A stretch of 64,000 bases of DNA from Thiosulfativibrio zosterae (GTDB lineage Bacteria; Pseudomonadota; Gammaproteobacteria; Thiomicrospirales; Thiomicrospiraceae): the NCBI RefSeq assembly GCF_011398155.1, contig NZ_AP021888.1, positions 1,595,501-1,659,500 on the forward strand, read 5' to 3'. The notes below the pieces were generated by a model. The model saw only the letters and a list, made by a program, of their open reading frames with translations, was not told the origin of the DNA and ran no database searches. The position numbers and the translations under genes are program-made. Below, piece after piece: positions 1 through 64,000 of the stretch; the stretch's first letter is position 1; every line of letters begins with the position of its first letter.

Positions 1-2
1 CC

Positions 3-611
3 ACAGACAGTATTGCCGCTTTTTTAGCCAGTGGCGCTCACCAACTGGGGGATGCCGTAACATCATTAGGGTCAACCCTGGCACTTAAACTCATCACAGA
101 AAAACCCATCTTTGCCCCAGAATATGGCATTTACAGTCATCGACTTAAAAATCAATGGCTGGTGGGCGGCGCCTCTAATACGGGCGGTGCCGTTTTGTTA
201 AAGCACTTTGATTTAGAGGCGTTAATCGAGCATCTTAAAAAAATACCCGAGCGACCCCAAAATACGCATCTCGATTACTATCCCTTGCTTTGCCAAGGAG
301 AAAGATTTCCCATTTCAGACCCCTGTTTTCAAGGCAATTTAGACCCAATACCCGATAATCCAGAAACATTTTTATTGGGTTTGATTGAAGGGTTGGTGTC
401 TGTAGAAAAATTAGGATATCAGCGCTTAACTGAATTGGGCGCAAGCCCTGTGACTCGAATATTTACCGCGGGTGGAGGATTGAAAAACCGCGTATGGATG
501 ACTTTAAGAAGTCAAGAATTGAGCGCTCCAGTGCTGCAAAGTTTGCACACTGAAGCGGCTTTTGGTGTGACACAGTTACTTGAGATTCAATCGTTTAACG
601 ATCAAACTTAA
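3..611 (+). CDS. FGGY-family carbohydrate kinase, 3' part
   Basis: The 5' end lies outside the window. About 202 residues of the C-terminal half remain, open from base 3 in the frame that stops at 609-611. The fragment has the FGGY C-terminal signature GDAVTSLGSTLALKL followed by GGASNTGGAVL and ends in the ATP-binding element FTAGGGLKNRVW. These kinases phosphorylate ketoses or polyols with ATP. The GDAVTSLGSTL segment resembles the D-ribulokinase/XK-1 type of plants and cyanobacteria more than xylulokinase, which would suit an autotroph making ribulose 5-phosphate, but that substrate is inferred. It converges on the CbbY-like phosphatase with a 20-bp gap. Confidence 0.8.
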   Translation, partial: TDSIAAFLASGAHQLGDAVTSLGSTLALKLITEKPIFAPEYGIYSHRLKNQWLVGGASNTGGAVLLKHFDLEALIEHLKKIPERPQNTHLDYYPLLCQGERFPISDPCFQGNLDPIPDNPETFLLGLIEGLVSVEKLGYQRLTELGASPVTRIFTAGGGLKNRVWMTLRSQELSAPVLQSLHTEAAFGVTQLLEIQSFNDQT

Positions 612-631
612 GCATCAGCTTAAGAATAAAC

Positions 632-1396
632 TTAAGCCTTGGCAAAAATTTCTTTAACCAAAGCAAGGTCTAACTTATTGCGACCATAAACCTCACCGGC
701 AATCAATTCAAATGGCGTTTCATCGTCACCCATATGATTCAACACAACCGCGGCTTTAGAGAAGTCATCTTCTTTGGTATATTCGTTGATAGTCACAATG
801 GTTTTAACATTGGCCGCAGATGAAGACAAGATTCCGTTTAATGAATCTTCAAAAGCAATGGCTTGGTCTGCTGTTAAACCCATTTGCTCGAGTGCCCAAA
901 TATAAATATCTGGTGCAGGCTTTTTAGCCGGAACGATATCACCCGCAGCAATCACCTCAAACCAAGACTCGGAATCTGGGCCTAAAGTGCTTTCTAATAA
1001 TGCGGTCACATTGGCAGGCGTTGTTGTGGTCACCACCGCCATACGCATACCCTGCGCACGCGCTTCGTTAATCAGGGCTTCCACACCCGTTCTGAGCGGG
1101 ATTTTGCCTTCTGCCATCAACTGGGTATAAAACTTTGTTTTGGCTTCATGTAAACCCTTAACAAAAGCATCAAAATTTTCAGGTTTTGCAAAAGTGGTAT
1201 TAAACTTTTCTAGGTAAAAGCGAATACGCTCTTTACCGCCAGTAACCGCTAAAAGCTCGCCATATAAAGACTCATCCCAAAACCAATCTAAGCCTGCTTC
1301 ATCAAATGCCATGTTAAAGGCAACACGGTGTCCATCTCTTTCTGTATCCGCTAAAGTACCGTCTACATCAAATAATAAGGCCTGTAAGTCCGCCAT
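632..1396 (-). CDS. CbbY-like HAD-superfamily phosphatase
   Basis: A 254-residue HAD subfamily IA hydrolase. Motif I is LLFDVDGTLADTE near residue 8, with the two nucleophile/acid aspartates. Motif II is the TTTT stretch near 125, and motif III/IV is PAKKPAPDIY followed by AIAFEDSLNG. The helical cap includes TGGKERIRFYLEKF, typical of CbbY proteins, which remove phosphate from xylulose-1,5-bisphosphate, an inhibitor of RuBisCO. Whether this protein has that substrate is inferred. The ATG at 1396 is the first start in frame. It is probably monocistronic, with about 370 bp upstream before the divergent dksA. Confidence 0.8.
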   Translation of the reverse strand: MADLQALLFDVDGTLADTERDGHRVAFNMAFDEAGLDWFWDESLYGELLAVTGGKERIRFYLEKFNTTFAKPENFDAFVKGLHEAKTKFYTQLMAEGKIPLRTGVEALINEARAQGMRMAVVTTTTPANVTALLESTLGPDSESWFEVIAAGDIVPAKKPAPDIYIWALEQMGLTADQAIAFEDSLNGILSSSAANVKTIVTINEYTKEDDFSKAAVVLNHMGDDETPFELIAGEVYGRNKLDLALVKEIFAKA

Positions 1397-1764
1397 GGGA
1401 TTCTCTCCAATTGTTATATTTAAAAGGTTAACCGAGTAAACTATACGGGATTTATCTTTAAATTTCTATGAGTGCGATAAAACTTTTTTGTTTGTTAAAC
1501 CCTATAAAAATTGATATAAAAGCGAGTTAGTTTCACTGACATTGTTTCTTTTTGACGCCAGAAAAATAAACTAAACATTGTTTGTGTAACCCATTTTTGG
1601 TGATAAAATGCCTGCTTTAAAATTTGTTGTGATAAATCAAGTACAACTCCCTAACCGGCTTTTGTAATCAAGTTTAATGTAAGATTTATTTTAAATTTTT
1701 TTAACAATCGCCTAGAAGCCAATGATTTTATAAAGTTTTATAGAATCTAAAGTTGAGAAGAAAA
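1397..1764. other. 368-bp divergent intergenic region
   Basis: AT-rich spacer between the divergently transcribed CbbY-like gene and dksA. It holds one plausible dksA promoter (separate entry) and the dksA ribosome-binding site, GAGAAG at about 1755-1760. I see no small gene, repeat or RNA gene in it. Confidence 0.5.
1582..1609 (+). promoter_or_regulatory. Candidate sigma-70 promoter of dksA
   Basis: TTGTGT (1582-1587), a 16-bp spacer and TAAAAT (1604-1609), about 155 bp before the dksA start. This is a pattern match only; the long leader it implies is unexplained. Confidence 0.3.
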
Positions 1765-2193
1765 ATGAATACAAATACTGATTTCATTGAAGACTACCCA
1801 CGCTACGAAATGGAGCCGGGTGAAGAATATATGAGCGCTAGAATGCGTGAGCATTTCAGAGGCAAGTTAATGGCCTGGAAACAACAGTTGTTAAATGAAG
1901 CGTCCATGACGGTCAGCCACCTTAAGAATGATTCAGTAACACCTGCCGACCCTAACGATAGAGCATCACAAGAAGAAGAATTTGCCCTAGAGCTAAGAAC
2001 CCGTGATCGTGAAAGAAAGTTAATTTCAAAGATTGATAAGTCATTGGTAGACATCGAAACTGGCGAATACGGCTACTGTAAAATGAGTGGTGAAGAAATC
2101 GGTCTAGCACGCATGGAAGCTCGTCCAACAGCTGATCTGACGGTTGAAATGAAGCGCAAGCAAGAAATCCGCGAAAAACAAGGGATTGCTTAA
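1765..2193 (+). CDS. dksA: DksA-family RNA polymerase-binding regulator, one-cysteine form
   Basis: A 142-residue DksA-like protein that should bind the RNA polymerase secondary channel and act with ppGpp. The coiled-coil tip DPNDRAS (Asp62, Asp65, Ala67) matches the functional DxxDxA tip of E. coli DksA, and the ends GYC-SGEEIG and EARPTADL align well. The four zinc-finger cysteine positions read Cys105, Ser108, Thr126 and Met129, so a C4 zinc site cannot form. Such cysteine-poor paralogues are known, for example DksA2 of Pseudomonas, and can work without zinc. ATG 1765 is preferred over TTG 1753 because GAGAAG sits just upstream of it. A terminator follows. Confidence 0.88.
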   Translation: MNTNTDFIEDYPRYEMEPGEEYMSARMREHFRGKLMAWKQQLLNEASMTVSHLKNDSVTPADPNDRASQEEEFALELRTRDRERKLISKIDKSLVDIETGEYGYCKMSGEEIGLARMEARPTADLTVEMKRKQEIREKQGIA

Positions 2194-2202
2194 TATCTTC
2201 TG

Positions 2203-2242
2203 AAATGTTGGGGTTGAAACTTTTCAACCTCGGCATTTTTTT
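2203..2242 (+). terminator. Rho-independent terminator after dksA
   Basis: An inverted repeat with arms around GGTTGAAA (2212-2219) and TTTCAACC, extended by AAATG/CATTT pairing and some G-U pairs, runs into seven Ts. It starts 10 bp after the dksA stop codon. Confidence 0.8.
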
Positions 2243-2287
2243 ACCAAACCACCCTCAACAAAACACCCTTTTGAGATAGATTTTACT

Positions 2288-3904
2288 GTGCAAACAGAAC
2301 AACTCATACAACATCTTCTCAATCCCAATACTTACACCCATCCCGTTAATTTGATCACCACCATAGAAACGCATATTTCGATCGTATTCTTAACTGGGGA
2401 TTATGCTTATAAACTTAAAAAACCCGTTAATTTTGGCTTTTTAGACTTCTCTACCCTTGAAGCTCGCCAACAATTTTGCGGTTTAGAACTCACGCTAAAT
2501 CGTCGTACAGCACCCGATTTATATTTGGATGTCTGCCCGCTTTTTGCTTCAGCAAATTTGGCGCAGTTAAGTTTTACACCGCTACGCCCAAATGATGAAC
2601 CCATTGAATACCTCGTTAAAATGCGTCAATTTGACCCTAACCTAGTATTGGGTAAACATTTACAAACGGCTACTTTAAATCGTACTCAAGTGAGTTTTTT
2701 AGCCAAAACCATTGCTAATTTTCACCTCAACGCAGAATCGGTTAATCAGGATTGCGACTTTGGCCACCCTGATAATTTAATCCAACCTATGTTGGATAAT
2801 TTTCCGTCTTTACTGAGTACCTTCGAACACCCAGAACTGCAATATCGCTTAAGACAATTAGCAGAATGGACGCACTTCACGCAAAAAACTTTTTGGGACA
2901 GTTTGTGGGCGCGCAAAGAAAATGGCTTTGTTAAGGCCTGCCATGGGGATATGCATCTTGATAATATCGCCTTGATTAACGATCAACCCATTTTGTTTGA
3001 TGGCATTGAATTTAACGAGCAATTTCGATGGATCGACACGCTGAACGATTTGGCATTCTTGTTAATTGACTTAGATTATCGCCAGCAATTTAGTTTAAAG
3101 CGTCAAATTCTCAATGATTACATCAATGAAACAGTCGACTTTGCCGGTTTAAAGCATTTACGCTTTTACCAAGTTTATAGAGCCATGGTGCGTTCTAAAA
3201 TTACTGCTTTGCGCTACCATCAGTTTCCAGCCAACAGCCTGCAAAGAACAGAATATTGGCAGCGTGCTTTAGACTATTTAAAACAAGCCGAAGACTACGC
3301 CTATCAAGTACCCAGTCCGCAACTCATTTTGATGCAGGGCATCTCAGGCTCTGGAAAGTCTTATTACGCCCAGCAAATCTTAAAACAACAAGATTATTTG
3401 ACCATCAGCTCAGATAGAGAGCGCAAACGCCTGTTTGGTATTTCTGCACTCACCCGCGCCACGGAACAACAACGCGCAAAACTCTACTCGGCACAAATGA
3501 ATCAAGCCACTTATGAGCGTCTTCAAGAATTGACCTCACAACTTTTAGCAGAAGGTTTTTCGGTAATTGTCGATGCAACCTTTTTAAAAGCACAGCATCG
3601 CCAACCCTACTTTGATATCGCTCGTCAAACTCGAGCCAGTTTAATGATCTTTAGCATTGCTACTAACCCAGAAATCGCGGGTCAACAAATTTTACAACGC
3701 CAAACCCTCAACCAAGACCCATCAGATGCAGATCTAAGCGTTATGCAGCATCAGCTAAATGTCAATGAAACACCCAATGCTGATTTTTATGTTTGGCAAC
3801 AACCCGCGGGCACTGAGTTTGACCCCTTGAGCTTTTCAAATTGGGCGCAAGACACTCAAGAAAAATGGCAAGAAATCCTTAATGCCAGTGACATCGTCCC
3901 TTAA
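2288..3904 (+). CDS. Aminoglycoside phosphotransferase-like / P-loop kinase fusion protein
   Basis: A 538-residue two-domain protein. The N-terminal two thirds is APH-like, with HGDMHLDNIAL near residue 218 (catalytic-loop Asp and Asn) and LFDGIEFNE near 238 (metal-binding Asp). The C-terminal third is a P-loop kinase of the AAA_33/zeta-toxin type, with Walker A GISGSGKS near residue 350 and a later VIVDATFLKAQHR stretch. This pairing is known as a conserved uncharacterised family in proteobacteria; the substrate is unknown. The start is GTG 2288. There is no obvious operon partner, and its own promoter is not evident after the dksA terminator. Confidence 0.75.
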   Translation: MQTEQLIQHLLNPNTYTHPVNLITTIETHISIVFLTGDYAYKLKKPVNFGFLDFSTLEARQQFCGLELTLNRRTAPDLYLDVCPLFASANLAQLSFTPLRPNDEPIEYLVKMRQFDPNLVLGKHLQTATLNRTQVSFLAKTIANFHLNAESVNQDCDFGHPDNLIQPMLDNFPSLLSTFEHPELQYRLRQLAEWTHFTQKTFWDSLWARKENGFVKACHGDMHLDNIALINDQPILFDGIEFNEQFRWIDTLNDLAFLLIDLDYRQQFSLKRQILNDYINETVDFAGLKHLRFYQVYRAMVRSKITALRYHQFPANSLQRTEYWQRALDYLKQAEDYAYQVPSPQLILMQGISGSGKSYYAQQILKQQDYLTISSDRERKRLFGISALTRATEQQRAKLYSAQMNQATYERLQELTSQLLAEGFSVIVDATFLKAQHRQPYFDIARQTRASLMIFSIATNPEIAGQQILQRQTLNQDPSDADLSVMQHQLNVNETPNADFYVWQQPAGTEFDPLSFSNWAQDTQEKWQEILNASDIVP

Positions 3905-3962
3905 GTAATCGGTATGTCAGCCGATAGCATGACTATGAAAGTTTAAAGCTGTGACTCCACTT

Positions 3963-4529
3963 ATGAATAATAAAAACTTAATCCTGACCATAACGCTGAT
4001 TGTAAACAGCCTATTCCTCACGCCATCTTTGGCGGCTGTTAAAGATGTATCGTTTTTAGGCATGAAACTGCTTGAACAAGACCTTAACGGTGTTCGTAAT
4101 CAACTGTGGAATATTGGTGGCTTTTTGCAAGACCCGTCAACCACTAAACAACGCAACATTGATAAGTTTTTTACCTGGTCAAACATTCGAGACAGCTACT
4201 ATGTTGAGTTTCGTTATGATAATGCGGGCAAAGTCGCCTCCGCCATGCGTTTGTATCGACCTCAATCGATTTTAAATGCGAACAAAAGAACCCCCATTGA
4301 AACCCGTGATATTGCGCTTGAAATTATTGCGCAAATTGGTCAGCCCACCCAAGTCATTCGCAAAGGCTGGGGCGGCTCGCCAAGTTATCGCTCTTATATT
4401 TGGAAGGATGATGAGCTCACGGTCATTGTTGACCGGGAAGGCAGTGAAATTTATGGGAATGTATTTGTGAAATACATCGTTAACAAAGTTGACCCCTTTT
4501 TTGTTGAGCCAAAAGACAAAAAGCCTTAA
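3963..4529 (+). CDS. Hypothetical exported protein
   Basis: A protein of 188 residues if started at ATG 3963; GTG 3951 in the same frame would add four residues. It begins with a clear signal peptide, MNNKNL followed by a hydrophobic stretch and a likely cleavage after SLAA. The mature part is rich in charged and aromatic residues, with GWGGSPSYRSYIWKDDELTV near the end. I recognise no domain. It lies between the kinase fusion and the small 73-residue gene on the same strand, so the three could be co-transcribed. It is probably periplasmic or a small outer-envelope protein; function unknown. Confidence 0.6.
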   Translation: MNNKNLILTITLIVNSLFLTPSLAAVKDVSFLGMKLLEQDLNGVRNQLWNIGGFLQDPSTTKQRNIDKFFTWSNIRDSYYVEFRYDNAGKVASAMRLYRPQSILNANKRTPIETRDIALEIIAQIGQPTQVIRKGWGGSPSYRSYIWKDDELTVIVDREGSEIYGNVFVKYIVNKVDPFFVEPKDKKP

Positions 4530-4562
4530 ACTAGTCAAATTACTCATTTAAAGGACAAGCCA

Positions 4563-4784
4563 ATGAATATTTCAGGAAGCGCCCAAGCCAACGCCTACAT
4601 GGGCATGCAAAAAGGGTTTGACAGCTTGGCCAATAACGCAAAACAAATAGCCGACCCCAATAACTCTGACTTAACCAAACCCCTGATTGGACAAATGATG
4701 GACAAAACACAGGTTGAGGTTAACGCCAAATCTTTTAAAAATGCCGATGATCGAATTGGAACCCTACTCGACCTTTTTGCTTAA
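4563..4784 (+). CDS. Small protein with a flagellar rod/hook-like C-terminal motif
   Basis: A 73-residue protein starting at ATG 4563, with AAAGGAC seven bases upstream. It opens with MNISGSAQANAYMGMQKGFDS, resembling N-terminal segments of flagellar axial proteins, and ends VEVNAKSFKNADDRIGTLLDL, which is like the C-terminal helix of FlgC/FlgG-type proteins (AN.K....AD...GTLLDL). It is too short to be a rod protein and is not near flagellar genes here. It ends 3 bp from the convergent esterase gene. Function unknown; the resemblance is by eye. Confidence 0.6.
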   Translation: MNISGSAQANAYMGMQKGFDSLANNAKQIADPNNSDLTKPLIGQMMDKTQVEVNAKSFKNADDRIGTLLDLFA

Positions 4785-4787
4785 TAT

Positions 4788-5405
4788 TCAAAAACTTGCT
4801 TTATCAATTGAAAACGCATCTAGCTGCAATTCTTTTTTAACAAACGCCAATACGCTTGGCCAAGCTTCTGTTAAATGATCAAACGCGTGACTTCCCCCTG
4901 GGTAACATAACACCTCTGCACTAGATTCATAAGCAGTCAAACTGGGCTGAAACGGAATCACCTCATCCCCTTCATCTAACAACAACAAGGTCGCTAAACT
5001 GGCATCGGGCTCACGGGTGAAGGCTTTTAATTCTGCTAAATACCACTCATCCAACACCAAGGTTTCCTGAGTTTTAGGGTGGACATGAGCGCCTTGATAT
5101 TGGCCCAAAACTTCCACGGCTTGTAATGCAGGATTAATCATCACCAAAGGTTTCCGATACTTTTGCGCCAAATATTGTCCATAAAAACCACCCATGGACG
5201 ACCCCATCACCAACCAATTTGAGGTGGCGGTCATCGCTTCTAAACGCTGAATTTCTGTTTCTAAAAACTCAATTGATTTTTGCGGCGAAGCGATGGGATA
5301 AGTCGGCGTGATCACGGCTATGCCTTCAGCGGCAAATGCCTGTTTAAACCATTGGCCTTTTGCACTTTGGCCGGTGCTTAAAAAACCATGTAAATAAAGA
5401 ATCAT
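4788..5405 (-). CDS. yqiA: YqiA-like alpha/beta hydrolase (esterase)
   Basis: About 205 residues from ATG 5405. The alpha/beta-hydrolase elements are ILYLHGFLSTG at the N terminus (oxyanion hole), the nucleophile elbow GSSMGGFYG, an acid in LLDEGDEVIPF and the catalytic histidine in GGSHAFDH. The family (UPF0227, E. coli YqiA) has esterase activity on short acyl substrates; the natural substrate is unknown. Starting at ATG 5405 puts MILYLHGF at the N terminus, as in the family; ATG 5423 would add six residues. The start region overlaps that of the divergent recJ, so each promoter must lie inside the other gene. Confidence 0.8.
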   Translation of the reverse strand: MILYLHGFLSTGQSAKGQWFKQAFAAEGIAVITPTYPIASPQKSIEFLETEIQRLEAMTATSNWLVMGSSMGGFYGQYLAQKYRKPLVMINPALQAVEVLGQYQGAHVHPKTQETLVLDEWYLAELKAFTREPDASLATLLLLDEGDEVIPFQPSLTAYESSAEVLCYPGGSHAFDHLTEAWPSVLAFVKKELQLDAFSIDKASF

Positions 5406-5421
5406 GCTAAAATGCCTCACC

Positions 5422-7200
5422 ATGAAAAAGACTCAAATTATCGAACGCCCTTACGCTGAAAGCGACTATTTAAATGCCCTAAAATTGGGAGTTACTGACC
5501 TACAAGCGCGTTTAATTGCCCGCAGAGTTTTTGACCCAAGCACAGAATCCCTGAGCATCGAACAACTGGATGCTATCGTCTTCCCAAAATTAAAACACAT
5601 TCAGCACCCTAATGAGCTCAAAAACTCTCAGCAAGCAGCACAAATTATCGCTGACGCCGTGCAAAGCTCTGGCAAAATCGTCTTAGCCACAGACTATGAT
5701 ACTGATGGTGTTACCTCTGCTTGGGTAGCCACCACTGCACTGGTGCAATATTTTGGTGTATCACAAGAACGCATTGTACATATGATTGGCGAACGCAAAA
5801 ATGGCTATGGCATAACAGATGCGATGTGCGATGCTATTTTGGCCATTCCTGATCCCGTGGACATCGTGATTTCTGCGGACCAAGGCTCCAGTGATGAACC
5901 GCGTATTCAACGCTTAGCGCAAGCTGGCATTCAAGTGTGTGTGACCGACCATCACCAAATGACGGTTGAAGGCGCACCACCGAGTGCCACTTGTACGGTT
6001 AATCCCCAACAAGCCGAATGCCAATACGACAAAACCGTGGCCGGCTGTTTTGTCATTTTTTTGGTGATGGGGCAAGTCAGAAATGAACTGATTCAACGCG
6101 GTGTACTCCCAGAAACAACGCCAACCCTCAAAGATTTAGCGCTCAATGTCGCCCTTGGTACGATTGCGGATAGCGTATCACTCAAAAGTCATAATAACCG
6201 CGCCATCGTGGCTTTTGGTTTATCACAAATCAATCAGTTTCAAAACCCTGCTTGGCAAGCCATGCGCCTTATGAACAACAACAACGAAGCCCCTTTTAAT
6301 GCAGAATACCTGGGGTTTCAAGTCGCTACCCGCATCAATGCAGCCAGTCGCGTTAGCGATGTCACCACCGCATTTCGCTTTTTAAATGCGCCCAGTGTTG
6401 AAGAAGCACAAGCCTATTTAGCGCAATTGGATGCCGACAATCAAGACCGCCGCGAACAGCAACAAAGTATGTTGGAACAAGCTCAAAATCTTGCAAAAGC
6501 ACTGTATCACCCCAAAAAATACAGCCTAGCCATCAAAATGCAAGGCAACGCTGGGATTCAAGGCATTATTGCCTCACGCATTGGCGAACAATATGGTGTG
6601 CCCACCTTGGCCATGACGGAATTAGAAGATGGCACCTTGGCTGGCAGCGGACGCGGCATAGTCCCCAGTGTGGATTTGCGTTTGGCGTTTCAATGGATGT
6701 CAGAACAGCATGAAGGACTATTCATTTCAATGGGCGGTCACAAGGGTGCGGCTGGTTGTATGATTCAGCTCCAGGATTTTGAACGCTTTGCTGAACTGTT
6801 AGAAATCGCCATCAAAAATCAGCTTGGCGATGACTCGCCAATTCCCACCATAGAAACCGATGGTGAATTGGCAGACCATGAGTTGACCACTGCACTGATG
6901 GACGAAATTAATTTATTAGAGCCTTTTGGCAGAGAATGGCCGCAACCCACTTTTTCAGGACACTTTCGGGTGATTGATATCAGAGAAGTCGGGCAAACCA
7001 AAACCCATTTATCTATGAAGTTGAAAACGCAAAATGGCTTAATCTTGTCTGCCATCTTTTTTAATGCCAAAACTTCTGAGCAAGAAGAAACCCCTTTCAG
7101 CGTAGACCAGCAAATTCAATGCGCTTATCAACCCAGCCTCAATCACTATTTTGGCAAAACTTCTTTACAGCTCAAAATTCAAGCGGCCACTTTAAGCTAA
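5422..7200 (+). CDS. recJ: Single-stranded-DNA-specific exonuclease RecJ
   Basis: About 592 residues from ATG 5422 (ATG 5404 would add six). RecJ is a 5'-3' single-strand exonuclease in recombination and mismatch repair. The DHH-phosphoesterase motifs are present: ATDYDTDGVTSAW (motif I), VISADQGSSD (motif II), VTDHHQ (motif III, DHH) and GTIADSV (motif IV). The DHHA1 element SMGGHKGAAGC comes later, followed by the OB-fold tail. Length is close to E. coli RecJ (577). The start overlaps the divergent yqiA start, and I could not identify a convincing ribosome-binding site for either in-frame ATG. Confidence 0.93.
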   Translation: MKKTQIIERPYAESDYLNALKLGVTDLQARLIARRVFDPSTESLSIEQLDAIVFPKLKHIQHPNELKNSQQAAQIIADAVQSSGKIVLATDYDTDGVTSAWVATTALVQYFGVSQERIVHMIGERKNGYGITDAMCDAILAIPDPVDIVISADQGSSDEPRIQRLAQAGIQVCVTDHHQMTVEGAPPSATCTVNPQQAECQYDKTVAGCFVIFLVMGQVRNELIQRGVLPETTPTLKDLALNVALGTIADSVSLKSHNNRAIVAFGLSQINQFQNPAWQAMRLMNNNNEAPFNAEYLGFQVATRINAASRVSDVTTAFRFLNAPSVEEAQAYLAQLDADNQDRREQQQSMLEQAQNLAKALYHPKKYSLAIKMQGNAGIQGIIASRIGEQYGVPTLAMTELEDGTLAGSGRGIVPSVDLRLAFQWMSEQHEGLFISMGGHKGAAGCMIQLQDFERFAELLEIAIKNQLGDDSPIPTIETDGELADHELTTALMDEINLLEPFGREWPQPTFSGHFRVIDIREVGQTKTHLSMKLKTQNGLILSAIFFNAKTSEQEETPFSVDQQIQCAYQPSLNHYFGKTSLQLKIQAATLS

Positions 7201-7218
7201 ACAGTTTTAAACAGCCAT

Positions 7219-7245
7219 AAAAAAACCCGAGCAAAGTCGGGCTTT
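7219..7245 (-). terminator. Rho-independent terminator, mainly for the cytochrome c gene
   Basis: On the minus strand the stem is CCCGA/TCGGG with flanking AAAG and GCTC, followed by seven Ts, directly downstream of the cytochrome c stop. It sits in the convergent gap with recJ and could serve both directions, though the T tract is much better on the minus strand. Confidence 0.8.
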
Positions 7246-7265
7246 AAACGCTTGATTTAAAATGA

Positions 7266-7709
7266 TTATTTTAAAGTGGCAATATACTCAGACACTAAAG
7301 TAATGTCTTGATCTGATAATTGTGTCGCATTGGGAATCATCATAGAGCTCATCGGCCCGATTTCTTTACCTGCTTTATAAACCTGTAATTTTTGTGCTAA
7401 GTCTGCCACCGTTTGACCTTGTAATTTTGGCCCAACTCCACCCTCTCCAGCGGCACCATGGCAACCCACACAGGTCGCGTACACTTTTTCACCCATTACC
7501 TCAGCTTTAACCACCTCTGCAGGCGCTGCAACTTTTGCAGGCTCTGGTGCTGCAACAGGCGCAACAACCGGTGCGACTGGCGCAGGTGCTTGCGCTGGCG
7601 TATTGGCGGCGGCAACGGGTTTAGCGGGTTCTTCTTGTCCACAGGCTGTTAAGCCCAATACACCGGATAACGCCAAGGCGACCATTAATAATTTTGATTG
7701 AGTTTTCAT
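7266..7709 (-). CDS. Lipoprotein c-type cytochrome (monohaem)
   Basis: About 147 residues from ATG 7709, which has AGGTAGGA upstream. A lipoprotein signal peptide ends at LTAC (lipobox, acylated Cys). An alanine/proline-rich linker follows (PAQAPAPVAPVVAPVAAPEPA), then a class I cytochrome c domain with haem motif CVGCH and a likely axial Met in the GPMSSMMIP segment. It should be anchored to a membrane on the periplasmic side and carry electrons; the partner is not shown. It resembles cytochrome c5-like proteins. An upstream ATG at 7748 would destroy the signal peptide and is not used here. Confidence 0.85.
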   Translation of the reverse strand: MKTQSKLLMVALALSGVLGLTACGQEEPAKPVAAANTPAQAPAPVAPVVAPVAAPEPAKVAAPAEVVKAEVMGEKVYATCVGCHGAAGEGGVGPKLQGQTVADLAQKLQVYKAGKEIGPMSSMMIPNATQLSDQDITLVSEYIATLK

Positions 7710-7780
7710 CGACTGTCCTACCTCTAATTTTAGAAACAACATCTTCATTATAGTCAGCTGACATAAAACAAATCAAAAAC

Positions 7781-10700
7781 TTACAAACTTTTTAACATTT
7801 TTTCAATGCGAGCAATCGACACTGGCTTTAGGGTTTTCATGGGTTGCGCAAATAAAGACAATCTTAACTCTTCCAAAGCCCAGCGAATTTCAACCAGGCC
7901 TGGTTGATTTTGGGGATTATTTTCCGCCAAAATGAGTTGATAGGTTTTTAATAACGGACTTAATTGTTCTAAAGCCGCTAAATCTTTAGTCGGATCGATA
8001 TCCATTTTTTCTAAGCGTTTTTCAATGCCTTGCAAATAGCGCGGCATTTGCTCGAACCAAGTTTGCGGCGTCGTTCGCACAAACTCTTTAGAGATTAAGC
8101 CGTCTAATTGCCCCTGCAAATCTGCCAAAGAACCCAACCATCTTGGGTTTACCTTACCCCTTAAGCGTTGCGCAATTTTTTGATGTTGTAATAATAAGGC
8201 TTCCACCTGTTTAGCAATCTGTTGCGCATGATTAATCCACGCCAAACGCACCGTTTCTAGGGTTTCAAGATAGACAGCTTGGGTTCTGATAGACTCGGGC
8301 GTTGGCACCAAGTGTGTTAACGCACGGTCAATCACCTGTTGGGTTAAATCTTGGCAAGTGCCATAGGTGGCAAAACACAAGCAGGCTTTTTGCAAGGGCA
8401 GTTTCTTTTGTAGATACTTTTCTTTATCGGCCAATGCCAAACGCAACAACTGCAAAACCCCTTCGCCATGCAACTGTTTGGCAAAAGCAGCATCACTGAC
8501 CAAGCCCAAAATCACCTGGTCTTTTTTTACTTGTAACGCAGGATAGGCCACCATTTCTAAGCCCTGATTTTTAAGGGTTTGTTGGGCGGGTAAATCGCCA
8601 AAGTCCCATTGCTCAATCACTTTTTCAGCTTGGCGTTTTTGATGGTGTTGATGAATTTTGCGCTCAACGAGATGTAAATAGTCATCTTTTAAAACCTGCA
8701 AATCCGCACCTTCTGCTAACTTTCTACCCCCTTCATCTTCCAAGATAAAATAGGGTTTTAAGTGTGACGGTAAATCGGCCACGGCAAAATCCGCTTCGGT
8801 GACGCGATGTTGTGCACGACGATTTAAACTCCACACCAACTGCGCTAATAATCCACCCTTTTTATCGGTGAATTCTTTTGAAAGTTCAGGCAAAACCAAA
8901 TCGGCATACTGCGGCGCAGGGATAAATTGCTTTCGAAGTTGTTTGGGTAACAATTTGATTAAATTTGCAATTTTCTCTTTTAAAAACCCAGGGGTTAACC
9001 ATTCAAACTCAGAAGCCTGTGCAACATTGAGCGCATTTAATGGAATGTGAAACACCACACCATCTTGTTGTTTTCCAGGGTCAAATTGATAATCAATTTT
9101 AAGCGGCAGCTGATTACGCAGCGCCATTTGTGATGGAAAGCTGTCTAGCAAACTTTCGTCAACGGCTTGTTTGAGCAAAAATTCTTGGGTTAAATAACAA
9201 CTTTGCAAGGCATCTGCATTTTTAAAAAGGGACTTTTTAGCCCACTTTTCAAAGGCAGGTTTGTTATAAATGTGACTGGGAATACAGGCATCATAAAAAT
9301 GATAAAGTGCCACATCGTCAATCATATAGTCCAAACGGCGCAGCTTTTGTTCGATGGATTGCACCTCTGCAATCAGCTTTTGGTTATGCACAAAAAAAGC
9401 GACCTTAGAATCCATTTCACCTTGCACCAACGCCCCTTGAATAAAGATTTTACGCGCTTCAACAGGGTTAATGGCGCCATAATTGCACGGGCGTCGATTA
9501 ACAATTGGCAAACCATAAAGCGTGACTGACTCATAGGCACTGACCTGGCCTTTATTCTTTAACCAATGCGGATCGGCATAGGATTTTTTAATCAAATGCC
9601 CTGCCAAACGCTCAACCCAGGCCACATCAATGGCGGCATTAGTGCGCGCATAGAGCTTGGTGGTTTCAACCAATTCGGCAGACAATATCCATTTGGGTTT
9701 ACTTTTAAAAAGCGCTGAACTGGGATGAATAAACAATTTGGTATTGCGCGCGCCCAGGTAACCGATTTCATCATCCCGCATTGCCAAATTACCTAACAAA
9801 CCTGCCATTAATGAGCGATGCACACCAAAATGATGTATGTCTGCCAAGCGTTCGGTGACCTGATTGCCTTGGCGAACTTCTTCATAAAGATGACATTGAG
9901 GCACTTTGATACCGAGTTGTTTTAAACTCATTTCCAACTGGACAAACAAATCGTGCCATTCTTTCATGCGCATAAAGTTGAGTAGATTGGTTTTGCACAG
10001 TTTGCGCAGTTTGTTTTGCGATAAATGGCGACGCTGATTTTCGTAAAAGCGCCACAGATTTAAGAAAAACAAAAAGTCCGAGCGGCTGTCTTCAAATTTG
10101 GCATGCGCCTGTTTCGCAACTTGACGATTACTTTCGTTAATATCTCTGGGGTCTTGAATACTGATTGCGGCGGCAATCAATAATACTTCAGCGAGTACAC
10201 CATTCGCTTGAGCTTCCATGACCATTTTGGCGATACGAGGATCAAGCGGCAAACGCGCAATTTGCTGCCCTGTTTCGGTCAGCTGGCGATGCTCGTCTAA
10301 TGCGCCAATTTCATGAAGTTGGCGAAAGCCATCATTCACCGCCTTGTCTTCTGGTGGCTCAATAAATGGAAAATTGTGCACATCACCCAGCTTAAGTTGG
10401 GTCATTTGCAAAATAACCGACGCTAAAGAGGTGCGGTGAATTTCGGGCTCGGTAAACTCTGGGCGGGCATTAAAATCAGCTTCATCATATAACCGAATAC
10501 ACACCCCAGAGCTGACACGACCACAGCGGCCTTTGCGCTGGTTAGCAGAAGCTTGTGATATTTTTTCAATTGGCAAGCGTTGCACTTTAGAGCGCACCGA
10601 ATAACGGCTGATGCGATTCAAACCTGGGTCTATGACGAACTTAATGCCTGGCACGGTGAGAGAGGTTTCGGCGACATTGGTGGATAAAATTACGCGGCGT

Positions 10701-11782
10701 TTTTGCGACAGTTGAAACACTTTGTTTTGCTCTGCCAAACTCAATCGTGCATAAAGCGGAATGATTTCGGTGTTGGGCAATTTGTGTTTTTTAAGTACTT
10801 CGGCGGTTTCTTTAATGTCTCGCTCACCAATTTGAAAAACCAGCACATCGCCAAAAGGGTCTTCTAATGCCAATTCATCCAAGGCATGCGCAATGCCTGT
10901 TGCAATGTCCTGCTCAAAAACATTGCCTTCATCATCTTCAAACTGACTCAAAGGTCGATAACGCACTTCAACAGGATAGGTACGCCCCGAAATTTCAACA
11001 ATCGGTGCATTATCAAAGTGTTGAGAAAAACGCTGGGTATCAATCGTCGCCGAGGTAATAATCAGTTTTAGGTCAGGGCGCTTAGGTAATAGCTGCTTTA
11101 AGATGCCCAATAAAAAATCAATATTGATACTGCGTTCATGGGCTTCATCAATAATAATGGTGTCGTATTGATTGAGAAATTTATCATTTTGGATTTCGGC
11201 CAGCAAAATCCCGTCCGTCATCACCTTAATCAAACTTTGCTCATGCACCTGATCATGAAAACGCACTTGATAACCCACAAGGTTACCCAGGGTAGAACCC
11301 AACTCTTCGGCTATGCGCTCTGCCACACTGCGAGCCGCTAAGCGTCGTGGTTGGGTGCAGGCAATGCGACCAAAAATGCCACGCCCAGCTTCTAAACAAA
11401 TTTTAGGGATTTGCGTGGTTTTACCAGAACCCGTTTCACCGGCTAAGACCACTACTTGATGTTGTTGAATCAGCGCCAGCAGTTCATCTTTTCGCGCTGC
11501 CACAGGAAGATTGGCATCAAACACGATGGGTTTAGGAACGGCTTGTCGTTTTAAAGCCACTTGCGCCTTGGAATGGGCGATTTTTTGCGCTAAATTTAAC
11601 CAGGCCTGGTCATTTTTAGAAGCCAATTCCCCTAATTTACGATCAGAAAGTTGTAAAGCTTTGAGCTGTTTTGAAAAATAAAAACGATCCTTGACCAAAC
11701 ATTGCTTAATGGATTTGTATAAGTTTTGTTTATCTAAGTCACTATTTTCTATGACATTTTTAATACTGTGGTCAGGATTCAA
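7781..11782 (-). CDS. hrpA: ATP-dependent RNA helicase HrpA
   Basis: 1333 residues, close to E. coli HrpA (1300). A DEAH-box helicase: Walker A GETGSGKTTQ at about 115-124, motif II IIDEAHE near 213, SAT motif III (IITSATID) and motif VI QRKGRCGRV. The helicase-associated, OB-fold and long C-terminal DUF3418-type regions follow. HrpA rescues stalled ribosomes and remodels RNA. The start is TTG 11782; no ATG is placed better. Two copies of the CCAGGCCTGG palindrome fall inside it, at 7894-7903 (encoding QPGLV) and 11600-11609 (encoding DQAWLNLAQ), both in poorly conserved stretches by my judgement. Confidence 0.93.
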   Translation of the reverse strand: MNPDHSIKNVIENSDLDKQNLYKSIKQCLVKDRFYFSKQLKALQLSDRKLGELASKNDQAWLNLAQKIAHSKAQVALKRQAVPKPIVFDANLPVAARKDELLALIQQHQVVVLAGETGSGKTTQIPKICLEAGRGIFGRIACTQPRRLAARSVAERIAEELGSTLGNLVGYQVRFHDQVHEQSLIKVMTDGILLAEIQNDKFLNQYDTIIIDEAHERSINIDFLLGILKQLLPKRPDLKLIITSATIDTQRFSQHFDNAPIVEISGRTYPVEVRYRPLSQFEDDEGNVFEQDIATGIAHALDELALEDPFGDVLVFQIGERDIKETAEVLKKHKLPNTEIIPLYARLSLAEQNKVFQLSQKRRVILSTNVAETSLTVPGIKFVIDPGLNRISRYSVRSKVQRLPIEKISQASANQRKGRCGRVSSGVCIRLYDEADFNARPEFTEPEIHRTSLASVILQMTQLKLGDVHNFPFIEPPEDKAVNDGFRQLHEIGALDEHRQLTETGQQIARLPLDPRIAKMVMEAQANGVLAEVLLIAAAISIQDPRDINESNRQVAKQAHAKFEDSRSDFLFFLNLWRFYENQRRHLSQNKLRKLCKTNLLNFMRMKEWHDLFVQLEMSLKQLGIKVPQCHLYEEVRQGNQVTERLADIHHFGVHRSLMAGLLGNLAMRDDEIGYLGARNTKLFIHPSSALFKSKPKWILSAELVETTKLYARTNAAIDVAWVERLAGHLIKKSYADPHWLKNKGQVSAYESVTLYGLPIVNRRPCNYGAINPVEARKIFIQGALVQGEMDSKVAFFVHNQKLIAEVQSIEQKLRRLDYMIDDVALYHFYDACIPSHIYNKPAFEKWAKKSLFKNADALQSCYLTQEFLLKQAVDESLLDSFPSQMALRNQLPLKIDYQFDPGKQQDGVVFHIPLNALNVAQASEFEWLTPGFLKEKIANLIKLLPKQLRKQFIPAPQYADLVLPELSKEFTDKKGGLLAQLVWSLNRRAQHRVTEADFAVADLPSHLKPYFILEDEGGRKLAEGADLQVLKDDYLHLVERKIHQHHQKRQAEKVIEQWDFGDLPAQQTLKNQGLEMVAYPALQVKKDQVILGLVSDAAFAKQLHGEGVLQLLRLALADKEKYLQKKLPLQKACLCFATYGTCQDLTQQVIDRALTHLVPTPESIRTQAVYLETLETVRLAWINHAQQIAKQVEALLLQHQKIAQRLRGKVNPRWLGSLADLQGQLDGLISKEFVRTTPQTWFEQMPRYLQGIEKRLEKMDIDPTKDLAALEQLSPLLKTYQLILAENNPQNQPGLVEIRWALEELRLSLFAQPMKTLKPVSIARIEKMLKSL

Positions 11783-11852
11783 GGCTTGCGGAGTCTCAGT
11801 TAATAGATATAATTATTTGTTAATATTACTGACTAAATAGGGGCTATTTTAC

Positions 11853-12539
11853 ATGAAAATCCGTCAGCTTTTCGATTACGACACCTGGACCTACACCTAC
11901 ATCGTTTGGGATGAGGCTACCCTGGAAGCCGCTATCATTGATACGGTTTTAGAAAAAGTCGATCGCGATGTACAGCACATCACAGAACTCGGACTCACGG
12001 TAAAATACCTTTTAGAAACCCATATTCACGCTGACCACATTACAGGCGCGGGCCCTATTCGCAAAAAACTGGGCGGACAAATCGTGGTTCACAAAAACTC
12101 CAATTCAGAATGCGCTGACATTTTGGCACAAGAAGGTGACGAATTTAAATTGGGTGAACAAACCATTCGTGTTTTACACACCCCTGGCCATACCAATAAT
12201 GACATCACCTATTTAATTGATGGCGCAGCTTTTACTGGTGATACCCTATTGGTTAGAGATTGCGGTCGTACCGATTTTCAATTAGGCAGTAATGAGCAGA
12301 TGTATCATTCCCTAACGGAAAAATTATTCAAATTGCCAGAAGACACTTTGGTGTTCCCAGCGCATGACTACAAAGGGTTTAGCCAATCTACGATTGGTGA
12401 AGAAAAACAATTTAATGTGCGTGTCGGCCAACAAAAAGCTTATCAAGATTTTGCGACCATTATGGATGGTTTGAATTTACCTAATCCCAAGCGTATCGAT
12501 ATCGCCGTGCCTGGCAATATGAAGTGCGGTAATCTTTAA
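11853..12539 (+). CDS. Persulfide dioxygenase, ETHE1/SdoA-type metallo-beta-lactamase fold
   Basis: 228 residues, the usual length of bacterial ETHE1-like enzymes. The MBL metal motif is HIHADH at 57-62, followed by TPGHT, FTGDTLLVRDCGRTDFQ and FPAHDYKG. The CGRTDFQ segment is typical of persulfide dioxygenases, which oxidise glutathione persulfide to sulfite with a mononuclear iron. This fits a sulfur-oxidising or sulfide-tolerant cell. The ATG at 11853 has AGGGG upstream. It is divergent from hrpA and probably stands alone; no rhodanese or sulfide:quinone reductase gene is adjacent. Confidence 0.88.
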   Translation: MKIRQLFDYDTWTYTYIVWDEATLEAAIIDTVLEKVDRDVQHITELGLTVKYLLETHIHADHITGAGPIRKKLGGQIVVHKNSNSECADILAQEGDEFKLGEQTIRVLHTPGHTNNDITYLIDGAAFTGDTLLVRDCGRTDFQLGSNEQMYHSLTEKLFKLPEDTLVFPAHDYKGFSQSTIGEEKQFNVRVGQQKAYQDFATIMDGLNLPNPKRIDIAVPGNMKCGNL

Positions 12540-12590
12540 AGTTATAGCCTCGTTCTCTATTAGAAACGGATAACTACTCCGCTAACAACT

Positions 12591-13379
12591 CTAATAAATA
12601 CTCACACCCACGCGGTTCACTTGAGCCGTTGGGGTGTTGATTTCCCCCAGCGGAATCACTCGCCAATCCCAACTTTTTTGCACCTCTGGTACGCTGACTT
12701 CCCACAAGGGATCAAAGCCATCAACTTCTTGCCCCTGTGTGTCGATTTCGGTCACCCAACGATCCGCAATTAAACATTTCACGCCCGAGCAGGCGTTGAG
12801 CAAATTAAGGTGTTCGTTGATCAGCTGTTTGGCTAAAACATCTGCTTGCTGCTCAGAAATACCAAAGTGTTTCATTAACCAGGACACCGGAATCAGCGGC
12901 AGTTGAGATAATAAATTCAACGAAACTAAACAATCAACCTCACTTAAATCTAACCAGGCTTTATGACCTTGAGGGTTGAGGGCAGGTTTTGCTTGCACAG
13001 CGCCCTTTTGGCAGGCTGCCAAAGAATCGGTCACATCTTGTTCAATCAAACGGACATTTGAAAAAGGTTTAACCCTTTTTCTGGCGTCTTTTAAAAAAAC
13101 CAAATCGATCAGACAAACTTCGTCAAACTCTTGAGCCAAATAATCCAAGGGCACATCCAATAAAGAACCCGCGCCCATAATGACTATTTTGCGTTTTTGC
13201 GTGCAACGCTCTACCGCTTCACGAATCGTGGTTTGGCAATTTTGAAAGTGCGTATCCCACTCAGCTCGGCAACGCTTGCGTCTGGCAGCCATGGCAATGG
13301 CTTCTTCTAAAAACCCCATTTCTTTTGCCAAAGGCAAAGCCACGGGGGTGGTGAAATATTGCCAAGCTTCCCAGAGCAT
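12591..13379 (-). CDS. Conserved hypothetical protein with a Rossmann-like segment
   Basis: 262 residues. A nucleotide-binding-like segment KIVIMGAGSLLDVPLDYLA near residue 65 is followed by FDEVCLIDLVF, a beta-alpha-beta arrangement like SAM- or NAD-binding folds, but I cannot name a family. The rest includes DCLVSLNLLSQLP and a WDWRVIPLGEI end. It starts 2 bp after the ntrC stop on the same strand, so it is probably the last gene of the dtxR-ntrB-ntrC operon. Its function could relate to nitrogen control only by this context. Confidence 0.65.
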   Translation of the reverse strand: MLWEAWQYFTTPVALPLAKEMGFLEEAIAMAARRKRCRAEWDTHFQNCQTTIREAVERCTQKRKIVIMGAGSLLDVPLDYLAQEFDEVCLIDLVFLKDARKRVKPFSNVRLIEQDVTDSLAACQKGAVQAKPALNPQGHKAWLDLSEVDCLVSLNLLSQLPLIPVSWLMKHFGISEQQADVLAKQLINEHLNLLNACSGVKCLIADRWVTEIDTQGQEVDGFDPLWEVSVPEVQKSWDWRVIPLGEINTPTAQVNRVGVSIY

Positions 13380-13381
13380 GC

Positions 13382-14818
13382 TTAGTCATCCATGCCCAAA
13401 GCTTGCGTTTTGCGCGTAAGAGTATTACGCCCCCAGCCCATCAGTCTGGCCGCTTTTTGGCGGTGATTTAAGCTGGCTTTCATAGCCTCTTCAATCAATA
13501 CTCTTTCAAACATGCCTTCGGCTTCGGTGTGCAGACCATCTTTACCTGAATACAAAAACTTTTCAGCCCACAAACGCAAAGGGGTTAACCAATCATCTTG
13601 CTCTGTGGTTTGTAATTGAGTCGCACTGCTGCCGCCTTGTAACTCTAAAGGCAAATCATCCATATGCACTTCTTTGTCGGGTGCCATAATGGTTAACCAA
13701 GTACACACACTGCGCAATTGGCGCACATTCCCCGGCCAAGGCAAGGTTGATAAGTAGGCTTCAACTTCTTTGCTGAGGGTTTTTTCATCCAAATTATATT
13801 GCTTGGCTTCTTCACTTAAATAGTAAGACAGCAAGGCTGGAATGTCGTCACGTCTTTCACGCAAGGCGGGTACTTTGATGCGAATAACATTAAAACGATA
13901 CAGTAAATCCTCACGGAATTTACCCTGGCGCACCATTTCTTCCATGTTACGGTGGGTAGCGGCCACCACACGCACATCGGTTTTAATCGGCAATTTGCCA
14001 CCCACGCGATAAAAAGTGCCATCATTTAACACACGCAATAATCGGGTTTGCAAATCAACCGGCATATCCCCTATTTCATCTAAAAATAGCGTGCCGCCAT
14101 TGGCTTCTTCAAAGCGTCCAATACGCTGAGTGTGCGCACCGGTAAACGAGCCTTTTTCGTGACCAAATAATTCTGACTCTAATAACTCTCTTGGAATGGC
14201 CGCTGAGTTGATGGCCACAAAAGGTTGATCAGCACGGCGACTGAGTTCATGGAGTGCTTTGGCAACTAACTCTTTACCCGTTCCTGTTTCGCCATTAATC
14301 AACACGGTCACATCTACTTGCGACACTCGCCCCAAAATACGAAACACCTCTTGCATGGTCGGTGCTGAGCCGATGATGTTTAAAGGCTGTTTGGTGGTGC
14401 GTTTTTTACGCGTGCCACTTTTGCCACCCGATAATTGGCGACGCACCGCACGATCAATTAAGGCTAAGGCATCTTCAATTTCAAACGGCTTGGGCAAATA
14501 ATCAAAAGCTTTACTCTGGAAAGACTTTACTGCTGTGTCTAAATCCGTATGAGCGGTCATAATAATGACCGGAATACTGGGATTGATTTCATGAACGGCT
14601 TCCATAAAGGTTAGCCCATCCATTTCAGGCATGCGTACATCACTGATGACCACGGTTGGCGGCTCATGCATATTTTGCAAAGCCGTTAAAGGGGAATCAA
14701 ACGAGCGCACTATATAATCACGGTCTTCTAGCGCAGCGTCTAATACCCAGCGAATTGAGGCATCGTCGTCAACGACCCAAATGACAGGGGTAGTTTCCTG
14801 AATTTTAGTTTCGATCAT
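13382..14818 (-). CDS. ntrC: Nitrogen regulation response regulator NtrC (sigma-54 activator)
   Basis: 478 residues. Receiver domain (1-125) with acidic pocket VDDDAS, phosphoacceptor Asp in [13 protein letters not shown], and PKPF. A sigma-54 interaction AAA+ domain follows, with Walker A GETGTGKE, the sigma-54 contact loop GSFTGA and Walker [15 protein letters not shown] Fis-type helix-turn-helix closes the protein ([21 protein letters not shown]). It should activate nitrogen genes when NtrB phosphorylates it under nitrogen limitation. Its start overlaps the ntrB stop as ATGA. The likely NtrC sites and sigma-54-like promoters 28-44 kb away are plausible targets. Confidence 0.93.
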
Positions 14819-15942
14819 GATGAGCTCCTTTCACTAACGGCAGCGTCGCCGCGATTATGGTCAAACGGTAAATAAACATTAAAAACGGTGTGTCCTGGCT
14901 CACTTTCAGCCACGATTAACCCACCATGGTTACGCACGATATTTTGCGAAACGGGCAAACCTAAGCCCGTACCCTCTTTTTTACTGGTCACCATGGGGTA
15001 GAAAATAGAATCAAAAAATTCTGGCAAAATGCCCTCTCCTTCATCAATGATGCTCACCACCGCGACTAAGGGATAAGTTTTAGAACCCAGGGTAAATTTA
15101 GATTCAACACGAGTACGAATGGTTAAAAACCCGCCATGTTGCTCCATGGCTTGCATGCCATTTTGTATCAAATTTAAAAAGGCCTGCACCATGGATTCAA
15201 AATCCATGGATATTTCGGGAATACTGGGATCATAGTCCAAACGGATGAAAATATGATTGGGTTTTTCGGGGGAAATCACATCCAGAACATAGCGAATAAT
15301 TTCATGTAAATTCTGTGGCTCTTTTTCGGTTTTGGTGCCTGGCCCGAGCATACGATCCACTAAATTTTTAAGACGATTAACTTCATTGGAAATCACCTCT
15401 AAAAATTGTTTGGCTTTTTGATTTTCGGGAAATCGCTTTTGCAATAATTGGGTTGCGCCATAAATGCCGGCTAATGGGTTTTTAATTTCGTGAGCCAAGG
15501 TTTTGGCCAATAAGTTACCAGCCTCATATTGGTGCCATCTCTCATCTTCTTCAACAATTCGGTGATGGCGCTCGGTATTAAGTATTTCAACCAACCAACC
15601 GGCTTGCGAATCAAATTCATAATACGAAAAGGTGCAGGTGACACGCGTTTTTTGGCCATCGGGTAATTCAATGGAGTGCTCATGAATGGTTAAGCGCCCA
15701 TAACCGCACGTATTTAAATCGGTCATTAAGCCAGGAAAAAGATTATGCCAACTCGCCCCGACAATTCTAGAAGGGCTCATTTGTAATAATTCTGCAGCGG
15801 CAATGTTTAGATACATCACTTCGTGCTGTAAATTGACCCAAAAAACCGCACAACTTAAGCCTTCTAAAATATGAATTGGCGTTATTTCGGGCAATAAATT
15901 GGCACTTAAATCTTCCGATAATAAAGGATTCAGGGTATTCAT
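14815..15942 (-). CDS. ntrB: Nitrogen regulation sensor kinase NtrB
   Basis: About 375 residues from ATG 15942, which has GGAGA upstream. An N-terminal PAS domain (ILEGLSCAVFWVN to ASWHNLFPG) is followed by a HisKA box, LLAKTLAHEIKNPLAG (His phosphorylation site), and a HATPase with N box NLIQNGMQAM, G1 DEGEGI and G2 GTGLGLPVSQ. There is no membrane segment, so it is cytoplasmic like NtrB, whose activity is set by PII proteins. The ATG overlaps the dtxR-like stop codon (ATGA) and its own stop overlaps the ntrC start in the same way, implying coupled translation of all three. Confidence 0.92.
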   Translation of the reverse strand: MNTLNPLLSEDLSANLLPEITPIHILEGLSCAVFWVNLQHEVMYLNIAAAELLQMSPSRIVGASWHNLFPGLMTDLNTCGYGRLTIHEHSIELPDGQKTRVTCTFSYYEFDSQAGWLVEILNTERHHRIVEEDERWHQYEAGNLLAKTLAHEIKNPLAGIYGATQLLQKRFPENQKAKQFLEVISNEVNRLKNLVDRMLGPGTKTEKEPQNLHEIIRYVLDVISPEKPNHIFIRLDYDPSIPEISMDFESMVQAFLNLIQNGMQAMEQHGGFLTIRTRVESKFTLGSKTYPLVAVVSIIDEGEGILPEFFDSIFYPMVTSKKEGTGLGLPVSQNIVRNHGGLIVAESEPGHTVFNVYLPFDHNRGDAAVSERSSS

Positions 15943-16607
15943 AAACAAGTCTCCGAAACCAAAATAGATTTGGCCATTCGATAATCTATAGAGCAAAGTT
16001 GGTTGGGTAAACTCAAGGTAACTGGCCCTTTAAAGGGGGCCTTAGATTTGACCTGAACACATATGCCTTTGGTTAAGCCGATGGATTCAAGGTAACGCAG
16101 CTCTTCTGGGGAACGATTTTGAATGCGCTCTATGGTCACTTGAGCATCTAGGGCTTGATTGGCCAAACAACCCCAGTTTTGCACCATCATTTGCCCTGAT
16201 TCATCGGGAATGGGCGAACCATGGGGGTCTTGCGTGGGACACCCTAAGTCTTGCCACATACGATTGGCCAACTTGTCAGAAATGGCATGCTCTAAAATTT
16301 CCGCTTCCTCATCCACTTCATCCCAACCAAAGCCTAAACGCTCTACCAAAAACAATTCCACAATCCGATGACGACGAATCATATTAAGAGCGATTTTTTG
16401 GCCTTGCTCGGTTAAAGCAACCCCTTGGTAAGGCGCATAATCAATAAATCCCTGCTCCGACAACTTTTTCAGCATATTCGAAACCGAGGCTTTTGAGATA
16501 TTCAACCGAGCGGCTATGTCAGTGGTGCTCACCCCCTTAGATGCGGGTAACCCCTCTTGAAGTTTGAAGATGATTTTCAAATAATCTTCTAAAGCCGTTG
16601 ATGCCAT
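15939..16607 (-). CDS. DtxR/MntR-family metal-dependent transcriptional regulator
   Basis: 222 residues. An N-terminal winged helix (VSTTDIAARLNISKASVSNMLKKL) is followed by the DtxR dimerisation and metal region (IRRHRIVELFLVERLGFGWDEVDEEAEILEH, with His, Glu and Glu ligands). A FeoA/SH3-like C-terminal domain follows. The family represses metal uptake genes when loaded with Fe or Mn. It heads the operon with ntrB and ntrC, an unusual partnership; its stop overlaps the ntrB start. Which metal it senses cannot be told from sequence alone. Confidence 0.85.
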   Translation of the reverse strand: MASTALEDYLKIIFKLQEGLPASKGVSTTDIAARLNISKASVSNMLKKLSEQGFIDYAPYQGVALTEQGQKIALNMIRRHRIVELFLVERLGFGWDEVDEEAEILEHAISDKLANRMWQDLGCPTQDPHGSPIPDESGQMMVQNWGCLANQALDAQVTIERIQNRSPEELRYLESIGLTKGICVQVKSKAPFKGPVTLSLPNQLCSIDYRMAKSILVSETCL

Positions 16608-16627
16608 AACCGCCTCTTAAATCCGTG

Positions 16628-16882
16628 TTATTCTGCCGTTTTCATCATTTCTTGCACCACGCTTGGGTCTGGAAAGGCGGCATAATAAAAGGCCGCAAAT
16701 AACGCAAGGAAAATAAATCGCGTAGGGCCTTTTAATTGCAATACCGGATGCGACATCACCATAAAACCTAAAGCACTGGCTGCCGCGCTCCAAGCCGATA
16801 AAGTCAAAGCCATCAAACCCATCAAGGCGCCGAAAGCCATCAAATAATAGTGCCAAGTAAACTTTGCTTTTGGGGTATTCAT
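16628..16882 (-). CDS. Small two-helix membrane protein
   Basis: 84 residues: a short charged N terminus (MNTPKAKFTWHYY), one strong hydrophobic helix (MAFGALMGLMALTLSAWSAAA) and a second one around FIFLALFAAFYYAAF. ATG 16882 has GAGAT upstream. It ends 20 bp before the DtxR-like start on the same strand, so it may be the first gene of that operon. No family recognised. Another frame over the same bases (16617-16856) is less convincing because it lacks this helix pattern. Confidence 0.55.
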   Translation of the reverse strand: MNTPKAKFTWHYYLMAFGALMGLMALTLSAWSAAASALGFMVMSHPVLQLKGPTRFIFLALFAAFYYAAFPDPSVVQEMMKTAE

Positions 16883-16941
16883 TGGTAATATCTCACAACT
16901 AAACTTAAGGTTGCACTATTTTAATTCAAATAAGGTTCATT

Positions 16942-17724
16942 ATGGAAAATTCAATTTTAAAATCACCGATTATCGTCGTGGGCATGGGAGAATTGGGCAG
17001 TGTTTTCGCCCGCGGGTTTTTAAAACTAGGCTGTCCAGTACAAGGCATCACCCGCAATATGTCGATGCAAACTGTGGCTGAAAGCTTGCCAACCCCTCAG
17101 GCAGTCTTAATTGCAGTGGGGGAAGCCGATATTCACGCCACGCTTAAAGCTTGCCCCAGCGAATGGGCTGATAAGGTTATCTTAATTCAAAACGAACTCC
17201 TCCCCCGCGACTGGCAAACTACGCATTTAATTGACCCTACCGTGATTTCCGTTTGGTTTGAAAAGAAAAAAGGCATGGACAGCAAACAAGTTATGCCCTC
17301 TCCGGTTTATGGACAACACGCGCAGCTAGTGGCCGATGCTTTGGCAGAACTTGGTTTAGAAACTCGCATTTTAGAAACGCCAGAACAACTTAATTATGAG
17401 TTGGTGCGCAAAAATTTATATATTTTAACCACCAATATTGCAGGACTAGAAGTGGGGGGTAATGTCGATGAGTTGGCTAAAAACCATGCAGCAGTGATGA
17501 ACGCGGTTGCTTTAGATGTGCTGGCCATTCAGGATTTTCTCACCGCCCAACAAAATAGCGTTGAACCTCTTATGGCGGGTTTATTAGAAGCCTTTGCTGG
17601 TGACCCGCAACATGGCTGTATGGGTCGTTCTGCACCGGCCAGATTAAAACGCGCCCTGATGTTTGCCGACCAAGCCAATTTAAGTGTTCCTACCTTACGA
17701 AAAATTGCTGCTCAACATTTATAA
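16942..17724 (+). CDS. NAD(P)-binding Rossmann-fold protein, ketopantoate-reductase/6PGDH-like
   Basis: 260 residues. The N terminus IIVVGMGELGSVFARGFLKLG is a canonical GxGxxG dinucleotide-binding motif. The C-terminal half is helical, with LVRKNLYILTTNIAGLEVGG in the position where ketopantoate reductases and related dehydrogenases place their substrate lysine. Substrate unknown; panE-like activity is possible but not supported by specific motifs. It stands alone on the plus strand, divergent from the small membrane protein, and ends at a strong palindromic terminator. Confidence 0.65.
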   Translation: MENSILKSPIIVVGMGELGSVFARGFLKLGCPVQGITRNMSMQTVAESLPTPQAVLIAVGEADIHATLKACPSEWADKVILIQNELLPRDWQTTHLIDPTVISVWFEKKKGMDSKQVMPSPVYGQHAQLVADALAELGLETRILETPEQLNYELVRKNLYILTTNIAGLEVGGNVDELAKNHAAVMNAVALDVLAIQDFLTAQQNSVEPLMAGLLEAFAGDPQHGCMGRSAPARLKRALMFADQANLSVPTLRKIAAQHL

Positions 17725-17766
17725 AGAGAACTTTGCACGACTAAAAGCAGGTCTAAAAGCACGCCC

Positions 17767-17795
17767 AAAATGACCAGGCCTGGTCATTTTTTAGA
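17767..17795. terminator. Bidirectional terminator built on the CCAGGCCTGG palindrome
   Basis: AAAATGACCAGG/CCTGGTCATTTT is a perfect 24-bp inverted repeat with A-tract and T-tract ends, placed between convergent genes ending at 17724 and 17807. The core is copy 3 of the dispersed palindrome. Confidence 0.85.
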
Positions 17796-17806
17796 GGCTT
17801 TTTTAT

Positions 17807-18985
17807 CTAATTTGCCAACCAAGTTGGCAGATGCTGTTTTAAGGTTTTGGTCAGGTTTTGCGGGGTTTGAGTTAAGAGGATTTCAAGGGGCGTTTCAGGG
17901 GGTAAGTGTTCGTGAATACTGTGCAAGGCTTTAAACATGGGCAAATCTTGTAAACTGGCTTCTAGTTTGCCACAAATCGCAACACAAGGCACATGATGGC
18001 GTTGCGCCATCAGTGCAATTTGCGCCGGTAATTTACCATATTGCGTTTGCTCATCTATCTTGCCTTCCGCGGTAAGTACACAATCAATTTTTTGTTCTTC
18101 AAATAAATTTTCCAGCGCCAGTAAATCCGCCAACAGTGTAAAACCTGAGACAAGCTTGGCATCTAAAAAACCCACAAATCCGCCGGCCATCCCACCGGCT
18201 GCGCCAGCACCGGGCAAGTTTCTGACCGATCTTTTAAACCTACGCTCCATCAAGTCCGCAAAGTGTTGCAAGCTGGTTTCTATCATCGAATACAAGGCTG
18301 GGGTCACCCCTTTTTGAGGGCCAAAAACTGCCGTTGCACCCAAGGGCCCTAATAAAGGATTGGTGACATCACAGGCAATCACCCACTCTATACTTTGCAG
18401 CCGTTCAAGGGTTATTTGCCCTTGAGGTTCAAAGCCAATCTTAGATAATTCGCTCAGTCCCTTAGGGCCTGGGCCTATCGACTGATTATGAGAATTGAGC
18501 ATTTGAAAACCCAAGGCCTGTAATGCACCCGCTCCGCCATCGTTGGTGGCACTGCCCCCAAGTCCTAACACAATTTTTTTAGCTCCCATTTCTATCGCTC
18601 TGACCAAAAGCTGGCCTGTGCCATAACTGGAGGCTTTAAGGGGATTGCGTTCATCTTGACTGAGCAAAGGCAAACCTGAAGCCTGAGCCATTTCAACAAT
18701 GGCTGTGCGACTGTCTGGCTGCCATGCAAAGGTTGCCGAAACCGCTTTACCAATGGGGTTTTGCACCTCCAGCGTTACCGATTGAGCCAAGCCCGCATAA
18801 AGCACGGCATCCACAAAACCCTCACCCCCATCCGACATCGGCCGTGACACCACTTGAATTGGCCACCCCATTTTTTTGACGACTTTTTCAACACTTTGGC
18901 AGATGGCAACCGCACTGAGCGACCCCTTAAAAGAATCAGGCGCAACTAAGAGCGTTTTGGGCACTTGGGGGTGGATAGGATTCAT
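17807..18985 (-). CDS. Glycerate 2-kinase (GlxK/GarK family)
   Basis: 392 residues, the usual length. Family motifs: LVAPDSFKGSLSA near residue 12, RPMSDGGEGFVDA, LPLLSQDERNP, and GLGGSATNDGGAGALQALG, the phosphate/nucleotide-binding glycine loop. Later GKIDEQTQYGKLP is diagnostic. It phosphorylates D-glycerate to 2-phosphoglycerate with ATP. It ends at the bidirectional terminator. The four genes above it on the same strand include glucosylglycerate phosphorylase, which releases glycerate, so this kinase probably returns that glycerate to glycolysis. The gap to the peptidase gene upstream is 33 bp. Confidence 0.92.
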   Translation of the reverse strand: MNPIHPQVPKTLLVAPDSFKGSLSAVAICQSVEKVVKKMGWPIQVVSRPMSDGGEGFVDAVLYAGLAQSVTLEVQNPIGKAVSATFAWQPDSRTAIVEMAQASGLPLLSQDERNPLKASSYGTGQLLVRAIEMGAKKIVLGLGGSATNDGGAGALQALGFQMLNSHNQSIGPGPKGLSELSKIGFEPQGQITLERLQSIEWVIACDVTNPLLGPLGATAVFGPQKGVTPALYSMIETSLQHFADLMERRFKRSVRNLPGAGAAGGMAGGFVGFLDAKLVSGFTLLADLLALENLFEEQKIDCVLTAEGKIDEQTQYGKLPAQIALMAQRHHVPCVAICGKLEASLQDLPMFKALHSIHEHLPPETPLEILLTQTPQNLTKTLKQHLPTWLAN

Positions 18986-19018
18986 GTGCTCAATGCCTCC
19001 GTGAATTTGGCCCCTGCC

Positions 19019-20116
19019 TTACTGACTGGCAGGCTTAGGCGCAGTAGGTGTGGGCGCGGTCTTCTTAAAGTTATCGGGTAGTTTTCCTGAGCTTTCAACC
19101 AGCTCATCAATAAAGCGCAGCTTGCCTTTAACGACTTCAGAAATGCTAAATGGGTAAGGGTCCATTAATCCCAAACTGCGATTTAGGGCCGTCATGACTT
19201 GTGCCACTTTACCCCATTCCGCAAACCAATCGTCAAAGTCGTTTTTCTTGGGTTCATAAACACTCAAACCATAACTGACGGCTGTTTCTAAAGTGTCTAC
19301 CATGTGCAAATAATGCGCCCAAGTTTCCGCCCAATCTTCGTGCGGATGACTGCCTGCATAGGGTGTGATAAAACGACTCATCCAACGGTTTTGCAGCCCC
19401 ATATCATAGTATTTTTTGAGTGCTTCACCATAATCGGCGCGTTCATCTCCAAAAACTTGTCTAAAGGCGTCATGTCTGCCTGGAATATCAATTAATCTAC
19501 ACCAAAAATAATGTCCAATTTCATGACGAAAGTGTCCTAATAATGTGCGATATTTTTCGCCCATTTGCTCTTTCATCACATGTAAAAAACCTTCATCGGC
19601 TTCGGCCACATTAATGGTGATTAAGCCTTGATAATGGCCGGATAATACATGTTCAATTTCGGATTTTGGGTTACTGCGTTTATCTTCAAGAAAATCAAAC
19701 TTCAAACCTTTAATCGAATCACCTCCCATGGGAGAAATCAATTTCAAGTCTAACAGTGCGGCCATCATACGGCGCTTAGCCATTTCGAGCAGACGCACGC
19801 GTTTTTTATTTTTTCGTAATTTTAAATCTGGCTCAGTTTGAGTCGTCCGACAGGACAAACAAACACTCGAGCCATCTTCATCAAAACTACTCACGACCCA
19901 GTTGCAAGCTGCTTCTTTGAAGCGATTCTTGCATATTTTCATCACATACTGATTTTTGCCCGAGTTTGAATGAGCATAAAACTGATAACCCTTGCGTAAT
20001 TCGCCACTCCACAAGGTTCTTGCAGAAGGGTCATAAACCAAATCTCTGGCACACTGATTACAGTACAGATTGTTAAAAAATACTTCTTGCCCACATTGAC
20101 AAAAAAAGCGTTTCAT
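19019..20116 (-). CDS. Putative zinc-binding metallopeptidase with N-terminal zinc ribbon
   Basis: 365 residues. The N terminus has zinc-ribbon cysteines (FFCQCGQEVFFNNLYCNQC), then a second CxxC at VCLSCRT. The peptidase motif is HEIGHYFW, with a downstream DERADYG and ETWAHYLH that can supply the third ligand. This matches the Peptidase_Mx-like family commonly encoded beside alpha-E and circularly permuted ATP-grasp proteins, as it is here. A proline-rich tail ends the protein. Substrate unknown. It lies 36 bp downstream of the alpha-E gene. Confidence 0.8.
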   Translation of the reverse strand: MKRFFCQCGQEVFFNNLYCNQCARDLVYDPSARTLWSGELRKGYQFYAHSNSGKNQYVMKICKNRFKEAACNWVVSSFDEDGSSVCLSCRTTQTEPDLKLRKNKKRVRLLEMAKRRMMAALLDLKLISPMGGDSIKGLKFDFLEDKRSNPKSEIEHVLSGHYQGLITINVAEADEGFLHVMKEQMGEKYRTLLGHFRHEIGHYFWCRLIDIPGRHDAFRQVFGDERADYGEALKKYYDMGLQNRWMSRFITPYAGSHPHEDWAETWAHYLHMVDTLETAVSYGLSVYEPKKNDFDDWFAEWGKVAQVMTALNRSLGLMDPYPFSISEVVKGKLRFIDELVESSGKLPDNFKKTAPTPTAPKPASQ

Positions 20117-20152
20117 TCGGGCATTATCCTTGTATTGCTTGCTTAATTAACA

Positions 20153-21097
20153 TTAAGCTGCGAGTTGTTTGGGGTTAAACCATATTTCATAAAATTTATT
20201 ATGTACCGTTGATAACGCCATTTGCAGTTCATCCAAATAGTCGTGTAAAGCAGTTGAACCCACCTCATAAACCGTGTCTTGGTCGATGTGCAAAACCAAA
20301 GCATCCAACTCTTCTTTAAGTTCGCTAGAATTGGGCAACTTGGACACCACCGAGCTGACAAAGTTAATGCAAAAACGCACCGAACGCGCAAACTCTTTGT
20401 CTTTCATTAAAAAGTCAACCACATGCTGGCCGGTGATTTCGGTTTGTACATTTTGACGATACATAAAATATGCACTGACAGATTTTAGCAAATTTGCCCA
20501 TAAAATACTGTCTGAAGGATATTCATCATCCACCACCGTTTCTTGCGACACGAAAAAACCGCCCACATCCAAAATACGCGAAGTCATGTCGGCACGCTCA
20601 ATGGCTGTGCCCAGCATAATGAAACGATAGGTGTTGTTTTGGCTCATGGTGCTGGTCATCATGCCGGTCCAAGACTGGCATCCTTTGATAATTTTGTCGA
20701 GCAAGGCATTGCGTTTACTGCGCGATTCAAAATCTTCTTTATTTTCTTTGACCATTAAATAAAGTTCGTTGATATGCACCCAAGCCTCTCTGGGTAAAAT
20801 ATCGCGTGTCGTGCGCATATTTTCACGCGCCCACCACAAAGAAGACAATAAAGAGGTACTGTTGTCACGATCACTGAGTAACATGCTCATGCAATTTTTT
20901 TCGGTTTTGGCTTCATAATGTGTGTCAAAAAACACCTCGTTACTGGTGATTTGCACCAAGGTATACCAGTTCAATTTGACCGCCTTAGGCAAGTCAAACA
21001 TCAACTGCGAAAACACTTTTGCTAAACGCGCCGTATTTTCAACGCGCTCAATGTAACGCGCTGACCAATATAATCTTTCTGCCACTTTAGAGAGCAT
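20153..21097 (-). CDS. Alpha-E domain protein
   Basis: About 314 residues from ATG 21097, chosen because AAGGGG lies upstream and the family begins MLSKVAERLYWSARYIERVENTARL. All-helical alpha-E (DUF403) protein, with REAWVHINELY and IERADMTSRILDVG as further family marks. Alpha-E proteins are nearly always paired with a circularly permuted ATP-grasp enzyme and are thought to act with it in making a peptide or amide product. The start overlaps the ATP-grasp stop by 11 bp, implying coupled translation. Confidence 0.85.
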   Translation of the reverse strand: MLSKVAERLYWSARYIERVENTARLAKVFSQLMFDLPKAVKLNWYTLVQITSNEVFFDTHYEAKTEKNCMSMLLSDRDNSTSLLSSLWWARENMRTTRDILPREAWVHINELYLMVKENKEDFESRSKRNALLDKIIKGCQSWTGMMTSTMSQNNTYRFIMLGTAIERADMTSRILDVGGFFVSQETVVDDEYPSDSILWANLLKSVSAYFMYRQNVQTEITGQHVVDFLMKDKEFARSVRFCINFVSSVVSKLPNSSELKEELDALVLHIDQDTVYEVGSTALHDYLDELQMALSTVHNKFYEIWFNPKQLAA

Positions 21098-22559
21098 GTT
21101 GTTCCCCTTCTGATCTTTCTGTTTTGACAATCCAAGTATCTTTACTGCCACCGCCTTGCGATGAATTAACCACCAAACTGCCTTTACGCAAAGCCACACG
21201 CGTCAAGCCGCCAGCGGTGACATAGGTTTTAGCGCCTTGCAAAATAAAGGGTCTTAAATCGACATGACGAGGGTCAAGTTCATCGTCACAGACGGTAGGC
21301 ACAGTGGATAGATTAAGCGTAGGTTGTGCGATGTAATTGCGTGGATTTTCTTGAATAAGACCTTTAAAGGTTTCTAATTCTTCTTCAGAGGCATGAGGAC
21401 CAATCAACAAACCATAACCGCCTGACTCGTTAGCGGGTTTCACCACCAACTCAGCCAAATGCTCTAACACATAAGCTCTGTCTTTAGGGTTACTGCACAA
21501 ATAGGTGGGTACATTCGGCACCAATGGCTCTTCATTTAAGTAAAAACGAATCATATCAGGCACATAGGCATAAACCACCTTATCGTCCGCCACTCCACAA
21601 CCGGGCGCATTGGCAATGGCCACATTGCCTGATTTCCAGGCGCGCATTAAACCTGGCACACCTAGAGTTGAATCTTCTCGAAACACTTCAGGGTCCATAA
21701 AAGCATCATCAATTCTGCGGTAAATGACATCCACTTTTTTCAACCCATCGATGTTACGCATATAAACACAATCGTCACCCAATACCACCAAATCACTACC
21801 TTCTACCAATTCAGCACCCATTTCGTGTGCCAAATAAGCGTGCTCGTAATAAGCCGAGTTATAAACGCCCGGTGTGAGAACAACAACTTCAGGAATTGGG
21901 TCGTCATTTGGTGATAAAGAACGCAACATAGACAGCAAGTTGGTGGGATATTGGTCAACCGGCATAATGTTCATGTCGTGAAAAACTTCTGGCATGACTT
22001 GTTTCATTACCGCACGGTTTTCTAACATATAGGAAACCCCTGAAGGCACGCGCAGATTGTCTTCTAAGACATACATAACACCATCTGCGCCTCGCACTAA
22101 GTCAGTTCCGCAAATACAAGCCCAAGAACCATGCTTGAGTTTCATGCCCACACACTCTGGACGATAGTCTTTAGACGAGGTAATCACATCTAGCGGCATA
22201 ATGCCTGCCTTAAAAATCTTTTGCTCGTTATACACATCTTCAATAAAGTGATTCAGTGCGCGCAAACGCTGTGTTAAGCCTTTAGAGGTTTGACTCCACT
22301 CTTTAACATCGATGGCTCTTGGGAAAACATCAAACGGCCACAGACGGTCAATATTGCCTTTGTCGCTGTAAACCGTAAAAGAAATCCCAAACTGCGCAAT
22401 AGTCGTATTGGCGTTCTTTTGCAATTCTTTAAAGTCTTTCGACTCTAGTTTGCTCATGTAGTCAAATAATTGTTCAGAAGCCAATCTTGGCTTGCCGTCT
22501 GCTTGAACCGATTCATCATAGATCCCTTCGGTGGGGTAATCTGCTAAAAGATGCGCCAT
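21087..22559 (-). CDS. Circularly permuted ATP-grasp protein
   Basis: About 490 residues from ATG 22559 (MAHLLADYPTEGIYDE). Family marks include FGISFTVYSDKGNIDRLWPFD, YVLEDNLRVPSGVSYMLENR, VVVLGDDCVYMRNIDGLKKVDVIYRRIDD and LVVKPANESGGYGLLIG (the ATP-binding lysine and glycine region). Predicted carboxylate-amine ligase; the product is unknown. The set of this gene with alpha-E and a zinc peptidase is widespread. Here it follows glucosylglycerate phosphorylase by 63 bp on the same strand, so the sets may share a transcript. Confidence 0.85.
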   Translation of the reverse strand: MAHLLADYPTEGIYDESVQADGKPRLASEQLFDYMSKLESKDFKELQKNANTTIAQFGISFTVYSDKGNIDRLWPFDVFPRAIDVKEWSQTSKGLTQRLRALNHFIEDVYNEQKIFKAGIMPLDVITSSKDYRPECVGMKLKHGSWACICGTDLVRGADGVMYVLEDNLRVPSGVSYMLENRAVMKQVMPEVFHDMNIMPVDQYPTNLLSMLRSLSPNDDPIPEVVVLTPGVYNSAYYEHAYLAHEMGAELVEGSDLVVLGDDCVYMRNIDGLKKVDVIYRRIDDAFMDPEVFREDSTLGVPGLMRAWKSGNVAIANAPGCGVADDKVVYAYVPDMIRFYLNEEPLVPNVPTYLCSNPKDRAYVLEHLAELVVKPANESGGYGLLIGPHASEEELETFKGLIQENPRNYIAQPTLNLSTVPTVCDDELDPRHVDLRPFILQGAKTYVTAGGLTRVALRKGSLVVNSSQGGGSKDTWIVKTERSEGEQHAL

Positions 22560-22622
22560 ACTTATTCTCTGCTTTGAAAAATAAAATTGTGAAATGTTTA
22601 AAAATATCAAAAACGGTTGTTG

Positions 22623-24392
22623 TTAATCAGTCATGGGTGCCCATAAGGCAGACACCCCATCAACGCTTTCTGGCATTAGCCATAAAGATTGATAAGGTTG
22701 TACCACCAGCTTTTCTTCGGCACTGCTGACACCCTGGTTGTCTAATAAATTAATCCAATAACTGAATCGTTCAATGCCGACGATTTGAGCAATATTGAGC
22801 AATTTAATATCCGGCGTTAAATTGTGAATTGTCAGCAACGGAAACCGTAAATTGGGACCATCACGCCACAAGGCAAAAAAATCTGCCCCCAAATCCAATA
22901 CCTGTTGCGGTGTATCTGGGTGGAATGCCAAATGTTTTTTGCGTCTTTGTAATATATTAATCAGTCTTTTCAGAACTTCAGCATTCGATGTTCGGCCACT
23001 TTCAATTAAAGCCTGCAAGTAATCATAATCCCAACGACGGCGATTAATCGATCGGGTGCGCCCAGTTTTTTCAACACCCTCTTTATCATTAGGCGTAGCG
23101 ATTAAACTGTGAATATAAAATGCGGGTATGCCTTGTAAAGACATCATAATCGTTTGTGAACAAATAAATCGTTCTACTTGCCATTGATCCGGTCCATTTG
23201 AGCTATGAGTTTCTCTAAAGGCGCTGAATAATGCAATATTTAATTCATAAGGGCTTTCTGTGCCATCGGGATTTGCCTTCATAGACACAAATCCACCCAA
23301 GCGATGCATACTGGTGACCAAATCCTCAATTTCTCGGGGCGGTAAAATGCCTTCTACTGGTCGCACCCCTATCCCATCATGCGAGGCGGTAAAGTTTAAA
23401 AAACTGCACCCTGGTGGTGGTGGGGCTAATTTAAGTGCCCAATCGGTTAAGTATTGTCCATCCCCACGATGTAATGCATGCAAAATTAACGGCGCTAAAG
23501 CAAATTGATACACCATATGTGCTTCATCTTGTTCGCCAAAATACGACAAATTTTCTTTGTGCGGCACATTGGTTTCGGTCAATAAAATGGTATTAGGATT
23601 TACCAATTCCATCACATCGCGAATCAGCTTAACCACTTCGTGAGTTTGCGGCAAGTGAATACAAGTGGTGCCCAATGTTTTCCATAAAAAAGCAATTGCA
23701 TCCAAACGGATGGTTTTGACACCTTTCTGCAGATAGAGCACCAAAACTTCTAGCATTTTGAGCAGCACTTGCGGATTTTTAAAGTTTAAATCTATCTGGT
23801 CTGCACTGAAAGTTGCCCACACCATTTTTCGACCACGATGGGTATAAGCCGGCACTAACAAAGGCGTATTACGGGGGCGCGTGACTTGAGAAACATCTTC
23901 GTCACCTTCCATTTCAATAAAAAACTCGTTATAGGGCGCCAAATTGGCTTTGTAATCCGTAAACCACAAACTTTCACGCGAGATGTGGTTAATAACCAAG
24001 TCAAACATGAGCTTGTAGTCTTGCCCTATGGACTCTATGTCTGGCCAATCGCCCAAATCTGGATTGACTTGGGTAAAATCAATCACCGAAAACCCATCAT
24101 CTGAACTATAAGGGAAAAATGGCAAAATATGCACATTATTGATGGCATTTTTAATGTATTTGTCTAAGAAATCTTTTAGGGTTTCGAGCGGTTTTTGACC
24201 TTCTTGTAAAAAAGTATCTCCGTAGGTAATCAGCATAACATCTTCATGTGACCACTTCGATTGTCGATGCATATTTTGCGCTATTTTTGGCAATAAAAAA
24301 CCCACTAGGTCAGTATAAACCCGAACGCCATCGCCCTTACCATAAATAGTGATTAATCGAGATTTTATTTGTTCAAATAGCGCATCATTCAT
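22623..24392 (-). CDS. GH13 subfamily 18 phosphorylase, probably glucosylglycerate phosphorylase
   Basis: 589 residues. GH13_18 sucrose-phosphorylase-like fold: HILPFFPYSSDDGFSVIDF near the N terminus, DLVINH (region I), KTIRLDAIAFLWK with the nucleophile Asp (region II), LLTETNVPH with the acid/base Glu (region III) and ASHDGIG (region IV, HD). Family members split sucrose, glucosylglycerol or glucosylglycerate with phosphate. The neighbours gpgS and the phosphoglycerate-type phosphatase make glucosylglycerate, so glucosylglycerate phosphorylase (giving glucose 1-phosphate and glycerate) is the best call. The glycerate kinase downstream supports it. Confidence 0.82.
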   Translation of the reverse strand: MNDALFEQIKSRLITIYGKGDGVRVYTDLVGFLLPKIAQNMHRQSKWSHEDVMLITYGDTFLQEGQKPLETLKDFLDKYIKNAINNVHILPFFPYSSDDGFSVIDFTQVNPDLGDWPDIESIGQDYKLMFDLVINHISRESLWFTDYKANLAPYNEFFIEMEGDEDVSQVTRPRNTPLLVPAYTHRGRKMVWATFSADQIDLNFKNPQVLLKMLEVLVLYLQKGVKTIRLDAIAFLWKTLGTTCIHLPQTHEVVKLIRDVMELVNPNTILLTETNVPHKENLSYFGEQDEAHMVYQFALAPLILHALHRGDGQYLTDWALKLAPPPPGCSFLNFTASHDGIGVRPVEGILPPREIEDLVTSMHRLGGFVSMKANPDGTESPYELNIALFSAFRETHSSNGPDQWQVERFICSQTIMMSLQGIPAFYIHSLIATPNDKEGVEKTGRTRSINRRRWDYDYLQALIESGRTSNAEVLKRLINILQRRKKHLAFHPDTPQQVLDLGADFFALWRDGPNLRFPLLTIHNLTPDIKLLNIAQIVGIERFSYWINLLDNQGVSSAEEKLVVQPYQSLWLMPESVDGVSALWAPMTD

Positions 24393-24447
24393 CGTTCTTT
24401 CCTACACTTTTAGGCGGCTTACAACCTGTCTAAAATTGAGCGGGCTT

Positions 24448-25662
24448 TTAAGGCTGATTATCCAACTCTACCGCTTCTTGGATTTGAGCCAAAATGTCTG
24501 GACAAGCACTGACCACTCGATTCCAATTCGCCATAAATGGAATCTCCCCTGGGTTATCCATAAAATCTTGACCCGCTTCTAAAATGTTTTGAGCAAACAA
24601 TTCAATCACCTGCTCCTCGGCGTGCAAATCCAACTTTAAGCCATTCATCTCCGCATCAAACGCATAAGACTCTAGTTGATCCAATGCGGTACGATAATAT
24701 TGCGCTCTAATGGTTCTTAAGGTTGCTGGCGAAAACTCATGCCCGCGCACCGCTAACTTGCGATACAAGGACTTCGCGATGTCTTGGCTCATACGCGACA
24801 GGCCGGCTTGTTTGTTGTCAAACGACACATCTTGGTGTTTGTGGTCATACACATCAGCAATATCCACTTGGCAAACTCGGCGATTAGAGTAGTTACGCAA
24901 AACCTCAGACATCACGCCTATTTCAAGCCCCCAATCCGAGGGGATGCGAATGTCTTGTAAACACTGCACATCCATCGCAAATTCACCGGCTAAGGGGTAA
25001 CGAAAACTGTCTAAATAACTCAAGAGCGTATCTTGCCCAACCACCCCTTTCAAAGCGCGCAATAAGGGTGTCACCAATAATCTTGAGGCCCTACCATTCA
25101 GTTTGCCATCGGCATAACGCGGATAAAAACCCTTGGCAAACACAAAATTAAAAGTGGGATGTGCCACCGGATAAATCAACCGTGCCAATAAACTGCGGTC
25201 ATAGGTAATCACATCACAATCGTGTAAGGCCACCGCTTCGACTTTGTCTGAAGCCAATAAATAGCCAAAACAATTCCAAACATTACTGCCTTTGCCGCGC
25301 TCCTTTGGCGCTAAATCCATTTCTCTCAGTTTTTCAGTAATGGCCTGCATTCTAGGCCCATCATTCCAAATAATTTTGAAGTCTTGCGGAAGGCCCGAGA
25401 AATACTCTTTGGCATAAGCAAACTGTTTGGCATCTGCTCTATCAAGCCCTATCACGATTTGCGTGAGATAAGGCACTTTTTTGAGCTCTTCAACAATATT
25501 GGCCAAAGCTGGCGCTTCTAACTCACTGAATAACGAGGGTAAAATTAAACCCAACGGCTTTTTTTGACCAAATTTAATTAACTCTTTTTCTAACTCTTCA
25601 ACGGGTCTATCCGTAATATTATGAAAAGTTGTAACATTGCCATTTTGAAAAAAATCACTCAT
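24448..25662 (-). CDS. gpgS: Glucosyl-3-phosphoglycerate synthase
   Basis: 404 residues, GT81 family. It transfers glucose from an NDP-glucose donor to 3-phosphoglycerate. Marks: LILPSLFSELEAPAL near residue 38, GKGSNVWNCFGYLL, the metal-binding ALHDCDVITYD (DxD), GEFAMDVQ and SDWGLEIGVMSE. The C-terminal His in DVYDHKHQ is a known metal ligand position. First step of glucosylglycerate synthesis, a compatible solute made under salt stress or nitrogen limitation. The phosphatase gene lies immediately upstream (63-bp gap) and the phosphorylase 55 bp downstream. Confidence 0.9.
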   Translation of the reverse strand: MSDFFQNGNVTTFHNITDRPVEELEKELIKFGQKKPLGLILPSLFSELEAPALANIVEELKKVPYLTQIVIGLDRADAKQFAYAKEYFSGLPQDFKIIWNDGPRMQAITEKLREMDLAPKERGKGSNVWNCFGYLLASDKVEAVALHDCDVITYDRSLLARLIYPVAHPTFNFVFAKGFYPRYADGKLNGRASRLLVTPLLRALKGVVGQDTLLSYLDSFRYPLAGEFAMDVQCLQDIRIPSDWGLEIGVMSEVLRNYSNRRVCQVDIADVYDHKHQDVSFDNKQAGLSRMSQDIAKSLYRKLAVRGHEFSPATLRTIRAQYYRTALDQLESYAFDAEMNGLKLDLHAEEQVIELFAQNILEAGQDFMDNPGEIPFMANWNRVVSACPDILAQIQEAVELDNQP

Positions 25663-25725
25663 TTACTCCCCCTTGAGTTTGCGTCTTGATGGTTTCAGGT
25701 GATTCACCAATTTAAAAAAAATAAA

Positions 25726-26517
25726 TTAACCTGCCTTGGCGTTAGCAGAAAATAATAAGGATTCAACCGCATTCACCCAGCCCATAGGCGCGGGATCTGA
25801 AGCATAGATGGCATTAGACACTTCTAACACACGACCACTCGCATTGGGTAAAACCACTGCAAAATCGGCATAATTAAGCATAGATAAGTCATTTTCACTG
25901 TCACCCAAAGCAATGGTTTGACAATGCTGACCACATGAAAAGTATTCTTTATTGACTAAAAAGTGCATTGCATCAGCTTTATCGTGATTACCCATCACAT
26001 GATAAAAGCGCCCGCCTTGCTTTAACACCAAATGTTCCGCCGCTAAAGCCTGCTTAAACAATTCTAAGTTTTCGGGCGAATCTTGCCATAAAATCGGCTC
26101 GGTCACTTCTCGCTCCATCGCCAGCACAGCATCATTAGAATGTAGACCGGTGTGCCCCATCACTTCTGAAACCGTCCAGTCCCCAAAACCTTCAAACTGC
26201 CAATGATAATGCTTACGCAAATGTTTGATATAAGAACGAATTTCAGCGTAGGGCTGACCAATGAGAATTTTATTTACACCAGTGCCTGTATTATTAAGCA
26301 CTTGCAAAACACCACCATTTTCGGCAATTAGAGGTAAAGGAAGTGATAATTTAGACTGCCAAGCCTCAAGCTCAGCTAGGGTTTTGCTAGAATTTAAAAT
26401 AACAGGAATATTGGCCGCTTTTAAGCGCGCCAAAATTGGACAGACTGCAGCGTAATCATAAGTATGATGATTTAACAAGGTTCCATCTAAATCGGTAAAT
26501 ATAATTAACTTGGACAT
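25726..26517 (-). CDS. gpgP: Glucosyl/mannosyl-3-phosphoglycerate phosphatase (HAD)
   Basis: 263 residues, HAD IIB type. Motif I FTDLDGTLLN, motif II NSSKTLAE, GRFYHVMGNHDKADA (Lys, motif III) and ALGDSENDLSML (motif IV). SLPLIAENGG is shared with mannosyl-3-phosphoglycerate phosphatases. Next to gpgS it should remove phosphate from glucosyl-3-phosphoglycerate to give glucosylglycerate. It is the first gene of the minus-strand run that continues to the glycerate kinase. Confidence 0.85.
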   Translation of the reverse strand: MSKLIIFTDLDGTLLNHHTYDYAAVCPILARLKAANIPVILNSSKTLAELEAWQSKLSLPLPLIAENGGVLQVLNNTGTGVNKILIGQPYAEIRSYIKHLRKHYHWQFEGFGDWTVSEVMGHTGLHSNDAVLAMEREVTEPILWQDSPENLELFKQALAAEHLVLKQGGRFYHVMGNHDKADAMHFLVNKEYFSCGQHCQTIALGDSENDLSMLNYADFAVVLPNASGRVLEVSNAIYASDPAPMGWVNAVESLLFSANAKAG

Positions 26518-26650
26518 CTTTGCGCACCAACCTTATAAACTACATAAGGCTTTTAAAGCTAAAGATAAACCAATAACTATATTTACATTACATTCATAAG
26601 GTTATTGACATTAGTTAAACTTTTTCAGCATTTAAAATGCAAAAATTGCA

Positions 26651-26680
26651 CCAAATTTAACCAGGCCTGGTTAAATTTGG
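26651..26680 (-). terminator. Perfect 30-bp palindrome downstream of the MFS gene
   Basis: Bases 26651-26680 are a perfect inverted repeat centred on CCAGGCCTGG (26661-26670) with AAATTT arms, followed on the minus strand by TGCAATTTTT. It lies 42 bp beyond the MFS stop and probably ends that transcript. Copy 4 of the dispersed palindrome. Confidence 0.75.
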
Positions 26681-26722
26681 ATGCTTTTTAAACAAAATAA
26701 ACTCGCAATTTCAAGTAATCGT

Positions 26723-27985
26723 TTAATCACTATTTGGGCGTTTTTCTTGAACCCAATCATCATCTTGCCGCGGATCCATTTCAGCTAACATCTGTGCAGA
26801 CGCTGCCGGAATAGCCACATATATATTTAAGTTTTCATCAGGAATTCGCTCATTCATCAGAGCATAGCCGCCCAACATTAAAGCAAAGCCTGTTAATACG
26901 ACAAAAAAGAAATCCACCGAAAACCCTAAAACAAACCCCAATAATAAGGGCGCAAAAAAGGACCCTACGCCATAAGAAAACAACAGGCTACGACTGATTT
27001 CTATGATGTCTCTGTTTTCATCAAAAACATCATTGGCTCTTGCGACACTTAAAGGGTAAATACTAAATAAACTCATGCCCAATAAGAATCCTAAACCATA
27101 CAAAATGACCAAACTATCGTGCCAGATTTGCGGTAAAAACAACATAAGCAGTAATACACCCGCACTAAAAAAGCCTGCCCAAGCCAAGAGTCTTCTGCGG
27201 CCAAAACGATCGGATAAAATCCCAACGGGCAATTGAGCAACCAGACCGCCTAAAATGGTCAAAGCCATAAAAACCGAAACCACATTCGTTTGCTCAAACA
27301 CCCCTAAAATATACAGTGGCATCATAGTGTAAAAAGAGCCTACAAACACCCCGCCTATAAAACTGCCCACTAAAGCCAACGGTGCAATCGATAGCAACTT
27401 AGGCATACTGTAGCGTTCAAAAGGCTTTAAAACAGGCTGAATCACTCGAGTGATGGCCACTAACACCAAAGACCAAAGCACCAAAATAGAACCTAAAATA
27501 AAAATCGTGTTAGAAGACATTGCAAACATTAATAGCAATTGTCCCAAAGCCAATGCCAAGAAAAACACTATGGTGTAAATGGCTAAAATTTTGCCACGAT
27601 CTTCTGTTGCACTTTTTTCATTCAGCCAGCTTTCTAACACGATGAGCATAGAATAAAACGCAAAACCCGAAAACAATCTGAGAACACCCCAAAACCAGGG
27701 ATCAAACCAGAGTGCGTGACCCAAAAAAGTGATGACCATAATGGCCGAAAACGCGGAAAAACTTCGGGCATGCCCGACCGTCACAATGAGTTTTTGACTG
27801 AAAACGGCCGACAACATCGCCCCTAGAAAAAAGGCGGCATTGATTAAACCTATCACACCCGAACTGAGGCCTTCCTGCTTTAAGAATACGCCAATAAAAG
27901 TCATTAACAATCCATAACCCGTGGCCAGTAACGCGATTGAAAAAAACAAAGAAGAAATAGGCAGCAAAGCCCTTTTAAAAAACAA
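26723..27985 (-). CDS. MFS transporter, YcaD-like
   Basis: About 420 residues with twelve hydrophobic segments and the MFS loop signature LSDRFGRRRLLAW between helices 6-7 or 8-9. The N terminus ALLPISSLFFSIALLATGYGLLMTF resembles the YcaD/MFS_1 subgroup of unknown substrate. TTG 27985 is chosen because GGAG stands six bases upstream; TTG 27997 would add four residues and overlap that site. A 36-residue membrane peptide gene lies 29 bp upstream on the same strand and the two are probably co-transcribed. Confidence 0.75.
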   Translation of the reverse strand: MFFKRALLPISSLFFSIALLATGYGLLMTFIGVFLKQEGLSSGVIGLINAAFFLGAMLSAVFSQKLIVTVGHARSFSAFSAIMVITFLGHALWFDPWFWGVLRLFSGFAFYSMLIVLESWLNEKSATEDRGKILAIYTIVFFLALALGQLLLMFAMSSNTIFILGSILVLWSLVLVAITRVIQPVLKPFERYSMPKLLSIAPLALVGSFIGGVFVGSFYTMMPLYILGVFEQTNVVSVFMALTILGGLVAQLPVGILSDRFGRRRLLAWAGFFSAGVLLLMLFLPQIWHDSLVILYGLGFLLGMSLFSIYPLSVARANDVFDENRDIIEISRSLLFSYGVGSFFAPLLLGFVLGFSVDFFFVVLTGFALMLGGYALMNERIPDENLNIYVAIPAASAQMLAEMDPRQDDDWVQEKRPNSD

Positions 27986-28014
27986 ATGACACTCCAAACT
28001 TTATACAAAACACT

Positions 28015-28125
28015 CTAATTCAGTGGCTTATTCACAAATAACTTTTTTAATTTAAACATAGGCACAAGCCAGATAAAAGCAGTTATTGAAATGCCTAAAA
28101 TCTTCATAAACGCCGAATACGCCAT
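28015..28125 (-). CDS. 36-residue single-helix membrane peptide
   Basis: ATG 28125 has a near-perfect ribosome-binding site, GGAGGC, five bases upstream. The translation is MAYSAFMKILGISITAFIWL, then VPMFKLKKLFVNKPLN and a TAG stop at 28015-28017. It predicts one transmembrane helix with a basic C-terminal tail. It lies directly upstream of the MFS gene in the same direction. No family known to me; it could be a small partner of the transporter or a leader peptide. Confidence 0.55.
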   Translation of the reverse strand: MAYSAFMKILGISITAFIWLVPMFKLKKLFVNKPLN

Positions 28126-28266
28126 TTAAAGCCTCCATTTTTTTTGAATCCCTGAAAACTTTTTACCTGACATTTTTATTCTCAACCGAGGCAACTTTAT
28201 AATCTGCGGCATGAGCTAATGGCTGCAAAAAAACCATAACTTTCCAGACCTACCGCTCATAATCCG

Positions 28267-28272
28267 TATAAT
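28267..28272 (+). promoter_or_regulatory. Possible -10 element for the symporter gene
   Basis: TATAAT at 28267-28272, 46 bp before the symporter start. No good -35 at 16-18 bp; the nearest, TTCCAG, is 19 bp away. Weak call. Confidence 0.25.
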
Positions 28273-28317
28273 GAAAATCCATTGTTAAATTTTTTAATTA
28301 AAATTATGGGTTAGTTT

Positions 28318-29715
28318 TTGTTAGTTATTACATTTTTAAGTTTTTTAATTCTCTTTTTATTCATAGGGTTAGCCTCCTACTTTTCTAGCCAGAAAACCAC
28401 CGAAGACTATCTTCTTGCTGGCCGCTCAATCTCTCCTGCCCTGGTCGGTTTATCTGCAATAGCCACGAATAACAGTGGCTTTATGTTTATTGGCATGATT
28501 GGCATGACCTATACATCAGGGCTTTCAGCCATTTGGCTTGCCCTAGGCTGGATTCTGGGCGATTTTATTGCCAACTTTATTGCCGTTAAAAAAATACAAA
28601 TCATCGGTCATCAAAAAAATATTCAATCTTATGGCGAACTTTTGGCAAGTTGGCAAGGCAAAAACTTTAAGAAAATTAGAGTGCTTGCCGGGTTTTTAAC
28701 CCTTATTTTTCTGGTTGTTTACGCGGCAGCACAGCTAAAAGCTGGTAGTAAAGCAACGGAAACTATGCTGGATTGGTCGGCTTCAAGTGGCATAGTCATC
28801 AGTGCAATGATTATTTTGGCCTATAGTTTTGTCGGCGGACTTAGAGCCTCTATTTGGACAGATGTTGCCCAATCTATTGTGATGATATCTGGCATGTTAT
28901 TGCTACTTTGGGTTGGCACCCATCATTTTGGTGGCATAACCAACACCCTTGCAAAGCTACAACTCGTTTCTGAAACTTACATGAATTGGTTTTCAGGCAC
29001 CTATTTTGAATGGCTATTATTCTTTTCTGGCTGGGTCTTTGGAGGCTTAGGCGTTTTGGGGCAACCTCATATTGTTATTCGGTTCATGACTTTAGATAAG
29101 GTTGAAAATGTTAATAAAATGCGACTTTATTATTATTTTTGGTTTTTAATTGCTTTCTTAGCCACGATTGGCGTTGGGCTATTAACCCGCCTAGCAATTC
29201 CCGAATCTGCAGGTTTTGATGCCGAACTGGCGCTTCCAACTATGGCCAATCAACTCTTGCCAGAGTTTTTGGTCGGCATGGTTTTAGCCGCCATGTTTGC
29301 TGCAACCATGTCAACGGCTGACTCTTTAATTTTGGCGTGCTCCGCTGCCATCACCAAAGATTTATTACCGCATAAAAAGTTCAATCTCATCACAACCAAA
29401 CTGATTACATTATCAATCTTAGTCTGCGCTACACTCATGGCATTAAGCAATAATGATACGGTTTTCACCTTGGTTTTATACGCTTGGGGAATATTAAGTT
29501 CGGCTTTTGTGCCGTTAATTTTAATCTACGCCTTCAACAAACCCATTACCGAAAAACTTGCCTTAATGATGATCATATCAGGCCCAATCGGCTATTTGTT
29601 TTGGAAACACTCAGACAATTCAGCCCTGATTTATGCCGTAGCTTTAGGGGTTATGAGTGGATTATTGGTTTATTTTATCGGGCAATTTCAAATAAAACGC
29701 ATCAAACATGACTGA
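28318..29715 (+). CDS. Sodium:solute symporter (SSS family, PutP-like)
   Basis: 465 residues, all helical membrane segments. SSS marks: TTEDYLLAGRSISPALVGLSAIATNNSGF near residue 28, GGLRASIWTDVAQ, GGLGVLGQPHIVIRFM (the PutP GGLGQPHI box) and MFAATMSTADSLILACSAAITKDL with sodium-site serines and threonines. It imports a solute with sodium. Proline or a compatible solute is likely because ectABC lies 0.7 kb downstream on the same strand, but that is inference. A TAG lies in frame just before, so TTG 28318 is the first possible start. It overlaps the next gene by 8 bp. Confidence 0.85.
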   Translation: MLVITFLSFLILFLFIGLASYFSSQKTTEDYLLAGRSISPALVGLSAIATNNSGFMFIGMIGMTYTSGLSAIWLALGWILGDFIANFIAVKKIQIIGHQKNIQSYGELLASWQGKNFKKIRVLAGFLTLIFLVVYAAAQLKAGSKATETMLDWSASSGIVISAMIILAYSFVGGLRASIWTDVAQSIVMISGMLLLLWVGTHHFGGITNTLAKLQLVSETYMNWFSGTYFEWLLFFSGWVFGGLGVLGQPHIVIRFMTLDKVENVNKMRLYYYFWFLIAFLATIGVGLLTRLAIPESAGFDAELALPTMANQLLPEFLVGMVLAAMFAATMSTADSLILACSAAITKDLLPHKKFNLITTKLITLSILVCATLMALSNNDTVFTLVLYAWGILSSAFVPLILIYAFNKPITEKLALMMIISGPIGYLFWKHSDNSALIYAVALGVMSGLLVYFIGQFQIKRIKHD

Positions 29716-30289
29716 GATTACGACCCTTGAAAACCTAACAGCCTTATTTCCACAACCTAAGCCCTTGGTTTTAGATAAGGTGGTACAAAAGTTAGACCCT
29801 CACACGCGGCATTTTTTAAGCCTGTGTTCAATGGCTGTCTATAGCACCATTAACCCTCAAGGTCATGTTGATACATCGCCAAGAGGTGGGAAAGCTGGAT
29901 TTATAAAGGTTTTGAATGATTCAACCTTATTACTCCCCGAATATGCGGGGAATCATCGCCTCGATACCTTAAAAAACATCCTTCTCTCAAGTGATCAAGA
30001 AATGGGCATTTTATGTTTCGCACCTGGCATCGAAGAAACTTTACGCCTAAAAGGGACTGCCAAAATATTCGACAAAACGGATAATGAAGCACTTTTTTGT
30101 CATTTTGATACTCAGCCAAAAATCGTTATTCAATTTCAGCTCCACACCTTATATTTTCAATGTTCATCGGCACTTAAGCTTGCTCAATTATGGCGCAAAT
30201 CGCCCTATATTAAGGCAAAGGAGTGGCCCAGCATTTACAAAATAATTAACGACCAAATAATTTACAATTTACAAAATAAAGATAAATAA
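29708..30289 (+). CDS. FMN-binding split-barrel protein, pyridoxamine 5'-phosphate oxidase family
   Basis: 193 residues. A split-barrel flavin-fold pattern: AVYSTINPQGHVDTSPRGGKAGFIKVLNDSTLLLPEYAGNHRLDTLKN, which matches the MSMEG_1061-like branch of PPOX proteins (DxSPRGG...PD..GN.R.D...N). The reaction is unknown. Its start lies 8 bp inside the symporter gene, so the two are translationally linked. It ends 22 bp before the ectA promoter -35 box. Confidence 0.75.
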   Translation: MTEITTLENLTALFPQPKPLVLDKVVQKLDPHTRHFLSLCSMAVYSTINPQGHVDTSPRGGKAGFIKVLNDSTLLLPEYAGNHRLDTLKNILLSSDQEMGILCFAPGIEETLRLKGTAKIFDKTDNEALFCHFDTQPKIVIQFQLHTLYFQCSSALKLAQLWRKSPYIKAKEWPSIYKIINDQIIYNLQNKDK

Positions 30290-30311
30290 GTTTAATATTC
30301 ATAATCTTAAC

Positions 30312-30339
30312 TTGATATTTTAGAATAAATACTTATAAT
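30312..30339 (+). promoter_or_regulatory. Strong sigma-70-type promoter of ectABC
   Basis: TTGATA (30312-30317), 16-bp spacer, TATAAT (30334-30339, perfect -10). Transcription would start near 30346, leaving a leader of only about 27 nt before the AAAGG site and the proposed ectA start at 30373. Confidence 0.7.
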
Positions 30340-30372
30340 TAGCTCGCTTTACAACGCTTTAAAGGTTTTACA

Positions 30373-30912
30373 ATTACATTCTCACAGACAAACAATGTTG
30401 TTTTTTCTGCACCAGAATTATCTGATGGACTTGCGATTTACCACCTAGTGAAATCCTGCCCACCCTTAGATTTAAATTCGTCTTACTTGTATTTTTTACA
30501 AGCCAGCCACTTTGCAGATACTTGTATTCTTGCCAAACAAAACAATAAAATTGTAGGCTTTATTTCTGCCTATATTCGTCCCGATGAAGCCAATAATCTT
30601 TTTATTTGGCAAGTTGCAGTTGCTGAAGAAATGCGCGGCCAAGGTTTAGCGAAACAACTGCTCAATCATTTGATAATGCGCCCACACTTAGCAAACATTG
30701 ACACCATCACTACCACTATCAGTCCGTCAAATTTATCGTCTCAAGCTGTTTTTAGAAAAATGGCTCAACATTTTAACTGTGACATCACTGTTACCTCTTT
30801 TCTTGATTCAAGTATTTTTGGTCAAGACACTCATGAAGCTGAAGACTTATATACCCTCAAGTCTGCACAAGCAACGCCACTTATTAAATGCTTACAAAGC
30901 CAAAAGGATTAA
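30373..30912 (+). CDS. ectA: L-2,4-diaminobutyrate acetyltransferase EctA, probable non-canonical ATT start
   Basis: GNAT acetyltransferase, second step of ectoine synthesis. Core motifs: LVKSCPPLDLNSSYLYFLQ, HFADTCILA, and the acetyl-CoA loop VAVAEEMRGQGLAKQLL. The first ATG/GTG/TTG in frame is GTG 30448, but homology to EctA continues upstream of it in frame (FSAPELSDGLAIYHLV, like F.AP...DG..I..L). That extended frame holds no canonical start. ATT 30373 has AAAGG seven bases upstream and sits 27 nt after the predicted transcript start, giving 179 residues, a normal EctA length. Either ATT is used or there is a sequence error. The 30448-30912 core is certain. Confidence 0.85.
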   Translation: MTFSQTNNVVFSAPELSDGLAIYHLVKSCPPLDLNSSYLYFLQASHFADTCILAKQNNKIVGFISAYIRPDEANNLFIWQVAVAEEMRGQGLAKQLLNHLIMRPHLANIDTITTTISPSNLSSQAVFRKMAQHFNCDITVTSFLDSSIFGQDTHEAEDLYTLKSAQATPLIKCLQSQKD

Positions 30913-30916
30913 CCAC

Positions 30917-32173
30917 ATGCCTCTATCTATTTTTGACCAATATGAATCAGAAGTGCGCGGATATATTCGCTCATTCCCAACCATTTTTAGCCGAGCAAAA
31001 GGCGCTGAAATCTGGGATGAACAAGGTAAACGCTACATAGACTTTTTTGCCGGTGCTGGCGCTTTAAACTACGGCCACAACAACCCACTGATTAATGAAG
31101 CCATGATTGAACATCTTCAAAATGATGGTGTGCAACATGCACTAGACATGGGAACAACTGCTAAAAAAGACTTTATGCAAACCTTTGTAGACAACATTTT
31201 AATTCCTAGAAAACTAGACTACAAACTGCAATTTGTTGGACCAACAGGCACAAATGCTGTTGAAACTGCTTTAAAAATAGCTCGAAAAGTTAAAAAGCGT
31301 AAACAAGTGATAAGTTTTACCAATGGCTTTCATGGCATGTCAATGGGGGCTTTAAGTGTGACAGGCAATCGTTATTATCATGATGATAACTATGGTGTTC
31401 CTGCCTACACCACTCAAGTGCCTTTCCATAAATATATGGGGGCTGAAGTCAACACCATGGCGTATCTGCGAAAAATTTTAGACGATGCGTCTTCAGGACA
31501 AGATTTGCCGGCGGCCATTATTTTAGAAACCATTCAAGCCGAAGGTGGTATTAATGTTGCCTCGAATGAATGGCTTCAGGAATTACGCGCCATTTGCGAC
31601 GATTTTGATATTTTGTTGATTGTTGACGATATTCAAACAGGCAATGGACGCTCTGGGGACTTTTTCAGTTTTGAGCGCTCAGGTATTACGCCAGACATAG
31701 TTACCCTTTCTAAGTCAATCGGTGCTGGACAACCCATGTCACTGCTACTTATGAAAAGAGAATTAGATCAATGGCTACCCGGCGAACATTCTGGAACTTT
31801 TCGCGGTAATAACCTTGCCTTTGTTGCGTCAGAAAAAGCCATATCTACCTATTGGAAAGATGCTGCATTTTCGGATGAAATTAAGAAAAAATCACGCTTA
31901 GTCGAACAACAAATGCAAACCATTAAAAACACTTACCCTGAACTGGTCAAAGAGGTTCGCGGATACGGCATGATTTGGGGAGTTGAGTTTAAAGACCCAG
32001 AATTGGTATCTCATATTTGCTCTAAGTCATTTGAACTTGGGCTTGTCATAGAAACAGCCGGTTCAGAAGGTCAAGTCATCAAATTTTTAGGCCCTCTAAT
32101 CATCTCTGAAGACTTAATTAATGAAGGCTATGAGATTTTAAATCAAGCCATTCAAGAATCAATTGCGGCTTAA
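30917..32173 (+). CDS. ectB: Diaminobutyrate--2-oxoglutarate transaminase EctB
   Basis: About 418 residues from ATG 30917, which has AAAGGA overlapping the ectA end. A class III aminotransferase making L-2,4-diaminobutyrate from aspartate semialdehyde, the first ectoine step. Marks: MPLSIFDQYESEVRGYIRSFP at the start, typical of EctB, then FVGPTGTNAVETALKIARK, TNGFHGMSMGALSVTGN, LIVDDIQTGNGRSG (PLP aspartate) and VTLSKSIGAGQPMS (PLP lysine). A longer reading frame runs upstream to 30698 inside ectA but is not used. Confidence 0.95.
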   Translation: MPLSIFDQYESEVRGYIRSFPTIFSRAKGAEIWDEQGKRYIDFFAGAGALNYGHNNPLINEAMIEHLQNDGVQHALDMGTTAKKDFMQTFVDNILIPRKLDYKLQFVGPTGTNAVETALKIARKVKKRKQVISFTNGFHGMSMGALSVTGNRYYHDDNYGVPAYTTQVPFHKYMGAEVNTMAYLRKILDDASSGQDLPAAIILETIQAEGGINVASNEWLQELRAICDDFDILLIVDDIQTGNGRSGDFFSFERSGITPDIVTLSKSIGAGQPMSLLLMKRELDQWLPGEHSGTFRGNNLAFVASEKAISTYWKDAAFSDEIKKKSRLVEQQMQTIKNTYPELVKEVRGYGMIWGVEFKDPELVSHICSKSFELGLVIETAGSEGQVIKFLGPLIISEDLINEGYEILNQAIQESIAA

Positions 32174-32202
32174 AACTCCCTAAAATTTGCAAAGGAAATT
32201 TC

Positions 32203-32604
32203 ATGATTGTTAGAAACTTATATGATGACATTATAGGGTCAGAGTCAGATGTTGATACCCAACAATGGAACAGCAGACGACTTTTGCTGGCCAAAGATGG
32301 CATGGGATTTTCATTGCATGACACCATTATTAAAAAGGGTGAAGACCTACACCTTTGGTATAAACACCACTTTGAGGCGGTTTATTGCATAGAAGGTGAA
32401 GGACAAATTTTAGAAAAAAAAGATGGCAAAGTGCACGATATTCGACCTGGAACGGTTTATGCCCTCAACGAAAATGATGCTCATATTCTCAGTGCCAATA
32501 AGGGCTGTGATATGCGCATGGTTTGCGTATTTAACCCGCCTGTTACCGGTCAAGAAGTTCATGATAAAGATGGGGCTTATGCGCCACATCCTGAAGCGGA
32601 CTAA
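32203..32604 (+). CDS. ectC: L-ectoine synthase EctC
   Basis: 133 residues, the usual length. A cupin that cyclises N-gamma-acetyldiaminobutyrate to ectoine. Marks: MIVRNLYDDIIGSESDV, WNSRRLLLAKDGMGFSLHDT, HHFEAVYCIEGEGQI and VYALNENDAHIL, with the cupin metal residues Glu, Tyr and His. AAAGGAAATTTC precedes ATG 32203. No ectD hydroxylase or ectR follows, so the product is ectoine rather than hydroxyectoine unless ectD is elsewhere. Confidence 0.95.
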   Translation: MIVRNLYDDIIGSESDVDTQQWNSRRLLLAKDGMGFSLHDTIIKKGEDLHLWYKHHFEAVYCIEGEGQILEKKDGKVHDIRPGTVYALNENDAHILSANKGCDMRMVCVFNPPVTGQEVHDKDGAYAPHPEAD

Positions 32605-32626
32605 CACCATCAACAACCTTTCATCA

Positions 32627-32662
32627 GCGAATCTTTTCAATATTTGTCATGTAAAGATTCGC
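32627..32662. repeat. Inverted repeat downstream of ectC
   Basis: GCGAATCTTT (32627-32636) and AAAGATTCGC (32653-32662) form a perfect 10-bp stem with a 16-bp loop, 22 bp after the ectC stop. There is no T tract, so it may be an mRNA-stabilising hairpin or a protein-binding site rather than a full terminator. Confidence 0.5.
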
Positions 32663-32740
32663 ACATCGCTCATCATGCACATCCATAGGTTTAACCTAAA
32701 GAAGTTTTATCGATTTACCGACTTTAAAGAGTAGCACGCC

Positions 32741-33865
32741 ATGAATTTACTCAAACAATTCACTTTAGGTCAACGCCGCGCGTTAACTTTTGCAACAGAC
32801 ACCCATACCCAGCTGAACGATCAAAAAACGATTGAGTTAATAGACTTTATCCTCAAATCAAACTTAGCATTGCCCAATACCCAAGCCTGTTTAAGTTTTG
32901 TAATCTTACAAACGGCTTATCGTTATTATGCTTTTTCAGAGCGTTTGCTCAACCAAATCGAAAAACCTGAAATGGCACAAAGCTATTCCCTTGAGCAATT
33001 GCCAAAACATTTAAAGGCACTTCAAAACACCCTCGGTTTTTATCAACATATTTCTGTTCAAGCCCATTTACCAGAAAATAATCTTGTCAGCGTGCAAAGC
33101 TGCACAAATCAATTATTTGCCATTTTTGCCTTGCACTTCAAACCACAACTCCTAGACTTAGAAACCCATTGGCAAAAAGCCTTATCACTCTTAATCCCTT
33201 TTAGCCGAGACGAGCTTATTTACGAACCTGCTTTCTCAGCAACCCATTTGGAGTTTATGAAAGCTGTCGATGAAACCCAATGCATTTTTGCGCCTACTGG
33301 CAAATATTGGGGAGCAAACGAATGGGATGAAACCTTGTCTTTTCAAAGTAATGTTGAAGGGTTTAGCCAAGACTTTTTCAGATTTATGAGTCTTGCTAAA
33401 AAAGAGGGATTTAAAGGATTTGCTGTGCGATTTCCGGCCAGTTATAGCGCATCGCTAGAAACCTTGTCACAAACCGTTGCGCAGTTTTTTCAGGCAATGA
33501 ACCAAGTCGACCCCGCACAATCGGCTTGTTTAAAAAATAACATTACCGAGCCAGGTTGGAAATTTACCTGGGCAAATGAACCGATGTTTTTAACCGCTTT
33601 TGGGACCTGTTATCCGCTTAAGCACCCCAGAAATCCTTATGGATTTAACCATACTTATTTTTTCTTTCAACCTGATTTTGTTTTAAGAAAACATCCGGGC
33701 TTAACCGATGGTAAAGAACAACAATCTAGAGAACGCATCCTGCAAAATTTTACCCGCAACGACATGGCTTATGACAACCAAGGCAAAGAATTAGAAGTTC
33801 AACGCTATATTCGTCCCATGCAAGCCACCGACCCAGCGGTCAATTGGTGGCAATACTTGGTTTAA
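32741..33865 (+). CDS. Uncharacterised protein downstream of ectABC
   Basis: 374 residues, no signal peptide or membrane helix. The second half holds APTGKYWGANEWDE, FRFMSLAKKEGFKGFAVRFP and FNHTYFFFQPDFVLRKHPG followed by DGKEQQSRERI. This vaguely recalls YqcI/YcgG-type proteins (an asparagine/proline stretch followed by hydrophobic F.P), but I cannot confirm a family. It follows ectC by 136 bp in the same direction and could be on the ect transcript. Function unknown. Confidence 0.6.
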   Translation: MNLLKQFTLGQRRALTFATDTHTQLNDQKTIELIDFILKSNLALPNTQACLSFVILQTAYRYYAFSERLLNQIEKPEMAQSYSLEQLPKHLKALQNTLGFYQHISVQAHLPENNLVSVQSCTNQLFAIFALHFKPQLLDLETHWQKALSLLIPFSRDELIYEPAFSATHLEFMKAVDETQCIFAPTGKYWGANEWDETLSFQSNVEGFSQDFFRFMSLAKKEGFKGFAVRFPASYSASLETLSQTVAQFFQAMNQVDPAQSACLKNNITEPGWKFTWANEPMFLTAFGTCYPLKHPRNPYGFNHTYFFFQPDFVLRKHPGLTDGKEQQSRERILQNFTRNDMAYDNQGKELEVQRYIRPMQATDPAVNWWQYLV

Positions 33866-33924
33866 ATTTGAGTGTAAACGCATAATATGAACGGTTTTCT
33901 AAATATAGCATATTTTTCAAAGCC

Positions 33925-35919
33925 TTAACTTTGTGAAAATATCAGTGCGATGACTTTATTTTCATAACTGTCGGTAATTTTATATTCACGATAACCTTGA
34001 GAAAGCTGATAACCCACCAGATAGTTGATGTGGTTAATCTCTACTTCAAAAGTACCATTGTCTGAGCGTAATGCACTTAGATTGAACCCTAATTGTAAAT
34101 GAGAACCCACTTCAAAATTCATGGGGTTTTCGGTGATTGAAATCACTTGAGCATGATCATCTACAAAAGCGGCGAATGCGCCGGGAATACTTTGCCCATT
34201 CACATCTTTGGGTAAAAAATCTTCTAAAATGGCTTTAAACTCTGGCTCTGCATTAAACACCACGCCTACCCCGCCAACATTTTCATATCTTGATGAAATC
34301 GGTTTGGCAATCGACGCATAATAAATATAGGTAGGTTTATTTTGATAAAGAGGGGTTTTTTCAAACGCTGAAACACGGTAATCAATCGGGGTTTGCAATT
34401 TGAGCGCCGCTTTTACCCCCGATAAATGACCGATGTTTGAACCGAGCATCTTCTGATTTTTGGAATCAGACATCGCCACCACATCTGCATTTTTATCAAA
34501 AATAATAATATTTTCATAAACGGTATAGAGTTCGTTAATGGCTTTTAAGACATCCGTCAACTCATTCCTTTGCTGATGCGTCAGCGGTTCTTCAAGGCTA
34601 AGTAAGCGTCTAAAATTTGGATTGACCGACCACCAACGGCAGTCATTTGCCCGCTCATACAAGTTTCTGTCCATAATATCCATGGCCAGTTTGGCTAAAA
34701 AAGAAACCTCGGCGGCTAGGGTTTGATGGGTAACTTGGTAAATATGTTCTATGGAAGTCGCAAAGATTTGGCGGATTTGTTCACCAATTTCCTGAAAGGA
34801 GTCCAACACTGGTAAAAACGCTTTGACCTTATTTTTAAGGGAAATGATTTTGCCATTCAAGACAACGATCAACAAGGCCGTATTAATTTCAAGATTCAGT
34901 TCATTTAAATCATGGGGGAATAACGCAGAGGTTTCATTCAACTCAAAATGATGTTCTGCAGCATCACTTTTAAAGGCTACATCTAGCGGGTGTAAAACAA
35001 CACTTTGCCAGGGCAGCCCTTTAAAACCTTGATAACCCTCTGCCTCTGTAACATAAGCAAAATATTGTCGGCCACTGAAAGACACTATTTCTAATTGATT
35101 GGACTTTAACGCGGGTAGAGACTTACCCATTTCTGTCGAATGCTTGGCAAACATTATGTTTTTGGCTTGATCACATAACAAAAAGTTTTCTGACGATGGC
35201 TCACTTTCTGCTGAATGGCTTAAAGTATCGCTGAGTTGCGTTAACTCATCTACAAACTTAAAACTTAAACATAAAATCCCTACCACCTTGCCCTGGCGAT
35301 TGCAGATACGTTGCAAATAGCTTAAGGGCAAACTTTGTTTAGGAAAAATATCGAGCGGCTTATCGTATTCAATATAGCCATCATGCGTAACCACCTTTGA
35401 CCAAATATCGTTATGAGATTGTATCGGCGCAATTTCTTTATCCTCACGCACCAATACCTTTCCAGTTGGACTCAGAATGGCCACATCATCATAAACGCTG
35501 TACTTCAGAACATAGGAAGTTAGGCGTTCTTGTAGGTGAAACAATTTTTCTTTAGAAAAATCTTCCGCCTCTAAAAAGCCAACAATATCATCATCTATGG
35601 CTAAAAATCCGACATCCGCGGTTCTTTCAAACAAGTTTCGATTGAGGGTATTGATAAAGGCTTGTGATTTCAGTTTTAGGCTAACGCTCACTTTATCCAA
35701 ATAGCGTTGCACCATGTTCTCAATTAAATTGGCACGGAGCTTTTCAAACTGGGCTTGGGTTTCGGTAATGGATTCTAGTAGCTGACCATCCATGTCTTGA
35801 TTATTCACTTTACCGACCATGGCAACCACTGTCCACCAAAGGTTTTGCTTTTCTAAATCGTCATCGTACTGACGAATTTTAGGAATAAACTTGGTCATTT
35901 GTGGAAGGTTATCTAACAT
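33925..35919 (-). CDS. Soluble tandem Cache-like sensor protein without an output domain
   Basis: 664 residues, no clear membrane helix. Two similar sensory halves: RNLFERTADVGFLAIDDD near 128 and RNLYERANDCRWWSVNPN near 425 introduce repeats, each followed by a Cache/PAS-like segment (YSVYDDVAILSPTGKVL; YTVYENIIIFDKNADVV). No HAMP, kinase, MCP, GGDEF or EAL part follows. It lies 65 bp downstream of an MCP gene and a c-di-GMP phosphodiesterase gene on the same strand, so it may be a soluble sensing partner of that chemoreceptor. The family is known only as a cache-domain protein. Confidence 0.65.
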   Translation of the reverse strand: MLDNLPQMTKFIPKIRQYDDDLEKQNLWWTVVAMVGKVNNQDMDGQLLESITETQAQFEKLRANLIENMVQRYLDKVSVSLKLKSQAFINTLNRNLFERTADVGFLAIDDDIVGFLEAEDFSKEKLFHLQERLTSYVLKYSVYDDVAILSPTGKVLVREDKEIAPIQSHNDIWSKVVTHDGYIEYDKPLDIFPKQSLPLSYLQRICNRQGKVVGILCLSFKFVDELTQLSDTLSHSAESEPSSENFLLCDQAKNIMFAKHSTEMGKSLPALKSNQLEIVSFSGRQYFAYVTEAEGYQGFKGLPWQSVVLHPLDVAFKSDAAEHHFELNETSALFPHDLNELNLEINTALLIVVLNGKIISLKNKVKAFLPVLDSFQEIGEQIRQIFATSIEHIYQVTHQTLAAEVSFLAKLAMDIMDRNLYERANDCRWWSVNPNFRRLLSLEEPLTHQQRNELTDVLKAINELYTVYENIIIFDKNADVVAMSDSKNQKMLGSNIGHLSGVKAALKLQTPIDYRVSAFEKTPLYQNKPTYIYYASIAKPISSRYENVGGVGVVFNAEPEFKAILEDFLPKDVNGQSIPGAFAAFVDDHAQVISITENPMNFEVGSHLQLGFNLSALRSDNGTFEVEINHINYLVGYQLSQGYREYKITDSYENKVIALIFSQS

Positions 35920-35984
35920 GAGTTTGGTTTCCCTGGTTTACTTACTTTCCTAATTAAAAGCCACAATCATTTCAACTTTTGCAA

Positions 35985-38573
35985 TTAATGCTCTATCGCT
36001 TCTAAACGGGACAGGGCTTGGTCAAGCTGTTGAGTCACTAGTACAAACTCATCTAACAAGGCATCTTTTTCTTTCATTAAGGCAACATTCACGCCGTTGG
36101 ATTCAGACTCTTTTTGGGTTTGCATCAAGTCAATGACCTGCTTGACTAACCGATGCTGTCTAAGATGCAAATCAACCGTCTTTTTAAACTCACTTGAGCT
36201 TTGAATACTGGGGGCAGCTTGAGCAATTTTTTCCAGAGCAACGCCAACATTACATAAATCTGGATTGATGGCTTTTTCAACATCTATCTGAACATTAACC
36301 CCGTTTAAAAAAGACTGGGCGTTGGTTCGCCAAATACGCATACTTTGACGAACATCAGACAAATTAACGCCATAAAATTCGGACGAATTTTGAATTAAAG
36401 CGTGAGCCATTTGCTCATCAATCAGGAACTTGCTGGTTTCTTTGCCTAATAAAATTGCCTGCTCTTTTAGAGATTCTGCCGCAGACGAGGTTTCTTCAAC
36501 CAAGGCGGCATTACTTTGAATATTACTGTCTAGGTGACCTATTGCCGTGGCAACTTCTGTGACGGAATGCTGCTGCTCTTTAATCGATAAAACCACCTTA
36601 TCTAAGGCAGTTCCCATAGAAGTGACTTTTTCATTCACGATTTCAAAAGCCTGATTGGTTTCTTGTACTTTGCTAACCCCTTGTTGCACCTTACTGACCG
36701 ACTCATCAATCAATAATTTAATTTCTTGTGCGGCAGTGGCTGATTTTTGCGCCAGACTTCTGACTTCTCCAGCAACCACGGCAAAGCCACGCCCATGATC
36801 CCCTGCGCGCGCCGCTTCTACCGCGGCATTTAGCGCGAGTAAATTGGTTTGAAAGGCAATGCCATCAATCAAAGAGATAATATTTGAGATTTTTTCTGAG
36901 GTTTGTTGAATATCTTCAATGGCAGACACAGTGGCTTCTAATGCACTTTTTGCCGTGGCATTTTCACCCATGGCTTGATTAGCCATGTCATTCACTGAGA
37001 TCAGTTCTGCCGCATTTTCTTTTTGCAAACCATGCACCATTTGCATAGAGGCGTTAATTTGCTCTAAAGTGGCGGCAGCTTGTTGGGTTCTGTCAGACAA
37101 ATCTAAGGCCGCTGCCGAAGATTCTTTAGCCGCGCTACTCACAGTTTCTGTGGCGCGTTTGATATAAAGTACAATACCACTCAAATTATCCAGCGACACA
37201 TTGGTGGCACCTTTCATGGCTGCCAGAGAGCCTTGTAAATCTTTCTCTACTCGCCCTCTCAAATCACCGGTGGCTAGATTGGTCATTACCATCACCATGT
37301 TTTCAATAATGCTGTTAAGCTCAATCAGCAATGAGTTGATGTGATTGGAGGTATCGAGAAAAAAGCCGGACAAACCTGTGGTATTAATCGACAAATTGGT
37401 GTGTCCTAAAGCCGCCATTTCTAAAGTATCTTTAAGATTATTTTCAATTTTTCTTTGTTGGGTTAAATCCACCCACTCAATCACCGAACCAATTTGTTGT
37501 TGAGCATCATTAAAAACGGGTTGAATTTTTAAGTGAATAATTAACTCCCCTAAAACCACTTCGGACTCTTGGGCATGTTCCATATCGGCAAACACAGGCT
37601 GACTGAAGACTTCACTGATGGGACGACCCACTAGTTGGGTTTCGTCAAAGCCTTTTGAAATCGTTTTAAGATGAGCGCGATGCGCATTTAAGAATTTTTG
37701 CATTTGTTGGTTTAAATATAAAACTCGCCCGCGTTTATTAATCATCATCATATTCGCCGAGGCACTGTGTAATGCCGAGCGCAAGCGCGTGGTGCGCTCT
37801 AGTTGATTTTTGGCTTCGTCAACCATAGCACCGAGTTGAACTTGCATCATTTTCACCGCCGCAATCAAACGACTGAGAGAATGGTCACCATAAAAATCAA
37901 CTTGCCCGGTAAAGTTGCCCTCGCGCATCATATCCATGACAACTTTAGCGCGTCCTAAACGCTTGAAGGCATAGGTTCTGCCCGCCAATGAAAATGCCAA
38001 AAACCCTAAGCCCAATAATAATGCCCAGCCACCGTGCAAGGTAAAGACATCAAATCCCGCTAAGATTAACAATAATCCCATCACGCCAATCATCATCACC
38101 ATTAAATTAATGGGGTGAAAACGATTGAATAAACACATTCTTTGCAACGGATCTAACACATAACCATTGGTAATTTGCTTATTGCCGCGATGAATCTCTT
38201 TGTATAACTTGGCAGCAGCGGCTTTGGTTTCTTCTGAAATGGCGCGTCTAACCGACAAAAACCCAATGATTTTGCCATTTTCTAAAATAGGCGTAACATT
38301 GGCTTCTACCCAATAATACTGACCATCTTTACAGCGATTTTTAACAATTTGCACCCAAGGTTTGCCCGATTGCAAAGTGGCCCACATATCTTTAAACACG
38401 GCTTTAGGTACATCAGGATGGCGCAAAATATTATGCGGCTGACCAATGAGTTCTTCTTTTAAATAACCACTGGCATCTACAAAAGCATCATTCACTTCAA
38501 GAATAGTGCCTTTTAAATCCGTTTTAGAAACGATGGTTCCTAATCGTGAAATGTCTTTTTCAAAATCGCTCAT
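35985..38573 (-). CDS. Aer-like methyl-accepting chemotaxis protein with two PAS domains
   Basis: About 862 residues from ATG 38573, which has GGGGG upstream; the TTG at 38597 is rejected. N-terminal Aer-type PAS (TDLKGTILEVNDAFVDASGY, then IGQPHNILRHPDVP and YYWVEANVTPI), two hydrophobic helices near 165-215 (VMMIGVMGLLLILAGF; WALLLGLGFLAFSLAG), a second PAS (RSALHSASANMMMINKRGRVLYLN), and a cytoplasmic signalling domain with the hairpin tip [22 protein letters not shown]. Aer-type PAS domains bind FAD and sense redox or energy state. The gene is three positions downstream of nrtD on the same strand. Confidence 0.85.
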   Translation of the reverse strand: MSDFEKDISRLGTIVSKTDLKGTILEVNDAFVDASGYLKEELIGQPHNILRHPDVPKAVFKDMWATLQSGKPWVQIVKNRCKDGQYYWVEANVTPILENGKIIGFLSVRRAISEETKAAAAKLYKEIHRGNKQITNGYVLDPLQRMCLFNRFHPINLMVMMIGVMGLLLILAGFDVFTLHGGWALLLGLGFLAFSLAGRTYAFKRLGRAKVVMDMMREGNFTGQVDFYGDHSLSRLIAAVKMMQVQLGAMVDEAKNQLERTTRLRSALHSASANMMMINKRGRVLYLNQQMQKFLNAHRAHLKTISKGFDETQLVGRPISEVFSQPVFADMEHAQESEVVLGELIIHLKIQPVFNDAQQQIGSVIEWVDLTQQRKIENNLKDTLEMAALGHTNLSINTTGLSGFFLDTSNHINSLLIELNSIIENMVMVMTNLATGDLRGRVEKDLQGSLAAMKGATNVSLDNLSGIVLYIKRATETVSSAAKESSAAALDLSDRTQQAAATLEQINASMQMVHGLQKENAAELISVNDMANQAMGENATAKSALEATVSAIEDIQQTSEKISNIISLIDGIAFQTNLLALNAAVEAARAGDHGRGFAVVAGEVRSLAQKSATAAQEIKLLIDESVSKVQQGVSKVQETNQAFEIVNEKVTSMGTALDKVVLSIKEQQHSVTEVATAIGHLDSNIQSNAALVEETSSAAESLKEQAILLGKETSKFLIDEQMAHALIQNSSEFYGVNLSDVRQSMRIWRTNAQSFLNGVNVQIDVEKAINPDLCNVGVALEKIAQAAPSIQSSSEFKKTVDLHLRQHRLVKQVIDLMQTQKESESNGVNVALMKEKDALLDEFVLVTQQLDQALSRLEAIEH

Positions 38574-38593
38574 GATGCCCCCATTGGCCTTAT

Positions 38594-39787
38594 TCAAATA
38601 GAAATCTGTACCGTTGCTGCGGATTTGTCGTGATAAAACACATCAAAACACAGCACATATAATTGACCTTCTAGGGTCATGGATTTGGAGAGTGTTAAAC
38701 AAAGTTGCATATCAATCAAAGAACGATATGGCTCTGAAACATACAATTGTTCTGGGTAAGTTTTGGCTTGTACAAAATAGCGGCGATTTTTCCAACACAA
38801 GCCCTTGCCTTTGCCCATAAATTCAATTCGGCTATCTAGGTTTTCCTTTAAATTTTCTTCACTGACTTGATAACCTCGTTCATTCAAAATGAAAAAACGC
38901 TTCACAAAACTTAAAGATACCCGCTCTTGCATGGCTTCTTCTAAATCTTGCAGCGTCAAACAGCTGTCTAAATTTTCGTATAAGGTTTCGTAACCTTTTT
39001 GCTGGATATTTTTAACAAACTTTTGTTCCGCCAAATAAGCCGGATACTGTTCCGTCACTTCACGAATGCAAGCTTCGCCTTTAGGCACTTGTTCAAGCAA
39101 AGCGTTAGGACGCGCAAAATAAAAACCCTGCACCAAATCTACCCCAACATCCATCGCCAATAAGGCTTGATCTTGCGTTTCAATGCCTTCTAATAAACAC
39201 ACGCTGCCAGACTGCTTTATCAAACGAACCAAGTTGCGCAAGGTATTTTGACTGCGCAAACTTTTGGTGGCTTCTACCAAAACTCCGCGGTCAAGTTTGA
39301 CAATATCAGGCTCTACTTTCCAAATTCGGTCAACATTAGAATGCCCCGCACCAAAGTCATCCAGCGCAATCAAACACCCGATTGCTCTTAATTGCGTTAT
39401 GATTTCTTTAAACAAAATCTCATCACGAATTTCACTTTCCACCACCTCAACCACAATTTCTCGACCATGAATGGTCATCTCACGCACTAAAGACTCTAAA
39501 CATAAATCTTCAAGTCTTTTTATGGAGGCAATTTCGATATTGATAAACAACCATGCATTAGGCACTTTATGGTCTATCCAATTGTTTAAGTGCATCGCAT
39601 TCAACTGATAAAAATAATCGGACGCATTAAAATCTTCTGGTATCTCCAAACACTCTGCAACTGGCACTTGAAAGCCCGTTACAGGATGTGTTCCTCGCAC
39701 CAAAACCTCCGCCCCAATACAGGACTGATTGGAAAAGCTATAGATTGGCTGAAAAACTGAATAGAGCGTTTTATCTTTAAGCTGCAT
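38594..39787 (-). CDS. EAL-domain c-di-GMP phosphodiesterase
   Basis: About 397 residues from ATG 39787. The EAL region holds GAEVLVRG (the EAL Glu is kept as EVL), LFINIEIAS (Asn), VVEVVESEIRD (Glu), ALDDFGAGHSN (Asp-Asp), DIVKLDRG (Lys), LLEGIETQ (Glu) and VQGFYFARP (Gln), so most metal- and substrate-binding positions are present and it is probably active. A C-terminal region of about 150 residues (LQDLEEAMQERVSL to PYRSLIDMQLC) resembles the DUF3369/GAF-like tails of EAL proteins, with no identified role. The chemoreceptor gene follows directly; nrtD ends 66 bp upstream. Confidence 0.82.
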   Translation of the reverse strand: MQLKDKTLYSVFQPIYSFSNQSCIGAEVLVRGTHPVTGFQVPVAECLEIPEDFNASDYFYQLNAMHLNNWIDHKVPNAWLFINIEIASIKRLEDLCLESLVREMTIHGREIVVEVVESEIRDEILFKEIITQLRAIGCLIALDDFGAGHSNVDRIWKVEPDIVKLDRGVLVEATKSLRSQNTLRNLVRLIKQSGSVCLLEGIETQDQALLAMDVGVDLVQGFYFARPNALLEQVPKGEACIREVTEQYPAYLAEQKFVKNIQQKGYETLYENLDSCLTLQDLEEAMQERVSLSFVKRFFILNERGYQVSEENLKENLDSRIEFMGKGKGLCWKNRRYFVQAKTYPEQLYVSEPYRSLIDMQLCLTLSKSMTLEGQLYVLCFDVFYHDKSAATVQISI

Positions 39788-39853
39788 CGTGTGTTTCTTT
39801 TCCTGTTGAAAAGGCGATTTTTTAAACAATTGCACTTTGTTTTCCTATAGCAA

Positions 39854-40648
39854 TCAGTGTTCTACTTTGCGTTGTTTTTCATATAAAAAACGCAACACTT
39901 CAGAACGATAATGGTTATAAGTAGGGTCATCCGCTAAAGCCAAACGGTCGCGCGGATGGGGTAATTCCACTTTTAAGATTTCACCAATCGTGGCTGCTGG
40001 CCCATTGGTCATCATGACAATTCGATCCGACAATAACACTGCCTCATCAACATCATGGGTAATCATAATCACGGTGTTGTTCAATTCCTTTTGAATTTCC
40101 ATTAATGAATCTTGTAAATGCGCGCGGGTTAAGGCATCTAACGCACCAAACGGCTCATCCATCAACATGACTTCTGGCTGCATGGCCAACGCTCGGGCAA
40201 TCCCCACACGCTGTTTCATCCCACCCGAAATTTCATCTGGGCGTTTGTGCATGGCATGATCCATGTGCACCAACTTGAGGTTATGCTCAATCCATTCTTT
40301 TTTCTCTGCGGCCGTTTTGGTTTTTTTAAACACCTGATCTACCGCCAATTCCACATTTTCGTATGCAGAAAGCCAAGGCAATAATGAATGGTTTTGAAAC
40401 ACCACCGCTCTTTCTGGACCAGGCGCATTCACTTCGCGACCATCCAATAAAACGCCGCCTTCTGTGGCTTCATACAAGCCCGCAACAATATTTAAAACCG
40501 TTGATTTACCGCAGCCCGAGTGACCTATCAAAGAGATAAACTCACCCTGCTCTATTTTTAAATTGACATCTTGTAAGGCTCTAAACGGGCCTTTAGGCGT
40601 GGGGAACTCTATCCCCACATTCGTTAATTCTAAATGTACTTCTGACAT
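39854..40648 (-). CDS. nrtD: Nitrate ABC transporter ATP-binding protein
   Basis: About 264 residues from ATG 40648, with GGAG upstream. ABC ATPase: Walker A GHSGCGKST, Q-loop VFQNHSLLPW, signature ISGGMKQRVGIARAL, Walker B VMLMDEPFGALDAL and H-loop MITHDVDEA. The N terminus LTNVGIEFPTPKGPFRALQDV and the PHPRDRLALADDPTYNHYRSE tail match NrtC/NrtD/NasD. It powers nitrate/nitrite uptake. It has no NrtC-type regulatory C-terminal domain, so a single ATPase probably acts as a dimer. Part of nrtABD; the gap to nrtB is 30 bp. Confidence 0.9.
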   Translation of the reverse strand: MSEVHLELTNVGIEFPTPKGPFRALQDVNLKIEQGEFISLIGHSGCGKSTVLNIVAGLYEATEGGVLLDGREVNAPGPERAVVFQNHSLLPWLSAYENVELAVDQVFKKTKTAAEKKEWIEHNLKLVHMDHAMHKRPDEISGGMKQRVGIARALAMQPEVMLMDEPFGALDALTRAHLQDSLMEIQKELNNTVIMITHDVDEAVLLSDRIVMMTNGPAATIGEILKVELPHPRDRLALADDPTYNHYRSEVLRFLYEKQRKVEH

Positions 40649-40678
40649 AGGATTCTCCAAAATTTTGATTAGCCGTTC

Positions 40679-41677
40679 TTAACGCAACGCGACCGATTTA
40701 TCCCAAGACACCCAGCGTTGAATCATCAACATGCCTCTGTCTAAAAAGAAACCGACGATACCAATCACAATCACCGCTACCATAATTCGACCGAGCGAAT
40801 TAGAGCTGCCATTTTGGAACTCGTCCCACACAAATTTGCCCAGGCCTGGGTTCTGTGCCAACATTTCTGCGGCAATTAACACCATCCAAGCAATCCCTAA
40901 AGAAATACGCAAACCGGTAAACATCATTGGAATAGAGCAAGGCAATACAATCTTGCGCACATGTGTCCACCAGCTTAAATTAAGCACCTTGCTGACATTT
41001 TTTAAATCTTGCGTCACCGTAGCCACACCCGCCGCGGTATTGATAATGGTTGGCCATAAACAACACAACAACACGGTAAACATCGAGTTTAAAAACGCCT
41101 TATCAAATGCAGGGTCGTCTGTGACATATACCGCCGACACCACCATAGTGACCAAAGGCAACCAAGCCAAAGGCGAAACCGGTTTAAAAATTTGAATTAA
41201 CGGATTCACCGCCGAATAAGCATTGGCACTCAAACCAATCACTATGCCAATCGGCACGGCAATTAAAGATGCCAAAATAAATCCACTCATCACCGTAATT
41301 AAACTGCGACCAATTTGATCAAAAAAAGTTGGCGGCCCCACATAGTCACGAATGGTGACATCCGCACTCGGATCTTTTTCTAACTTTTTGGCATTACGCT
41401 CTTCTTGACGCTGATAAAACTTCTCTTCTTTAAGAGCAGCGGCTTTGGCTTCATCTTGTAATGAAACAAACTGCTCATAAGTTTGCACAGGACCAGGAAA
41501 CTGCCCCAACGAGGTATTAATGTGCGAAGCCGCACCCTGCCAAACCATTAAAAAAATTAAAATGCCTGAAATCGGTAAGCCAATCATTTTTACAATGGTA
41601 TTTAGCTGACCTCTGCGGTCTTCACCGATGGCTAATTTGTAAAAGGGCTCAATAAACGCCCACTTTAAAGGATTCAT
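40679..41677 (-). CDS. nrtB: Nitrate ABC transporter permease
   Basis: About 332 residues from ATG 41677, with AAAGGTG upstream. Permease with the EAA loop NLSWWTHVRKIVLPCSIPMMFTGLRISLGIAW and about six membrane helices. A hydrophilic insert near residues 70-110 (DEAKAAALKEEKFYQRQEERNAKKLEKDPS) is predicted coiled-coil and resembles the long N-terminal loop of NrtB/NasE proteins. Copy 5 of the dispersed palindrome is inside the gene at 40840-40849, encoding NPGLGK. Confidence 0.9.
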   Translation of the reverse strand: MNPLKWAFIEPFYKLAIGEDRRGQLNTIVKMIGLPISGILIFLMVWQGAASHINTSLGQFPGPVQTYEQFVSLQDEAKAAALKEEKFYQRQEERNAKKLEKDPSADVTIRDYVGPPTFFDQIGRSLITVMSGFILASLIAVPIGIVIGLSANAYSAVNPLIQIFKPVSPLAWLPLVTMVVSAVYVTDDPAFDKAFLNSMFTVLLCCLWPTIINTAAGVATVTQDLKNVSKVLNLSWWTHVRKIVLPCSIPMMFTGLRISLGIAWMVLIAAEMLAQNPGLGKFVWDEFQNGSSNSLGRIMVAVIVIGIVGFFLDRGMLMIQRWVSWDKSVALR

Positions 41678-41698
41678 ACGCTTCACCTTTGTATCGTG

Positions 41699-41721
41699 AA
41701 AAGCCCTGACTCAACAGGGCT
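41699..41721 (-). terminator. Intercistronic stem-loop between nrtA and nrtB
   Basis: AGCCCTG (41702-41708) and CAGGGCT (41715-41721), followed on the minus strand by only TTTTC. It probably protects or attenuates the mRNA so that the binding protein is made in excess of the permease, as is common in ABC operons. Partial terminator at most. Confidence 0.6.
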
Positions 41722-41739
41722 AAAGGGTTTGAAAAAAAA

Positions 41740-43131
41740 TTACAGCTTGTCTTGACCTTTCAAACCAATTTTTAAACTATCAATATAGGCGTTTGGCTTA
41801 GAGCCATCGTAAGGAATGCCATCCATAAAATCATTTTGCACACCACGGAAACCGTCTGTTGTCATGACTTCAGCAAACTCCGATTTTTGCATCACGCCAT
41901 CTTTAATCAACTCTGCCACGGCCATTTTATAAATGTCTGGACGGTAAACTTTTTTCGCCATATCGGTATACCAACTGTCGGGCTTGTACTCAGAAATTTG
42001 CCCCCAACGACGCATTTGCGTCATATACCAAATGGCATCTGAATAATAAGGATAGGTGGCGTTATAACGGAAGAACACATTAAAGTCTGGCTCTGAACGC
42101 TTATCGCCCTTTTCATATTCAAAAGTACCTGTCATAGAGTTAGCGATAACTTTGTAATCTGCCCCCACAAAATTGGGTTTAGACAAAATTTTCACCGCTT
42201 CTGGGCGATTTTTGTTGTTCTCTTCATCCAACCATTTCGCCGCACGAATCATGGCTTTCACCACACGAATTGTCGTATTGGGGTACTGGGTATAAAAATC
42301 TTCACGCAAGCCAAATACTTTTTCTGGGTTGTTGGTTTGAATCGAGTTATCCGAAATCACTGGCACACCTATGCCTTTAAATACGGCTTGTTGGTTCCAA
42401 GGCTCACCAACGCAATAACCTTCAATCGTTCCAGCTTCCATGGTGGCAGGCATTTGAGGTGGTGGCGTGACCGATAACAACACATCAGCATCCAAGGTTC
42501 CGGCGGTGTTGCCTTTTTCTGGTGCATAAAACCCTGGCTTTAAACCACCTGCTGCTAACCAATAACGCAATTCATAGTTGTGCGTAGATACCGGGAAAAC
42601 CATTCCCATTTTAAAAGGCTTGCCTTCATTTTTATATTGCTGAACCACCGGCTTCAAAGCCGCCGCGCTGATAGGATGCTTGGGCTTACCCCCTTCCATC
42701 TCAACATGAGGTTTCATCGCTTCCCAAGTTTTATTAGAAACCGTAATGGCATTACCATTTAAATCCATCGATAAAGGTGTAATAACATTAGCCTTAGTCC
42801 CATAGCCAATCGTCGCGGCAATTGGCTGACCCGCTAACATATGCGCGCCATCTAACTGACCATCAATCACTCGGTCTAATAATACTTTCCAGTTAGCCTG
42901 GGCTTCGAGTTGCACATAAAGACCTTCGTCTTCAAAAAAGCCTTTTTCATAGGCAATCGCAAGAGGCGCCATATCGGTAAGTTTAATAAAGCCGAATTTC
43001 AAATCAGGTTTTTCAGGTTCGCCCAGCGCCATGGCTGAAGTGCTATAAATACCTGAAGATAAAGCTAAGGCTGCTGAAACTGCTAGAACAGATTTCTTAA
43101 GAAAAGTACGACGAGAAGATGATGTTTTCAT
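41740..43131 (-). CDS. nrtA: Nitrate ABC transporter substrate-binding protein, Tat-exported
   Basis: 463 residues. A twin-arginine signal (SRRTFLKK then a hydrophobic stretch) and cleavage near AMALG predict Tat export to the periplasm. The mature protein matches NrtA/Nas[54 protein letters not shown] and [15 protein letters not shown] are the ligand-binding core. It captures nitrate and nitrite for NrtBD. The soluble NasS encoded at 43777 shares the same core. Confidence 0.93.
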
Positions 43132-43206
43132 GAGTAAACCCCTTTAAAGTAAAAAAATCAAAATCGGCATTGTTCCCTAATGAACCATCTGACTTCCTTT
43201 TAAGGG

Positions 43207-43254
43207 GATGCTCAGTGAAACCTCTTTAAAAGTAAGAAGGTTCATCAGAGCATC
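43207..43254 (-). promoter_or_regulatory. nrtA leader stem-loop with ANTAR-type hexaloop
   Basis: GATGCTC (43248-43254) and GAGCATC (43207-43213) make a perfect outer stem. Its 5' arm overlaps the 3' part of a small hairpin, GAGTGTTGATGCTC (43248-43261), with a six-base loop. Downstream, GGTTCATTAG (43178-43187) could instead pair with CTGATGAACC (43239-43248). Such mutually exclusive hairpins are the pattern used in NasT antitermination. There is no strong T tract, so termination is uncertain. Confidence 0.5.
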
Positions 43255-43281
43255 AACACTCAATCTATCTACTTACAATAA

Positions 43282-43298
43282 AACAGTTAATAAGCCAA
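43282..43298 (-). promoter_or_regulatory. Sigma-54-like promoter of nrtA
   Basis: TTGGCTTATTAACTGTT read on the minus strand: GG-N10-GT spacing as in -24/-12 promoters, with GT in place of GC at -12. Start of transcription would be near 43270, giving a leader of about 140 nt. Confidence 0.6.
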
Positions 43299-43392
43299 CT
43301 CTAATATAGCCATATATTTCAATAATTTAAGATTTTTCATTAATTAAAAAGCACCGACAGAAACCCCACAATCACACCAAATAAAACATGGA

Positions 43393-43398
43393 TGCACC
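43393..43398. promoter_or_regulatory. NtrC-like half site upstream of nrtA
   Basis: TGCACC followed by AAAAAGA, about 95 bp upstream of the -24 element at 43298. The second half of the usual palindrome is degenerate. Confidence 0.45.
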
Positions 43399-43420
43399 AA
43401 AAAGAAAAATAATAGGCAAT

Positions 43421-43444
43421 AAAAAACCCGACAGAGCGGGCTTT
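43421..43444 (-). terminator. Terminator of the nasA-cysG-trpD2-nasT-nasS operon
   Basis: AAAGCCCG/CGGGTTTTTT stem-loop (CCCG arms 43427-43430 and 43437-43440) ending in a T run on the minus strand, beyond the hairpin repeats downstream of nasS. Confidence 0.7.
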
Positions 43445-43472
43445 AAAATAATGGAATAAATCAAACCTATTA

Positions 43473-43773
43473 GCAGACTAAAGTCTACACCCCACAGTTT
43501 TGCAGGATTTGAGGCGAAGGCTTTAGCCTTCTTTTTTGACAGAATCGCGCAACTGAGCAGACTCAAGTCTGCGCCCCATATTTCAATTCAATCGGGGTGA
43601 AGGCTTTAGCCTTCCTTTTGGCATCATCGCAAAACTTAGCAGACTAAAGTCTGCGCCCCATAGTTTTGCAGGATTTGGGGCGAAGGCTTTAGCCTTCCTT
43701 TTGGCATCATCGCAAAACTTTGCAGGCTAAAGCCTGCGCCCCGTATTTCAATCCAATAGGGGCGAGGCCTTTT
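43473..43773. repeat. 83-bp-period tandem array of paired hairpins
   Basis: Two palindromes alternate. Type A, GCAGACTAAAGTCTGC and variants, starts at 43473, 43557, 43639 and 43722. Type B, GAAGGCTTTAGCCTTC, starts at 43516, 43599 and 43682, with a broken fourth near 43759. The unit is 82-84 bp with GCGCCCC after most A elements. Several units keep compensating changes (GTCTAC, GACTCAAGTC, GGCTAAAGCC), so pairing is under selection or recently copied. It lies 3' of nasS. Confidence 0.85.
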
Positions 43774-43776
43774 GAT

Positions 43777-44826
43777 TTAAATTTTTAGAAATGTTTGGGT
43801 TAAATCGGGACGATAAACTTCTGTGGCTAGATGTTCTATAGAAACGGTTTCTGTTATTTGCCCTAGCGTTTGCATTTGGGTGAGTATCCATAATGCGTCT
43901 TGAATTTTGGGGAGATTGGCGTGATCTTTATAGGGTTTTGCAAACTCAGGCACCAAACGACAGGTTTGACTGGTTGGGTGACAGACTTTTCCAGCAAACG
44001 CATATTCCAATGCCGTTTGCGGCACCCCGACATACTCGGGCATAGACAAAAATGTCATTAACTGTGGATGATTTTCAGCCTTATCAATCCAAGCACTGGC
44101 TTGATAGAGGGCTTGCACCAATTTGGCGTGCTCTTCAGTATGGATTTCAGCCCATTCTTGAGTAACGCCCAAGACTTTTTCGGGAGCGTTGTTCCAAATT
44201 TCATAACCCGTGATTAAGGTCACCCCCACCCCTCCTATAGCGGCATGGCTATTCCAAGGCTCGCCCACACAATAGCCATCAATCACATCTTCTGCCAGGG
44301 CTTGCACAACCCGTGCCGGCGGCACTACCATAATTTCGACCTGCTCTAAAGCAATGCCACCACTGACCAACCAGTGATTTAACAAGTAATAATGCATCGA
44401 ATAGGGAAACACCACTGCAAAACGCAATTTAGGTAAGCCAGCCGCCACACGCTGTTGAATCACTTGAGCCAAAGCACGGGCGGTTTGTTCAGGGGCATCC
44501 ATTAAATTATCTGCAACCGCTTCTAGCTCGGCAAATACTGAATTAGAAACACTGATGGCATTGCCATTTAACCCAAAAGAATAGGCCGTACAGAGCGGTT
44601 TTTTTAGTCCCCCTAACCCTAAAGTGCAAGACATAAGCATGGGCGCAAGCAGGTGCGCAGCTTGGTATTCACCAAACACCAATTTGTCGCGAATATTAGA
44701 CCAAGACACTTCTTTGCAAAGTTCAACATCCAACCCTAAATTGGCAAAAAACCCTAACTCTTTGGCAACCACAAGGGGCGCACTGTCGGTTAAGGCCGTA
44801 AATCCGATTTTTATCTTCTCTGACAT
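43777..44826 (-). CDS. nasS: Nitrate/nitrite sensor NasS, cytoplasmic NrtA-like
   Basis: About 349 residues from ATG 44826, the last of three consecutive ATGs, best spaced from AAAGGG. It has the NrtA fold marks KIGFTALTDSAPLVVAKELGFFANLGL, YSFGLNGNAISVSN and [17 protein letters not shown] but no signal peptide, so it is cytoplasmic. In NasST systems NasS binds NasT and releases it when nitrate or nitrite binds. It lies 10 bp after nasT, as expected. Confidence 0.88.
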   Translation of the reverse strand: MSEKIKIGFTALTDSAPLVVAKELGFFANLGLDVELCKEVSWSNIRDKLVFGEYQAAHLLAPMLMSCTLGLGGLKKPLCTAYSFGLNGNAISVSNSVFAELEAVADNLMDAPEQTARALAQVIQQRVAAGLPKLRFAVVFPYSMHYYLLNHWLVSGGIALEQVEIMVVPPARVVQALAEDVIDGYCVGEPWNSHAAIGGVGVTLITGYEIWNNAPEKVLGVTQEWAEIHTEEHAKLVQALYQASAWIDKAENHPQLMTFLSMPEYVGVPQTALEYAFAGKVCHPTSQTCRLVPEFAKPYKDHANLPKIQDALWILTQMQTLGQITETVSIEHLATEVYRPDLTQTFLKI

Positions 44827-44836
44827 CATCATCCCT

Positions 44837-45409
44837 TTACAACTGCATATCCAATACTTGGATAATATTTTGAGCCACTTCACTGACTGGCTTATTTTGA
44901 TCCATGGACATTTTCATAATGGCTTTATGCGCCTCGTCTTCTGTGGCTTTTTTATGCTTCATCAGCAAGGCTTTGGCTTTTTGCATTAAGCGACTGGTTT
45001 CCAATTCCGATTTGGTTTGTTGTAACTCGTCTTTGAGCGCTTGATACTCGCGAAATCTGGCCACCGCCACTTTCATAATACTTTTGACGCGTTCGGGTTG
45101 AACATGGCTTGAAATATAACCACTCACCCCCGAACGAATGGCTTGTTGAATCACCGCTTCGCTTTCTTCATCAGCAAACATCACCACCGGTAAAGGATTG
45201 TGTTTATTCAATAAAGACACACTTTCTAACATATCTCTATCAGGGCAATCCGTATCTATCACAATCATGTCGGGCATGACTTGGGCAATTTTCGCCAGTA
45301 AACTGGGGCCAGGCGCAACGCGCGAAACCACTTGATAACCTTGGTCTTGTAAGGCTTGACTCAATAACGCTGAACGCGCCGAGTCGTTATCCACTAACAT
45401 CACTTTCAC
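44837..45409 (-). CDS. nasT: ANTAR-domain antitermination regulator NasT
   Basis: 190 residues. A receiver-like domain (MKVMLVDNDSARSALLSQAL; MPDMIVIDTDCPD with the acceptor-position Asp) then a coiled-coil and ANTAR RNA-binding domain (LMQKAKALLMKHKKATEDEAHKAIMKMSMDQNKPVSEVAQNI). ANTAR proteins bind paired hexaloop hairpins in leader RNA and prevent formation of a terminator. Targets here should be the nasA leader (50578-50670) and perhaps the nrtA leader. The start overlaps the trpD2-like stop by the ATGA arrangement. Confidence 0.92.
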   Translation of the reverse strand: MKVMLVDNDSARSALLSQALQDQGYQVVSRVAPGPSLLAKIAQVMPDMIVIDTDCPDRDMLESVSLLNKHNPLPVVMFADEESEAVIQQAIRSGVSGYISSHVQPERVKSIMKVAVARFREYQALKDELQQTKSELETSRLMQKAKALLMKHKKATEDEAHKAIMKMSMDQNKPVSEVAQNIIQVLDMQL

Positions 45410-46398
45410 GATGTTTTCTCCCGAGCTTGCCAGAGTTGTTCCGCTTTTAACAAAGCGCGTTCAGGGGTAAGGTTTTCTAAGCCAACCAAAACCATGGCTA
45501 GGGTTTGCAAAATCGTCGCTTGCCCAAAAGCATTTTCAGCTTCCCCTAACCAAACCGCTTTTAGCAAATCCAGCTGCATTTCTTTTGAGGTTGGATCGGC
45601 ATTTTCAAAGGTTTTGGGCATTAAAAATGACCAGGCCTGGTTGTTTTTGGCGGCCTTGATGTCGGTTTGTTTGTCTGGACGCACTTCTGCTTCGCCGGCA
45701 TCGCCACAAAACGCTAGGGTTTGTGTTTTGCTGTTGAGTAAAGTAGCGGTGATTTGATGTAAATCGTCATAACCTTTGTGAAAAACCCCATGCACCGAAA
45801 CCTTGGCATTGAATGGGTTGAGCATTCTGGCCACTGTATGCACTGGCGAACGCAATCCAAGCTCGGCGCGGTGATCCATCAAGACTTTAATCTGCGGCAC
45901 AAAAGTTTCTGCAGGCACATAGACCAAATTTTGCTGTGTTAAGAGTTCGCCTGCGTGCGTTAAAGAGTTGGCAATCGGCCAATCTAAATACTCAACCACT
46001 TCTTGGGTATATAGACGCCCAGTATCGGTGCCAACGATGCCATGCAAACACACCTTATACCCTTGTTGCGCCAACACCTGTAATGCCAATAAATACCAAG
46101 GCAAAACCCGTCTTTTACCGGCATAACTGCCCCAATCCAAATCCACTTGAAAAGGCAGTACTGGCGTTTCAAACACTTCTCGCAGGGCTTCCACAAAACC
46201 GGCCGCTTCTTCGGGGGTTTCTTCTCGCACGCGTATCAACATTAAAAAAGCACCCAACTGCATATCAGTCACCTTGCCTTGCAAAATTTGCTGCATGGCG
46301 GCTTTGGCTTCGGCTTGCGTTAAGCTACGGCGGCGCTTTTGACCGCGCCCGATGGTTTGAATATAAAACTGAAACGGCACTTTATTAGGGGTGTTCAT
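45406..46398 (-). CDS. TrpD2/YbiB-like glycosyl transferase family protein
   Basis: 330 residues. Anthranilate-phosphoribosyltransferase-like fold: FYIQTIGRGQKRRRSLTQAEAKAAMQQILQGKVTDMQLGAFLMLIR matches the helical N-terminal domain, and DWGSYAGKRRVLPWYLLALQVLAQQGYKVCLHG matches the catalytic start, but the usual GTGGD loop is replaced, suggesting a non-tryptophan function such as the DNA-binding YbiB/TrpD2 type. Such genes are seen in nas clusters; the role is unknown. ATGA overlap with cysG upstream and nasT downstream. Copy 6 of the palindrome is at 45631-45640, encoding NNQAWSFLM. Confidence 0.75.
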   Translation of the reverse strand: MNTPNKVPFQFYIQTIGRGQKRRRSLTQAEAKAAMQQILQGKVTDMQLGAFLMLIRVREETPEEAAGFVEALREVFETPVLPFQVDLDWGSYAGKRRVLPWYLLALQVLAQQGYKVCLHGIVGTDTGRLYTQEVVEYLDWPIANSLTHAGELLTQQNLVYVPAETFVPQIKVLMDHRAELGLRSPVHTVARMLNPFNAKVSVHGVFHKGYDDLHQITATLLNSKTQTLAFCGDAGEAEVRPDKQTDIKAAKNNQAWSFLMPKTFENADPTSKEMQLDLLKAVWLGEAENAFGQATILQTLAMVLVGLENLTPERALLKAEQLWQAREKTS

Positions 46399-47837
46399 GC
46401 GGATTCCTGTGCATAAAATTGTTTTTCTGATTCGCTTAGGGCTTGCGGATTTAATAAGCGTTCTCTCACCCGAATCACCTCGCCCACCACTAACAAGGAA
46501 GGCGGCTTAATGGTTTGTTTTTCAATGGTCATGGCCAATTCTCCCAAAGTAGTGACCGTGGTCTTTTGGTTTGCGCGCGTCCCATTTTCAATAATCGCAG
46601 CAGGGGTATTGGGGTTCATACCATGCTCCAAAAGTCCGGCTTGAATTTGCGGGGCATTTTTGATGCCCATGTAAAACACCATGGTATCACCTGACTGTGC
46701 CAAACGGGCATAATCTACACCCTTGGCTCCGGCTTGCTGATGCCCAGTGACCAACACCACCGACTGCGAAAACTCGCGATGTGTCAGCGGAAAACCGGCA
46801 TAAGCCGAACAACCTGCCGCAGCGGTAATGCCAGGCACCACTTCAAAAGGCACCTTATGTTTAACCAACAATTCGGCTTCTTCGGCACCGCGTCCAAAAA
46901 TATAAGGATCGCCACCTTTTAAACGAGCCACCCGCTTACCTTCTTTGGCTAAATCCACCATTAATTGATTGATGTCTTGTTGCGGTAGCTTATGCCATTT
47001 ATCTTTTTTACCAACATAAATGCGTTCTGCCTCACGGCGCGCCATGTCTATAATTTCGGGGGCGACCAAACGGTCATACAACACCACATCGGCCTGTTGC
47101 AATAAGCGCAAGCCTTTAAAGGTCATTAGGTCTGGGTCACCTGGACCAGCGCCAATCAAATAAACTTCACCTTGCGGAATGGATTGGCCTTGCGTTTTAA
47201 CCTGTTCAAGCGCTTCATCCAAAATGTGTTCGGCTTCTTGTTGCGAACCATGCACGACCTTATCAATAAACAGTCCACTCAGTGTCGCTTCCCAGAAGGC
47301 TTTACGCCCATCTAAATCGGCAATCGCATCTTTCACTTTTTGACGATAAGCACCCACCAATTCGGTTAAGCGGCTGAACCCATGCGGAATCAACATTTCC
47401 AAGCGGGCCTTCATAATACGCGCTAACACCGGCGAACGGCCACCGGTTGAAACCGCTATGGTCATGGGCGCACGGTCAATAATAGCAGGTAAAATAAAAT
47501 CACAATACTCGGTTTGATCAGCGACATTCACTGGCACTTCTAGGGCTTTAAAGGTGTGATACACCGTCAGATTCACCGCTTGATCATCGGTGGCGCAAAT
47601 CACTAATTTGGGTTTGGGCATCTCCGCAATTAACTCAGTTTCAAATTCTGCCATGTGCCACACAATATGACCATGCGATAAATGAAACTTCATTTCATTG
47701 CCCAGCTTGGGTGCAATCACGGTCACTATGGCGCCCGACTTGATAAACAAATCTGCCTTACGCGCTGCCACCGCGCCGCCGCCCACAATTAAACAGGGTT
47801 GATTTTTGATATTGATAAATATTGGTAAATAATCCAT
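46395..47837 (-). CDS. cysG: Siroheme synthase CysG (three activities)
   Basis: About 480 residues from ATG 47837. The N-terminal precorrin-2 dehydrogenase/ferrochelatase part starts MDYLPIFINIKNQPCLIVGGGAVAARKADL (NAD motif GGGxVAxRK). The C-terminal uroporphyrinogen-III methyltransferase part starts VYLIGAGPGDPDLMTFKGLRLLQQADVVLYDRLV. Makes siroheme for the nitrite reductase NirB. It sits in the nasA operon, 14 bp after nasA, and its stop overlaps the trpD2-like start. The longer upstream reading frame inside nasA is rejected. Confidence 0.95.
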   Translation of the reverse strand: MDYLPIFINIKNQPCLIVGGGAVAARKADLFIKSGAIVTVIAPKLGNEMKFHLSHGHIVWHMAEFETELIAEMPKPKLVICATDDQAVNLTVYHTFKALEVPVNVADQTEYCDFILPAIIDRAPMTIAVSTGGRSPVLARIMKARLEMLIPHGFSRLTELVGAYRQKVKDAIADLDGRKAFWEATLSGLFIDKVVHGSQQEAEHILDEALEQVKTQGQSIPQGEVYLIGAGPGDPDLMTFKGLRLLQQADVVLYDRLVAPEIIDMARREAERIYVGKKDKWHKLPQQDINQLMVDLAKEGKRVARLKGGDPYIFGRGAEEAELLVKHKVPFEVVPGITAAAGCSAYAGFPLTHREFSQSVVLVTGHQQAGAKGVDYARLAQSGDTMVFYMGIKNAPQIQAGLLEHGMNPNTPAAIIENGTRANQKTTVTTLGELAMTIEKQTIKPPSLLVVGEVIRVRERLLNPQALSESEKQFYAQESA

Positions 47838-47851
47838 AGCTAACTTCTTTG

Positions 47852-50557
47852 TTAAGACAATTGAGTCACTTGCGACGCTAAAATTTCGGTGAGTTCTGGC
47901 ACACAACTCCCACAATTCGTGCCGGCCTTTAAGGCTTTGCCGAGGGCTTCCACCGTGGTTAGGTTTTGCTGTTGCATGGCTTCTAAAATGGTATTGATGC
48001 CAACGCCATAACAGGCGCAAATGGTTTTGCCCACATCCTTAACACCCGATGCACTGCCCGCCAAAATGCTGCGGCGGTTAAAGTCGTTGATTTGGGTTGC
48101 CGAAAATAAGTCGCCCAACCAGCTACGCGAAGGCAGCTGATGGCTGGGCGCTATAAATACCACCCCAACCAATCTGCCATCAGACAAAACCGCTGCACGA
48201 TAATGCCCAGCACGAGCATCTTCATACTCTAAAAAATCCTGATTTTCCTGCCAGTTTAGGCTTAATTTTGCCCAGGCCTGGTTATTTTTAGGCCAGTTTT
48301 TACCCGCAATTTCAATTCGGGTAAAGGCCTTGCCGGTTATTTTTGCCCAATAATCCAAGGCTTCTGTTTGATTGATTTGCACCGCGCTGAGTTGCTGGGT
48401 GGTTAAGATAAATCCGTGCCATGAGACTTCAAAAGGCACGATATTGACCACCGAATGTTTGGACTCTGGTTGCCCAGATAAGGCATCCACCCTAGGTGCT
48501 ACGCAAACATCTGCACGACCTTGGCTGGCATATTGCGCTGTCCAGTGCATGGGGGCAAAGAGTTCGCCGGGTCTTTGAGAGTCACTGATTTCCACTCGCC
48601 CAACATACTCACCATAGGTATTAAACACTTTGGCTAAAGCACCTGCTTTTAAGGCTAATTTTTCAGCATCTAACGGGTGAACCGTGACATAGGGTTCATC
48701 AATATGTGCCATGAGTTTGGGCGTTTTAGCGGTGCGTGTCATGGTATGCCATTGATCACGAATACGCCCCGTATTAAATATAAAAGGCGCTTCTGCAGAG
48801 GGCTTACTAAAAGGGGCTTGTGGGGTAATGGCAATCAATTTTGCTTTACGATTTGGCGTAAAAAACAAGCCATCCTCAAACATGCGTTTTTTGCCTTTTG
48901 GATGTTGCGCATTCACAGGCCATTGAACGGGTTTAAAATCGGCATACTCTTGTGCGGTGATTTGCGAAAATGCGGAGATATCAAAATCACGACTGCCATT
49001 ATTTTCAAACCCAGACAGCTGGGCGTGCTCTCTAAAAATATCGACTGCCGATCTATAATCAAACGCTTCTGGCCAGCCCATTTTTTTGGCCACTTCAGCT
49101 AAAATCCACCAATCAGGACGCGCCAATTCTGGGCCTTGGGTAAACTGGCGTTGTATCGAAAGGGTTCTATCCGAATTGGTCACTGCGCCATCGGTTTCCC
49201 CCCAAGTGAGTGCGGGTAACAAAATATTGCCAACGGCGGTGGTATCTGTGTGTTGATTGCAATCTTGCACTATGACGGTATCACAAGCTTGTAAAGCGGC
49301 TTTCACCGCATCGGCATTGGGCATAGACACCACGGGATTGGTGTTCATAATCCAAATGGCTTTAATTTTGCCCTCGGCCACGGCATTAAACATGTCCACC
49401 GCTTTCAAACCATTTTGTTGTGCCATATTGGGCGCCTGCCAAAAGCGTCGCACCAAATCGATATGCGCAGGATTGGCAAAATCCATGTGCGCTGCCAATT
49501 GATTGGCCAAACCACCCACTTCACGCCCGCCCATCGCATTGGGTTGCCCCGTAATTGAAAAAGGCCCAGCCCCTTCTTTACCAATACGCCCTGTCGCCAA
49601 ATGACAGTTAATAATCGCATTGGATTTATCCACGCCTGTGGTGGATTGATTGACACCTTGCGAATAAAGCGTAACCATTTTAGGGGTTTTGGCGGCTAAA
49701 TTTAACCAGGCCTGGAGGTCTTTAAGGGGCAAATCACATTGCTTTGCCAAAGCTTCAAGATCGCCCTGTAAACTTTGTGCCTGCGCTAAAGCGGCTTCAA
49801 ATCCCTCAGTGTGCTGCTGAATGTACTCGGAATCAAGCGCATCGTTTTGTGCTAAATACGCCAATAAGCCATTAAATAATGCCGCATCCATGCCGGGTTT
49901 AATGGCTAAATGGATATCAGCGATATCACAAGTGGCAGTGCGGCGCGGATCAATCACCACCACTTTTAAGTTTGGGCGCGCCTTTTTAACCGCTGCAATC
50001 CGCTGATACACAATGGGATGCGCCCAAGCGGTATTAGAACCGACGATGGTAATTAAATCGGCATGGTCTAAGTCTTCATAAGAACAAGGCACGGTATCAG
50101 AACCAAATGCGCGCTTATAGCCCACCACGGCTGAGGCCATGCACAAGCGTGAATTGGTATCAATATTAGCCGTGCCGATAAACCCTTTAATCAGTTTATT
50201 GGCGACATAATAGTCTTCGGTTAAAAATTGACCCGACACATAAAATGCCACCGCATCCGGGCCATATTCTTGAATAATTTGGGTGAGTCGTGAAGCGACT
50301 TCGGAAATGGCGGTCTGCCAATCAACGGTTTCCCCGTTAATTTGAGGGGCGAGCATACGGCCTTCAAAGCCAGTGGTTTCGCCAGCCGATGAACCTTTAA
50401 CACAAAGTTTGCCAAAGTTGGCTGGATGCAACTTGTCGCCCAACACTTTAACCTCTAAACCTTTAAGAGTCGTTTTGGTGGATACCTGCATACCGCAGCC
50501 TACGCCGCAATAGGGACAGTTAGTTTCAACCGTGTGAGTTTTGTTGGATGGATTCAA
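47852..50557 (-). CDS. nasA: Assimilatory nitrate reductase catalytic subunit
   Basis: 901 residues, molybdenum bis-MGD enzyme of the NasA/NarB type. An N-terminal [4Fe-4S] motif C-x2-C-x3-C (Cys14, 17, 21) with a fourth Cys near 52 (GKLCVKG); then the cofactor-binding lobes (GSNTAWAHPIVYQRI; SITGQPNAMGGREVGGL). A C-terminal BFD-type [2Fe-2S] domain (ICACYGVGINTI with NCGSCVPEL) probably accepts electrons from the NAD(P)H partner. Two palindrome copies fall inside, at 48272-48281 (NNQAWAKLS) and 49706-49715 (LQAWLNLAAK). Starts the operon nasA-cysG-trpD2-nasT-nasS. Confidence 0.95.
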   Translation of the reverse strand: MNPSNKTHTVETNCPYCGVGCGMQVSTKTTLKGLEVKVLGDKLHPANFGKLCVKGSSAGETTGFEGRMLAPQINGETVDWQTAISEVASRLTQIIQEYGPDAVAFYVSGQFLTEDYYVANKLIKGFIGTANIDTNSRLCMASAVVGYKRAFGSDTVPCSYEDLDHADLITIVGSNTAWAHPIVYQRIAAVKKARPNLKVVVIDPRRTATCDIADIHLAIKPGMDAALFNGLLAYLAQNDALDSEYIQQHTEGFEAALAQAQSLQGDLEALAKQCDLPLKDLQAWLNLAAKTPKMVTLYSQGVNQSTTGVDKSNAIINCHLATGRIGKEGAGPFSITGQPNAMGGREVGGLANQLAAHMDFANPAHIDLVRRFWQAPNMAQQNGLKAVDMFNAVAEGKIKAIWIMNTNPVVSMPNADAVKAALQACDTVIVQDCNQHTDTTAVGNILLPALTWGETDGAVTNSDRTLSIQRQFTQGPELARPDWWILAEVAKKMGWPEAFDYRSAVDIFREHAQLSGFENNGSRDFDISAFSQITAQEYADFKPVQWPVNAQHPKGKKRMFEDGLFFTPNRKAKLIAITPQAPFSKPSAEAPFIFNTGRIRDQWHTMTRTAKTPKLMAHIDEPYVTVHPLDAEKLALKAGALAKVFNTYGEYVGRVEISDSQRPGELFAPMHWTAQYASQGRADVCVAPRVDALSGQPESKHSVVNIVPFEVSWHGFILTTQQLSAVQINQTEALDYWAKITGKAFTRIEIAGKNWPKNNQAWAKLSLNWQENQDFLEYEDARAGHYRAAVLSDGRLVGVVFIAPSHQLPSRSWLGDLFSATQINDFNRRSILAGSASGVKDVGKTICACYGVGINTILEAMQQQNLTTVEALGKALKAGTNCGSCVPELTEILASQVTQLS

Positions 50558-50577
50558 AGTGACACCTAATCTCGAGT

Positions 50578-50619
50578 AAAAAAAAAGCCCACCCAGTTCG
50601 ATTGAACGGGGTGAGCTTC
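50578..50619 (-). terminator. Attenuator terminator in the nasA leader
   Basis: On the minus strand AAGCTCACCC-CGTTC-AATC-GAAC-TGGGTGGGCTT followed by nine Ts (arms about 50587-50597 and 50605-50618). This strong intrinsic terminator ends about 21 bp before the nasA ATG and would stop transcription unless NasT intervenes. Confidence 0.85.
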
Positions 50620-50626
50620 AACACTC
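50613..50626 (-). promoter_or_regulatory. ANTAR-type hexaloop hairpin in the nasA leader
   Basis: GAGTGTTGAAGCTC: a 4-bp stem (GAGU/GCUC) with loop GUUGAA. Its 3' side GCTC is also the 5' arm of the attenuator, so binding NasT here would prevent termination. The same motif (GTTGAT loop) is in the nrtA leader. A second hairpin of the usual pair is not obvious. Confidence 0.55.
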
Positions 50627-50677
50627 TAACCTTATGAAAATGAAAACGAAAATTGCTCTGCTTCGCGCCTAAGATAT

Positions 50678-50694
50678 AACAGACTATAGACCAA
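50678..50694 (-). promoter_or_regulatory. Sigma-54-like promoter of nasA
   Basis: TTGGTCTATAGTCTGTT on the minus strand, same GG-N10-GT spacing as the nrtA, nirB-operon and second nasT promoters. Start near 50667, giving a leader of about 110 nt. Confidence 0.55.
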
Positions 50695-50777
50695 CTTTAA
50701 TAGAACTATAAAAATCAATTACTTAGAGTTAATAGATTTAAAAAGCCACTTTAAAAGATGCTTGCTTTAAATCGATA

Positions 50778-50814
50778 TGCACCAAAAAGACTTCAAAATT
50801 TTTCTTTCGGTGCA
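50778..50814. promoter_or_regulatory. Two opposed NtrC-like half sites upstream of nasA
   Basis: TGCACC at 50778-50783 and GGTGCA at 50809-50814, 84-120 bp upstream of the -24 element. Each half matches the NtrC half consensus; spacing between them is larger than one classical 17-bp site, so they may be two sites, each half-degenerate. Confidence 0.5.
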
Positions 50815-50831
50815 TTCTAGAAAATCCGTTA

Positions 50832-53744
50832 TCAAACTTTAAATTTGGCCATCACACCAGCAAAGTCTTGCGCTTGCTGACTCATAGATTCTGCATCTTC
50901 TGAGGCCTCTGCCACTATATGTGTACTTTGTTGGGTTTCTTGGTCAATGCGGGCAATGGTTTTATTGACCTGCGAAATTTCTTGCGATTGCTGATTCAGT
51001 GCCAAACTCATTTGCGCAATCAAGGTTCCAACCTGATTAATGTTTTGGTTGATTTCGTTAAACGAATCATTGGTTTGATGCACCAACTCTGTTCCTGAAT
51101 GAATTTGCTCAGTGGTGTTTTGAATGAGTGATTTGATGTCTTTAGCCGCTTCGGCTGATTTTTGAGCCAGGTTACGCACCTCGCCTGCAACCACCGCAAA
51201 TCCTCGTCCATGCTCACCTGCACGCGCCGCTTCAACCGCCGCATTTAAGGCCAATAAGTTGGTTTGGAAAGCAATGCCATCAATTAAGTTCACAATATCA
51301 TTAATTTGCGCGCTGGCTTGTTTGATAGACTCCATGGCTTGGGTGGTTCTTTGCATCACCTCAATACCCGATTGCGATGCCGTAACCGTTTGATTGGTTA
51401 AATCGTTGGCCTCTTGAGAATTTTGTGCCGTTTGCGTAACCACCTTGGTAATGTCTGAAACCGCTAAAGCCGTATCTTGCAAAATATTGGCTTGTTGCTG
51501 AGAGCGCGCCATTAAGTCATGACTGTTAGCGGCGATTTTAGAAGCCGATTGAGAAACAATCCCAGAAAGTTGATTGGCTTCATTAATTAAAGTGTTTACA
51601 TTATTCAAAGACTCATTCATGCCCTTTTGCAAATCGGCTAAACGTCCTTTAAAGTCACCCTTAACCTGTTGGGTTAAATCGCCTTCACTTTGCGCTTGTA
51701 CCGATTTAAAAATAGACTCAATAGATTGATTGACCTGCGTTAACGCCATATTTAAATTGGTTTTTAAAAGGTTTAATTCACCGGTCATCTCAGCTTGAAT
51801 AGGCTTATTAAATTGACCCAACGACATTTGTTTGGCCACTTGATTAATTTCTGTAATCGCTTGATTAACCTGTAACAGGGTATTTTTTTCTAGTTGTAAC
51901 AGCTCTTGAAATTGCCCAGAAAAGTGATCCGGAATTTTAAGATCAACATTAAACTCACCCTTAGACAAATGTAAAAGCCCAACCTCTAAATGCTGTATTG
52001 CGCTAGAAACCGTTTCCAAACTGGCATTCATGGAATCCTTGAGGCGATCCATTTCTGCCCCAATTTCGTACTCTACCTTGGCATCAAAATTCCCACTGGC
52101 CAGTGATTTAACCGATTCGTTGATTGAGTTAATGGCATATTGCGACATGTTCATTAAGTGGTTAAACGCCAAGGCAATTTTGTAGGTTTCATCATGACTG
52201 AGAGGCATTTTAATGCGCATATCTAAACGCCCAGACTCCATAAAACAACGCATTTTTGCCAAAGGATCTTTAATGGATTTAAACCCTATAAACACAAAGA
52301 TTAAGATGGATACGATTAATATCGTGACCAATCCAGTGAGTATCCAAAAAACGCTTTGCGCTTTTTGATAAGCCTGTAATATTTTAAGATTTAGCGCATC
52401 CGCTAAAGCATCATCCACCACTTTTAATTGGTTAATTTTAGCCGTAATCGTATCAAACCAATCTTGTGCATTTATGCCAAAACCGCCTGTCAAATTGCGC
52501 TCTTTGGCGACCGCTCGCATCTCTTCAACTTTATTAAAAGACTCATCTTTAATCGCACGGTCGTAAACCGCTAAATTATCAGGCGTTGCATGGGATTTAA
52601 AGTTTTGCATATAGGTGTTTTGTTCGGAGACCAACCCTAAAAACCGCTCGTAAAACCCAGGAGCAAACTTGTCTTGGGCAAAGGTATTGGTTAAAACAGC
52701 ACGCTCAATCCCTGCTCTTTCCTTAGATTGCAAAAATGAAGAGTAGGCAAACAAATCGTTAGAAAGCTGAGGGTCTTTTGAAATTTTGCTGAGCGATGCC
52801 ACGCTGTCTAACATTTTGGCGTTTAAACTGGTGTAAAAGCTTAAGGCTTTTGGTACGGCAATTTGCAAGTTATCCACCGCTTTACGAGTGGGCTCCAACT
52901 GATTCAATTGATTGAGTATGGCTTTGACTTGTTCGCCAATCAAGTCTGATTTTTGCAATTGGTGTTCTTTCACAAAACGCTCAAAATCAGCACGACGCGC
53001 ATCAAAGAGTCGTCGTTCGTCAGGTAATTGGGTTTTAAATTTCTCGCCTTTAGAACCCAAATAACCTGCGGTCATCCCGCGTTCTTTTTGCGATTCATGC
53101 ACCCACAAACTATAAATGGCAGCAAATTCGGTGTAGACCTTCATCTCTTGCATATTATGTTGGGTTTGATAAGCATCTTTGATAAACCAGCCCGCCAAGA
53201 TGACTGCAACCAATAAAGGAGGCAGAGTAGCCATAAAAAATTTGCCGGCAATGCTAAATTTTTGCATCCATACAATGGGATTAATCCAATTAAGCAAGGA
53301 GTTAGCGCCATAAATAGGGTAACCATTCACCAATTTTGCTTTACCCGCTTCGATATCGGCATAGAGTTGTGTGGCTTGTTGAATTTGAGCTTCGGAAGCA
53401 GGCGTTCTCACAGAAACATAACCGACCAGCTTTCCCGCTTCGTAGATTGGTGAAGTATTGGCTTCTACCCAGTAGGCATCACCTGATTTAGATCGATTTT
53501 TGACGATGGCATTCCAGTCTAAACCTGCTTTGATGGTTTGCCATAAGTCTGCAAACACCTGCTTAGGAACATCAGGATGGCGAATTATATTATGAGGTTG
53601 GCCAACCATTTCTTCGGCATTGCCATAACCAGATACTTCAACAAAGTCGGGAGAAACATGGGTTAAGGTTCCATGCAAGTCTGTTTTGGAAATTAACACA
53701 GCTTCTTCTGGAATGATGATTCGTCCATTTTGAACTTGTAACAT
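50832..53744 (-). CDS. Chemoreceptor with Aer-type PAS and nitrate/nitrite-sensing (NIT) domain
   Basis: 970 residues. N-terminal PAS ([46 protein letters not shown]), a membrane helix near 175 ([15 protein letters not shown]), a periplasmic NIT-type domain whose mark is [29 protein letters not shown], a second helix near 465, HAMP-like repeats, and the MCP signalling hairpin [30 protein letters not shown] domains sense nitrate or nitrite. It lies after nirD on the same strand and before the nasA promoter, so nitrate taxis is probable. Confidence 0.85.
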
Positions 53745-53873
53745 AGCAACCCTGCCTTTTCTAAATCGGTAATGAAAACTGGAGAAGAATTTTTTTCTTC
53801 AAGTAATACTAAATTTTATATCGACCAATTGCAATAAAAGCTTATAAAGCAGTTTTAGAAATTTTGTGGCTCC

Positions 53874-54194
53874 TTACACCTCAATAAACACCCTATTATT
53901 TTTAAGTTGCACAGGATAGTTTTGCAAAACAACGCCCTCTTTATCCATACATGCGCCGGTTTCTAAGTTGTAATGTAACTTTTGTAAGGGCGAGGCAACC
54001 ATGGGTTGTCCTTTTAAATCACCAATCATACCGCGCGACATCACATTAGCCTTACCCACGGGATCATAATTATTCAGGGCATAGACTTTGCCTGCCAACA
54101 AAAACAATGCGATTTGGGTGTCTTTTACCAAAGCAGCTACGCCTGCACCTTCTACCAAATCTTGTAAACCACACACCTCAATCCATTCTGACAT
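53874..54194 (-). CDS. nirD: Nitrite reductase small subunit NirD
   Basis: 106 residues, Rieske-like fold without the cluster ligands, as usual for NirD. Marks: WIEVCGLQDLVEGAGVAALV, IALFLLAGKVYALNNYDPVGKANVMSRGMIGD, and PLQKLHYNLETGACM. Works with NirB in NADH-dependent reduction of nitrite to ammonia. Third gene of the oxidoreductase-nirB-nirD operon; the 95-bp gap to nirB holds a split palindrome hairpin. Confidence 0.93.
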   Translation of the reverse strand: MSEWIEVCGLQDLVEGAGVAALVKDTQIALFLLAGKVYALNNYDPVGKANVMSRGMIGDLKGQPMVASPLQKLHYNLETGACMDKEGVVLQNYPVQLKNNRVFIEV

Positions 54195-54231
54195 TTTTAA
54201 CCTCTGTTTCTGCGTTAAAAGGCCTGAAATT

Positions 54232-54265
54232 TAACCAGCACCCTAAAGGGCATAAAGCCTGGTTA
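54232..54265. repeat. Split copy of the dispersed palindrome between nirB and nirD
   Basis: TTAACCAG (54231-54238) and CCTGGTTA (54258-54265), with CCCTAAAGGG (54241-54250), itself palindromic, between them. It looks like a CCAGGCCTGG element interrupted in the middle. The following TATTTTGGGGCC matches the flank seen at other copies. Probable RNA hairpin. Confidence 0.6.
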
Positions 54266-54289
54266 TTTTGGGGCCACTTTTTAGTTTAT

Positions 54290-56827
54290 TTAGGCAATTT
54301 GTTTAATTTCAACCGCAATGCCAGACAGCTTTTCAGCTTCGGTGGCTGGGCGAATTTGACCTCGCTCTTGCACAAATAATTGCGGCGCGGGTGTATCCAC
54401 GTTCACAAAAGAGCGGAAGCGCTTGGTAAACTCAGGATTTTCAATGGCCGTTTTCCAGTCACAGCGATAAGTTTGATGAATCGCTTCCATTTGGGCTTCA
54501 AACTGCTCACCCAAGCCTAACGAATCTTCAATTACTACTTTTTTGACATACTCTATGCCGCCCTCTAGGTTATCCAGCCAAGTGGCGGTGCGTTGCAAAC
54601 GGTCGGCGGTTTTGATGTAAAACATCAGCAGTCTATCAATGTATTTAAACACTTCTTCTTTGCTGAGATTGGTAGCAAACAAATCGGCATGACGCGGTTT
54701 CATGCCTCCATTACCGCACACAAACAGGTTCCAGCCACTTTCGGTAGAAATTAAGCCGATGTCTTTGGCCTGCGCCTCGGCACATTCACGGGTACAGCCA
54801 GACACGCCCATTTTGAGTTTGTGTGGCGAACGCAATCCTTTGTAACGGTTTTCAAGTTCAATTGCCATGGTCACAGAATCGTCTAATCCAAAACGACACC
54901 AGGTTGACCCCACGCAAGACTTCACGGTGCGCAAGGCTTTGGCATAGGCTTGCCCAGATTCAAATCCGGCATCAATCAAAATTTTCCATATTGCGGGCAA
55001 ATCATTCATCTGCGCGCCAAACAACACAATGCGTTGCCCACCGTTGACTTTGGTATAGAGCTTATATTTTTGTGCCACTTCACCTAAAACTATCAGTTTT
55101 TCGGGGGTAATTTCGCCGCCTGGCACGCGTGGAATCACTGAATAGGTGCCATCTTTTTGCATATTGCCCAGATAGTTATCATTGGTATCTTGTAACGGAA
55201 TTTTGTCTTTTTCTAAGGCATAGCTGTTCCAAAGCGAGGCAAAAATACTGCCTGCCGCTTGCTTGCAAACTTCGCACCCACTGCCTTTACCATGCTGATG
55301 AATTAATGATGCAAAGTCTTTAATTTCTTCCACTTGACATAGGTGATACAACTCTTGGCGCGTATAGGCAAAATGCTCACAGATATCGGTATTGACTTCG
55401 ACGCCCAGTTTTTCAAGCTCACTGTTCATCACCGAAGTGACCAACTGCACACAACCCCCACAGCCTGTGCCGGCTTGCGTGGTGGCTTTAATATCGCTTA
55501 GTGTGCAACAACCGCCCTTAACGGCTGTCGCAATTTCGCCCTTAGAAACATCATAACAAGAGCAAATTTGAGCCGTTTCTGGCAGGGCATCTGGGCCAAA
55601 CAAATCATTGGATGCGCCATCCCGATTGGGCAAAATCAATGCATCTGGGTGTTCGGGTAAATCCATGTCATTGAGCATGATTTGCAAAAGGTTGCTAAAG
55701 TCACTGGCATCTCCCACCAATACGGCACCTAATAATTTTTTACCATTTGGGCTGACCACAATTTTTTTGTAAATTTCATCTGGACCGTTTTCGTATATAT
55801 AAGATAAAGCGCCTTCATCTTTGCCATGTGGGTCACCAATCGAGCCGACATCTATCCCCATTAGCTTCAACTTGGTGCTCATATCCGCACCTTCAAAAGT
55901 GCCGGGTTTGTTATTTAACTGGTTCACCACCGCTGCCGCCATGGCATAACCTGGTGCAACCAATCCATAAATCATACCGTTATAGAGTGCGCACTCACCA
56001 ATCGCATAAATGTCAGGGTCTGAAGTTAAGCATTCGCTATTAATTAAAATACCGCCGCGGGGTCCCAGTTCCAAGCCCATTTCTTTTGCCAAATCATCAC
56101 GCGGACGAATCCCCGCGCTGAATAAAATCATGTCGGTTTCTAAGGTTTGCCCATCGGCAAACACCATTTTGTTTAAACTGCTTTCGCCCTCAACAATTTC
56201 GGTGGTGGCTTTGGAGGTATGCACCTTGACGCCTAATTTTTGAATTTTGCGTTTCAGTAAAGCAGCACCCCCCTCGTCTAACTGCACCGGCATCAATCTT
56301 GGCGCAAACTCCACCACATGGGTTTCTAAGCCTAAATCAACCAGCGCCTTAGCCGCTTCTAGCCCTAATAAACCGCCACCCACGACCACACCTACCTTGC
56401 CTTTGGCAGCGGTGGCTTTCATGGCTTCTAGATCCTCAATGGTGCGATACACCAAACAGCCTTCTCGATCATTACCCTTAATCGGTGGCACAAAGGGATA
56501 AGAACCCGTTGCCATAATCAATTTGTCGTAGCTAACCACTTCACCCTTGGAGGAAGTAACTGTTTTTGCAACTCTATCAACGGCAACAGCTTTGTCGTCT
56601 AATAACACTTGAATGTGATTATCTTCGTAAAACCCTGGTTTTACCAACGACAAATCTTCAGCGGTTTTGCCCGAAAAATAAGACGATAAATACACACGGT
56701 CGTAAGCCAGACGCGGCTCTTCACAAAAGGTGGTGATGCTGACCTCTGATTTGCCAGAAGCCACCAGCTTTTCAATAAAGTTATGACCCACCATTCCGTT
56801 ACCAATAACGACTATTTTTTGTGACAT
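54290..56827 (-). CDS. nirB: Nitrite reductase large subunit NirB
   Basis: 845 residues. FAD and NAD(P)H domains at the N terminus (KIVVIGNGMVGHNFIEKL; GVVVGGGLLGLEAAKALVDLG), two BFD-type [2Fe-2S] segments (ICSCYDVSKGEIATAVKGGCCTL; CEVCKQAAGS), and a C-terminal siroheme/[4Fe-4S] part with SCVGSTWCRFGLDDS and GVSGCTRECAEAQAKDIG holding the four cluster cysteines. Reduces nitrite to ammonium with NADH. Starts 9 bp after the upstream oxidoreductase gene. Confidence 0.95.
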   Translation of the reverse strand: MSQKIVVIGNGMVGHNFIEKLVASGKSEVSITTFCEEPRLAYDRVYLSSYFSGKTAEDLSLVKPGFYEDNHIQVLLDDKAVAVDRVAKTVTSSKGEVVSYDKLIMATGSYPFVPPIKGNDREGCLVYRTIEDLEAMKATAAKGKVGVVVGGGLLGLEAAKALVDLGLETHVVEFAPRLMPVQLDEGGAALLKRKIQKLGVKVHTSKATTEIVEGESSLNKMVFADGQTLETDMILFSAGIRPRDDLAKEMGLELGPRGGILINSECLTSDPDIYAIGECALYNGMIYGLVAPGYAMAAAVVNQLNNKPGTFEGADMSTKLKLMGIDVGSIGDPHGKDEGALSYIYENGPDEIYKKIVVSPNGKKLLGAVLVGDASDFSNLLQIMLNDMDLPEHPDALILPNRDGASNDLFGPDALPETAQICSCYDVSKGEIATAVKGGCCTLSDIKATTQAGTGCGGCVQLVTSVMNSELEKLGVEVNTDICEHFAYTRQELYHLCQVEEIKDFASLIHQHGKGSGCEVCKQAAGSIFASLWNSYALEKDKIPLQDTNDNYLGNMQKDGTYSVIPRVPGGEITPEKLIVLGEVAQKYKLYTKVNGGQRIVLFGAQMNDLPAIWKILIDAGFESGQAYAKALRTVKSCVGSTWCRFGLDDSVTMAIELENRYKGLRSPHKLKMGVSGCTRECAEAQAKDIGLISTESGWNLFVCGNGGMKPRHADLFATNLSKEEVFKYIDRLLMFYIKTADRLQRTATWLDNLEGGIEYVKKVVIEDSLGLGEQFEAQMEAIHQTYRCDWKTAIENPEFTKRFRSFVNVDTPAPQLFVQERGQIRPATEAEKLSGIAVEIKQIA

Positions 56828-56836
56828 ACTGAACTC

Positions 56837-58042
56837 CTAATACGATTGATAACCCTGGCCAAATACCAAAGTGTCTCTAAATTTTGAAATATCGGTTTGC
56901 TGTTGCAACAATCCAAAATACCACTGGGCATCCGTAGTATCGCCAAATAAAACAGTGCCAACTAATTGATTGTCCTTGACCACCATTTTGCGATAAATGC
57001 CTTTTGCCGAATCTCGGTAGATAAGCGTTGCAGAATTTGGAGATTCTTTAAAATCACCCGCCGAAAATAATTCAATCCCCGTGACTTTAAGCTGGGTGGC
57101 TGTCAATGAACCTTGATAACTCGCCGCTTCACCGACTAAGGTTTTTGCCAAGACTTCTGCTTGCTCAAATAAAGGGGCGACCAACCCATAAACCTGCCCA
57201 CGATGTTCGGTACATTCACCCAAAGCATAAATATTAGGTACCGATGTTTTGAGTTGGTCATCGACTAAAACGCCACGCTGAACAGCCAAACCTGATTGTT
57301 TAGCAAGATCTGTATTGGGTTGAATACCCGCAGCCATGACCACCAAGTCCGCTTTAAGCTCTGAGCCATCGCTAAATTGCACAGCTGTAATTCTATCTGA
57401 CCCTAAAAAGGCTGAGGTTTGTTGATTCATGCAAAACTCTAAGCCGCGCGCGGCTAAACTTTGTTGCAGCAAATGACCGGCTTCTGCATCCATTTGCTGA
57501 CTCATCAAAATAGGCCCACGATGCACCACCGTGACTTTCATCCCCTGCTTTTGCAGCCCATAAGCCGCTTCAAGCCCTAGCAAACCGCCGCCAATCACCA
57601 CGGCATGTTGATATTGTTTAGATAAAGCAATCATGCGATTCACATCTCGAATATCCCTAAAACTAACCAGGCCTGGTAATTCTGAGCCAGGAATAGGCAA
57701 GATAACGGGTTTTGAACCGGTAGCGATGATTAAATCATCGTAAGGATAAATTTGACCTAAATCGGAAGTGACTGTTTTTTGTTGAGTATCAATAGATTTT
57801 ATGGTGGTACTGCTGTGTAAATGAATGCCATGATTCATAAACCAGGTTGCATTGTGAGTAACGATATCTTGGAAAGACTTTTCACCTGCAAGCACAGGAG
57901 AAAGCATGATTCGATTATAGCCAGCAGCAGATTCTTTATTAAATACACGAATGTCAAAAGCCTGCGGGGCCAGTTGTAAGAGGTGGTCTAGAAAACGGTT
58001 GCCCGCCATCCCAGACCCTATGAGTATGAGTTTGCGCGCCAT
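56837..58042 (-). CDS. NAD(P)H-dependent FAD oxidoreductase, probable electron-donor subunit of nitrate reductase
   Basis: About 401 residues from ATG 58042, with AAGGAAA upstream; TTG 58057 is rejected. Two Rossmann motifs: KLILIGSGMAGNRFL for FAD and AVVIGGGLLGLEAAYGLQKQG for NAD(P)H. It matches the N-terminal half of NirB and the NasC/NasB-type reductase partners but lacks iron-sulfur and siroheme parts. It probably passes electrons to NasA or duplicates NirB's reductase. It heads the nirBD operon. Copy 9 of the palindrome is inside at 57667-57676 (LPGLVSF). Confidence 0.82.
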   Translation of the reverse strand: MARKLILIGSGMAGNRFLDHLLQLAPQAFDIRVFNKESAAGYNRIMLSPVLAGEKSFQDIVTHNATWFMNHGIHLHSSTTIKSIDTQQKTVTSDLGQIYPYDDLIIATGSKPVILPIPGSELPGLVSFRDIRDVNRMIALSKQYQHAVVIGGGLLGLEAAYGLQKQGMKVTVVHRGPILMSQQMDAEAGHLLQQSLAARGLEFCMNQQTSAFLGSDRITAVQFSDGSELKADLVVMAAGIQPNTDLAKQSGLAVQRGVLVDDQLKTSVPNIYALGECTEHRGQVYGLVAPLFEQAEVLAKTLVGEAASYQGSLTATQLKVTGIELFSAGDFKESPNSATLIYRDSAKGIYRKMVVKDNQLVGTVLFGDTTDAQWYFGLLQQQTDISKFRDTLVFGQGYQSY

Positions 58043-58072
58043 CACCGTTTCCTTCAAATTTTTACTAACTAT

Positions 58073-58089
58073 AACACTTAGCGTGCCAA
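58073..58089 (-). promoter_or_regulatory. Sigma-54-like promoter of the nirBD operon
   Basis: TTGGCACGCTAAGTGTT, the closest to the -24 consensus TGGCACG of the four, again with GT in place of GC at -12. The leader to the ATG at 58042 would be about 20 nt, so no ANTAR leader here. Confidence 0.65.
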
Positions 58090-58172
58090 GTTTTTATTCA
58101 CTTGTTTATCAACAAGTTACATTTTTTAATGACAAATATATTTGGTTATTTGCCCCATTTCAATTTCAAAAG

Positions 58173-58178
58173 TGGTGC
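58173..58178. promoter_or_regulatory. NtrC-like half site upstream of the nirBD operon
   Basis: TGGTGC/GGTGCA region (58173-58179), read TTGCACCA on the minus strand, about 85 bp upstream of the -24 element. Also immediately after the second nasT-like gene's stop. Confidence 0.4.
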
Positions 58179-58193
58179 AAAATTTCCAAAATA

Positions 58194-58802
58194 TTACTGA
58201 ACTTTCTCTTTTAAAGCATTTTCTTCTAAAGCCGCAATCACATTGCAAATCTCAGTCGCTATGTCTGCAATCTTCTTACCTTGATCCATCGCCATTTTCC
58301 GCATGGTGCTATAAGCCACATCCTCGGTCATGTGTTTATATTGCACCAACAAACCCTTGGCCTTTTCAATGACTGCGCGCTGTGAAAGTTTATCTTTAAC
58401 TTGCGCTAATTCTTTTTTAACCGCTTGGCACTCGTTGAAACGCATCATGGCCACATCCAGAATGGGTTTTAGGCGTTTAACATCTTTACCTTCAACGATA
58501 TAGGCGGTAACACCCGCTTTTACGGATTTTTCAATAATCTTGGTATCGCGTTCTTCACTAAAACATACGATGGGTTTAGGGCAGTATTCATTAGCAAATG
58601 AAAATTGTTCAAACAACATGGCAGTGGGTTTTTTGATATCCAAAACGATTAAGTCAGGGGAAAACTCATTCATTAACTTGAGTATATTTTCACTCACAGA
58701 TGCCACATGCACCTTTTTTGCACCAGACATGATTAGCCCAGCATGCATTTCATCGGCAGACGACTCATCTGTCACTAACAACACTTCAAAATTAGAACGC
58801 AT
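58194..58802 (-). CDS. Second ANTAR-domain response-regulator-like protein
   Basis: 202 residues. Receiver-like N terminus (FEVLLVTDESSADE; FSPDLIVLDIKKPTAM with the acceptor-position Asp) and ANTAR domain (AVIEKAKGLLVQYKHMTEDVAYSTMRKMAMDQGKKIADIATEICN). Only moderately similar to the NasT above (both keep the AKxLL...T.D.A...M.KM.MDQ.K core), and there is no second NasS gene beside it. It has its own sigma-54-like promoter and NtrC-like half site. It may be a NasT paralogue for another leader or a different signal. Confidence 0.85.
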   Translation of the reverse strand: MRSNFEVLLVTDESSADEMHAGLIMSGAKKVHVASVSENILKLMNEFSPDLIVLDIKKPTAMLFEQFSFANEYCPKPIVCFSEERDTKIIEKSVKAGVTAYIVEGKDVKRLKPILDVAMMRFNECQAVKKELAQVKDKLSQRAVIEKAKGLLVQYKHMTEDVAYSTMRKMAMDQGKKIADIATEICNVIAALEENALKEKVQ

Positions 58803-58846
58803 CTTTGCTCTCTCCCAAAATCTAACTGAATGAATGTGGTAGATAA

Positions 58847-58863
58847 AACAGGAATTAAACCAA
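58847..58863 (-). promoter_or_regulatory. Sigma-54-like promoter of the second ANTAR gene
   Basis: TTGGTTTAATTCCTGTT on the minus strand; GG-N10-GT as in the other three. Weakest match to the -24 consensus. The leader to 58802 would be about 35 nt. Confidence 0.45.
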
Positions 58864-58936
58864 AATAGCTTTTAAGTTATTTTTCAATGAGTTAACTATA
58901 AAATTAGCATCTAAGACAGCATCAGTGAAGTAGATT

Positions 58937-58942
58937 TGCACC
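58937..58942. promoter_or_regulatory. NtrC-like half site upstream of the second ANTAR gene
   Basis: TGCACC followed by AAAAGAGA, 74 bp upstream of the -24 element at 58863. Same half site as at nasA and nrtA. Confidence 0.45.
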
Positions 58943-59004
58943 AAAAGAGAATAATAAAATTTCAGATTGGAAGAAGTTAAAGTATTAGAGGCATTAGAAG
59001 AAAA

Positions 59005-59080
59005 TGGTGGGTCGTGCGCGATTCGAACGCGCGACCAATTGGTTAAAAGCCAACTGCTCTACCGGCTGAGCTAACGACCC
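59005..59080 (-). tRNA. tRNA-Lys (anticodon TTT), copy 2 in transcript order
   Basis: 76-nt gene on the minus strand, encoded 3' CCA included. Acceptor GGGTCGT/ACGACCC, D arm AGCTCAGCCGGTAGAGC, anticodon loop CTTTTAA (anticodon TTT), T arm with GTTCGAATC. Identical to the other tRNA copy and separated from it by 67 bp. Confidence 0.95.
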
Positions 59081-59147
59081 GGAAAGGTATTTAAAGTTTT
59101 GAACTTTAAAAGGATTTGAGATATTTCAGACTGTCCATTTAGGAAAA

Positions 59148-59223
59148 TGGTGGGTCGTGCGCGATTCGAACGCGCGACCAATTGGTTAAAAGCCAACTGC
59201 TCTACCGGCTGAGCTAACGACCC
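59148..59223 (-). tRNA. tRNA-Lys (anticodon TTT), copy 1 in transcript order
   Basis: 76-nt gene on the minus strand, same sequence as the copy at 59005-59080 with encoded CCA. It is nearest the promoter at 59240-59267, so the two are probably processed from one transcript. The GGAAAATGGTGGG bases at its 3' side also resemble those at the other copy, suggesting tandem duplication. Confidence 0.95.
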
Positions 59224-59239
59224 GTCTGGAATGGGGCGT

Positions 59240-59267
59240 ATTATACAATCCCAGCGCCTTTTGGCAA
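59240..59267 (-). promoter_or_regulatory. Sigma-70 promoter of the tRNA-Lys pair
   Basis: TTGCCA, 16-bp spacer, TATAAT on the minus strand, followed by a GC-rich discriminator ACGCCCC, typical of stringently controlled stable-RNA promoters that DksA and ppGpp act on. Confidence 0.75.
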
Positions 59268-59292
59268 GCCATTTTTGACATTTTTTTTACAT

Positions 59293-59997
59293 TTAAATGG
59301 CATAGGGAGTGGGGTCGTCAAGCCCTGCTTCTCTAAACCCTTGTTTTCTCAACAAACATGAATCACATTGACCACAGGCCAGCCCTTCTGAATTAGCCTG
59401 ATAACAGGATACTGTTTTTGCATAATCCACCCCTAAAGCAACCCCTTGTTGGATAATCTCGGCTTTGCTTAAATGAATTAAAGGGGTTTGAATTTTGACT
59501 TTATGCCCTTCTAGAGCAGCCTGGGTCGCCAAATTGGCCATGGTTTCAAAAGCAGCAATATACTCTGGGCGACAATCTGGATAACCCGAATAATCAACGG
59601 CGTTAACCCCAATAAAAATATCTAAAGCGCCGACGACTTCCGCCAAGGCTAAGGCGTAAGACAAAAACACGGTATTACGAGCTGGCACATAGGTAATGGG
59701 GACAGTTTCAGATAAACCACCGGTAGGTACCGCAATATCCATATCGGTTAAAGCTGAGCCGCCTATGGCGTTCATATTCATTTGCATGACGCGATGGGTT
59801 TTGGCATGAAACTGCTCAGCAATTCTAACGGCCGCATCCAATTCCGAACGATGGCGCTGACCATAATCAAAACTCATGGTGTGGCACTCATAACCCTGAG
59901 CAGTTGCAATCGCCAAAACCGTGGCAGAATCTAATCCACCAGACAATAAAACGATGGCTTTTTTAACTTCATTAAAAGAGGATGTGCTTGGCTTCAT
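59293..59997 (-). CDS. queC: 7-cyano-7-deazaguanine synthase QueC
   Basis: About 234 residues from ATG 59997; TTG 60018 is less likely. PP-loop ATP motif [18 protein letters not shown] near residue 15 and the C-terminal zinc cysteines in [25 protein letters not shown]. Makes preQ0, the queuosine precursor. Follows cpoB directly, with the ATG adjoining the cpoB stop, the common order tol-pal-cpoB-queC. Confidence 0.95.
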
Positions 59998-59998
59998 A

Positions 59999-60967
59999 TT
60001 ATTTAACCAACCCTTCAATTCTGGTTTTGGCTTTTGCGGCTATGGTTGAATCGGGATGTTGTTTAATGAGTGATTCATAGAGCGCTTTGGCTTGTGATTT
60101 TTGATTGGTATCTCTTAAGGTATCTGCCTGACGCAGCATTGCGGCAGGCTTTTTAGACGAATCTGGATAGAGCGTTTGCACCACATCAAATGCGGCTATG
60201 GCCTTGTCTTTTTCACCCGAAATCAAATAGCCTTCGCCAGCCCAATAAGCGGCGTTACTTGAAAGAATGCTTTCTGGATAGCTTTTACGGAAATCTTCAA
60301 AAGCCTGAATCGACTCAGCATATTGTTTCTTTTTCATTAAATCGAAAGCCGCTTGATAAGCTGCTTTTTCTTCATCAGTTGCAGGGCGAGTTTTGATAGC
60401 CGTTGGATTAGCAACCGGTGAGACTTTCTCAGGTTTTACTTGAACCTGCGGAGTCGCTGGCTCAGCAGCTTGAGGCGTTTTATCAACTGGCGGTAGAGAA
60501 GCATCCGTCACACTGACCGGTAAAATCGCTGGCGTTAAAGGCACCGAGGTTGCCTCGGGTATCAGGTCATTTGGCATCGTTTCTGCATGACCAGGATTTC
60601 GATCTGCCTCTAGTTCGGTTAAGCGCGCATCAGAATCTCGGTAACGCTTGCCCGCTTGCTCTTTGAAATTTTTTAAATCAAATTGCAAACGGTCGATTTG
60701 GTCATACAAGCCCTGAATTTCACGCTGTTGATCTGCTAAACGACGACTTAACTGCAATAAAACAGGGTTATCAGCCATACGCTCTAAACGCTCTATGCGG
60801 TTTTGGAGATCCGTTGTATCCACTTGTGTTTTAACTGCAGGTGTTGTCGCTTGAGCCGTCGTATTAGGTTTAAACTCTGCTGCAGTGGCGTTGATACTCA
60901 ACGTACTTAGCGCCAGCATTATAGATAAACATAAAGAATGTTTTTTAAACTCTGTCACACGATTCAT
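59999..60967 (-). CDS. cpoB: Cell division coordinator CpoB (YbgF), tol-pal system
   Basis: 322 residues. Signal peptide ([21 protein letters not shown]), a trimerising coiled coil ([46 protein letters not shown]), a proline-rich linker and C-terminal TPR repeats ([44 protein letters not shown]). Periplasmic; links Tol-Pal to peptidoglycan synthesis at the septum. Downstream of pal by 67 bp. Confidence 0.93.
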
Positions 60968-61034
60968 GGGGTGAAATCCTTTAAGATTTTCAATTATTAA
61001 CGAAACTGATTACAGAAAGACCTTTGCAAAAATC

Positions 61035-61643
61035 TCACTGACTAATACTAAACTCAACGCGACGATTTTGTGCCCAAGCTTCTTCGGTTTGTTCATCAAT
61101 CACCGGCATTTCTTCACCCATGGTCACCAGACTAATGCGTGATTCATTCACACCGTATAACATAAAAATTTCTTTCACTGACTTGGCGCGTTTTTCGCCT
61201 AAGGCTAGATTATACTCGGGCGTTCCGCGGGCATCTGTGTGACCGGTTAAGGTAATTTTTTCTGCCAAATTTTGATTTAAATATTCTGCATAGTGCACGA
61301 TGGTCGCCATATTTTGCTCATCTATGGCACTTTGGTCATAGCCAAAATACACAACAGGTCTAAACGTTTTGGCTGCCATGTCTTGTTGCTTGCGAATTTC
61401 TTCATCCGTTAAACTTTGAGCCTCTAAAGCAGAGTTTTGTGCCGCTTCATCAACCGCACCAATCACTTCAACTGGGGCTTTTTCGAAAGGCGCATTGCCT
61501 TTGTCGATGGTATTTTCATCCATTTGCCCTTCTGGCGTAATGGCTGTGGCATCATCATCTGAAGGTTGCGTTTGAGCGCCGCCACCACAAGCACTTAATA
61601 AGGTCACAAGAGAGAATGCAAAAATAAGATTTAATGTTTTCAT
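61035..61643 (-). CDS. pal: Peptidoglycan-associated lipoprotein Pal
   Basis: 202 residues. Lipobox LLSACGG (acylated Cys), an acidic linker and an OmpA-like domain with VYFGYDQSAIDEQN, LTGHTDARGTPEYNLALGEKRAKSVK and a terminal NRRVEFSI. Anchors the outer membrane to peptidoglycan and binds TolB. Between tolB and cpoB as usual. Confidence 0.95.
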   Translation of the reverse strand: MKTLNLIFAFSLVTLLSACGGGAQTQPSDDDATAITPEGQMDENTIDKGNAPFEKAPVEVIGAVDEAAQNSALEAQSLTDEEIRKQQDMAAKTFRPVVYFGYDQSAIDEQNMATIVHYAEYLNQNLAEKITLTGHTDARGTPEYNLALGEKRAKSVKEIFMLYGVNESRISLVTMGEEMPVIDEQTEEAWAQNRRVEFSISQ

Positions 61644-61688
61644 AGGGTTTCCTTTATTGGGACAATCACAATTTGATGAATAAGTCAG

Positions 61689-62984
61689 TTAGTCTTTAAA
61701 TGGGCCCCAAGCTGGCTCACGAACTTGACCAGATGTTGAACTGATAATTTGGGTAATTCGACCATCGACTGACACAGAAGCTAAGCGTCCAACACCGCCA
61801 CGATTCATTGCATACAAAATCATTTCACCGTTAGGTGAAAAACTTGGCGACTCATCCAAAAATGTTTTGGTAATAATGGAAAAATCGTTGGTGTACAAAT
61901 CTAGCACGCCTATGTGAAATCCACCACTACCATGCACCATGGCCAAATAGCGCCCATCTGGCGAAATCTCTGGATTGGCGTTGTAATTGCCTTCAAAAGA
62001 CACACGGCGTTCTTCACCAGTATCTAAAAAGACTTGGAATATTTGAGGCTGACCGCGTCTATCCGAGTTATAAAACAATGAACGCCCATTTGAAGACCAA
62101 ACAGCTTCGGTTTCTATCGCCCAATTCGTGGTTAAACGGCGCAAATTTTTAGTCTTTAAATCCATAATATAAATGTCAGCAGAACCATCTTTAGAAAGGG
62201 TTATTGCCATTTGTTTGCCGTCTGGCGACCAAGCTGGCGCACCATTAATGCCTTTAAAGCTGGCGAGCAATTCACGATACTTGCCATCTAAACTTTGCGC
62301 AAACACTTCTGAACGACCGTTTTCAAAAGACACATACGCCAATTGCTTGCCATCGGGTGACCAACTTGGAGACATGATGGGAAAGCTGGATTTAAGAATT
62401 TTTTGCGCCCCAAAACCATCGGCATCCGCAACCTCTAAAGCATAACGACGCTCGCCATCGACTTTTTCTAGGGTTACATAAGCAATTTGGGTACTGAAAG
62501 CGCCTCGAATCCCGGTCAGTTCTTTGTAGGCTAAATCACTCATTTGATGAGCGACTTTGCGTAACCATTTTTGAGGGATATTTGCCCAGCGTTTGGCAAT
62601 GACTTGTTGACGACGCAACACATCAATTAAATATAAATCAATGGTATAAAAACCAGGGCTGTCTTCTTGTATGCTGCCGGTAATCAAAGTATCCACATCT
62701 AGATTACGCCATTGATCATAGCGCACTTCTTCTAAACTGTGCGGCAACTGCGGCATATCGGCTTCATCAATGGGTCTAAACTTTCCGGTGCGATGAAAGT
62801 TAGCGGCCATGACACTGGCTAGATCAACTGGTGCCGTTGACGCAGCGCCCTGCCAAGCTAAAGGCACCATGGCAATGGGTAAAGCATTTTCATCACTTTG
62901 ATCAATTTCAATCGTTAAATCAGCATGCGCCAGGGTTAAACTGAACACCCAAATTAAACTGACTTTCAAAAATGACTTCAACAT
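61689..62984 (-). CDS. tolB: Periplasmic protein TolB
   Basis: 431 residues. Signal peptide MLKSFLKVSLIWVFSLTLAHA, N-terminal TolB domain (AANFHRTGKFRPID; RWANIPQKWLRKVAHQMSDLAYKELTG), and a six-bladed beta-propeller whose repeats read SPSWSPDGKQLAYVS, APAWSPDGKQMAITLS, AVWSSNGRSLFYNSD, PEISPDGRYLAMVHG and SFSPNGEMILYAM. Binds Pal and colicin/phage targets. Confidence 0.95.
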   Translation of the reverse strand: MLKSFLKVSLIWVFSLTLAHADLTIEIDQSDENALPIAMVPLAWQGAASTAPVDLASVMAANFHRTGKFRPIDEADMPQLPHSLEEVRYDQWRNLDVDTLITGSIQEDSPGFYTIDLYLIDVLRRQQVIAKRWANIPQKWLRKVAHQMSDLAYKELTGIRGAFSTQIAYVTLEKVDGERRYALEVADADGFGAQKILKSSFPIMSPSWSPDGKQLAYVSFENGRSEVFAQSLDGKYRELLASFKGINGAPAWSPDGKQMAITLSKDGSADIYIMDLKTKNLRRLTTNWAIETEAVWSSNGRSLFYNSDRRGQPQIFQVFLDTGEERRVSFEGNYNANPEISPDGRYLAMVHGSGGFHIGVLDLYTNDFSIITKTFLDESPSFSPNGEMILYAMNRGGVGRLASVSVDGRITQIISSTSGQVREPAWGPFKD

Positions 62985-63002
62985 TGGACTACCTTTTTAA
63001 TA

Positions 63003-64000
63003 TTAGGGTTTAAAGTTAAATTGAATATTGCGTTCAAACAACTCTTTGACAGGAGGTGCTGGCAAAGGCGCCGAACGATAAACCGCTTTCTCAGCATCTT
63101 TTCTAAATTGCGCATTTGCCTGTGCATTACAGTTCAAAATATTCACACTGGTGATATCGCCAGTGGGCGTTTGAATAATGGCAATGTCACACTGCGCATC
63201 GGGCGAAACCTTGGCCGCGGTTTTCCAGTTGTCTTTGACTTTTGCGGCAATTGAAGTGACATAAGTTTCTTGCAAACTTTTCATTTCTTTGGCTTTTAAA
63301 GCCGCTCTGCGTTTGGTTTCTTCAGCTTCCAAAGTTCTTCTTAATTCGGCTTCTTCTTCCTCTTGTTCTTTCTGTAATTTAGCCAACAGCGCTTGTTGTT
63401 CTAATTTTTTCTTTTCGGCTTCTTTTTTCTCAATTTCAGCTTTTAACAACTGGGTTTTCTGCTCTTCTTCTTTGCGCTGCTTTTCCGCTTCTGCAATTTT
63501 TAAGCGCGCTTCTTTGCGTTGTTGTTCTGCCAAAACGGCTTCTTGCTTAGCTTGTTCGGCTTTCTTTTGCTCTGCTAAAGTGCGTTCTTTTTGAGCCTCT
63601 ACCTTTTGCTTTTCAATTTCTGCTAAGCGTTTAGACTCTTCTGCTTTGCGCGCTTCTAACTCTGCAATGCGTTGCGATTCTTCTGCTTTGCGTTTTTCTA
63701 ACAGAGCTTGTTGCTTAGCCGCCTCTGCTTTTTTTTGCTCTTCAAGTTGTTTTTGCTTTAAGAGCGCTAGATTTTGTTTTTCGGCTTGCGTCTTGGCATT
63801 TAAACGCTCTTGTTCACGCTGTTTTTCGGCTTCTGCTTCTTTTAACAAGGCCAATTGCTCTTCAACCACTTTGGCATCCACTGCAAAGGTTTTCATCGGT
63901 TGCATGGTTTCAACTTTGGGCTGAATGACACTGGTAGAATCGCCATCGACTGACACTTTCAACACCGTTGGTTTCATAAAATCTGCATAAGTAAAGCCCA
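63003..64000 (-). CDS. tolA: TolA, 5' end beyond the window
   Basis: The coding frame runs to the window edge, with GFTYADFMKPTV reading from base 64000, so the start and its membrane helix lie outside. Visible: a long Ala/Lys/Glu/Gln-rich helix (KQREQERLNAKTQAEKQ through EEEEAELRRTLEAEETKRR) of about 190 residues, then the TolA C-terminal domain (VKDNWKTAAKVSPDAQCDIAIIQTPTGDITSVNILNCN). TolA spans the periplasm and couples TolQR to Pal. Upstream tolQR should follow outside the window. An internal ATG at 63977 is not the real start. Confidence 0.93.
   Translation of the reverse strand, partial: GFTYADFMKPTVLKVSVDGDSTSVIQPKVETMQPMKTFAVDAKVVEEQLALLKEAEAEKQREQERLNAKTQAEKQNLALLKQKQLEEQKKAEAAKQQALLEKRKAEESQRIAELEARKAEESKRLAEIEKQKVEAQKERTLAEQKKAEQAKQEAVLAEQQRKEARLKIAEAEKQRKEEEQKTQLLKAEIEKKEAEKKKLEQQALLAKLQKEQEEEEAELRRTLEAEETKRRAALKAKEMKSLQETYVTSIAAKVKDNWKTAAKVSPDAQCDIAIIQTPTGDITSVNILNCNAQANAQFRKDAEKAVYRSAPLPAPPVKELFERNIQFNFKP

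Follow-up and report, generated by a model that had tools for sequence, protein, structure and literature searches.

The ectoine gene ectA, encoding diaminobutyrate acetyltransferase, probably begins with an ATT codon at 30373–30375 of the window, the whole 64-kb stretch of DNA that was analysed. The reading that we favour, judged from the sequence, is that ATG was changed to ATT in this lineage in a working gene, and that the full-length EctA is produced by weak initiation at AUU. The gene lies on the plus strand, as do all of the features of this operon given below, and extends from 30373 to 30912, with 179 residues counted from the ATT. In the profile search, its product matched TIGR02406 with 180.2 bits, as compared with the curated cut-off of 120.6.

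The open frame spans 30343–30912 and is preceded by an in-frame TAG at 30340–30342. Direct reading of 30343–30447 found no ATG, GTG or TTG, as had been claimed in the sequence-only reading, and the first canonical in-frame codon is the GTG at 30448–30450 (residue 26). Before this GTG, just two codons are one base from ATG, namely ATT 30373 and ATT 30436, so that between the upstream stop and 30436 there is no near-cognate codon other than ATT 30373. The sequence-only reading also held that EctA homology continues for 25 codons upstream of the GTG. The homology was found, but not over that length: the profile match starts 15 codons upstream of the GTG (30403), in the family alignment the frame is supported as far as about 30391 (19 codons upstream), and 25 codons is the distance to the ATT. 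Above about 30391, the N-termini are variable in every relative, and therefore homology narrows the start no further than to the interval of 22 to 43 codons before the conserved CPPLD motif. The residues at −22 to −19 from this motif (NNVV) agree with the family more closely than do 99.5% of random draws. In addition, the DNA aligns without gaps to that of the nearest homologue (AAC AAT GTT GTT TTT in the window versus AAC AAT TTA GTT TTC), and AAC AAT ... GTT ... CCA is common to both. These results indicate that the translated region covers about 30391 onward, upstream of which the frame offers no near-cognate codon but ATT 30373. The full conserved protein can be reached from no canonical start, and the AUU stands at the orthologous position behind a properly spaced Shine-Dalgarno (SD) sequence of ordinary strength. 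The proposal that ectA starts at ATT 30373 is supported by this analysis, because no other candidate agrees at once with position, frame, SD sequence and promoter.

The ectA starts of 47 distinct relatives (29 and 12 of the family and six others, after removal of duplicates between collections) were compared, using the CPPLD motif as the anchor. The relatives were found by sequence, and those named were Hydrogenovibrio, Thiomicrorhabdus and Thiomicrospira. This comparison, which had been proposed as a check, revealed a canonical start in all 47: 46 have ATG, placed −22 to −43 from CPPLD, and one, from a MAG, has TTG at −38. ATT 30373 is located at −28, where it aligns with the initiator Met of several relatives; its next codon is Thr, and several relatives likewise begin with Met-Thr. 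None of the 47 shares the ATT start, and the conservation of a near-cognate codon that is true of infC was not found for ectA among them. The lack of ATT in the relatives therefore counts against an old regulatory device, but not against AUU initiation, for which it is expected if the change is recent. A separate observation concerns the MAG, that of Thiomicrorhabdus sp. NP51 (L036:522, the same as L011): an ACG replaces the ATG of the closely similar T. arctica ectA, with the TTG directly upstream. This is a second start-codon change in ectA within the same family.

The signals in front of the ATT were as described in the sequence-only reading. A near-perfect sigma-70-type promoter, TTGATA-16-TATAAT, is located at 30312–30339 (TTGATA at 30312–30317 and TATAAT at 30334–30339, separated by 16 nt) and matches the consensus at 11 of 12 positions. 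Over both strands, the window has just one other site that scores at least 11/12. Transcription would be expected to start at about 30346, leaving a leader of 27 nt ahead of ATT 30373. The SD-like AAAGG at 30361–30365 is likewise in place, 7 nt before the ATT. Its duplex with the 16S tail was calculated as −3.8 kcal/mol, a value equalled or exceeded at 19% of random positions. The site is better than those of 27 of 34 relatives' ectA genes (median, −1.75) and weaker than those of about 79% of the 29 ATG genes in the window. The SD sequence is thus compatible with an ATT start, but not compelling. No mRNA structure that would hide or present the ectA start was detected, as no fold exceeded those of shuffled sequences.

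The gene appears to be intact. EctA keeps 39 of 41 near-invariant positions, a proportion within the range of the relatives (93–100%), and its divergence relative to EctB showed no excess when compared with other genomes. Because of these two properties, ectA is, as far as its sequence tells, functional or was so until very recently, and the possibility of a pseudogene was rejected. No second copy of ectA exists in the genome, which consists of one contig of 2,645,427 bases. An AlphaFold model of EctA (pLDDT 85.8, pTM 0.83) has the GNAT fold and resembles the solved EctA structures 6SJY, 6SK1 and 3D3S chain A with TM scores of 0.80–0.83; beta1 comprises residues 10–12 and alpha1 residues 16–28. 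Intact ectB and ectC adjoin the gene. ectB (30917–32173) has its own ATG and AAAAGGA and is mostly 69–78% identical to ectB of family relatives, and ectC, encoding ectoine synthase (32203–32604), matched NF009806 with 191.6 bits. In gene order, family membership and enzyme fold, this ectABC is like the known ectoine operon, and only the start codon differs. The operon is the last part of an osmolyte gene neighbourhood at 17807–32604, which also contains genes for glycerate kinase, a sucrose-phosphorylase-like GH13 protein, a GpgS-like synthase, a mannosyl-3-phosphoglycerate-phosphatase-like protein, an MFS transporter, a PutP-like symporter and a PPOX flavoprotein. This gene neighbourhood suggests that glucosylglycerate may be made and recycled beside ectoine.

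From these observations, expression of the ATT-started gene would proceed as follows. The ancestral ATG, 28 codons before CPPLD, would have changed to ATT in this lineage. RNA polymerase would begin near 30346 from the strong sigma-70 promoter, the 30S subunit would bind AAAGG, and the initiator tRNA would start at AUU 30373, at a rate presumably lowered by IF3 discrimination against AUU. IF3 destabilises initiation complexes on codons except AUG, GUG and UUG (PMC5472188). In a reporter in S. aureus, AUU gave about 10% of the initiation of AUG, and the figure for AUU and AUA sites of S. aureus in poor medium is likewise about 10% of AUG (PMC13009471). The product would be the full-length EctA beginning Met-Thr-Phe, and its synthesis may be weak yet sufficient, aided by the strong promoter. 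EctB and EctC would initiate separately, each from its own ATG, and because of this independence EctA is probably made in smaller amounts than either. The analysis shows the identity, intactness, frame and position of the gene, the lack of a canonical start, the matches to promoter and SD sequence and the ATC of infC; we infer that initiation occurs at AUU, that its rate is low, that IF3 acts on it and that the base has been read correctly.

The genome contains an internal control for near-cognate initiation. Its infC, near C1:892,234, starts with ATC after GGAGG, and the same arrangement was found in each of the 30 family relatives that were sampled. No canonical in-frame start of infC fits both the usual N-terminus and the SD sequence. 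In some of them, a TTG or CTG occurs a few codons higher, but it is upstream of or at the SD sequence, and therefore ATC is the consistent infC start. With its conserved N-terminus, lack of a suitable canonical start and near-cognate codon in place, infC serves, by the same kind of reading, as a positive control. Judged by this ATC, this genome translates from near-cognate codons. The duplex of the infC SD sequence was −10.2 kcal/mol, as compared with −3.8 kcal/mol for ectA. As an observation on the family, the IF3 gene has a clade-wide AUC start in this genome and the 30 sampled relatives.

The sequence-only reading was right to weigh the ATT start against a one-base error. The latter is the alternative to be taken most seriously, although we consider it improbable: base 30375 would reflect an error of sequencing or assembly, or a mutation that arose in the culture used for sequencing, and the organism itself would carry an ordinary ectA with ATG at 30373. 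This explanation agrees with the canonical start in every relative and with the ordinary SD sequence, in which no adaptation to a weak start is seen; moreover, ATT ACA is one base from Met-Thr, a frequent start in the family. Such switches are also rare: among ancestral AUG starts in related prokaryotes, 1 of 61,358 switched to AUU (PMC5622118), and this very low prior rate counts against the ATT start. The genus is represented by a single genome, on which the base at 30375 rests; when a further sequence from this species was sought, the scan of viral contigs gave no relative and that of genome contigs gave none closer than 58%. On the other hand, the genome is a single contig with a completeness of 100 and a contamination of 0.18, and the site is outside any homopolymer. 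Five pairs of overlapping ORFs in the window were checked for disruption; they belong to distinct families, matched over most of each profile, and showed no sign of a frameshift. In a finished genome, it would be unlikely for a wrong base to fall precisely on a start codon. An ATG-to-AUU switch is probably the likelier event here, by an estimated factor of about ten or more for a polished assembly.

If the ATT is real and translated, it could have been selected: the strong promoter and the IF3-repressed start would together place the translational limit on ectoine synthesis at EctA. The only point in its favour here is that a strong promoter is paired with a weak start. Near-cognate starts with a known regulatory role have strong, extended SD sequences (PMC13009471), and that of ectA is ordinary; we regard selection as unlikely. 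Slightly less credible is a real ATT with a silent or nearly silent ectA, in which a recent loss of the start is tolerated through a second osmolyte pathway or import. Glucosylglycerate-type genes are present within 8 kb (GpgS-like, 24448–25662; phosphatase, 25726–26517), together with the PutP-like symporter, and the ordinary SD sequence would also agree with silence. Reduced ectoine synthesis could indeed be tolerable with such genes nearby. However, ectA, ectB and ectC are without decay, the strong promoter is retained, and AUU normally keeps some initiation.

The remaining two explanations place the start elsewhere. If the T6 run at 30401–30406 were short by one T, the extra base would bring ATG 30395 into frame as the true start (MLFFSAP...). 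Long-read assemblies suffer more often from indels than from substitutions, and Thiomicrospira-type EctA starts as late as −22. We consider this very unlikely, as the DNA through the run aligns without gaps to the nearest homologue, Asn-Asn and Val-Val suit the family better than Met and Leu-Phe, and ATG 30395 lacks an SD sequence (−0.3 kcal/mol). The least probable start, hardly to be entertained, is GTG 30448: it is the first canonical start and overlaps by TAGTG the stop of a 17-codon out-of-frame ATG ORF (30395–30448), to which it might be coupled, but the resulting 154-residue EctA would lack beta1 and most of alpha1 (10 of 13 residues) with the invariant P14, D18, G19 and L25, no SD sequence is present at either the GTG or the ORF start, and no relative starts at that place. 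The ORF was also rejected as a coupled leader; the AACAAT that precedes it corresponds by homology to the in-frame Asn-Asn codons of the relatives, and it is probably a chance feature.

Returning to the weakly initiated ATT start, it is rare, yet it belongs to a known kind of near-cognate starts. The infC gene, which uses AUU or AUC in E. coli and others and AUC here, resembles ectA in having a near-cognate start with an SD sequence, subject to IF3 discrimination. In infC, however, the codon is conserved across the clade, the SD sequence is GGAGG and the product regulates its own synthesis, whereas ectA has an ATT in one lineage, AAAGG and a metabolic enzyme as its product. E. coli pcnB is closer in that AUU occurs at a chromosomal gene other than infC and limits its expression (Binns and Masters 2002, as cited in PMC13009471); the start of pcnB was shown experimentally, whereas that of ectA is deduced. 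A pcnB match is present on the minus strand of this genome. The S. aureus genes cvfC1 (AUU) and ccpN (AUA) also have non-canonical starts that lower expression to about 10% of that of AUG in poor medium, but their starts are conserved between species and have extended SD sequences (PMC13009471), neither of which applies to ectA. Streptomyces sigR, with GTC, is like ectA as read here: it opens an operon, its start is non-canonical and repressed by IF3, and its partner is produced in excess. In contrast to ectA, sigR encodes a sigma factor and has a AGGAGGTG SD sequence and direct protein evidence (PMC5472188).

Few genes with natural AUU starts are known beyond infC, and AUU-started genes are annotated with truncated N-termini, as gene finders normally ignore such codons. 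If a case in a metabolic operon were verified, it would demonstrate that ordinary enzymes can tolerate, or make use of, weak initiation at near-cognate codons, and ectA would supply a simple reporter of IF3 discrimination beyond the usual model organisms. If the AUU was selected, osmolyte output in this organism would be tied to the ratio of free IF3 to ribosomes through EctA, with EctB and EctC not so limited.
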